Shown piece by piece: positions 1 to 36,724 of a stretch of DNA of 36,724 bases (position 1 is its first letter; every line of letters starts with the position of its first letter). The stretch spans positions 1-36,724 of the forward strand of contig JALWLU010000163.1 in the NCBI GenBank assembly GCA_026996325.1, given 5' to 3'. The notes beneath the pieces were generated by a model, which did no database searches, was not told the origin of the DNA, and was given only the letters and a program-made list of their open reading frames with translations. The translations under genes were made by a program, and so were the position numbers. The DNA comes from Sulfurovum sp. (lineage in GTDB: Bacteria; Campylobacterota; Campylobacteria; Campylobacterales; Sulfurovaceae).

Positions 1-54
1 CTTTTAATCTTAATTGCCTATAATCACAGCTCAATTTACATAAAAGGACCACTT

Positions 55-666
55 ATGAAGCTTATCAAAGGTTTGTTCACATTTATCGGTGCGATCGTCG
101 TTATCGGCTTTCTCTTCGCATTTGTGAAGTTCGATCTGGGTACACGTATGGGACAGGTGGCATCACTTGATTCAAACGCAATGCCTGAATACATGAAGAT
201 GTTCGACAAGGTACTCGAAACCGGTGACCCGGCAAAAGGTATGGTACGTAGAGTCAAGATGGAGATTCCTGAGGGAATGACCAAGCAGGAAGCGTTCGAG
301 AATGCACTCGAGATCGCGGACGAAGTTGCCAGCGAGCACGGACTTGCAATGGTTGACAGCAAAACAATGCCAAGAGGTGGAAAACTCTTCAAAGACGGTG
401 GTAAACTGACACACATCCGTTCTTACTGTTCTCCGACAATCGCGGACAAGTTCCTCAACTACTCTCCATACTTCATCGGTTTCATGCCGTGTAGAATCGG
501 ATTTGTTGAAGATGACAACGGTGACATCTACATCTATACAATGAGCATGGAGCTTATGATCAACGGTGGTAGACCACTGCCTAAAGATCTGCTCGAACTG
601 GCAAACGAAGTCAGAGACGGTATGTATCAGATGATCGAAAAGGCAGCAAAAGGTGAAGATGAGTAA
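55..666 (+). CDS. DUF302-like membrane-anchored protein
   Basis: 203-aa ORF with N-terminal TM segment; DUF302-like features (HIRSYCSPTIADKFLNYSPYFIGFMPCRI...DIYIYTMSMELMI). Confidence 0.7.
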   Translation: MKLIKGLFTFIGAIVVIGFLFAFVKFDLGTRMGQVASLDSNAMPEYMKMFDKVLETGDPAKGMVRRVKMEIPEGMTKQEAFENALEIADEVASEHGLAMVDSKTMPRGGKLFKDGGKLTHIRSYCSPTIADKFLNYSPYFIGFMPCRIGFVEDDNGDIYIYTMSMELMINGGRPLPKDLLELANEVRDGMYQMIEKAAKGEDE

Positions 667-743
667 TTCATCTCTCCTTTGCGAGAGGCTCCTGTGAGCC
701 TTTCCCTCCTTCAACCTTTCACACCACTCCCCCTTTTACCTCT

Positions 744-1241
744 ATGAAACATTCACTCTCCTATCTTGCCATACTCATCGTACTGCTCTACGCGCTTGCG
801 AACAGCTATATGAAAGAGCGCTCTAACACACCGCACCATACGGTATCGGAAAGTTACGCGAAGCACACTGCCATGCATACAGTGCCTCACATCGATGAAG
901 AGCTCTCCCGCATAGAGACGCCAGAATATACCAGAGCGTACATCACCGATATCATCAACCACGGCTCGGAAAACCTGCATTTCAAAAAAGAGGAGATCAT
1001 GGAAAAGGGGTTCGTCTCCAAAAAGGATGCCCCCAAAGTCGCCTGCTATGTAATGACTCTTGCGGGTAATAGGTGCGACTATCCCAAAGAGGCGTCACTG
1101 CTTTACACAAGCAACTGTGCAGGGTGCCACGGCAACGACGGCAAGGGGCTTGGCGGCACCTACCCCGACCTCACGCGCCGCCCCCTGCTTGGCATAGAGA
1201 TGCGAAAGGGTGTTCTTGAAAATCTGCGCAGCAGGCAGTGA
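744..1241 (+). CDS. small c-type cytochrome
   Basis: N-terminal hydrophobic segment and heme motif CAGCH (YTSNCAGCHGNDGKGLGGTYPDL). Confidence 0.75.
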   Translation: MKHSLSYLAILIVLLYALANSYMKERSNTPHHTVSESYAKHTAMHTVPHIDEELSRIETPEYTRAYITDIINHGSENLHFKKEEIMEKGFVSKKDAPKVACYVMTLAGNRCDYPKEASLLYTSNCAGCHGNDGKGLGGTYPDLTRRPLLGIEMRKGVLENLRSRQ

Positions 1242-1281
1242 AATATGCTATAATAATCCATCATACCATCAGGAGCAGACC

Positions 1282-1758
1282 ATGGAAGAGAATCTCAAAG
1301 CACTACTGGAAAAATCCAAAGAGACCCTTGAAAATATTGAAACAAAAATTTTAGACTACACAGATGAGCTGGGTGATGATGCCCAAGGCTATTGGGATGA
1401 CCTCAAAAACTATCTTGCAAAAGTCGGAGAGAGACTGGAGTCTTCCTATGAAGCCTATGAGCAGAAAGCGGAGCTTAAGTCGAAACTAATGCTGATGGAA
1501 GCACGTGACAGGATGGAAGCGATCCGCAGCGATGTCGAAAAGGTACTGCACAAAGTTGAGAGGAAAGGTGAACAGGAGCTTGACCTGCTGGCACTCAAAG
1601 CGCACCTTGCCAAACTCGAAGCGCAAGAGGTATGGGACGAGAAAGAGAAGGAGTTCGAACACCTCTACGCCAAGTCGAAACTCGAAGCAGAGAAGCTTTC
1701 GCAAAAGGCGCTTCACGAACTCAACGAAATCTACCTGAAGCTCAGTGAGATAGTATAG
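1282..1758 (+). CDS. coiled-coil hypothetical protein
   Basis: ATG at 1282 inside the listed ORF; Glu/Lys/Leu-rich helical sequence; TGCTATAAT extended -10 at 1246-1254. Confidence 0.7.
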   Translation: MEENLKALLEKSKETLENIETKILDYTDELGDDAQGYWDDLKNYLAKVGERLESSYEAYEQKAELKSKLMLMEARDRMEAIRSDVEKVLHKVERKGEQELDLLALKAHLAKLEAQEVWDEKEKEFEHLYAKSKLEAEKLSQKALHELNEIYLKLSEIV

Positions 1759-2366
1759 TGAAACGCTCTTTACTCGCTGCAATGGGGACTGCCCTGTTAC
1801 TGCTTGGCGGCTGTGCCCCCTACGCACAGATGCAGCTTGAGAAGCGTGCCGTTTCCCTCCAGCTTGAAACGGCCCAGAGCCGTCTTGAAGCTGTACCCCT
1901 CGAACAGAAGCGTACCGGCTTCATCTCCCTCTACCTGACACAGACCATTCTCAAAACCAAAGCGGGCAATCTGCTGGTGTATGAAGAGGCGGAGCTTGAC
2001 AGCAACTACGAGTTCAGACAGACTGCCTCGAGAACACTGGATATTGTATTCGAGAGCTTTCAGAAAAGAGCTGTCGCTTCCGTTGGCGGTATAGATGCCT
2101 ACCAGATTGTTCTTCCCAAACGGGGTATGCTCAATGTTCTTGTCCAGAAGAGAGGCATCTTCAACCTTACCCTGCTCTACGGCATGAGCAACGCGCAGCT
2201 AAAGCAGATGCTGCTGCCGCTGCATGCGAAGATCGCACCGCTGATAGAGAAAGATGTCATTACGCTGCATAACCCCGATGATGCCATACTCAGCAAGTGG
2301 GATGTGATAAAGGTGCGCTTCTACCCGCTTGTCGGACACATTCCAAGACCATTCAACGGACTCTGA
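1758..2366 (+). CDS. putative lipoprotein
   Basis: Signal peptide with lipobox LLGGC; starts at the stop of the previous gene. Confidence 0.65.
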   Translation: MKRSLLAAMGTALLLLGGCAPYAQMQLEKRAVSLQLETAQSRLEAVPLEQKRTGFISLYLTQTILKTKAGNLLVYEEAELDSNYEFRQTASRTLDIVFESFQKRAVASVGGIDAYQIVLPKRGMLNVLVQKRGIFNLTLLYGMSNAQLKQMLLPLHAKIAPLIEKDVITLHNPDDAILSKWDVIKVRFYPLVGHIPRPFNGL

Positions 2367-3307
2367 TGAGACACCTTGCTTTCTGGCTGCTGCCGCTGCT
2401 GCTCTTTGCGGTGGAGATAAAACCCATTGCGACCATCGAAGTCTCCGGCCTTGTCAGTGATATGGCCGAAGAGAACGGCTACCTCTATGTCGCTACTGAC
2501 AATGGAAGTGTCGACATTGTCGATCTTGCAACACAGAAGATCGTCCGTCAGATACACTTTGCACCGATTCTGAGAAGTGACGGCGGCTACACCCCTGCGC
2601 GGATTCACGCCATCGACCGTTACAAGGGAAAGACACTGATGGTCACCAGTGCGCCAAACGCCTACCGCAATGTATGGGTAGAGCGGAACGGCACACTCAG
2701 CAAAGTCATCGACGCTTCCCGTAACCTGATGCCAAAACACGCTTTCTTTGACAAAGCGGGGAAGATTCTCCTTGGCGGCTTCGGGTCGGAGGTCACACGC
2801 TACGATACATCGGACAGCTTCGTACACTACAGCAGACAGGTCAGCGAAAGCACCCTTGGCGGCATGGCGCTCGATGCCAAAAGAGAGGTAGCGGTCATGG
2901 CCGACGAGAGCGGCAGTGTCGCCGTCATGGAGATCAACTCCTCCAAAGTGCTGCAGCGTTTGGACAGAGAACATGTCGACAACATCTACCGCGTCGCCTA
3001 TGCAAACGGCACACTGGTTACGGCCGGGCAGGACAGGCGTGTGGGCGTCTATCTTCCTGACGGTAGTTCCTACCACATCAAAAGCGACTTCCTGGTCTAC
3101 GCTGTCGCCATCAGCCCCTCGGGGAAAACGGCACTCTACTCCAGCGGCACAGAGCACACCCTACAGCTCTTCGATACGAGAACCGGCAAAAAGGGTCACC
3201 AACTTACAGGACACCACGCCACACCGGGGAAGATCCTCTTTGTTACTGAAAAGGCCGTTATCTCCAGCGGAGATGAAAAAGTCGTCTATTTCTGGAAACT
3301 GCCCTGA
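2366..3307 (+). CDS. WD40/beta-propeller repeat protein, exported
   Basis: ATG at 2366 overlapping the upstream stop; signal peptide; repeated propeller-like blades (VSDMAEENGYLYVATDNGSVDIVDL, VTAGQDRRVGVY, LQLFDTRTGKKGHQLTGH). Confidence 0.7.
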   Translation: MRHLAFWLLPLLLFAVEIKPIATIEVSGLVSDMAEENGYLYVATDNGSVDIVDLATQKIVRQIHFAPILRSDGGYTPARIHAIDRYKGKTLMVTSAPNAYRNVWVERNGTLSKVIDASRNLMPKHAFFDKAGKILLGGFGSEVTRYDTSDSFVHYSRQVSESTLGGMALDAKREVAVMADESGSVAVMEINSSKVLQRLDREHVDNIYRVAYANGTLVTAGQDRRVGVYLPDGSSYHIKSDFLVYAVAISPSGKTALYSSGTEHTLQLFDTRTGKKGHQLTGHHATPGKILFVTEKAVISSGDEKVVYFWKLP

Positions 3308-3411
3308 TATTCAGCGACTTTCCCTCTTTTTGGGTAAATTTGCCCTCTTTTTTACAAAATACGCCAAAACTAAGCGGGAGTATCTAAAAAACAGCTACAA
3401 TAGTTCCGATG

Positions 3412-3436
3412 AAAGATGAGGATCGAGTTCATCTTT
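3412..3436 (+). promoter_or_regulatory. hairpin in the cold-shock gene leader
   Basis: AAAGATGA-ggatcgagt-TCATCTTT, 8-bp perfect stem, ~10 nt downstream of candidate -10 GCTACAAT (3394-3401). Confidence 0.45.
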
Positions 3437-3528
3437 TGAGTGTTATGTACGTGTAAAACCCTGCAAGACCCCCGAAAGACTCTCTGTTTAAATGTTTTCA
3501 CAAATTTAAATTATAAAAAGGCTACACA

Positions 3529-3747
3529 ATGGCAGAATTGGTAAATGGAACAGTAAAATGGTTCAACGATGAAAAAGGTTACGGATTTATTCAGCAGGAA
3601 AACGGAGGAAGCGATGTATTTGTACACTTCCGCCAGGTTAACAACCCTGAAGGTGGACGCGTAACACTCGCAGAGGGTCAAGCGGTCACTTTCGAAATCG
3701 GCGAAGGACAAAAAGGTCCTCAGGCTGAAAACGTTACAGCACTCTAA
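3529..3747 (+). CDS. cold shock protein (CspA family)
   Basis: [29 protein letters not shown] is the CSD RNP1/RNP2 signature. Confidence 0.95.
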
Positions 3748-3753
3748 AACCTC

Positions 3754-3771
3754 TCCCGGCATCCGCCGGGA
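3754..3771 (+). terminator. GC-rich hairpin after the cold-shock gene
   Basis: TCCCGGC-ATCC-GCCGGGA, no T-run. Confidence 0.45.
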
Positions 3772-3826
3772 ACCCACACTAAACTCTATCACTTCCCACT
3801 ATCACTAAAACCCCTATCACTAAAAC

Positions 3827-5221
3827 TTAGTAAGTAACTTTCAGATCCTTGTCATAGGAGAGTTCGAACAGCACCTCTATCTCTCTACGCTCATGCGGCT
3901 TCAGTGTCACAGGCATCACCACCTTGCCCTCTTTTTTCAGAGAATACTCTGCACCCTTGACTGAAAGCAGTTTCACTTTGATCTTGTCGGTGGTCGATAC
4001 CGGTATGCGCTCGACAATGCGAAGCTTTTTTGCCTTGTCTGACTTGTTGAGCACCTCCAGCCGGAAACCATCTTTTTTCTTCACAGTCGAACCGAAAATG
4101 CCGCTTTCTCTCTCTTTCTCGACAATGGGTTTTCGTACCACCCTGATATCCTGGTCAAGCTTCGTATAGAGCGCGTAGAAGTTGCCGTCATACTCACCCA
4201 CAGCACTCTCGTTAACAAGCTTTCCCTTCTCAAAAAACTTCCAACGGCGCTGCTCTATCTGAAGCTTGGGTGTAAAACGGCACACTTCAAAAACCCCCGC
4301 TCTGCGGTAAGGGTAGCTCTCGAGCGCACAGTTTACAGGCACTTTCCAGCTCATTACCGGCACCTCTTTCGCTTCGCCGGTAGAGGGAAGATTGAGGTTG
4401 ATGACCGAATACTCCCTGCTTTGCAGGTAGGTTGCCTTTGATGCAGGTGCAGTGGCAAATGTCACTTTCTCTTCCATAACCGCATCGTTTGCCGCAAGTG
4501 CCTTTTTCCTTGGCATATAGGCTCTGGCTTCGGAGACCACCCAGGGGTTGAAGTGAACGGGATAGAGGTGGACATTGGCTGTCGTGTTGTAAAAGTGCGC
4601 CTTGTCCGCTTCGATATCCACGCCGCTTCGGTTGAGCAGACTGAGCTTCTGTGTCACCTCTATCTGCCCGTTGCCCTGTAGATTGGCCTCATAGAGCGGT
4701 TTGAAGGTAACGTAGCCGTAGGGGAGCGTAAGTGTCAGCTCTTTTTTGCACGGCTTTTCCAGTATCAGCGGAAGCGTGCTGCGTGTCTCTCTGGCAAAAC
4801 GCTGTTTGAGTGCCTTGTTTTTGTAGGCAAGTTTCTCACGCTCCGTCATCAGCGCAGCTTTCTCTTTGGCGACACTTCTTGCCGCTTCGATCCACGATGT
4901 GGCATCGATGGCGTTAGGCTGCGGCAGTGTAACGAGCTTATCGAGTATCTTGCTATTTTCGGCATTGGTGCGGATAAGCCCCTCAAGGCTCCGGGACTCA
5001 CTGAAGAGTGCACAGAGACGTTCACCCGGAGGACAGTCGATACCGCTTTGCACTGCGACACTCTGGCGCTCGCACTCGGCCTTGACATTTTTGGTAAGGC
5101 CGATAAAGCTGTTTTCGGGAGTATAAGTGTAGAGGGTTTTGTCCTGATAGACGGCAAGCTGTGAAGCCATCAGAAGCGAAGATCCAAACGCCAAAAGCGG
5201 CAGCAGCATAACTCTTTTCAT
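3827..5221 (-). CDS. DUF4139-type exported protein
   Basis: Signal peptide; C-terminal region (IFGSTVKKKDGFRLEVLNKSDKAKKLRIVERIPVSTTDKIKVKL...LKPHERREIEVLFELSY) typical of DUF4139. Confidence 0.7.
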   Translation of the reverse strand: MKRVMLLPLLAFGSSLLMASQLAVYQDKTLYTYTPENSFIGLTKNVKAECERQSVAVQSGIDCPPGERLCALFSESRSLEGLIRTNAENSKILDKLVTLPQPNAIDATSWIEAARSVAKEKAALMTEREKLAYKNKALKQRFARETRSTLPLILEKPCKKELTLTLPYGYVTFKPLYEANLQGNGQIEVTQKLSLLNRSGVDIEADKAHFYNTTANVHLYPVHFNPWVVSEARAYMPRKKALAANDAVMEEKVTFATAPASKATYLQSREYSVINLNLPSTGEAKEVPVMSWKVPVNCALESYPYRRAGVFEVCRFTPKLQIEQRRWKFFEKGKLVNESAVGEYDGNFYALYTKLDQDIRVVRKPIVEKERESGIFGSTVKKKDGFRLEVLNKSDKAKKLRIVERIPVSTTDKIKVKLLSVKGAEYSLKKEGKVVMPVTLKPHERREIEVLFELSYDKDLKVTY

Positions 5222-5260
5222 CGTGCGATCCTTATAACGCTTTTGGATGAGTATAGCGCA

Positions 5261-5638
5261 CTATTGTGAACGGTTGGTATCGCTACTTTTTTTGTGTGCA
5301 CGGATGTAGTCGGCATTTTTCTGCTGAAGAAAGTCGTAAATGGCCTTGACCTCTTCATCGGTCAGGTAGTAGCGTGGCATTACGGGATGATAGCTGTTGA
5401 CACTCCTGATCATCCGCTCCAGGCTCTCCAAACGGATGTCTGGCCCTCTGAGCGCCTGTTTGCCGTGAATGTCACGAAACTCGACAATGGTACACCCCTC
5501 TCCGCTCTCTCCGTGGCACTGTGCACAGCTGACCCCGCGGGGGTTGTTGTAGAGCATCTGGCCGTACTCGTAGTGGGAGATGAAGTCCTCATCGGCCCCA
5601 AGCAGCAGCGGCAGAGTCAATAGCAGTCGTTTCCACAT
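5261..5638 (-). CDS. c-type cytochrome
   Basis: Signal peptide, CAQCH heme motif, MPRYYLTDEEVKAIYDFL C-terminal cytochrome helix. Confidence 0.8.
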   Translation of the reverse strand: MWKRLLLTLPLLLGADEDFISHYEYGQMLYNNPRGVSCAQCHGESGEGCTIVEFRDIHGKQALRGPDIRLESLERMIRSVNSYHPVMPRYYLTDEEVKAIYDFLQQKNADYIRAHKKSSDTNRSQ

Positions 5639-5664
5639 CCGATAATTCCCTAAACTAATTTGGC

Positions 5665-5670
5665 TATAAT
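5665..5670 (+). promoter_or_regulatory. -10 box for folD
   Basis: GGCTATAAT ~32 nt upstream of the ATG. Confidence 0.5.
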
Positions 5671-5701
5671 ACTACCCTAAAAATCATTACAAGGTCCCAC
5701 C

Positions 5702-6547
5702 ATGCAACTGATCGACGGAAAAGCCCTGGCAAACAAGGTTCAGACCGAAGTGGCCGAAGAGGTCGAAAGACTCAAGCAGGAGAAGAATGTCGTTCCGGGT
5801 CTGGCCGTCATTCTCGTGGGTGACGACCCCGCCAGCCATGCCTACGTCAAGATGAAAGCCAAGGCGTGCGAAAAGGTCGGCTTCTACTCCATCACCCACA
5901 ATATGCCCGATACCATTTCACAAGACGAGATCATCCAGATCATCGAGATGATGAACGCCAATCCCCATATCGACGGCATCCTGGTACAGCTGCCGCTGCC
6001 AAAGCATATCGACACCGACAAGATTCTTGAGGTCATCGACCCCAAGAAAGATGTCGACGGCTTCCACGCCTACAATGTGGGGCGTCTTGTCACCAACCTC
6101 GACAGCTTCGTTCCCTGTACGCCCCTTGGTGTGATGAAGATGTTTGAAGCCTACGACATCGATCTCGAAGGCAAGGATGTCTGCGTAGTGGGAGCAAGCA
6201 ACATCGTAGGCAAGCCCATGGCTGCCCTGCTGCTCAACGCCAACGCAACTGTGACCGTTACTCACATCTACACAAAAGACCTCAAGGCGCACACCAGCAG
6301 AGCGGACATCGTCGTTGTGGGTGTCGGTGTTCCGGGCCTCATCAAGGAAGATATGGTCAAGGAGGGTGCGGTGGTCATCGACATCGGCATCAACCGCATC
6401 GAGGACGGTTCGCTTGTGGGCGATGTGGACTTCCCCAATGTCAGCAAAAAGTGCTCCTACATCACGCCGGTCCCGGGCGGTGTGGGCCCCATGACCATTG
6501 CGATGCTGCTTAGCAACACCCTCAAAGCGGCAAAGGCGAGAGCGTAA
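5702..6547 (+). CDS. folD: bifunctional methylenetetrahydrofolate dehydrogenase/cyclohydrolase
   Basis: VGDDPASHAYVKMKAKACEKVG, DGILVQLPLPKHID, TPVPGGVGPMTIAMLLSNT. Confidence 0.97.
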   Translation: MQLIDGKALANKVQTEVAEEVERLKQEKNVVPGLAVILVGDDPASHAYVKMKAKACEKVGFYSITHNMPDTISQDEIIQIIEMMNANPHIDGILVQLPLPKHIDTDKILEVIDPKKDVDGFHAYNVGRLVTNLDSFVPCTPLGVMKMFEAYDIDLEGKDVCVVGASNIVGKPMAALLLNANATVTVTHIYTKDLKAHTSRADIVVVGVGVPGLIKEDMVKEGAVVIDIGINRIEDGSLVGDVDFPNVSKKCSYITPVPGGVGPMTIAMLLSNTLKAAKARA

Positions 6548-7519
6548 ATGAAAAAACTTGCAGACAGACTCTACCGTTTCTCCAGCTCCTGGACAGGAAC
6601 GATCATCATCGTTCTCTTTCTTATCTTCTTTGTCGCGCAGTCTTTCGTCATCCCCAGCGGGTCGATGAAGCGAACCCTGCTCATTGGCGATTTTCTCTTT
6701 GCAAAGAAGTTCTCCTACGGCATCCCCACGCCGCACTTGCCGTGGCTGGAGGTTCCGGTACTTCCCGACTTCAACGGAAACGGGCATCTCATCGAAGGAC
6801 CGCGCCCGCAGCGTGAGGACATCGTCATCTTCCGCTACCCAAGAAACGAGAAGATCCACTACGTCAAACGCTGTGTCGCCGTGGGCGGAGACGAGCTGAT
6901 CTATGCCGACAAGAAACTGCTTATCCACTTCCATGAGGGTGACACATATATCCAAAAGCACTACCCTGCAAACAAGATAAGAAAGATCCGCAGAAAACTC
7001 TGGGTAGAGAATCCCTATATGGACAAATATCCGGGCATTCAGTACGCACCGGAGGGGATGCCCATCTTCGAAGCGCTGCTGAACTACTATATGTACAACA
7101 AAAAGATCGATATGATCCCAATGATGATCGATGACCTTGACGCACCGGTCTATGACCTTGGCGGCAAAGCGATCAACGGCCTTTATGCAAAGGTTCCGGA
7201 AGACCACTTCTATATGATCGGCGACAATCGTGACAACTCCAACGACAGCCGCTTCTGGGGGCCTGTGCCCTACCGTCTCATCGTCGGAAAACCGTGGCTG
7301 ATCTACATGAGCATCGAGCACCGCTCCTACGACCAGGTGCTCAACGGTGACCACCTTGGCGGCGGGCGTGACCACGCGGGCCTCAAGCGTGTCTGCGGTG
7401 ATGTGCCCATCGACTCCAAAGCGTGTGAAAAGCTCTGGAACAAACAGCGCTACACTGTCCGCTGGGGACGCGTGGGCAGACGCATCGATACCCTTGAACT
7501 GCAGCAGCCCATCCAATGA
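6548..7519 (+). CDS. lepB: signal peptidase I
   Basis: VIPSGSMKRTLLIGD, REDIVIFRYP...HYVKRCVAVGGD, MIGDNRDNSNDSRFWGPVP. Confidence 0.96.
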   Translation: MKKLADRLYRFSSSWTGTIIIVLFLIFFVAQSFVIPSGSMKRTLLIGDFLFAKKFSYGIPTPHLPWLEVPVLPDFNGNGHLIEGPRPQREDIVIFRYPRNEKIHYVKRCVAVGGDELIYADKKLLIHFHEGDTYIQKHYPANKIRKIRRKLWVENPYMDKYPGIQYAPEGMPIFEALLNYYMYNKKIDMIPMMIDDLDAPVYDLGGKAINGLYAKVPEDHFYMIGDNRDNSNDSRFWGPVPYRLIVGKPWLIYMSIEHRSYDQVLNGDHLGGGRDHAGLKRVCGDVPIDSKACEKLWNKQRYTVRWGRVGRRIDTLELQQPIQ

Positions 7520-8160
7520 GCGAAGTAGAGATCCTCAAAATCACGGCGATGGTCATCGCCCTTGCGGTGGCGATCATCGGGCATGAGATCATGCACGGAT
7601 GGGTCGCCTACAAATATGGCGATATGACAGCCAAGAGCCTTGGAAGGCTCAAGATCAACCCATTGGTACACATCGATCCTGTGGGTACCATTGTCGTTCC
7701 TGCACTGCTCTACTTCTCCGGTGCACCATTCATCTTCGGTTGGGCGAAGCCCGTACCCATCAACATCAACACCGTCATGCGAAACGGCGGAACAAACGCT
7801 GCTGTGGCGGTCTCTCTTGCGGGTATCACCTACAACTTCGCACTTGCAGCGCTCAGTGCGGCAATTTTACCTTTCTTTCTGCATCCGGACTCTGCTGTAG
7901 GTGCCTTTATGGCACTGCTGCTCTACCAGAGTGTGCTTATCAACGTGCTGCTTGGGGTTTTCAACCTCTGGCCCATTCCGCCGCTTGACGGTGCACAGGC
8001 GCTGCGCTACATCGCAGAGAGGCTTCACTGGCGGAACTTTGCCGCATGGTATGACAGAATATACCCATACGGTATGCTCATCCTCGTTGCGGTGCTCTTC
8101 ACGCCGCTCTCTGCCTACCTCTTCACACCTGTCAGATGGATCGTGAACTGGCTACTCTAA
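7516..8160 (+). CDS. site-2 protease family (M50) membrane metallopeptidase
   Basis: IIGHEIMHGWVAYKYGD (HExxH), NLWPIPPLDGAQ. Confidence 0.92.
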   Translation: MSEVEILKITAMVIALAVAIIGHEIMHGWVAYKYGDMTAKSLGRLKINPLVHIDPVGTIVVPALLYFSGAPFIFGWAKPVPININTVMRNGGTNAAVAVSLAGITYNFALAALSAAILPFFLHPDSAVGAFMALLLYQSVLINVLLGVFNLWPIPPLDGAQALRYIAERLHWRNFAAWYDRIYPYGMLILVAVLFTPLSAYLFTPVRWIVNWLL

Positions 8161-8179
8161 TACAACAAAGGAGAATATG

Positions 8180-8644
8180 ATGTCTAAAAAATTCTATATC
8201 GCAACCGACCACGCCGGCTATGCCGTCAAAGCCTACGTCAAAGAGATCGTCACCGACCTGGGACACGAAATTATCGATCTTGGTCCCGACTCAGCTGACC
8301 GTGTCGACTACCCCGACTATGCGCACAAGTGCGCCCATGCCGTCCTTGCAGATCCGGGAAGTTTTGGCATACTCATCTGCGGCACGGGCATTGGCATCTC
8401 CATCGCCGCCAACAAGATACAGGGCATCAGAGCAGCGCTCTGCCACGACCACTACACTGCCAAACTGACACGCCAGCACAACGATGCGAACATTCTCTGC
8501 TTTGGAGAACGTGTTGTCGGCAAGGGTGTGATTGAAGACATGATAGAGGCATTTGCCAATACGGAATTTGAAGGCGGAAGACACGCGAACCGTGTTGCAA
8601 AAATTGAAGAGGGTATGTGCGGTTTTGGTTCGGATCTGGGATAA
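8180..8644 (+). CDS. rpiB: ribose 5-phosphate isomerase B
   Basis: IATDHAGYAVKAYVK, SFGILICGTGIGISIAANKIQGIRAALCHD; start could be 8177. Confidence 0.95.
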   Translation: MSKKFYIATDHAGYAVKAYVKEIVTDLGHEIIDLGPDSADRVDYPDYAHKCAHAVLADPGSFGILICGTGIGISIAANKIQGIRAALCHDHYTAKLTRQHNDANILCFGERVVGKGVIEDMIEAFANTEFEGGRHANRVAKIEEGMCGFGSDLG

Positions 8645-8670
8645 TAGAATCTTGAAGCGGGGATTCCAAC

Positions 8671-8750
8671 CCGTCATTCCTGCGAAGGCAGGAATCTTTA
8701 CGTCAATAAACAAAACAATATCAAGATCCCGCATCAAGTGCGGGATGACG
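8671..8750. repeat. REPIN-like pair of palindromes between convergent rpiB and trx
   Basis: CGTCATTCCTGCGAAGGCAGGAATC and GATCCCGCATCAAGTGCGGGATGACG, two different hairpins with inverted CGTCAT...ATGACG ends. Confidence 0.8.
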
Positions 8751-8754
8751 AGTG

Positions 8755-9126
8755 TTACTGCTGCTCAGCCTGCTGCTTTGCAACCTCTTTTCGTACCTCA
8801 TCCATATCGAGCTTCTTTACCTGCTCGATGAGATCTTTGAGCGCCTCTTCAGGAAGCATACCCGCCTGCTGAAATACACCGATACCCTCTCTCAAGATCA
8901 TGATCGTAGGAATGGAACGGATCTGGAAGTGGCCTGCAAGTGCCTGCTCCTCTTCCGTGTTTATTTTTCCAAAAAGAATATCCGGATTCTCGCCGGCTAC
9001 TTTTTCAAAAATAGGTGCAAACTGCTTACAGGGGCCGCACCACGGTGCCCAGAAGTCCAAGATCGCGATGTCGCTTGCCAGTACCCTCTCTTCGAAATTC
9101 GCTGCTGTCAGGTTTTCTAATGCCAT
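8755..9126 (-). CDS. thioredoxin
   Basis: ILDFWAPWCGPCKQFAPIFEKVA active site WCGPC. Confidence 0.95.
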   Translation of the reverse strand: MALENLTAANFEERVLASDIAILDFWAPWCGPCKQFAPIFEKVAGENPDILFGKINTEEEQALAGHFQIRSIPTIMILREGIGVFQQAGMLPEEALKDLIEQVKKLDMDEVRKEVAKQQAEQQ

Positions 9127-9232
9127 ATGTAATATCCTTATAGAGTTTATTAGCCACCATTATGACATATTGAGATAAAACTAACCATTCTTTTTATGCA
9201 CACAAGCTATGCTACAATTGATATCTGAAAAC

Positions 9233-9318
9233 AGGTTTCACCCAATGGCTCTGGCAGTCGCAAACGGCAAAGCCGCCCTACGGGTTGAGTGCTCCTTTGT
9301 CGCCATTGGGCGAAACCT
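9233..9318. repeat. 86-nt structured element, copy 1
   Basis: Terminal inverted repeat AGGTTTCACCCAATGGC/GCCATTGGGCGAAACCT around a core shared with 25111-25197 in inverse orientation. Confidence 0.85.
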
Positions 9319-9373
9319 ACTATCAAACAAAAGTTATTAAATCAATAAAACAGCCTAAATTAAAGGAAAAAAT

Positions 9374-9931
9374 ATGACACTTACCCCCGAAGCGAAACAG
9401 ATTATCGAAAAGAGCGTCCGTGACATTCCGGACTTCCCCAAACCCGGCATCATTTTCAAAGACATTACTACTCTGCTCTCCAATCCCAAAGCGTTTGGCA
9501 CACTGATGGAACATCTTGAGAGCCGATACAGAGACTACGGACTTGACTATATCGCCGGTATCGATGCACGCGGTTTCATCTTCGGTGCGGCACTGGCCGA
9601 CAGGCTCGGGGTGGGCTTCGTTCCTGTCCGCAAAAAGGGCAAACTCCCCTACACTACCGTTGCGGAGAAGTATTCGCTCGAGTACGGTTTTGACGAAGTG
9701 GAGATACACATCGATGCCTTTGGAGAGAACGGACTGTGCAACGGCACACCGGCGAAGGTACTGCTCATCGACGACCTGATGGCAACGGGCGGTACGGCAA
9801 AAGCGGCGGCGAACCTCATTGGCAAGGTGGGTGCCAACTGTGTGGAAGCGTGCTTCATTATGGAGCTGACATTCCTCAAGGGGCGCGAAGCATTTGAGAT
9901 GCCGGTCTATTCCGTTCTGCAGGTAGACTGA
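9374..9931 (+). CDS. apt: adenine phosphoribosyltransferase
   Basis: [54 protein letters not shown]. Confidence 0.97.
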
Positions 9932-9932
9932 T

Positions 9933-11189
9933 ATGAAAAGATCTCTTTTTGCTGCAGCACTCTTTGCCACTGCCATGCTTTATGCAGGAGAGCGCTTCAT
10001 ACCTCCCAAGTGGCAGAGTGCCCAAGGCTTCTATACAACCCAGAAGCAGTACTGCCATCCTGTCAAAACAAGAACGCTCTGCAGCAAAACCACCCTCTCC
10101 TATCCACTCTTCACACCTGTTCCTGATACACAAACCGTAACAGTCATCGAAAACCTGCTTCAAAAAGCACAAGATATCTATGCCAAAAATGATCCGAAGT
10201 ATGAAGTGTTCCAACTGCTTTCAGATGGACTTGGCGATAGCTTTCTCTCTGAAGTCTATACAAAGACAGAAATCTCACTTTTTGCGCTGACACCAACCAC
10301 ACTCACACTTCGTAGCGACGATAGCGGTTACAGCGGTGGAGCACACGGCTTTTACGGAGTGGACTACCAAAACTATACCAGAAACGGGCGTGGTCCCCTG
10401 ACACTCGCAACACTTTTTGACAAAGAGGCACGCTTCAAATTCAAAACGCTTGCCGAAACCTATTACCGAAAAACCTTCGGTCTCAAACCGCATCAGAGCC
10501 TTATCGACGACCACTGGTTCAATAACAAGTTCGAATTGGCCGAGAATTTTGCTATCACCCCTCGCGGCCTTCTCTTTCATTATAACAGTTACGAGATCAA
10601 ACCCTATGCTGCGGGCCATACAGAGTTTTTGCTTCCCGCATTCGCACTCAGGCCGATCATAGATCCGAAAAGTCCTCTGGCTTTCTACCTCACACCGTCC
10701 AAAGCGTTCAGTGTATGGTTTCAGGAGAAAGAGATTGGAACTCTAAGAGCCGATGCAGAAGCAAAAGGCAGCGATGCCTACCACGTAACACTGACACTCA
10801 AGTCCGATGTCTACCAGCCCAAAACATGGCTTTCAGTCTCCTTTCCTCAGTTAGGCAACGCTCAGGGTATATCGGACATTCAAACTGTAGGCTTTGACCA
10901 TATCAAACACTACCCTGCAAAAACACCGGTTTACAACATAGAGCGCAAAAAGGCACTCAAGAGCCGCTACCTGCTGCTTGAGGCTGACAGCAAAACATGG
11001 AATGAGAACGAAACAAAGCAGCTTGCTTTCACACTGAAACTCCCAAAAGGTACAAAGTATGCCGATCTGCGTATCCGTGCCGTTTTCAAAAGGGGAAAAG
11101 AGATGAAAACAATGCCAAACCGCTATGACGGTATCAAAGGCCAGCAGGGATTTGGCAACTATCAGCTCTATCTGCCGAAACCGGAGTAG
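9933..11189 (+). CDS. exported DUF3298/DUF4163-like protein with C-terminal extension
   Basis: Signal peptide; YSGGAHGFYGVDYQNY and LLFHYNSYEIKPYAAGHTEFLLPAFALRPII, typical of DUF3298 (RsiV-like). Confidence 0.7.
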   Translation: MKRSLFAAALFATAMLYAGERFIPPKWQSAQGFYTTQKQYCHPVKTRTLCSKTTLSYPLFTPVPDTQTVTVIENLLQKAQDIYAKNDPKYEVFQLLSDGLGDSFLSEVYTKTEISLFALTPTTLTLRSDDSGYSGGAHGFYGVDYQNYTRNGRGPLTLATLFDKEARFKFKTLAETYYRKTFGLKPHQSLIDDHWFNNKFELAENFAITPRGLLFHYNSYEIKPYAAGHTEFLLPAFALRPIIDPKSPLAFYLTPSKAFSVWFQEKEIGTLRADAEAKGSDAYHVTLTLKSDVYQPKTWLSVSFPQLGNAQGISDIQTVGFDHIKHYPAKTPVYNIERKKALKSRYLLLEADSKTWNENETKQLAFTLKLPKGTKYADLRIRAVFKRGKEMKTMPNRYDGIKGQQGFGNYQLYLPKPE

Positions 11190-11194
11190 CCAAA

Positions 11195-11719
11195 ATGCGT
11201 ACTGCAGCACTTCTCTTCTCACTCTTTCTCTTCACGGCCTGCACCCCTTCGACACTGACACCCAAGAATGCAGAAGCATCCAAACACTATCCCGGAGAAG
11301 CAACCGTACTTATTGCTGTTGACGGCAGTGACGACAGAAAAGTGCGTTACCTCTGGCTTGTTACCGAGGAGGAGCCAGACGGCTACGAAATCTACTTTCA
11401 CGACGAAAAGAAAGGACACGGTTTCATCGAGATGAAGCTGCCCGCTCCCGCACACAATCTCTTTTTGCAGGAGTATTCTCTTACAGGCATGTACGGCTGC
11501 AGCCGAGGCAAAGCGGGCTACGGCAGGGGCTCGAAGCACATTGCTTACATCGAACCGGGCAAAACCTACTTTCTTGGCACCATCAATACAAGTATGAATA
11601 CCGTTTACAACGAGATACCAAAATCGCTGCGAAAAGAGGCAAAAAGCCGCTACGGATACACCCCGCACGGTGAGGATCTTGGCAGAGAGGGGAACTTCCG
11701 GTCCCGTTTGCAGCTCTAA
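11195..11719 (+). CDS. putative lipoprotein
   Basis: N-terminal MRTAALLFSLFLFTACTPS lipobox. Confidence 0.6.
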   Translation: MRTAALLFSLFLFTACTPSTLTPKNAEASKHYPGEATVLIAVDGSDDRKVRYLWLVTEEEPDGYEIYFHDEKKGHGFIEMKLPAPAHNLFLQEYSLTGMYGCSRGKAGYGRGSKHIAYIEPGKTYFLGTINTSMNTVYNEIPKSLRKEAKSRYGYTPHGEDLGREGNFRSRLQL

Positions 11720-11785
11720 TGCTGCTTTACCCCTCCCTAACCTCCCCTTTGCTATAATCTGCCTACATCAATACAAGAGACTTCC

Positions 11786-13012
11786 ATGAATTTACACAAA
11801 GCAATTTACGTTCCAAAACCAAGCCCCTTCGACCCCGACGAACTTGGGCATTTTGGAAAATTCGGCGGCCGCTTCGTTCCCGAAACCCTCATGCCCGCAC
11901 TCGAGCAACTGCGAAAAGACTACGAAGCGGTACGCTTTGACGAAGATTTCTGGAAAGAGGTTGACTACTACTACAAGCACTATGTAGGGCGCCCTTCGGC
12001 CCTCTACTACGCTGCAAACATCTCCGAAGAGACCGGTGCCAAGGTCTACCTCAAACGTGAAGATCTCAACCACACCGGAGCGCACAAGATCAACCACTGC
12101 GTCGCGCAGGCGGTACTGGCAAAGCGCCTTGGCAAGAAGAAGATCATCGCAGAGACCGGTGCGGGACAGCACGGGGTTGCTACAGCTACCGTTGCCGCAC
12201 TCTTCGGGCTGGAGTGTGAAGTTTTCATGGGAGCGAAGGATGTCGCACGCCAGGAACTCAATGTCTTCCGTATGAAACTGCTGGGCGCCAAGGTCCACGC
12301 AGTAGAGAGCGGTTCAAAGACTCTCAAGGATGCGATGAACGACGCCATCCGCCACTGGGTCACCCATGCACGCGATACCTACTACCTCATAGGCACCGTC
12401 GCGGGTCCGCACCCCTACCCAATGATGGTACGGGACATCCAGAGCATCATCGGCTGGGAAGCAAAACAGCAGTTGCAGGAAGCCGAAGGGAGACTCCCGG
12501 ACAAGGTCATCGCCTGTATCGGCGGCGGCTCCAACGCGCTTGGGGTCTTCAACCACTTCCTTGAAGATGAGGAGGTCGAGTGTATTGGCATCGAAGCGGG
12601 CGGTGAAGGTCTTGACTGCAAGCACGGCTGTTCACTTGAAAAGGGAAGCCCCGGAGTGCTTCACGGACAGCTGAGCTACCTGCTTCAGGATGAGGACGGG
12701 CAGATCCAGGAGGCCCACTCCATCTCTGCGGGACTCGACTACCCGGGCATCGGCCCCGAACACGCCTACCTCAAAGATGAGGGTGTCGTCACCTACGACC
12801 ACATCACTGACGACGAAGCGATGGATGCCTTTGTATGGCTGAGCCAGAAAGAGGGAATCATCCCCGCATTCGAGAGTTCACACGCAGTGGCATACCTCAA
12901 AAAGATGAAGCCCGAAGCGATAAAAGGCAAGCTGATCCTCGTCAATCTCTCCGGACGCGGTGACAAGGATATGATGCAGGCGAAGGATATCTTGGCGGAG
13001 CAGTTTCAGTAA
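11786..13012 (+). CDS. trpB: tryptophan synthase beta chain
   Basis: [56 protein letters not shown] at 11753-11758. Confidence 0.97.
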
Positions 13013-13039
13013 GCCTCTCTTCTCCCACACAAAACCTAT

Positions 13040-13070
13040 AAAGTTACCGTTATGGTAACTTTGCTATACT
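13040..13070 (+). promoter_or_regulatory. operator palindrome and -10 of higBA
   Basis: AAAGTTACC-gttat-GGTAACTTT perfect 9-bp arms (13040-13062), then -10 TATACT 13065-13070. Confidence 0.75.
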
Positions 13071-13076
13071 TTCCCT

Positions 13077-13367
13077 ATGCGAATCATTGCAAAACGAACC
13101 CTTAAGGCCTTTTATGAGCAGCCTGATTATGCAGACAGCAAGTCTGCACTGGAGGCTTGGCACTATGAAGTATCAAAACAGCAGTGGTCCAACCCGAATG
13201 AGATCAAGGCACAATATCGGTCCGCAAGCATCGTTGGCAACAATAAAGTCGTTTTCAATATTTGTGGTAACAAGTACAGGCTTATTGTTTCTATCAACTA
13301 TCCGGCGGGAATCGTGTTTATAAAGTTCATTGGTACGCACAAAGCGTACGACAAAAAGGAGTTGTAA
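13077..13367 (+). CDS. higB: HigB-family mRNA interferase toxin
   Basis: MRIIAKRTLKAFYEQPDYADSKSALEAWHYEV...NKYRLIVSINYPAGIVFIKFIGTHKAYDK. Confidence 0.92.
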   Translation: MRIIAKRTLKAFYEQPDYADSKSALEAWHYEVSKQQWSNPNEIKAQYRSASIVGNNKVVFNICGNKYRLIVSINYPAGIVFIKFIGTHKAYDKKEL

Positions 13368-13368
13368 A

Positions 13369-13737
13369 ATGGACATACACCCCATACATACAGAAGAGGC
13401 CTATGAGGGCGCTCTTGAAAGAGTGGCTTCACTTATGGACGCAAAACCGGATACTCCCGAGTTCGATGAGCTGGAAATACTCTCTGTACTCATCGAAAAC
13501 TATGAGGCCAAACACTACCAGATCGATGCACCCGATCCTATAGAAGCCATAAAGTTCCGCATGGAACAGGAGGGATTGAGACAGAAAGATATGGTTTCTA
13601 TTTTTGGGAATAAATCACGGGTATCCGAGATACTGAACAGAAAGAGAAAACTGACTCTGGAGATGATACGGAACTTACACGAAAAGCTCAACATTCCCTT
13701 TGAGAACCTGATGGGAGACTATCAGATACAGCGTTAA
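13369..13737 (+). CDS. higA: HigA-family antitoxin, XRE HTH
   Basis: Adjacent downstream of higB; HTH RQKDMVSIFGNKSRVSEILNRKRKLTLEMIRNLHEKLNIPFENL. Confidence 0.92.
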   Translation: MDIHPIHTEEAYEGALERVASLMDAKPDTPEFDELEILSVLIENYEAKHYQIDAPDPIEAIKFRMEQEGLRQKDMVSIFGNKSRVSEILNRKRKLTLEMIRNLHEKLNIPFENLMGDYQIQR

Positions 13738-14684
13738 TCCAGCTTCGGCATATACCGGTTGGCGACAATGACCGACAGCGGTATCTGTACCAGATAGGCA
13801 AACATTATCGGCAGCAGCATCGACACACCGAAAGTACCTGATGAGAAAGTACTGATGACCAGTGCCAGGGTGATGTAGCGCGTCAGGCTGTGCCAGAAGG
13901 CTGCGCGCTCCTGAGGCGAGTTGCGGTCATACAGAAGCAGCGATGCGGCAGCTGTCAAGGCATAGAAGACAATTACTGCCACAAGTGAGACGAAGAAGAG
14001 TTCGGGGTAGAAGTCATACACCTCCACCAACTGTTGTGAACTCTGAAGCCCGAAGAGGTAAAAGAGGATCAAAAAGATGCTCCCCTGACTGATAAACTTT
14101 TTGTACTTCTCTATGAAGGCTACTACGGGCTTGAACCACAAAAGCACCCTGCTTGTCAGAAACGGAATGACGATCAGCAGCATAATGACCGGCTCTGCAA
14201 AGCGTCTGATGGTCACCTCCTGGTCATAGGTGACATCGAAGTATCCCGATGTGAACCGGGCAAAGAGGTGCAGCATCAGCAGTGAGAGTGAGACAGCAAG
14301 AAGGTTCAAAAAGAGCAGAAGAAAACCAAGCGAGGTATCGCCGCCGGAGCGTTTGATCCAATGCATTACCATTCCTCCTCCGCTAAGGACAGAGATAAGG
14401 AAAATCCCTGCCGCCACACCGAAGTCTTTGGTGGCAAGTCCTATGCCTACGGCAAAGAGCGGCAGCAAAATGTAATTGATGATCGCACCTTTGATCATAA
14501 GACTGCGGTACTCCCACACCAGCGTGATCTCACGAAGTTTGAACTTGAAGAGCGAGGGCATAATGAGCGTCAGCCCTGCAAAGAGACAGATGTCGGTGCT
14601 GAAGATGAACCCGTCGGTATAGCTGCCGTAGAGAAAGCCGAGTAAAGCACCCAGAAAAACGATGACGATCAACTGCATCTGCAT
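13734..14684 (-). CDS. ACR3/bile-acid:sodium symporter-like membrane transporter
   Basis: ~9-10 TM segments, SGGGMVMHWIKRSGGD motif reminiscent of the BASS/ACR3 fold. Confidence 0.6.
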   Translation of the reverse strand: MQMQLIVIVFLGALLGFLYGSYTDGFIFSTDICLFAGLTLIMPSLFKFKLREITLVWEYRSLMIKGAIINYILLPLFAVGIGLATKDFGVAAGIFLISVLSGGGMVMHWIKRSGGDTSLGFLLLFLNLLAVSLSLLMLHLFARFTSGYFDVTYDQEVTIRRFAEPVIMLLIVIPFLTSRVLLWFKPVVAFIEKYKKFISQGSIFLILFYLFGLQSSQQLVEVYDFYPELFFVSLVAVIVFYALTAAASLLLYDRNSPQERAAFWHSLTRYITLALVISTFSSGTFGVSMLLPIMFAYLVQIPLSVIVANRYMPKLD

Positions 14685-14744
14685 ACTCCTTTACAAATAA
14701 GGGTTATCATACCATATTTTCGGCTTTCCTTTACCATTCTTTGC

Positions 14745-14750
14745 TATACT
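14745..14750 (+). promoter_or_regulatory. -10 box for pepA
   Basis: TTGCTATACT ~33 nt upstream of the ATG. Confidence 0.5.
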
Positions 14751-14783
14751 TCTTTCACCAACCCTAACAGAAGGATACAAAAG

Positions 14784-16253
14784 ATGAATTTCAATATTAC
14801 CGCCTCACCGCTGAGTGAGATCAAAGCCGATGTGGAGATTGTCATCGTCATCGACGGCAATCTCAAACACGCATTCGTCAAAGACAGAAAGCTTCTTAAA
14901 AGAGCCGGTTTCAGCGGCGCACAGAATGAGGTGTGTCACCTTGTAGAGAAAAAACGTCTCTATGTTGGTGCCGAGAATCTCAAAGGAGCAGCCATCCGTC
15001 CCGCCGTTGCCAGTGCCATCCGCTCACTGGTAGGCAAAAAGGCTTTCAAGCGTGTCAAGATCGCCACTTATGTCAGCCATCCGCGCTGCTCGGCTTCCAT
15101 CCGCGCGATGGTCGAGGGTATCATCCTTGGAAGCTACACCTTCACCGAATACAAGAGCAAAAAGAGCAAGTGCCCGGTAAAAACGGTCGATATCTCTCTG
15201 GAGGGCTACGACGCGCACGAGATCAGCATGGAGACCGCTGCGCGTGCGGTACACAACGGTGAGATCGTCGCTTCGGCAACCAACTACACCAGAAACATCG
15301 TCAACACCCCACCGGACGACTTCTACCCCGAAACAATGGCAAAAAAAGCTAAAAAACTTGCAAAGGAGCTTGGACTTGGCTGCAAGATCCTCGATGTCAA
15401 GGCGCTCGAAAAAGAGAAGATGCATACCCTGCTTGCCGTCGGCCGCGCCTCGCGCCACGAGCCAAAGGTGATCCATCTCAGCTACAAGCCAAAGAATCCC
15501 AAAAAGGTCGTTACCCTTGTGGGTAAGGGGCTTACGTATGACTCAGGCGGATTGAGCCTGAAACCAGGCGATTTTATGGTGACGATGAAAGCCGACAAGA
15601 GCGGTGCTTCGGCGGTCATCGGTATTATGAAGGCTGTGGCTGAAATGGGACTCGATGTGGAGGTGCACGGATTTTTGGGAATGGTAGAGAATATGATAGG
15701 CGGCGATGCCTACAAGCCTGACGATGTGCTTACCGCCAAGAACGGCAAGACCATCGAAGTGCGCAACACCGATGCCGAGGGGCGTCTGGTACTTGCAGAT
15801 GTACTCTGCTACGCACAGCAGGAGGTCAAGGCTGACTATCTGCTCGACTTTGCTACCCTCACCGGTGCGTGTGTCGTGGGTGTGGGCCATTACACCTCCG
15901 GTGTCATGGGGTTCTGTGAAGATCTCAAAAGCAAGGTCAGACAGCAAGCGAAGATCGCCGGCGAGCTGGTGACACCGCTTGACTTCAACGACTATCTCAA
16001 AAAGACGCTTAAAAGCGACATCGCCGACATCTGCAACATCTCCAATACCCGTTACGGCGGTGCCATCACTGCCGGGCTCTTCCTTAGTGAGTTCATCGAC
16101 GAGGATCACAAAGACAAATGGGCGCACGTCGACATTGCCGGTCCGGCGTTTGTCGAACAGGTATGGGGGGAAAACCCAAGCGGTGCGTCAGGTGCCGGTG
16201 TACGTATGACAGTACGTTTCCTTGAGAGCCTTTCCAGAGAAGGTACGCACTAA
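14784..16253 (+). CDS. pepA: leucyl aminopeptidase (M17)
   Basis: GLTYDSGGLSLKPGDFMVTMKADKSGA, NTDAEGRLVLADVL. Confidence 0.96.
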   Translation: MNFNITASPLSEIKADVEIVIVIDGNLKHAFVKDRKLLKRAGFSGAQNEVCHLVEKKRLYVGAENLKGAAIRPAVASAIRSLVGKKAFKRVKIATYVSHPRCSASIRAMVEGIILGSYTFTEYKSKKSKCPVKTVDISLEGYDAHEISMETAARAVHNGEIVASATNYTRNIVNTPPDDFYPETMAKKAKKLAKELGLGCKILDVKALEKEKMHTLLAVGRASRHEPKVIHLSYKPKNPKKVVTLVGKGLTYDSGGLSLKPGDFMVTMKADKSGASAVIGIMKAVAEMGLDVEVHGFLGMVENMIGGDAYKPDDVLTAKNGKTIEVRNTDAEGRLVLADVLCYAQQEVKADYLLDFATLTGACVVGVGHYTSGVMGFCEDLKSKVRQQAKIAGELVTPLDFNDYLKKTLKSDIADICNISNTRYGGAITAGLFLSEFIDEDHKDKWAHVDIAGPAFVEQVWGENPSGASGAGVRMTVRFLESLSREGTH

Positions 16254-16331
16254 ACATACTTTTATGATATTTTTGTTACTTTTATAATGTGTAAACAATA
16301 CATATTATAATAATACTTCGGAGACTAATCG

Positions 16332-16793
16332 ATGGACAAAAATGTCATACTAGAACAGCTTAGAGCAGCGAAAGCTGCACATATCAACTGGGTACAGCGT
16401 GCAAAAATGCTGATATCCGGTTTCAAGGTCGAAGAGGATGCCATTCCGGTCAACTCTACCCAATGTCAGTTTGGAAAATGGTTCTATTCGGATGCACAGA
16501 GGCTCAATACGCTGCCCAACAATACACTCGACTGTATGTCAGAGATTGAAAAACTGCATTTTGAACTCCACGATATCTACTTGAATATCTACAAGATCTA
16601 TTACGATATGGAGCCGCAGGGCTTCTTCAGCAAGCTTTTTGGCAAGAAGAAAAAGGTGAGTGAAGATGCATCCAGGCTTGCCAAAGAGTACTTCTCTTCC
16701 ATGCAGGAAATTTCGAAAAAGCTTGTCGACCAGATCAACCTTATGGAACGGCGCATCGTCGCACTTCCGGAAAAAGACCTCGATCTGCTTTAG
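16332..16793 (+). CDS. stand-alone CZB (chemoreceptor zinc-binding) domain protein
   Basis: HINWVQRAK...CQFGKWFYSDAQ...LHFELHDIY: Zn-binding H/C/H/H arrangement with no chemoreceptor domain. Confidence 0.8.
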   Translation: MDKNVILEQLRAAKAAHINWVQRAKMLISGFKVEEDAIPVNSTQCQFGKWFYSDAQRLNTLPNNTLDCMSEIEKLHFELHDIYLNIYKIYYDMEPQGFFSKLFGKKKKVSEDASRLAKEYFSSMQEISKKLVDQINLMERRIVALPEKDLDLL

Positions 16794-18421
16794 CCTTGCC
16801 GATCTTCAGGAAGGTGGCACACCAGCACCTCCTGTGAGAGCATATCGGCGATGGTATCGCGGGCGTTGATGACCGATGTGATACCCATCTCCTTGTATAT
16901 TTTCTCCTCTTCAGCGTTGTTTACCTTCACCACGCTCTTTACCCTGTCACTGAATGACGCGATGTTTTCACAGATAAGCCGTCTTTGCAGCTCGTTTTCG
17001 ACAGTCACGACAATAGCGGCGGAACGCTCAACATTGAAATGGGAAAGTACCATCTTCTGTGCCGCGTTGGCCAGATAGATCGCCTCATCCCCCTTTGCGA
17101 GCACACTGTCGACAATCTTCACGTCGTGCTCCAGAATCACATAGAGCATGTTGTGGCGCTTGAGCGTCTCCACCACCCTCTCTCCAATGGGTCCATAGCC
17201 ACAGACAATGACATGGTTCTCATAGCCCGTGTTTTGCAAGGCACGTTCCTGAAGGCTTTCGGGCTCACTGCTCATGCGGTCGGTGAGGTATTTGATGTGT
17301 CTGAGGACAAAGGGAGTGATGATCATCGAAAGCACTACGGTGATGATGAGCACCTGGTTCACCTCCGGGGAGATGATGCCATTCGAACGTGCCAACGCGA
17401 AGACCGCCAGCGCGAACTCCCCTACCTGAAAGAGTGCCAGGGAGGTTTTGATAGCGGTTCGCTTCTGTGACCAGACACCTATGACAGTAAAAATGATCAG
17501 CGCTTTAAGCACCATAATGCCTGCAAGCAGCCCCAGTATGTAAAAGATGTAATCCACAATGGCGTGCCAGTCAATGAGCATCCCGATGGTAACGAAGAAG
17601 ACACCCAGCAAAATGTCTCGAAAAGGTACCAGGTCCGCTTCGATGCGGTAGCGGTACTTTGTCTCCGAGAGCACCATACCCGCCAAAAAGGCACCCAGCG
17701 AATAGGTGAACCCGACCGCCTGCGCGAATACCGAGGCGCTAAGAACCCCAAGCAGTACGGCTACAAGGAATATCTCCTCCGATTCACTCGAGACGATCCA
17801 GTCAAAAAAGCGTTCGATGAAGTATTTGCTGAGTACGAAAAGGACCACGAAAATGGCCGCTGCACCAATGACGGTCTCCAGCAGCATTGTCGAGAGCGAC
17901 TTGTCCGAAGAGGTGAAAAAGGAGACCATCAGCAGGATGGGAATGACCGCCAGATCCTGAAAGAGCAGAATGCCCAGGGTCAGGCGGCCGTACCCGGAGT
18001 GGATCTCGTTGTTCTCATTGAGAATCTTCAGCACGATGGCCGTTGAAGAGAGCGCAAGCGCAAAACCGATGACGATGGAAGCGGTACTCTCCAAGCCAAA
18101 GAGCCAGTGGGCAAGTGCGGTAAAAAAGAGTCCGGTGACTCCCACCTGTAAACCGCCGTAGAGAAAGACTTCCCGCTTCATGCTTTTGAGGTGCGCTACG
18201 GAAAACTCCAGCCCTATCGTGAACATCAGGAAGACAATACCAAACTCCGCCAGGTGCATCAGAAAGTCGGTAGACTCCTTGACGAAATCGAAAATGGAGG
18301 TGATAGCAAAACCCGCGAAGACATACCCGATGATCGTCGGGATCTCGAAACGCTTGAGTACGACATTGAGTACGGTGGCAATGGTAATGGTTGTAATGAG
18401 AATATAGAGCGCGTGTTCCAT
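16790..18421 (-). CDS. CPA2 cation:proton antiporter (KefB-like) with TrkA-N domain
   Basis: ALSSTAIVLKIL, LGILLFQDLAVIPIL, GAFLAGMVLSE, VIVCGYGPIGERVVETL; ATG at 18421 preferred over 18454. Confidence 0.9.
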   Translation of the reverse strand: MEHALYILITTITIATVLNVVLKRFEIPTIIGYVFAGFAITSIFDFVKESTDFLMHLAEFGIVFLMFTIGLEFSVAHLKSMKREVFLYGGLQVGVTGLFFTALAHWLFGLESTASIVIGFALALSSTAIVLKILNENNEIHSGYGRLTLGILLFQDLAVIPILLMVSFFTSSDKSLSTMLLETVIGAAAIFVVLFVLSKYFIERFFDWIVSSESEEIFLVAVLLGVLSASVFAQAVGFTYSLGAFLAGMVLSETKYRYRIEADLVPFRDILLGVFFVTIGMLIDWHAIVDYIFYILGLLAGIMVLKALIIFTVIGVWSQKRTAIKTSLALFQVGEFALAVFALARSNGIISPEVNQVLIITVVLSMIITPFVLRHIKYLTDRMSSEPESLQERALQNTGYENHVIVCGYGPIGERVVETLKRHNMLYVILEHDVKIVDSVLAKGDEAIYLANAAQKMVLSHFNVERSAAIVVTVENELQRRLICENIASFSDRVKSVVKVNNAEEEKIYKEMGITSVINARDTIADMLSQEVLVCHLPEDRQG

Positions 18422-18518
18422 AAATGTCTCCAAAGGCTTTTGCGTATTATACACGATTCTAACCCCCTTTTCACGAAGATTTCGCTAAAATCACGCTACT
18501 TAATTTTGAAGGATCACC

Positions 18519-19622
18519 ATGGGACTTGGCATCGGACTTGTAGGACTGCCCAACGTAGGAAAATCGACCACATTCAACGCACTGACAAAGGCACAGAACG
18601 CCGAGAGCGCGAACTACCCCTTTTGTACCATAGAGCCCAACAAGGCGGTGGTACCCGTACCCGACAAACGACTGGACGAACTTGCAAAGATCGTAAACCC
18701 CGAGCGCATCCAGCACTCCACGCTTGACTTCGTCGACATCGCCGGACTGGTAAAGGGTGCGAGCAAAGGCGAGGGGCTTGGGAACAAGTTTCTCAGTAAC
18801 ATCCGTGAGACCGAAGTGATCCTGCAGATTGTCAGATGTTTCGAAGATGAGAACATCACCCACGTAGAGGGCTGCATCGATCCCGTACGCGACATCGAGA
18901 TCATCGAGACCGAACTGCTGCTTGCCGATATGGAGGCACTTGAGAAGCGCATCACCACGATGCAGAAAAAGGCAAAGGGCAACGACCGTGAAGCCAAACT
19001 GCAGTTGCCTGTTGCAGAAGCGCTCCTGAAACACCTTGAAGCAGGACAGCCCGCCTCTACCTTCCCTGACAGGGACAACGAAGGGTTCAGCACCCTGCTT
19101 AGAGACCTCAGACTTCTGAGCAACAAGGAGATCATCTACGGCGCCAATGTCGATGAAGAGGGTCTTGCCGAAGACAACGCGTACGTTCAGGCACTCAAAG
19201 CCTATGCACAGGAGCGCAACCGTGAAGTGATCAAGCTCTGCGCCAAAGTCGAAGAGGAGATGGTCGACTTCGACGAAGAGGAGAAGATGGAGATGCTCGA
19301 GTCGCTCGGTGTCGAAGAGAGCGGGCTCGAGCAGATCATCCGCAAAGGGTTCGAGAAGCTGGGACTGATGAGCTACTTCACTGCCGGTGTCAAAGAGGTG
19401 CGCGCCTGGACCATCAGACAGGGCACGACTGCTCCAAAAGCTGCTGCAGTCATCCACAACGACTTCGAGAAGGGCTTCATACGCGCCGAGGTCATCAGCT
19501 ACGAAGACTTCATCGCCCATGGCGGTGAACAGGGAGCCAAAGAAGCGGGCAAAATGCGCCTTGAGGGTAAGGATTACATCGTACAGGACGGCGATGTGAT
19601 GCACTTCAGATTCAACGTATAA
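18519..19622 (+). CDS. ychF: YchF/Obg-family redox-regulated ATPase
   Basis: GLVGLPNVGKSTTFNALTKAQNAESANYPFCTIEPN, YEDFIAHGGEQGAKEAGKMRLEGKDYIVQDGDVMHFRFNV. Confidence 0.97.
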   Translation: MGLGIGLVGLPNVGKSTTFNALTKAQNAESANYPFCTIEPNKAVVPVPDKRLDELAKIVNPERIQHSTLDFVDIAGLVKGASKGEGLGNKFLSNIRETEVILQIVRCFEDENITHVEGCIDPVRDIEIIETELLLADMEALEKRITTMQKKAKGNDREAKLQLPVAEALLKHLEAGQPASTFPDRDNEGFSTLLRDLRLLSNKEIIYGANVDEEGLAEDNAYVQALKAYAQERNREVIKLCAKVEEEMVDFDEEEKMEMLESLGVEESGLEQIIRKGFEKLGLMSYFTAGVKEVRAWTIRQGTTAPKAAAVIHNDFEKGFIRAEVISYEDFIAHGGEQGAKEAGKMRLEGKDYIVQDGDVMHFRFNV

Positions 19623-19632
19623 GGAACAGCCT

Positions 19633-20094
19633 ATGAGAAAATTCCTTCTTGCCGCTGCACTGCTGCTGGTGCTGACAGGCTGCGACAACAAAAGAGGCGC
19701 CTTTTTGGAGAGCGTTCCCTCACAAAACGATGTACCCACTGCCGTAGCCAAATTCCTGAAAATCCTTGAGGCAAAGCATCTGACACACTTTGCCACCATC
19801 GATCATGCCGCCAATGCAAAAAAGGCCGGCATGGAGCTCAAGCCCGAAACGGTCGTCCTCTTTGGCGATCCCAAAATGGGCACACAACTGATGGAGTGCA
19901 ACCCCTCCATGGGGCTTGACCTGCCGCTGCGTATGCTCTTTACGACAGATTATGAGGGCAAGACCACCATCTCCTACACTAATCCGGAGTACTGGAGCCT
20001 CAAGCACAATATCAAAGATAAGAAATGTTTAGGTATCATTAGCAAGATGCACATCGCGCTGAAAGCCCTAAGTGAGGCTGCCGCGAAGAAATAA
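19633..20094 (+). CDS. DUF302 lipoprotein
   Basis: Lipobox LTGC; FATIDHAANAKKAGMELKPETVVLFGDPKMGTQLMECNPSMGLDLPLRMLF. Confidence 0.9.
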   Translation: MRKFLLAAALLLVLTGCDNKRGAFLESVPSQNDVPTAVAKFLKILEAKHLTHFATIDHAANAKKAGMELKPETVVLFGDPKMGTQLMECNPSMGLDLPLRMLFTTDYEGKTTISYTNPEYWSLKHNIKDKKCLGIISKMHIALKALSEAAAKK

Positions 20095-20115
20095 ATCTCG
20101 CCCAAGGAGTCCGTA

Positions 20116-20724
20116 ATGAAAAGAAGTCTGACTGCCGCCCTGCTCTTGGCCGGAACGCTGCTCTATGCAAAAGGCGGCTGTACACTTGTGCAGAACGACA
20201 CTGTCGATATTGTCTGGCAGGCCTACAAAACTCCCGAAAAGATCGGCGTAAAAGGGAAGCTCCCCTCGCTCTCCTACACCCCCGCACACAAAGAGGGGAA
20301 GAACTTCAAAGCGCTCTTTGAAGGTGCCACCGTCGCCATCGACACTACCAAGGTCGATACCGGCAACAGTGTCCGTGACGGGAAGCTGGTCACTTTCTTC
20401 TTCAAACAGATGAAAGCACCCAAAATAAGCGGAAAGATTCTTTCTGTGACACCCGATGCACACACCAAAGGAAAACCCTACACAGGGAAACTTGAAGTGG
20501 CGCTGACGATGAACGGCAAAACGGTCAATACGACCCTTGACTACCACTATGAAAAAGAGGTTTTCAAGGCACAGGGGAATATTGATCTGATGGATTTTGC
20601 GGCCGGTACCGCACTTGCAAGCATCAACCGCGCCTGCTACGACCTTCACAAGGGCAAGACATGGAGCGATGTGAGCATCGGTTTTGTCACGAACGTCACA
20701 GCAACCAAGTGTGACGTCAAATAG
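20116..20724 (+). CDS. YceI-family periplasmic protein
   Basis: Signal peptide; GTLLYAKGGCTLVQNDTVDIVWQAYKTPEKIGVKG...FEGATVAIDTTKVDTGNSVRDGKL. Confidence 0.8.
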   Translation: MKRSLTAALLLAGTLLYAKGGCTLVQNDTVDIVWQAYKTPEKIGVKGKLPSLSYTPAHKEGKNFKALFEGATVAIDTTKVDTGNSVRDGKLVTFFFKQMKAPKISGKILSVTPDAHTKGKPYTGKLEVALTMNGKTVNTTLDYHYEKEVFKAQGNIDLMDFAAGTALASINRACYDLHKGKTWSDVSIGFVTNVTATKCDVK

Positions 20725-20725
20725 A

Positions 20726-21193
20726 ATGGCTGCATTTACCAACGAAGTGATGCAGCGTATCGCTGCGGCACTCAAACTCGATGCAGATATCATTGCCGAA
20801 GCCTATGAAAAAGAGAACTACCCTGTCACAAAAGCACGAATCGAAGAGATACTGGGTAACGCCGGTGAGCCCTGCAGCTATGAAGAGCTTGGCGTCTTTC
20901 TTGACGGGCTCATCACACTCAAACGCGGGCCGTCTCCCAAAAAGCCTGCAGAGGAAGCGGCAGTGGACCTGACCAACAATCTCATTCTCAAAAAACTGCG
21001 CATCGCGCTGGAGCTCAAAGAGATGGAGACAGAGATCATCTTTTCCCTTGGCGATGCACCGCTTGGAAAGCAGGAGCTCAAGTCACTCTTTCGCAAGGAG
21101 GACCACAAGAACTTCAAGGTCTGTCCCGATGGACTGCTGCTGGCATTTCTGGAGGGACTTGACGAGTTCTACTACAGTGGAGAAGAAGTTTAA
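20726..21193 (+). CDS. DUF1456 family protein (YehS-like)
   Basis: Two internal repeats (EEILGNAGEPCSYEELGVFLDGLI; FSLGDAPLGKQELKSLFRKEDHKNFKVCPDGLLLAFLEGL); ATG at 20726. Confidence 0.88.
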   Translation: MAAFTNEVMQRIAAALKLDADIIAEAYEKENYPVTKARIEEILGNAGEPCSYEELGVFLDGLITLKRGPSPKKPAEEAAVDLTNNLILKKLRIALELKEMETEIIFSLGDAPLGKQELKSLFRKEDHKNFKVCPDGLLLAFLEGLDEFYYSGEEV

Positions 21194-21205
21194 AAGGAGA
21201 GTACC

Positions 21206-21658
21206 ATGGGCAAATACTACGACTACCCCGCTTTTGTAAACGACGTCAAAACGCTTGTCAAAGCAACAAAAGAGTTTGAACCCGATACCCTGCTTGCTAT
21301 CGCACGGGGCGGACTCACCCTGGCACAGGCCTATGCCGAAGCGACTGACAACCGCAACCTCTTTACTATCAACTCCATTCTCTACGACGGAGAGGTGAAG
21401 CGCTCACACCCCAAGCTCATCAACCTGCCAGAGCTCGGCGGCGCGAAAAAAGTGCTCATTCTGGATGACATCGCAGACTCCGGGCAGACGCTGCGCGCGG
21501 TGCTGACCGTACTCCAGGAGCGCTACCCGGACATCATCTTCAAGAGTACCACCCTCTTCTACAAGCCAAGCTCCTGTATCGAACCCGACTACTGGCTGCA
21601 CGAAGCGGATGAGTGGATCGACTTCTTCTGGGAAAAAGATTTCTTAGAATCCAAGTAA
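21206..21658 (+). CDS. phosphoribosyltransferase
   Basis: LLAIARGGLTLAQAYA and KVLILDDIADSGQTLRAV PRPP motif. Confidence 0.9.
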   Translation: MGKYYDYPAFVNDVKTLVKATKEFEPDTLLAIARGGLTLAQAYAEATDNRNLFTINSILYDGEVKRSHPKLINLPELGGAKKVLILDDIADSGQTLRAVLTVLQERYPDIIFKSTTLFYKPSSCIEPDYWLHEADEWIDFFWEKDFLESK

Positions 21659-21659
21659 A

Positions 21660-22700
21660 ATGCTCAGACAGTTCAAGCACCTCATCCATCTTCTGGAAGG
21701 GCTGCTTGTGCTGCTTCTCTTTGCACTTGCCTACAACTTCCTGCTTCCCATCGGAGAGGGTCAAAAAGTACTCTTCTTCGATGCTAATAGCACGCAGAGT
21801 CTACTCAACACCCTCAAAAAGAACGGTTACAGCACGACCCGATTTGATGCATGGCTCATCCCAAAAGAGCAGCTTCCGCTGAAAGGATGGTACCATATCG
21901 GCCATACCCGTGAGGGGCGATGGCACTTCTACCATGCACTCAACCAGAGCCCGCTTCCGGAAATGCACATCGTCATCTATCCTGGAGAGACACGCGAAGA
22001 GATTCTCTCCCGCCTGGCGAACGACGTGAAACTCGACCTTGAAAAACTTCGGAAAATATACAACTCACACGCACGCTACCCGGAGGGAGAGATTCTTGCA
22101 GGTACCTATACACTTGCAAGGAGTGCAGATGAGAATGCCACGCTGAACTATCTCTTTGAACGTTCCAACGCACAGTTTGATGCCTTCAAGAGACGCTACT
22201 TCGACAAACCCGTTGATGCCTACACCTTCAAGCTGCTGATGATCATCGCATCCATCATCCAAAAAGAGAGCAACAAACAAGAAGAGATGCCGCTGATCTC
22301 CTCTGTCATCTACAACCGCATCGACAAAGGGATGAAACTGCAGATGGACGGCACGCTCAACTACGGTGACTACTCCCACCGCATCGTCACGCCGGAGCGC
22401 ATCAAAGAGGATTCAACCTATTACAACACCTACAAGTACAAGGGTCTGCCGCCCGCACCGCTGGCCTCCTTTTCCATAGAGGCGCTCAAGGCCGCCCTCT
22501 TCCCCGCACGCAGCGACTTTCTCTTCTTTATGCTCACACCCGACGGCAGCCACAGCTTTGCTGCAGACTATGCTACACACCTGAAAAATCTCAGAGCCTT
22601 CAGGGAGTATCAGAAAAGGCGAAAGGCGCAGTCGGCACAGGAGAACAATACAACCCTCTTAAAAAAGCCTTCCCATAAGGGCCGAAAGGCGGCTAAATAG
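21660..22700 (+). CDS. mltG: endolytic transglycosylase MltG
   Basis: LLMIIASIIQKESNKQEEMPLISSVIYNRIDKGMKLQMDGTLNYGD, YNTYKYKGLPPAPLASFSIEALKAAL. Confidence 0.95.
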   Translation: MLRQFKHLIHLLEGLLVLLLFALAYNFLLPIGEGQKVLFFDANSTQSLLNTLKKNGYSTTRFDAWLIPKEQLPLKGWYHIGHTREGRWHFYHALNQSPLPEMHIVIYPGETREEILSRLANDVKLDLEKLRKIYNSHARYPEGEILAGTYTLARSADENATLNYLFERSNAQFDAFKRRYFDKPVDAYTFKLLMIIASIIQKESNKQEEMPLISSVIYNRIDKGMKLQMDGTLNYGDYSHRIVTPERIKEDSTYYNTYKYKGLPPAPLASFSIEALKAALFPARSDFLFFMLTPDGSHSFAADYATHLKNLRAFREYQKRRKAQSAQENNTTLLKKPSHKGRKAAK

Positions 22701-22832
22701 CGAATCGGCAGCCTTGCGCTTCTGTTTTTGCTGCTCCTTTTGCATCCGCTGCATCTGCTCCACACGCTCAAGCTGCCGGCCAAGCGTCTCTTTGGCTTCC
22801 CTAATGCGTTTGGGTTCGAACTCACTGCGCAT
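22659..22832 (-). CDS. 57-aa charged helical protein (not in the supplied ORF track)
   Basis: MRSEFEPKRIREAKETLGRQLERVEQMQRMQKEQQKQKRKAADSLFSRLSALMGRLF*; start overlaps the stop of the OmpA-like gene by 11 nt. Confidence 0.65.
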   Translation of the reverse strand: MRSEFEPKRIREAKETLGRQLERVEQMQRMQKEQQKQKRKAADSLFSRLSALMGRLF

Positions 22833-23949
22833 CGAGCACCTTCTCTATCTCATGCATTGCATCACGGTTTTTGAGCCTGAACTTGATCTCGATACGGCGT
22901 GAGGCATCTTTGTCCTCCACACCATTTACCTTGACAGGGTCCAGAAAGGCGCGTCCGGAAGCGACCAGCAGCGGTTTGAGATTGTACTTCTTGGCAATAT
23001 CGAGTGTCAGCAGATAGTGCATGACCGCAAAGGCACGCCGCTGTGAGAGGTCTAGGTTGTAGAGGTAGCCGCCGTCACTGTCGGTGTGCCCTTCGATGAT
23101 GATTTTGTCGAGGTAGGGTTTGATGGCAGGGTTTGTCACCAGCGTTCCTATATACTCCTCGAATGCTCGCTTGAGCTCCCCTTTGGCATCCTCTTTGAGC
23201 ACGGCGCTCCCTTTGTCGAAGAGTACGTTGGAAGCCAGCTTGAGCGCCCCGCTCTTCCTGTCGATACGCACCTTGTCACCCAGTGCCTCTTTGAGCGCAG
23301 CGATAACCTTCAGACGAATACCGGTAAGCGATTTTATCTTTGCTTTCTGGCTCTGAAGCCTCTCAAGCAGCGCATCGTACTTTGTCCGTTTCTCATCGAG
23401 CGCACTGGCAAGCTTGAGCAGCTGTGCCTCATTTGCCTTGATGGTTTTGTTGGCATCACTGAGCGCACCGGAGAGCACAACAATCTTCCCTTTATACTCC
23501 TTGAGCTGTCTGTTTAAAGTAGCATTGGTATCGTTGAGCATCTTCTGTACGATGACCAGTTTGCCTGCCAACCGGTCTTTTTGGGTATTGGCCTCAAGCA
23601 GCATGCGTGTGAGTTTTTGTATCTCCTCCTCTTTGAGCCTGATAGTCTGCATCTGGGCATCGAGAGAACGGTTCTTTGTTAGCAGGTCTTTTTCGCGCTC
23701 ACTGAGCAGTACTTTGTTCTTTTGCAGGTCCGCACTCAGGGATTCGAGCATCTTTTCGCGGCTCTGAAGTGTAGAGGAGAGCTGACTGAGTCTCTCCTCT
23801 TTTTTGTGCAGGTCACTTTTGAGAATCATGGATTTGGAGACAATGGCGCCGATGAGGAGGATGAAGACAAAGAGCAGTCCCGCCATCAGGTCGGCATAGG
23901 AGATCCAGAAGTTGTTCCCCTCGTCCGTACTTTTGCGTCGGAACATCAC
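22822..23949 (-). CDS. OmpA/MotB-like protein with N-terminal TM and long coiled coil
   Basis: NNFWISYADLMAGLLFVFILLIGA; long coiled coil; C-terminal IIEGHTDSDGGYLYNLDLSQRRAFAVMHYL peptidoglycan-binding motif. Confidence 0.9.
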   Translation of the reverse strand: MMFRRKSTDEGNNFWISYADLMAGLLFVFILLIGAIVSKSMILKSDLHKKEERLSQLSSTLQSREKMLESLSADLQKNKVLLSEREKDLLTKNRSLDAQMQTIRLKEEEIQKLTRMLLEANTQKDRLAGKLVIVQKMLNDTNATLNRQLKEYKGKIVVLSGALSDANKTIKANEAQLLKLASALDEKRTKYDALLERLQSQKAKIKSLTGIRLKVIAALKEALGDKVRIDRKSGALKLASNVLFDKGSAVLKEDAKGELKRAFEEYIGTLVTNPAIKPYLDKIIIEGHTDSDGGYLYNLDLSQRRAFAVMHYLLTLDIAKKYNLKPLLVASGRAFLDPVKVNGVEDKDASRRIEIKFRLKNRDAMHEIEKVLDAQ

Positions 23950-25064
23950 TCACCCGCTCTGTTGTTCTCTTTGAGTGCGGCAAGGGTCTTGAGTATCTCC
24001 CGGTTCTGCTCGGAGAGTATTCTTGAGAAGGTGGCAAGCTTTTCGACCACGTCACCAATCTCTGCATCGATCTTCTCGAACGTGCGGTCCACACTGCCGT
24101 CAAAACGCTGCATGGAGCGCTGAAGATTCTTCGCATTTTCGTTGAAGCCCTCGATATTCTCCTTGATAGTAGCGACCGCATTGACACTCTCGCCTCTGCT
24201 CTCGATACGATCGAGCGTATCGCGCAGCTCTCTTGAAATCTGCTGCATCCCTTTGGTGATCTGCGTGAAGCTGTCGGTCGTATCGGAGACAATGGTCGTG
24301 AAGTTCTTGAGGTACTGGTCGTTGAGCTCCTTGATGAAGTCCATATTGAAGGTCTCTTTGAGCGTTTGGACGATCTCCTGGTCCTTGAGCTCGCTCTGCA
24401 TATGCTCGTGCTTGATGAGCTCCGCCTTTTTCCAGACACGGTTCTCGTAGAGCTTCTCAAGATCGTAGAGGTTCTTCTCCACCTTGCTCACACCCCGCTT
24501 CTCGAAGTAGATCCAGACCAGTGAAAGCGCGATGCCGTAGATGGAGGCGTAAAAGGCCGTGCCGATACCTGAAAGCAGGATGGAGATCTCCTGGTCGAGC
24601 GCATCGAGGTCCTTGACGGTAAAGTCGGGCATCGACATAGCTATGGCAATGAAGGTCCCCAAAATCCCCAGCATCGGAAATACGGAGGGGGCAACCCTTG
24701 CGAAGTTGTCGTTTCTAATATCTTTATAGAACTCCTCCATAAAGTCTTTCACATGCAGCGTCGACTTGGTCTTGCCCATAATGGTCAGCGCATTGGCTCG
24801 CAGCTCCTTTTGCAGCTTCTCCTCCATCTGAATGAACGATCCACGCATATGACAGGCGGCGTAGTTGGCATTGTGGCGCACAAAGAGAAGAAAAACAACA
24901 AAGATAAAAGCGATGATGACCAGCGTGTGTATCTCCACGTGAAGCGGTATGATACCTGCATAGCCAAGCGCCAGTGCAACAAGCAGCAGCATTGGTAGCA
25001 GCACGATGGCGAAAGCCTGTGCAAAACAGGAGGGTTTTTGGGCAGTGTTTTCCAGTACGAACAT
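23946..25064 (-). CDS. MotA/TolQ/ExbB-like proton channel with C-terminal coiled-coil tail
   Basis: VAPSVFPMLGILGTFIAIAMSMPDF...ISILLSGIGTAFYASIYGIALSLVWIYFEKR, then a long helical tail; stop overlaps the next start (ATGA). Confidence 0.88.
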   Translation of the reverse strand: MFVLENTAQKPSCFAQAFAIVLLPMLLLVALALGYAGIIPLHVEIHTLVIIAFIFVVFLLFVRHNANYAACHMRGSFIQMEEKLQKELRANALTIMGKTKSTLHVKDFMEEFYKDIRNDNFARVAPSVFPMLGILGTFIAIAMSMPDFTVKDLDALDQEISILLSGIGTAFYASIYGIALSLVWIYFEKRGVSKVEKNLYDLEKLYENRVWKKAELIKHEHMQSELKDQEIVQTLKETFNMDFIKELNDQYLKNFTTIVSDTTDSFTQITKGMQQISRELRDTLDRIESRGESVNAVATIKENIEGFNENAKNLQRSMQRFDGSVDRTFEKIDAEIGDVVEKLATFSRILSEQNREILKTLAALKENNRAGE

Positions 25065-25110
25065 ATAATTATCCTATGCTAAATTGAATTGTCTGAATCA
25101 TAGCTTACGA

Positions 25111-25197
25111 AGGTTTCACTCGATGGCGACAAAGGAGCACTCAACCCGCTAGGGCGGCTTTGCCGTTTGCGACTGCCAGAGCTATCGAGTGAAACCG
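25111..25197. repeat. 86-nt structured element, copy 2 (inverted relative to copy 1)
   Basis: GGTTTCACTCGATGGC...GCTATCGAGTGAAACC (16 pairs with one G.U) flanking the same core as 9233-9318. Confidence 0.85.
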
Positions 25198-25308
25198 ATG
25201 GTGCCCCAGAGACATTCTATTGTATCGGAGTATATCCAAAGATATTAAATCGGATGTTAACTCGATACTTCAACCAACTTTCGATAAAATCAAAAAAAAC
25301 GGCACAGT

Positions 25309-26931
25309 ATGAAATCTTTCAACATCTCCACCTTCATCTTTGTACTGCTACTGCTCTTCCTGGCAGCCGATTTTGCCGGTTATCGGTTTCTCAGGGAGTA
25401 TATCCGACAGAACCACGAAAAAGACACCCAAATTCTTTTCTATCAGATAAAGACCGTTACAGATGAGATGGTTGCCAAACTGATGAGAGAGCACGATACA
25501 CAAAGAGAAAACGCGTTGGCAGTACACCGAAAAGTTGCGTCGCTGCTTAAAAATGCCGACCTCAATATCTCCCTTGAAAAGATTCACAAAGAGATCAATG
25601 CCGACGATACAAGGCACCCCTATGACATCTATCTGGCAGACAAGAAGCTTGTCATTCGCAATACAACCTTCCCTGCCGACAAAGGTTTCGACCTGAGCTT
25701 TGCAAAGGAGATCTTCGATGCGCATTTCAAAAAACAAACTATCGGATACTCCGCACCCATTCAGGAGAAAGCTACCAACAGTTTTTTCAGCTACACAGAC
25801 AGCTACTTAGAAAGAGACGGAGACCCAAAAGCAATGCTGCTGCAGACAAGCTACCGCTACCATGATGTCAGTGAAGCACTGGAGGAACTCAAAACGATCA
25901 TCCAGAAGAACCCCTCCATAAGCCTACTGAAAATCTATGCATTCATCGATCATGAGTTCACCTACGAAATTGTCCTCAAACACGACGACAGACATGTAAA
26001 ACCGAACATCCAGACGCTAGAGCGTGCACACCGTGAAGGGGAGGAGACGATCAAGGAGCTCGGGCACCATACGCTCTTGACAAAGGAGTACACCGCAAAC
26101 GGTATCCCCTACCGCATGCTTCTGATGGCTACACGCAGCAGTCATGACAGTAAAATGCTCATTGTCAATGCCGTCACACTTGATGATACAGCCTACCATA
26201 ACGAACTGAGGAATCTCAATATCGCAATGGCACTGCTGACTCTCTTTGGGGTACTTGGTATCATCATTGTCTACAAGGTCCGCTCAAAAGAAGTGAAACT
26301 CTCTGAACAGGATGCTTTTGTCCAGAGCGCCATGCACGAGATCAAAACACCACTTAGCGTTATCAGCCTCAACAACGAGCTTCGTACCATCGAAAAGGGG
26401 GAGGATGAGTACAGCCAGGAGATCGACAGTGCCATCCGAACCCTGCAGACCTCCTACGATGCGATGAACTTCATTATGACACGCTCGGAGCTGACATACC
26501 CCGTTGAGAGACTTTCGCTTTCAGATGTCCTCAAGGAGCGCATCACCTTTTTCGAGCGTATCGCCGAAACCAACGACAAGCAGATAGTCGCACAGATCGA
26601 AAACGACCTGAGTGTGAAAATCTCCCATGTCGAAATGGTACGCCTCATCGACAACAACCTTTCAAACGCACTCAAATACAGTGCGCCGGGCAGCACCATC
26701 ACAGTAACGCTCAAAGAGAATGTACTGAGTTTTCACAACACCGGTACGCCCATTGAGGATACCGAAAAGATATTTGAAAAGTATGTCAGGGAGAACCGCA
26801 CTGTCGGCGGCTACGGGCTGGGGCTGGACATCGTAAAACAGATTGCAAAGCGCTACGGTATAACCATAGAGCTTCACTCCGATGCAAAGAACGGCACACG
26901 CTTCAGTTATATCTTCAAGGAGGCAGAATGA
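25309..26931 (+). CDS. two-TM sensor histidine kinase
   Basis: QSAMHEIKTPLSVISLNNEL (H-box), LIDNNLSNALKYS (N-box), VGGYGLGLDIVKQIAKRYG (G-box). Confidence 0.95.
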   Translation: MKSFNISTFIFVLLLLFLAADFAGYRFLREYIRQNHEKDTQILFYQIKTVTDEMVAKLMREHDTQRENALAVHRKVASLLKNADLNISLEKIHKEINADDTRHPYDIYLADKKLVIRNTTFPADKGFDLSFAKEIFDAHFKKQTIGYSAPIQEKATNSFFSYTDSYLERDGDPKAMLLQTSYRYHDVSEALEELKTIIQKNPSISLLKIYAFIDHEFTYEIVLKHDDRHVKPNIQTLERAHREGEETIKELGHHTLLTKEYTANGIPYRMLLMATRSSHDSKMLIVNAVTLDDTAYHNELRNLNIAMALLTLFGVLGIIIVYKVRSKEVKLSEQDAFVQSAMHEIKTPLSVISLNNELRTIEKGEDEYSQEIDSAIRTLQTSYDAMNFIMTRSELTYPVERLSLSDVLKERITFFERIAETNDKQIVAQIENDLSVKISHVEMVRLIDNNLSNALKYSAPGSTITVTLKENVLSFHNTGTPIEDTEKIFEKYVRENRTVGGYGLGLDIVKQIAKRYGITIELHSDAKNGTRFSYIFKEAE

Positions 26932-28756
26932 GAAAATGTCTGTTGCTACTTCCTCTTCTGCTGAGCGTTTCAGGTGCAGAGAGCATCACACTGCAGCCCA
27001 TCGATGTCGACCAGAATATGACTTCCGAGGCTGCCGGACAGATGCGCGTCTTCTCTTCCCAAAAGGCAAAAGAACAGGACGCCAAGACACTCCAGCAGCG
27101 CCTTGAGAACGATGTCTCCTTCTCCAGGACCATCGACAACAAAGGAGAGTGGGCACTCTCTTTCAGGGGAATGGACTTCCTTGCCACAGAATATTTCGAA
27201 AACGGCATCCCTCTCTACCGTACGCCAAACGGCTTTGTCGACCCAAAATTCGTAATGACACTGGCGACACTTGTACTAAACGATGGCAGCACTCCGGGAG
27301 AGCTTGGGGTCTCGGCCACGGGAGGAGAAGTTTCCATCATCTCTCCTCTGCCCCAGAAAGCGTTTGATGCCACACTCTTTGCAACCGCTTCTACCAATGA
27401 TCGTTTTGTACATACTTCTGCCGGAACGATGCAGGAGAGATTTTACCTCCAGGCAAATGCGGCACTTTATGACCGCAACACATTTCGCATTTCGGACGAC
27501 TACCCCAAAAACAGCCTGCAGCCTGGTACCAAACGCGAAAACAGCGACAAGTACCAGGCCAACGTCTCCCTCAAGGCAGGCTGGTTTCCAAGTGATACAA
27601 CCCACATCGGCATCAAAGTGGCCTCCACCCGAGCCGAGTTTGGCATGCCCCACAATGTTCATGCCGATGAGAGTACACCGCCGGTATGGAACGCATACAG
27701 ACGCATCAATGACAAGTCGCTTGACAGCTTCTACCTCTACGGAGACTATACCGATGAAGGTGTGAGTGTGACACTGCGCACCTATATGGACCACTATGAG
27801 GATATCTTCGATATCTATAACGATGCCACCTACCTTTCCAAATGGCCGAGTGTCCTCTACAACGACCATCGCTACGGTGCCATTGCCAAAGTTTCTTTGC
27901 ATGCCGAAAAGAGCATACATACCGTTACGTTACAGTACGAGCGTAACGATCATGAACGCAGTGGAGGAGAAAAATTGGAGAACGCATTTTTTCGTGCCGA
28001 CACCCTCCGTGCAGCCTACAACTATCATCTTGACCTCTCTCCCCATTGGCAATTCGACAGTGCGATCGAGCATGTTATGCTTGACCCAAAACATGCTACC
28101 GATCTAACCGACAACACCATGCCAAACCGAAAAAGTGCCTGGAATGTCCAAGCAACACTGGGTTACAGACAGCTGCACTGGCAGATCGACCTGGGAGCAG
28201 CACTCAAACACCGTATGCCCTCAATGCGTGAGATGTTCTCACTCTTTCCATGGCACAAAGTGGACCCATCTCTAAAACCCGAAGAGAGCAGACAACTGAC
28301 ACTTTCATATAGCGGCATACTCGATGCCAAAAGCCGCATTAGTCTCTCACTCTACCACTACCAGCTCAACGATCTTATCGTCAAAGATAACCAGTATGTC
28401 ACCAACCACGATAAAGCCACCCACTACGGGGTAGAACTGCGATTCAAGAGCAACCGTTTCAAAGGTCAGCATATTGCCTTCTCATACGCCTATGCACATG
28501 CCAAAGAGGACGATGGTACGCCTTTGGAGTTCGTACCGACCCATCAGCTGACACTTGAGGATACAGTGCCCCTCACCCCCTCACTCTCACTCTACGGACG
28601 CTTTGCCTACGTGGGTATTCGCTACAGTACCGCTACAGCGATACCCTCACCGCACGTATTGGGGCAAAAAACCTTTTGGACAGCGACTATGAGTGGCAGT
28701 ACGGTTTTCCCGCAGAGGGCAGAAGTCTCTATTTTTCCATTGACTGGCGGCTTTAG
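26928..28756 (+). CDS. TonB-dependent outer membrane receptor, probably frameshifted near 28620-28640
   Basis: Plug and barrel features across 611 aa. The listed frame ends ...FPLTGGFSV at 28763, but the +1 frame gives RYSDTLTARIGAKNLLDSDYEWQYGFPAEGRSLYFSIDWRL* ending 28756, a typical receptor C-terminus. Confidence 0.8.
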
Positions 28757-28815
28757 TGTGTAAAAAATCACCACAAAACTATCCATTACACCAAATTTTT
28801 TCACTTTTTTACAAA

Positions 28816-28848
28816 TGTCACACCAGTGTCATACGGATGTAGTATAAT
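28816..28848 (+). promoter_or_regulatory. candidate promoter with TGTCA direct repeats for the response regulator
   Basis: TGTCA at 28816-28820 and 28827-28831 (11-bp spacing), -10 TATAAT at 28843-28848. Confidence 0.5.
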
Positions 28849-28855
28849 GATTACT

Positions 28856-30058
28856 ATGAAAATTCTTTTGCTTGAAGATGATATTGCACTGAACAAGGCG
28901 ATCAGGAAAGTGCTCGAACTCGACCGTCATGAGGTTGCTGTCTTTACAGACGGCAAAGCGGTGCTTGAAGCACTTCCGGGCTCCTATGGTCTCTACATTC
29001 TCGATATCAACGTACCGCATATCACAGGTTTGCAACTGCTTGGGAAGATCATGGAAACCAAAAGCGATGCGCAGGTAATGATCATCAGCTCCAACACCGA
29101 TCTGGAGTCGATCGAGAACGCATACGGCATCGGGTGTGTCGACTACCTAAAAAAGCCGTTTCACATCACCGAGCTGCGTGCAAAGATCAACCGCATCAAG
29201 CCTCCCAAAACCGATCTTCTCTCCAAGGTCAAACTCCACTCTCAGGAGGAGGTGCTGACAAAAAAGGAGAAAAAACTGCTTACGCTGCTGCTTGAGCATA
29301 TGGGAGAGACGGTAACCTACAAAATGATCGCCAGTGAGATTTACGACAACAAGGAGATGAGTATGGAAGCACTGCGTACCCTGATGCGCAGGCTTCGTGC
29401 CAAACTCGAAAGCGATATCATACGCAATGTCATCGATGAAGGGTATTCCATTCCCTCACTCGATCCGGCAAGTACACAAGAGAGAAGAAGTGACATCTCT
29501 GCGCTGCTGTATGAAAACAGGCAACTTCGAAGAGAACGCGAAATACTAAGGAAAAAGGCTTTCACCGATCCTTTAACCGGATTGTACAACCGTGCACGTA
29601 TGGAGGAGGTCTTTCTCTTCGAACACCAGAAGTTCCTGCAGTACAACACCCCTTTTTCCATCGCTCTGATAGACCTCGACGACTTCAAAGATGTCAACGA
29701 TACCTTTGGACATACTGTCGGGGACAGATACCTCAAGATGATCTCAAAACATATGATGGCATTCTTCAAACAGCAGGGGATCATCGGTCGCTGGGGCGGG
29801 GAGGAGTTTCTCATCATGCTCCCGGGGCTCTCTCTGAATGAGGCCAAAGCGCTTGTAGAACGATTTCAAACCTCGTTTCGGGATATAGACTGCCCGACCA
29901 TCGGAGAGCGTACCGCATCCTTCGGTCTTGCAAGCATCGATACGGACGATACCCTCAGCTCACTTGTCAGCCGTGCGGACGAAGCGCTTCTTCTGGCAAA
30001 GCTCAAAGGCAAAAACCGCATAGAGGTCAATGACCGGAGTATGCACATCAGTGCCTAA
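28856..30058 (+). CDS. response regulator: REC - OmpR-type winged helix - GGDEF diguanylate cyclase
   Basis: MKILLLEDDIALNKAI...LYILDINVP...VDYLKKPF; wHTH MSMEALRTLMRRLRAKLESDIIRNVIDEGYSIP; DPLTGLYNRARMEE...GRWGGEEFLIMLPG. Confidence 0.93.
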   Translation: MKILLLEDDIALNKAIRKVLELDRHEVAVFTDGKAVLEALPGSYGLYILDINVPHITGLQLLGKIMETKSDAQVMIISSNTDLESIENAYGIGCVDYLKKPFHITELRAKINRIKPPKTDLLSKVKLHSQEEVLTKKEKKLLTLLLEHMGETVTYKMIASEIYDNKEMSMEALRTLMRRLRAKLESDIIRNVIDEGYSIPSLDPASTQERRSDISALLYENRQLRREREILRKKAFTDPLTGLYNRARMEEVFLFEHQKFLQYNTPFSIALIDLDDFKDVNDTFGHTVGDRYLKMISKHMMAFFKQQGIIGRWGGEEFLIMLPGLSLNEAKALVERFQTSFRDIDCPTIGERTASFGLASIDTDDTLSSLVSRADEALLLAKLKGKNRIEVNDRSMHISA

Positions 30059-31275
30059 TCGAGTGTCAATACCTCTCCAAAGGGCACCTCTTTGGCTTCG
30101 GGCATCACCCACATCACATCGTACCCGGGTGCTTCATCGGGAAAGGTTCCCATACCGTCGGTAAAGTAGAGCAGCAGCGTAGGGTAACTCACTTCACGCT
30201 CGATATGTTCGAATACCGGCCTGAAATCAGTCCCCCCTCCTCCTTTAACACTGTATTCAAGCGCTTCCCCGGGAAGAAACACCTTATGGCTCTGCACCTT
30301 CGCATCGGCGGTAATGAGGTCTATCTCGTAGTTGCCGTAGCTCTGCATAATGCCGTCCACTTCTCCAAGAAACGTCCCAAGCAGCTCTTCATCAACAGAT
30401 CCCGAGGTATCGACGGCGATGACAATACGCAGCAGGTCCGAGCTGAGGCTGGGCAGGCATATGCCTCGGTAGAGATACTTGGGGTTTGGCGGCATGAAGC
30501 TGTAGGTGCTTTTGGCAAACTCGGCAATGTAGCGGTAGAGCAGCTCGCGCCAGTGGATCTTGTGCGAAAAATATGCCGGTACGACAAACTCAAGCCCCTG
30601 CGGAAGCTCCCCTTGGCGTTTGAATTTCTGGAATATCTGTTCGAAATACTCCGCAAGCTCCTCCTGCAGTGCGGAAAGCGCTTCATCAGTAAGTGTCTCT
30701 TCCTCTGCCGAAAGCGGCTGCGGCATTTCGGCGGCCTGCTCCGGTCTTTGCGGAGGCTCCGTCGGCGTATCGTTCTGCGTTTGTGTCTGCTGCTCTTTGC
30801 TCTCCCCATCTCCCTCCTGCTGCGGCACATCATCAGGGGTCGGGGCTTCGCTCTCATCAAGCGTCTGGTTATAGATCATCTCGTCTTTGAGAATGTCGTA
30901 GATCTCTTCGGCGTACATATTCTCGAAGCGCTCGTCGTAGTAGGCGTAGGGAGGAAGCGTAAAGTCGTTCTTTACCAGCATACTGTTTACCGCCAGATCG
31001 GTGGCTGCCTGCCAGATGCGCCCTACCCGCTGCTCTATACGCTCATGGTGCTTAAGCAGTGCGTGCATCGCACCGTTGGCAAGTGCGAACTCGATCTCAT
31101 CGAGCGGCGCTCTTTCGATGTACTCTTCGTTATAGGTCAGCTTCGTACCGTCACTGCCGAATGTCAGCGCGTTGCCGTCGGGGTTCATCTGCAGCACCGT
31201 GGCTACAGAGCCGATGTAGGGGTGCTCGAGCATCAGTTTGGCTTTGGCCTTGGCTATCTTCTCTTCGTGTGTCAT
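30055..31275 (-). CDS. DUF2201/VWA-like metallopeptidase-fold protein
   Basis: N-terminal metallopeptidase-like region and C-terminal LRIVIAVDTSGSVDEELLGTFLGEVDGIM MIDAS motif, GGGGTDFRPVF. Confidence 0.88.
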   Translation of the reverse strand: MTHEEKIAKAKAKLMLEHPYIGSVATVLQMNPDGNALTFGSDGTKLTYNEEYIERAPLDEIEFALANGAMHALLKHHERIEQRVGRIWQAATDLAVNSMLVKNDFTLPPYAYYDERFENMYAEEIYDILKDEMIYNQTLDESEAPTPDDVPQQEGDGESKEQQTQTQNDTPTEPPQRPEQAAEMPQPLSAEEETLTDEALSALQEELAEYFEQIFQKFKRQGELPQGLEFVVPAYFSHKIHWRELLYRYIAEFAKSTYSFMPPNPKYLYRGICLPSLSSDLLRIVIAVDTSGSVDEELLGTFLGEVDGIMQSYGNYEIDLITADAKVQSHKVFLPGEALEYSVKGGGGTDFRPVFEHIEREVSYPTLLLYFTDGMGTFPDEAPGYDVMWVMPEAKEVPFGEVLTLD

Positions 31276-31348
31276 GCCGCGATTATAACACAGGTATGCG
31301 GTTTTATGATAGAATAATGAACTCTCTTACGCTTCAAAGGAGCCTTTT

Positions 31349-31801
31349 ATGCTGCGTATCTTCCTTCTTATCCTTCTGCTTGGCGGAAGCCTCTTTGCCA
31401 AAACCTACAAAGTCGTCTACGACCTCACCACCGGCTCGGAAGCGGTAGTCGCCAAAAAGCTGGTCGCCAACACCCAAAAGCTCAAAGCCTACTATGCAGC
31501 AAAAGGCGATACTCTTGAAGTAGCCGTCGTCGTCTCGGGAGAGGCATACCGCCTTTTCATTAAAGATCTTGCTGACTCTCCCTATGCCAATGAAAAAGCG
31601 TTAAGAGAAACGCAGCGGACACGCACCAAAATGCTTGAAGCCTTCAGCAGCATCGCTGTCATCGAAATGTGTGGTATGGGAATGCAGCACAGAAAGATCG
31701 ATAAAAAAACACTCTACCCCTTCATCAGACCGGCTTTCAACAAAACAGAGGCGCTGGTGCGCTACCAGAACGCAGGGTACGCCTACATCCCGCTGCAATA
31801 G
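31349..31801 (+). CDS. exported DsrE/DsrF-like protein
   Basis: Signal peptide; KVVYDLTTGSEAVVAKKLVANTQKLKAYYAAKGDTLEVAVVVSGEAYRLFI and IAVIEMCGMGMQHRKI. Confidence 0.82.
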   Translation: MLRIFLLILLLGGSLFAKTYKVVYDLTTGSEAVVAKKLVANTQKLKAYYAAKGDTLEVAVVVSGEAYRLFIKDLADSPYANEKALRETQRTRTKMLEAFSSIAVIEMCGMGMQHRKIDKKTLYPFIRPAFNKTEALVRYQNAGYAYIPLQ

Positions 31802-31830
31802 GCACTCTGCCCAAATGCGCCAAATTTCGC

Positions 31831-31836
31831 TATAAT
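31831..31836 (+). promoter_or_regulatory. -10 box of the zinc transporter operon
   Basis: TCGCTATAAT, 7 nt before the znuA ATG. Confidence 0.5.
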
Positions 31837-31843
31837 TCCCCCT

Positions 31844-32710
31844 ATGAAAAGAATACTCCCTTTATTTATCGTACTAAGCAGTTTTATATTGGCAAATATT
31901 AAGACCGTTGTCAGCATCGTCCCCGAAGCGACCTTCGTCAAAGCTATAGGCAAGGAGAGAGTCGATGTCACCGTCATGGTAGCCCCCGGTAGCTCTCCGC
32001 ACACCTACGAGCCAAAACCCTCACAGATGAGAGCCGTTGCCAATGCGCAGCTCTACTTCGCCATCGGTGTGGAGTTTGAAAATGCATGGCTGCCCCGCTT
32101 CAGAGACCTCAACCCCAAGATGCAAGTCATCGACCTGTCACAGGGCATTGCCAAACTTCCCATGAAGGAAGAAGCGCATGAGGAGCATGACAGCGACCAT
32201 GAGGCAGATGTACACCACCACGGTGAGATGGACCCGCACATCTGGACAGACCCAAAAAATGTCACAGTGATTGCACGACACATCTGTGATGCGCTCATTG
32301 CCCAGGACAGCACCAACGCCGAATTCTACAAAGCCAACCTCGATGTGTTCCTTGCCAAGGTCAGACAGACGGATGCAACCAACCGAAAGATCCTCTCTAC
32401 CGTACCCAAAGGCAGTGCCTTCATGGTCTTTCACCCCTCATGGGGATACTTCGCCAATGCTTATGGGCTGGTACAGCTGCCAGTAGAGGTTGAGGGCAAG
32501 AAGCCAAAACCAAGAGAGTTGATCGCCCTCATCAAAAAGGCGCGCCAGGCAAAGGTGCAGGCCATCTTCACACAGCCGGAGTTCTCCGATGCCAGTGCGA
32601 AGATCATCGCTAATGAACTCAACATTCCTGTCATCAAAGTATCACCGCTGGCAGCGGACTGGTCGGAGAACCTCATACGCATCGCCAAGGCGATCGCAGG
32701 AGTACGCTGA
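31844..32710 (+). CDS. znuA: metal ABC transporter substrate-binding protein (ZnuA-like)
   Basis: VAPGSSPHTYEPKPSQMRA, His-rich loop EEAHEEHDSDHEADVHHHGEMDPHIWTDPKN. Confidence 0.93.
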   Translation: MKRILPLFIVLSSFILANIKTVVSIVPEATFVKAIGKERVDVTVMVAPGSSPHTYEPKPSQMRAVANAQLYFAIGVEFENAWLPRFRDLNPKMQVIDLSQGIAKLPMKEEAHEEHDSDHEADVHHHGEMDPHIWTDPKNVTVIARHICDALIAQDSTNAEFYKANLDVFLAKVRQTDATNRKILSTVPKGSAFMVFHPSWGYFANAYGLVQLPVEVEGKKPKPRELIALIKKARQAKVQAIFTQPEFSDASAKIIANELNIPVIKVSPLAADWSENLIRIAKAIAGVR

Positions 32711-32711
32711 T

Positions 32712-33500
32712 ATGGATGTCATCGAGATAGACAACCTCTCTTTTGCCTACGACAAAGACATAATATTAGAAAATATAAATCTCACTGTCGAGCCCCTCGA
32801 CTTCCTTGCCATCATCGGCCCCAACGGCGGCGGCAAGTCGACACTGCTCAAGCTCATCCTGGGGCAGCTTACGCCAAAAAGCGGTACCATAAAGGTCTTT
32901 GGCGACAGCCCGAAAAACCAGCTCTCCAATATCGGCTACGTACCGCAGAACACCAATGTAAACACCGACTTCCCCATCAAGGTCATCGAGGTGGTGCTTA
33001 TGGGTCACATCGGCGAAAAGCGCCCACTGTTTGGCTACGGCAAAGACGAAATTGCCTGCGCCAAAGGTGCGCTTGCACAGGTGGGTATGGAAGAGTATGC
33101 AAATGTACGTATCGGCGATCTCTCAGGCGGCCAGCGCCAGCGTGTGATGATTGCAAGAGCGCTCTGTGCCCACCCAAAGATACTCATTCTCGATGAACCC
33201 ACCTCCAGCATCGACACCAAGGGACAAAAGGAGATCTACAGTCTGCTCAAAAAGCTCAACGAGCAGATCACCGTCATCGTCGTAAGCCACGATATCTCCG
33301 TCATCCTCGAGTACGCCAACAAGGCAGCCTACGTCAACAGACACCTTGCTTTCCACGACATCAGCGACAAGAGTGCCGTCTTCCATACCCACGGAGAGGA
33401 TGAACACTTCTGTGAGGTCGAGCTGCTGCAGCTGCTGGGTGCTGAAAGCTGTAACACCTGCGCCCAGGAGACCAATGCCGTATGGAGGGAGAAAAAATGA
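32712..33500 (+). CDS. znuC: metal ABC transporter ATP-binding protein
   Basis: IGPNGGGKSTLLKLILG, LSGGQRQRVMIARAL, ILILDEPTSSID; ATG at 32712. Confidence 0.94.
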   Translation: MDVIEIDNLSFAYDKDIILENINLTVEPLDFLAIIGPNGGGKSTLLKLILGQLTPKSGTIKVFGDSPKNQLSNIGYVPQNTNVNTDFPIKVIEVVLMGHIGEKRPLFGYGKDEIACAKGALAQVGMEEYANVRIGDLSGGQRQRVMIARALCAHPKILILDEPTSSIDTKGQKEIYSLLKKLNEQITVIVVSHDISVILEYANKAAYVNRHLAFHDISDKSAVFHTHGEDEHFCEVELLQLLGAESCNTCAQETNAVWREKK

Positions 33501-34297
33501 TAGAAGCACTGCAGTTTACCTTTGTACAGCACGCACTCATAGCAGGGGTTTTGGTCTCCATCGCAGCGGGCATCATCGGCTCGCTTATCGTTGTCAACCG
33601 CATGGTCTTTCTTGCAGGCGGCATCGCACACGCCTCCTATGGGGGCATCGGCATGGCACTCTATTTCGGTTTTCCCATCTTCCTTGGTGCTTCACTCTTT
33701 TCAATCTTCTCTGCCCTTCTGGTAGCCAACTTGACACTCAACAGACGCAACCGTATCGATACTTTCATCGGGCTCATCTGGGCGGTGGGTATGGCCATCG
33801 GTATCGTCTTTATCGACCTGACACCGGGCTACAATGTAGACCTGATGAGCTACCTCTTTGGCTCTATTTTGGCAGTAGGTACGCAGGACCTCTACTTCAT
33901 GGGCGGACTGCTGGTACTCATTGTCGCTGCGGTATCGCTTTGGTACCGGCAGATCCTCGCCGTCTCCTACGACAGCGAATATGCTGCTTTGCGGGGTGTC
34001 AATGTCCGCTTCTTCTATACGCTCATTCTAATACTCTCAGCCCTGACCGTCGTCATTGCCATCAAGGTCGTGGGGCTCATCCTTGTCATCGCGATGCTGA
34101 CCATCCCCGTCTACATCGCCGAAAAGCTCTCCAACTCCCTGTGGCAGATGATGCTCATCTCAGGCTTCGTCGCCACACTCTTCACCCTTTTGGGCCTCTG
34201 GCTCTCCTACACTTACAACCTTACTTCGGGTGCCTCCATCATCCTCGTATCGGCGGCAGGGCTGGGAGTGTTTTCGATGGTAAGAAGAGGGAGATAG
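33497..34297 (+). CDS. znuB: metal ABC transporter permease
   Basis: ABC-3 family: VNRMVFLAGGIAHASYGGIGMALYFG, VVGLILVIAMLTIPVYIAEKL; ATG at 33497. Confidence 0.93.
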   Translation: MIEALQFTFVQHALIAGVLVSIAAGIIGSLIVVNRMVFLAGGIAHASYGGIGMALYFGFPIFLGASLFSIFSALLVANLTLNRRNRIDTFIGLIWAVGMAIGIVFIDLTPGYNVDLMSYLFGSILAVGTQDLYFMGGLLVLIVAAVSLWYRQILAVSYDSEYAALRGVNVRFFYTLILILSALTVVIAIKVVGLILVIAMLTIPVYIAEKLSNSLWQMMLISGFVATLFTLLGLWLSYTYNLTSGASIILVSAAGLGVFSMVRRGR

Positions 34298-34313
34298 AGA
34301 TTTCGGTTATTCT

Positions 34314-34340
34314 CTCGCTCCCATGCTCTGCATGGGAGTG
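34314..34340 (+). repeat. REP-like palindrome A
   Basis: CTCGCTCCCATG-CTCTG-CATGGGAGTG. Confidence 0.8.
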
Positions 34341-34360
34341 TATATGGGTATTTTATTGTT

Positions 34361-34627
34361 TTATATACTTAACTTTATTTTATTAGATGCAAACTGATGT
34401 ATGAGCATCTGAATGATATTCTGATAAGGCACACCGCTTTCCAGTGCTTTTTTCTTGAGCTCATAGATATCATTTTCTGATACTCTTATAGAGATGGCTT
34501 TTTTCTTTTGATGCTTTATATAAGACTGCAGCTCTTTGATTCTCTCATCAATATTTCCCCGACTCTGCCACTCTTCATTTTCAACACTTTGAAGGATGTC
34601 AGCTTCATATTTGTCCAACTCTTTCAT
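34361..34627 (-). CDS. putative antitoxin with ribbon-helix-helix/BrnA-like C-terminus
   Basis: HQKKKAISIRVSENDIYELKKKALESGVPYQNIIQMLIHQFAS; overlaps the upstream ORF by 4 nt. Confidence 0.7.
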   Translation of the reverse strand: MKELDKYEADILQSVENEEWQSRGNIDERIKELQSYIKHQKKKAISIRVSENDIYELKKKALESGVPYQNIIQMLIHQFASNKIKLSI

Positions 34628-34920
34628 TTTGACTCCTTTTTGTTGTATTTTTTATTCATTTTTCTTGATGGTATGATGGTTTTCAAAAATATAGAAGTTT
34701 CATCTTCTACATACGGCACAAGATAGACATAATCTTTGACAACAACCAATATAATGAAGATATTCTGATTAGGATATTTCTCTTTGTTTGGGTGCTCTAT
34801 GTCATCCAACAAATACCCCTCTTCAAGCGCCAAGATCACATCTTCAAATGAGATACCTCTACTTGCTTTGAGTATCTCGTTTTTCTCAAGGCTATATCTT
34901 ATTGATTTGGTCTTGAACAC
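34624..34920 (-). CDS. putative toxin (BrnT/DUF4258-like)
   Basis: KNEILKASRGISFEDVILALEEGYLLDDIEHPNKEKYPNQNIFIILVVVKDYVYLVPYV, BrnT-like layout, followed by the antitoxin. Confidence 0.65.
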   Translation of the reverse strand: MFKTKSIRYSLEKNEILKASRGISFEDVILALEEGYLLDDIEHPNKEKYPNQNIFIILVVVKDYVYLVPYVEDETSIFLKTIIPSRKMNKKYNKKESK

Positions 34921-35006
34921 ACCCGTTCCTATATTTTATATATACAATGTATTTTATTGTTATTTAAGAGTTTTGTCAAGATTAAATGCAAGATGACAAT
35001 TACTAC

Positions 35007-35037
35007 CTCTCGCTCCCATGCTCTGCGTGGAAACGAG
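35007..35037 (+). repeat. REP-like palindrome B (hybrid form)
   Basis: CTCTCGCTCCCATGCTCTGCGTGGAAACGAG. Confidence 0.8.
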
Positions 35038-35292
35038 TTAATACACCTCTTTTCTGTGTGCAATTCTAATAACTGAAATAAGCAGATAGTCGTTCTCTTT
35101 TAGATAAATGATCCAGTAATTCCCGGCTCTTTTCCTGAATTTGCCTTTGTGTTTTCCTTTAAGCGGTTTGTCGTTGGAAAAGTTGCCGTCTCGCAGATCC
35201 AAAATCTTTGAAGAGACAATTTTTTGTGCTTCAGGGTCTAACTTCAAAAACTCTTTCTCTGCATTTTTTTCAAATGCTATTTTATACATCAA
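35038..35292 (-). CDS. RelE/ParE-family toxin
   Basis: YKIAFEKNAEKEFLKLDPEAQKIV...LKGKHKGKFRKRAGNYWIIYLKENDYLLISVIRIAHRKEVY; start could be 35289. Confidence 0.9.
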   Translation of the reverse strand: MMYKIAFEKNAEKEFLKLDPEAQKIVSSKILDLRDGNFSNDKPLKGKHKGKFRKRAGNYWIIYLKENDYLLISVIRIAHRKEVY

Positions 35293-35512
35293 TGCCGGCT
35301 TTTTTAAATACTTCTTCCAAAGGTACCAACGTACTCTTTCCCGATTTTAGATTGTCTATCCTTTTATCGGCAACCATCTCATCCAGTCTGTCAAAATAGA
35401 GTTCGATCGCTTTTTCAATAAGACTTGTCCTTGTCTTGTCAAGTTCGGCAGCATACTCATCAAGCGTTTCCAAAGTATCTTTTTCCAGTCTAATATTGAT
35501 TGCCTGCTTCAT
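35282..35512 (-). CDS. ribbon-helix-helix antitoxin
   Basis: MKQAINIRLEKDTLETLDEYAAELDKTRTSLIEKAIELYF. Confidence 0.9.
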   Translation of the reverse strand: MKQAINIRLEKDTLETLDEYAAELDKTRTSLIEKAIELYFDRLDEMVADKRIDNLKSGKSTLVPLEEVFKKAGIDV

Positions 35513-35644
35513 AATGATAAACCTTTACACTTTTTGTAGATACAATTGTAGTGTAGTTGTAGCGTATTGTCAAGCATTTTCCTATTGCTTTCATGTTTTG
35601 GATTGGAGTCCATATGATCACTTTGTGAGCTGTGATGGTTTTCC

Positions 35645-35673
35645 CTCTCGCTCCCATGCTCTGCGTGGGAGTG
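35645..35673 (+). repeat. REP-like palindrome C
   Basis: CTCTCGCTCCCATGCTCTGCGTGGGAGTG. Confidence 0.8.
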
Positions 35674-35723
35674 TGTATAGGTGTTCTGTTGTTGGAGTGG
35701 AAGTTTTTATATGCAAGGTTTAG

Positions 35724-35756
35724 GTATGCGTTCCCACGCGAGAGCATGGGAACGAG
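35724..35756 (-). repeat. REP-like palindrome D, inverted relative to C
   Basis: GTATGCGTTCCCACGCGAGAGCATGGGAACGAG; reverse complement CTCGTTCCCATGCTCTCGCGTGGGAACGCATAC. Confidence 0.8.
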
Positions 35757-35781
35757 TTAAATATTTTTCTCCAATGATTTG

Positions 35782-36723
35782 TTATGACTCATTTTCAAGA
35801 GCTTCCATTTTTTCACGTCTTAACTCATCTAATGTTTTATCTTCATTTATTAAAATTGTCCAAGCATAAATATTAATACTAGACCAACCTGTAGTGTTTT
35901 GACCCCATTCGTTATATTTGAGTTCAGTATTATTCACAAGAACTTTTTTCGAATCTATGACAGTGGCTATTGAATCATCATATCCTTTGATTTTAATCTT
36001 ATCACCTTTTTTCAAAATTCCCCACTCAAAAAGTTTACTCATATTAGGCAGGGTTGTTCTTGTTATGTTTGATTTAGTTTTATTCTCAGATTTTGAATTT
36101 TTAGACTTAATGTTTGTGTAGTAGTCTTCAAGTTTCAATGGAGGTAATATTTTAGTTACTTCTATAAAATAATCATCTTCTATTTGGATTGGTGTAAGAC
36201 TATGACAACTTATGTCAACTTTGTTTGCAATTAGCCAAGATACCGCAGATAATGTATATTCATCAAAAGATGATGCTATTAAAACAATTCTTTGTTTCTT
36301 ATTGAATGTATTTATTGCATTATTTTCTTTTAAAAATGAATCTAAATTTCTTTTCGCTCTTTCATTTGATGTTAATTCAGATTTTGAAATTGATTCAAAT
36401 TTTTCAATGTAATGCTGATATATCTTATCAACCAATTCATCTGGAGTTTTTATCATTGCAAGACTAGCTGCATATCTTATTGCTTGTAGTTCAAGAGGTT
36501 CTTTTCTTGCATGTGAATCTTCTTTATCTCTTTTAATTTCAATTAAAACTAAATTACCGTCAGAATCTATTGCAATTAAATCACTTCTTCCATTTTGACT
36601 ATCTAATACTTGATGACCGATTACAAGTAAAGTTTCATTGTCAAATACAGTATCAATATTAACTCTTAAAAATTCTTCTAAATCTTTTTCTTTTAAAGAT
36701 AGCTCTTTAAAAGATTTTTCTGA
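35782..36723 (-). CDS. NucS/DUF91-like PD-(D/E)XK nuclease-domain protein (5' part runs off the window)
   Basis: Frame stays open to the window edge: SEKSFKELSLKEKDLEEFLRVNIDTVFDNETLLVIGHQVLDSQNGRSDLIAIDSDGNLVLIEIKRDKEDSHARKEPLELQAIRYAASLAMIKTPDEL...; GRSDLIAID...LIEIKR fits the PD-(D/E)XK core. Confidence 0.8.
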   Translation of the reverse strand, partial: SEKSFKELSLKEKDLEEFLRVNIDTVFDNETLLVIGHQVLDSQNGRSDLIAIDSDGNLVLIEIKRDKEDSHARKEPLELQAIRYAASLAMIKTPDELVDKIYQHYIEKFESISKSELTSNERAKRNLDSFLKENNAINTFNKKQRIVLIASSFDEYTLSAVSWLIANKVDISCHSLTPIQIEDDYFIEVTKILPPLKLEDYYTNIKSKNSKSENKTKSNITRTTLPNMSKLFEWGILKKGDKIKIKGYDDSIATVIDSKKVLVNNTELKYNEWGQNTTGWSSINIYAWTILINEDKTLDELRREKMEALENES

Positions 36724-36724
36724 T

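Follow-up and report, generated by a model that had tools for sequence, protein, structure and literature searches.

Two segments of about 86 nt in a 36,724-nt contig of Sulfurovum sp. (the whole stretch is referred to here as the window) share a nearly invariant core that is enclosed by a variable stem. The locus raises the question of whether a structured RNA or a mobile DNA element is present, and which strand carries the fold. A first-pass annotation of the window had placed the two segments at 9233 to 9318 on the minus strand and 25111 to 25197 on the plus strand, with cores identical except for a single indel, and all of this was reproduced. The changes that it had described in the closing stem, double changes that keep pairing and exchanges between Watson-Crick and wobble pairs, were also correct.

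Folded elements in the window

In order to describe the two copies, the parts of each folded element were assigned as follows.

9232-9319, minus strand: copy 1, folded element (cmsearch R1, 105.7 bits, E 8e-24)
9302-9319 and 9232-9249, minus strand: copy 1, arms of the closing stem P1
9250-9301, minus strand: copy 1, core (structure counted on alignments A2 and A4)
9297-9301, minus strand: copy 1 core, GACAA
9290-9296 with 9256-9262, minus strand: copy 1 core, stem P2, tandem G.A form
9276-9284, minus strand: copy 1 core, mini-hairpin H1
9265-9275, minus strand: copy 1 core, mini-hairpin H2
9250-9255, minus strand: copy 1 core, GCCAGA
25110-25198, plus strand: copy 2, folded element (cmsearch R1, 99.1 bits, E 3.5e-22)
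25110-25127 and 25181-25198, plus strand: copy 2, arms of P1
25128-25180, plus strand: copy 2, core (structure counted on alignments A2 and A4)
25128-25132, plus strand: copy 2 core, GACAA
25133-25139 with 25168-25174, plus strand: copy 2 core, P2
25145-25154, plus strand: copy 2 core, mini-hairpin H1
25155-25165, plus strand: copy 2 core, mini-hairpin H2
25175-25180, plus strand: copy 2 core, GCCAGA

On these strands the folds of the two copies had z scores of -5.0 and -4.2 relative to 200 dinucleotide shuffles and surpassed all, or all but one, of the shuffles. A 24-nt string from the core occurred twice in the window and not at all in shuffled sequence (0 expected).

A dispersed repeat family in Sulfurovaceae

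The window pair are members of a family of small, gene-less mobile DNA repeats with dozens of copies in Sulfurovum and its relatives. The first-pass annotation had described a two-copy element. However, searches of the host draft genome, from which its copy counts derive, returned 38 BLAST matches (long versions included) and 24 matches to a first covariance model (R1 cmsearch) built from 23 copies. The same 23-copy model had matches in 31 of 78 congeneric Sulfurovum MAGs, so that the searches of host and relatives that had been suggested at the outset did recover further copies. With a second covariance model, built from 48 diverse copies, four genomes belonging to other Sulfurovaceae genera each yielded 10 to 11 or more copies, and matches in two other families of Campylobacterales were weak but recurrent.

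A 33-nt core pattern, sought in 85,462 species genomes, was confined to Sulfurovum MAGs and one contig labeled Nitratiruptor. The latter (L307) has the exact core pattern, by transfer or mis-binning. Searches of a plasmid collection and of viral contigs gave nothing other than pattern matches at chance level. None of the Rfam 15 covariance models matched, either at gathering thresholds or up to E 10, and the family is missing from Rfam. The element was not described in the literature searched on MITEs and structured repeats of Sulfurovum and Campylobacter, a literature in which subscription journals were mostly outside reach.

Conservation of one branched fold on one strand

The fold consists of the stem P1, an internal loop (GACAA/GCCAGA), the stem P2, and a three-way junction that bears two mini-hairpins. 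P1 was present as first described, but rather than 16 bp it reaches 16 to 18 bp (up to ~22 in some copies), and its sequence is free. One side of the internal loop reads GACAA, and the other reads GCCAGA, GCCGGA, or GCAGGA. P2 (7 to 8 bp) takes either Watson-Crick forms or one with tandem G.A pairs (AGGAGCA/TGCGACT), and the first mini-hairpin is usually a GNA triloop. In single-stranded DNA, too, tandem G.A pairs and GNA triloops with a C-G closing pair are stable. In long versions of the element an ~80-nt arm substitutes for the second mini-hairpin, and one site can carry the short form in one species and the long form in another. At L008 (1903 to 2072) and in L021 to L028, the ~80-nt arm of the long form appears to contain hairpins of its own.

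Among 48 diverse copies, double-sided changes were found at 31 of 32 pairs, 93% of cells were paired, and the covariation score was 0.739, compared to 0.189 in shuffled alignments and ≤0.121 when the partners were slid; counts from alignment A4 lean towards the structure of the model because A4 was aligned to that structure, and A2, which was aligned by MAFFT, shows the same picture. Covariation beyond sequence relatedness, by which functional RNAs are recognized, was thus present and included changes at orthologous sites.

The P1 stem cells of 103 copies contained 170 G.T pairs versus 29 A.C pairs. Because G.T outnumbers A.C in the stem, the fold of one strand is selected, and the choice of strand that had been made from the G.U pairs of the two window copies generalizes to the family. 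A G.T pair at P1 positions 15 to 18 was present in 124 of 135 copies and can shift between positions 16 and 17. On the opposite strand the conserved wobbles become A.C mismatches and the tandem G.A pairs become C.T. Paired changes, G.T versus A.C counts, and the wobble together strongly support the proposal that structure and folding strand are under selection. The G.T and A.C counts also rule out the mRNA strand as the folding strand, which was an idea at first sight. Predicted DNA fold energies of a window copy differed little between the strands, and purging of copies by hairpin stability alone was rejected on this ground.

The folded segment as the center of an inserted unit

The gap between trxA and apt, which contains copy 1 in the window, was without the element in six relatives: G008, in which the flanks are ~90% identical, and five others. 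Copy 2 was absent at its site in four relatives (G008, G084, G079, and G067). Copies of the window type have common outer arms that form imperfect inverted repeats (flank consensus over 50 copies), and 8 exact 4-mer duplications were found at the right register of window-type units, compared to 0.5 on average. In a sister genus (G317), the same core lies inside units of 129 to 132 bp with 16-bp inverted ends, GGGCAYCTCTAAAAAC, and most of these units have exact 4-bp target duplications. The following units and ends were assigned in the window.

9220-9343, minus strand: copy 1, whole inserted MITE-like unit, 124 bp (empty trxA-apt site and register of terminal repeats and target duplications; exact ends predicted)
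9216-9219 (AATT) and 9344-9347 (AATA): copy 1, target-duplication-like flanks
25086-25217, plus strand: copy 2, whole inserted MITE-like unit, 132 bp (empty site in G008, G084, G079, and G067, and register; exact ends predicted)
25082-25085 (AATT) and 25218-25221 (TATT): copy 2, target-duplication-like flanks
25086-25101, plus strand: copy 2, left terminal repeat, degenerate (consensus GAACCCTCTGAATAAT; flank consensus over 50 copies)
25202-25217, plus strand: copy 2, right terminal repeat, degenerate (consensus ATTTTTCAGAGAACTC; flank consensus)

Because of the empty sites, the inverted outer arms, and the 4-bp duplications, the ~86-nt segment, once taken for the whole element, is recognized as the middle of a MITE. 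There is good support for a full unit that is a MITE of ~124 to 132 bp, bounded by terminal inverted repeats and by 4-bp duplications of the target, most clearly in the sister genus. Three of the features by which MITEs are identified, terminal inverted repeats, a target duplication of fixed length, and empty sites in relatives, were found.

A limited search of window-type and G317-type loci, several of them in draft genomes, found no autonomous transposon or transposase with the same ends. Copy-rich genomes, among them G427 (99% complete), have no Y1 transposases, and no Y1 gene adjoins a copy. Thus, Y1/RAYT transposases are not required by the element. Transposition as a single strand, in the manner of IS200/IS605 or REP/RAYT, would mean that a Y1 transposase acts on the branched hairpin, and a similar hairpin, strand asymmetry, and replication-strand bias are all seen in such systems. 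However, in addition to the distribution of Y1 genes, the units have 4-bp target duplications and inverted terminal repeats, and the strand that folds is the opposite one, not the lagging-strand template, which makes this route very improbable. Members of the IS200/IS605 family are not known to make target duplications.

Old copies between operon genes

Many copies have a P1 of their own, lack outer arms, and are located behind a stop codon between codirectional genes, often 2 to 28 nt past the stop codon and ahead of the next gene. These old copies could be a separate class because the terminal repeats are absent. The comEA-gltX and batC-batD sites are occupied in several species, with stems that are different but compensated, and hslV-hslU is a further site (domains were checked in these cases). 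Other sites, for which genes were named by eye, are infB-rbfA, rimP-ribD, and clpA-aat. The genes adjoining copies have no common function. Among the copies with the "other" P1, a class that is defined by P1 sequence and includes a few window-like variants (52 copies, 44 with both genes called), the folding strand was antisense to both flanking genes in 28, sense to both in 5, and mixed in 11.

The position behind stop codons suggested that the element might serve as a REP-like intercistronic hairpin in mRNA that tunes the stability or translation of the upstream gene. However, the mRNA has the other strand, on which the wobbles are A.C and the tandem G.A pairs C.T mismatches, and the orientation bias described below persists where flanking genes differ in direction. 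Thus, we give this role little credence.

It is also conceivable that the folding strand is transcribed into a structured RNA, either a cis element or a small RNA, that was spread by a MITE as its cargo and was later retained because it functions as RNA. The covariation, the conserved internal loop and junction, the exchange between tandem G.A and Watson-Crick pairs, and the obligatory wobble are typical of functional RNA. However, the folding strand of old copies is mostly antisense to both flanking genes and lies opposite the leading strand, adjoining genes share no function, no Rfam family matches even at E 10, and most congeners do not have the element. A retained RNA therefore seems rather unlikely. 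The first-pass annotation had proposed either a structured RNA or a mobile element recognized through its hairpin; empty sites, terminal inverted repeats, and target duplications bear out the mobile element, but an RNA nature of the folded molecule seems less probable, given the usual antisense position in old copies and an orientation that follows replication and not transcription.

Orientation of the folding strand relative to replication

In complete genomes, in which dnaA is at the contig start, the folding strand was the minus strand on the right replichore and the plus strand on the left. This rule was followed by 16 of 17 copies in three complete Sulfurovaceae genomes (10 of 11 in G149, 4 of 4 in G023, and 2 of 2 in G060). 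When GC skew, mostly over 20-kb stretches, was used as a proxy that was correct in 20 of 20 calibrations, 72 of 88 copies from 11 genomes had the fold on the strand opposite the leading strand (p about 1e-9), as did 37 of 41 copies whose flanking genes had no consistent direction (p 1e-7); these p values are optimistic because copies related by descent are not independent and were not collapsed. The mixed-gene contexts rule out an effect of the flanking genes as the main cause of the orientation. The bias was less pronounced in G008, from the lineage of the window itself, where 18 of 26 copies conformed. It was also less pronounced in a small G317 sample added later (8 of 12), half of which was judged on 3-kb stretches. 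Within the window, copy 2 obeys the orientation rule and copy 1 breaks it. Taken together, the strand rule appears to fit replication better than transcription.

Neither the paired changes nor the bias would need a function if templated (quasi-palindrome) repair kept the palindromes perfect and copies with the hairpin on the lagging-strand template were lost. Hairpins are prone to deletion, and templated repair also makes double changes. However, the preference for G.T over A.C, the fixed wobble, and the family-wide conservation of loop and junction would be left unexplained, and an element free of any function is considered improbable.

The explanation that we prefer, and rate at about an even chance, is that this is a Sulfurovaceae family of palindromic MITEs in which the core functions as a DNA hairpin specific to one strand. 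The unit inserts into intergenic DNA and would be moved via its terminal repeats by a transposase, probably of the DDE type, supplied in trans. Its center keeps one branched fold on one strand, with the stem free and the internal loop, the junction, and the loop-adjacent wobble fixed. Statistically, the folding strand is mostly the leading-strand template or, equivalently, the nascent lagging strand. The DNA hairpin may be exposed around the replication fork and recognized or tolerated in one orientation only. Copies that settled between operon genes would then be retained and evolve by compensatory changes. We infer both the action of the core as DNA and the reason for its orientation.

A stronger version is possible but doubtful: the core might be a signal in single-stranded DNA that is polar with respect to replication. 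Its branched hairpin would function only when it lies on the leading-strand template or nascent lagging strand, and the gene-less MITE would as a result insert or survive in a single direction relative to the fork; old copies in operons would be retained because they serve the host. The usual view of palindromic repeats in bacteria is that they are decaying transposon debris. Here the stem sequence turns over fully and the branched core, internal loop, and wobble pair persist, even at one operon site across species. If confirmed, the family would be a tractable one in which to study whether the spread or persistence of gene-less elements is governed by the structure of single-stranded DNA at the fork.

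Comparison with known repeats

The element is of a known kind, a MITE-like repeat; what sets it apart is the conserved strand-asymmetric branched core, the compensated turnover of the stem, and the orientation relative to replication. Correia/NEMIS, ERIC/IRU, and RUP are bacterial MITEs or palindromic repeats that, like the element, are short, gene-less, intergenic, and palindromic and have terminal repeats and target duplications. The long form of the element, too, has a reported counterpart in ERIC, where a longer variant arises from an insertion at a single internal site. In contrast to these repeats, the element has a branched, strand-asymmetric conserved core with a free stem sequence, its orientation is tied to replication, and it undergoes compensatory evolution at fixed loci.

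In integron attC sites a single strand folds, the stem sequence is free, unpaired bases are fixed, and the location is behind stop codons, all of which resembles the element. Membership among attC sites was rejected, as inspection of alignments and contexts by eye revealed no R'/R'' boxes and no cassette array, and the copies are scattered between core genes. IS200/IS605 elements share strand-specific hairpins and a replication-strand bias with the element, which differs from them in its 4-bp duplications, inverted terminal repeats, and use of the opposite strand.

REPs are 20- to 40-bp palindromes with GTAG or CGTC tags, and a survey of REP/RAYT systems that included the CGTC and GTAG families lists Sulfurovum sp. 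NBC37-1 (PMC3733652). REP, BIME, and REPIN repeats resemble the element in that they are palindromes between genes, are often located after stop codons, and occur in the same organisms. However, the element is 86 to 170 nt long, with a three-way junction, no GTAG or CGTC tag seen, and no link to a Y1 gene. It is thus neither a tagged palindrome of 20 to 40 bp nor the flank of a Y1 transposase, and REP/RAYT membership was rejected.

Other families of Campylobacterales (G129, G053, G308, G103, G121, and G132) have long palindromic repeats in which the apical three-way junction, TGCA-YYYAA-CCCGNAGGG-...-TT-TGCA, is nearly the same, but the internal loop is different and the stems are much longer. 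Several of them have ends resembling CTGACTAAATA...TATTTAGTCAG. Among such repeats of other Campylobacterales are L180 to L183 and L196 to L205 (families f15 and f18), in which the junction is on different stems and several ends resemble CTGACTAAATA.

Other observations were made in the course of the comparison. In G091 and G066 (L157 and L158), an element upstream of a thioredoxin gene is positioned like copy 1 of the window, though apt is elsewhere. A separate gene-less repeat of ~175 to 265 bp with GGGCACCTCTAATAACCC-like inverted ends is present in G015, G092, and G066 (L168, L172, and L174) and begins with GGGCACCTCT, as do the G317 units. One Sulfurovum genome (G097) has 31 Y1 transposase matches, several of them near-identical, which represents an active IS200-like expansion. 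Positions 8672 to 8751 of the window contain short REPs arranged head-to-head, CGTCATTCCTGC-GAAG-GCAGGAAT and ATCCCGCA-TCAAG-TGCGGGATGACG, a pair that fits the CGTC family reported from Sulfurovum NBC37-1 (PMC3733652).
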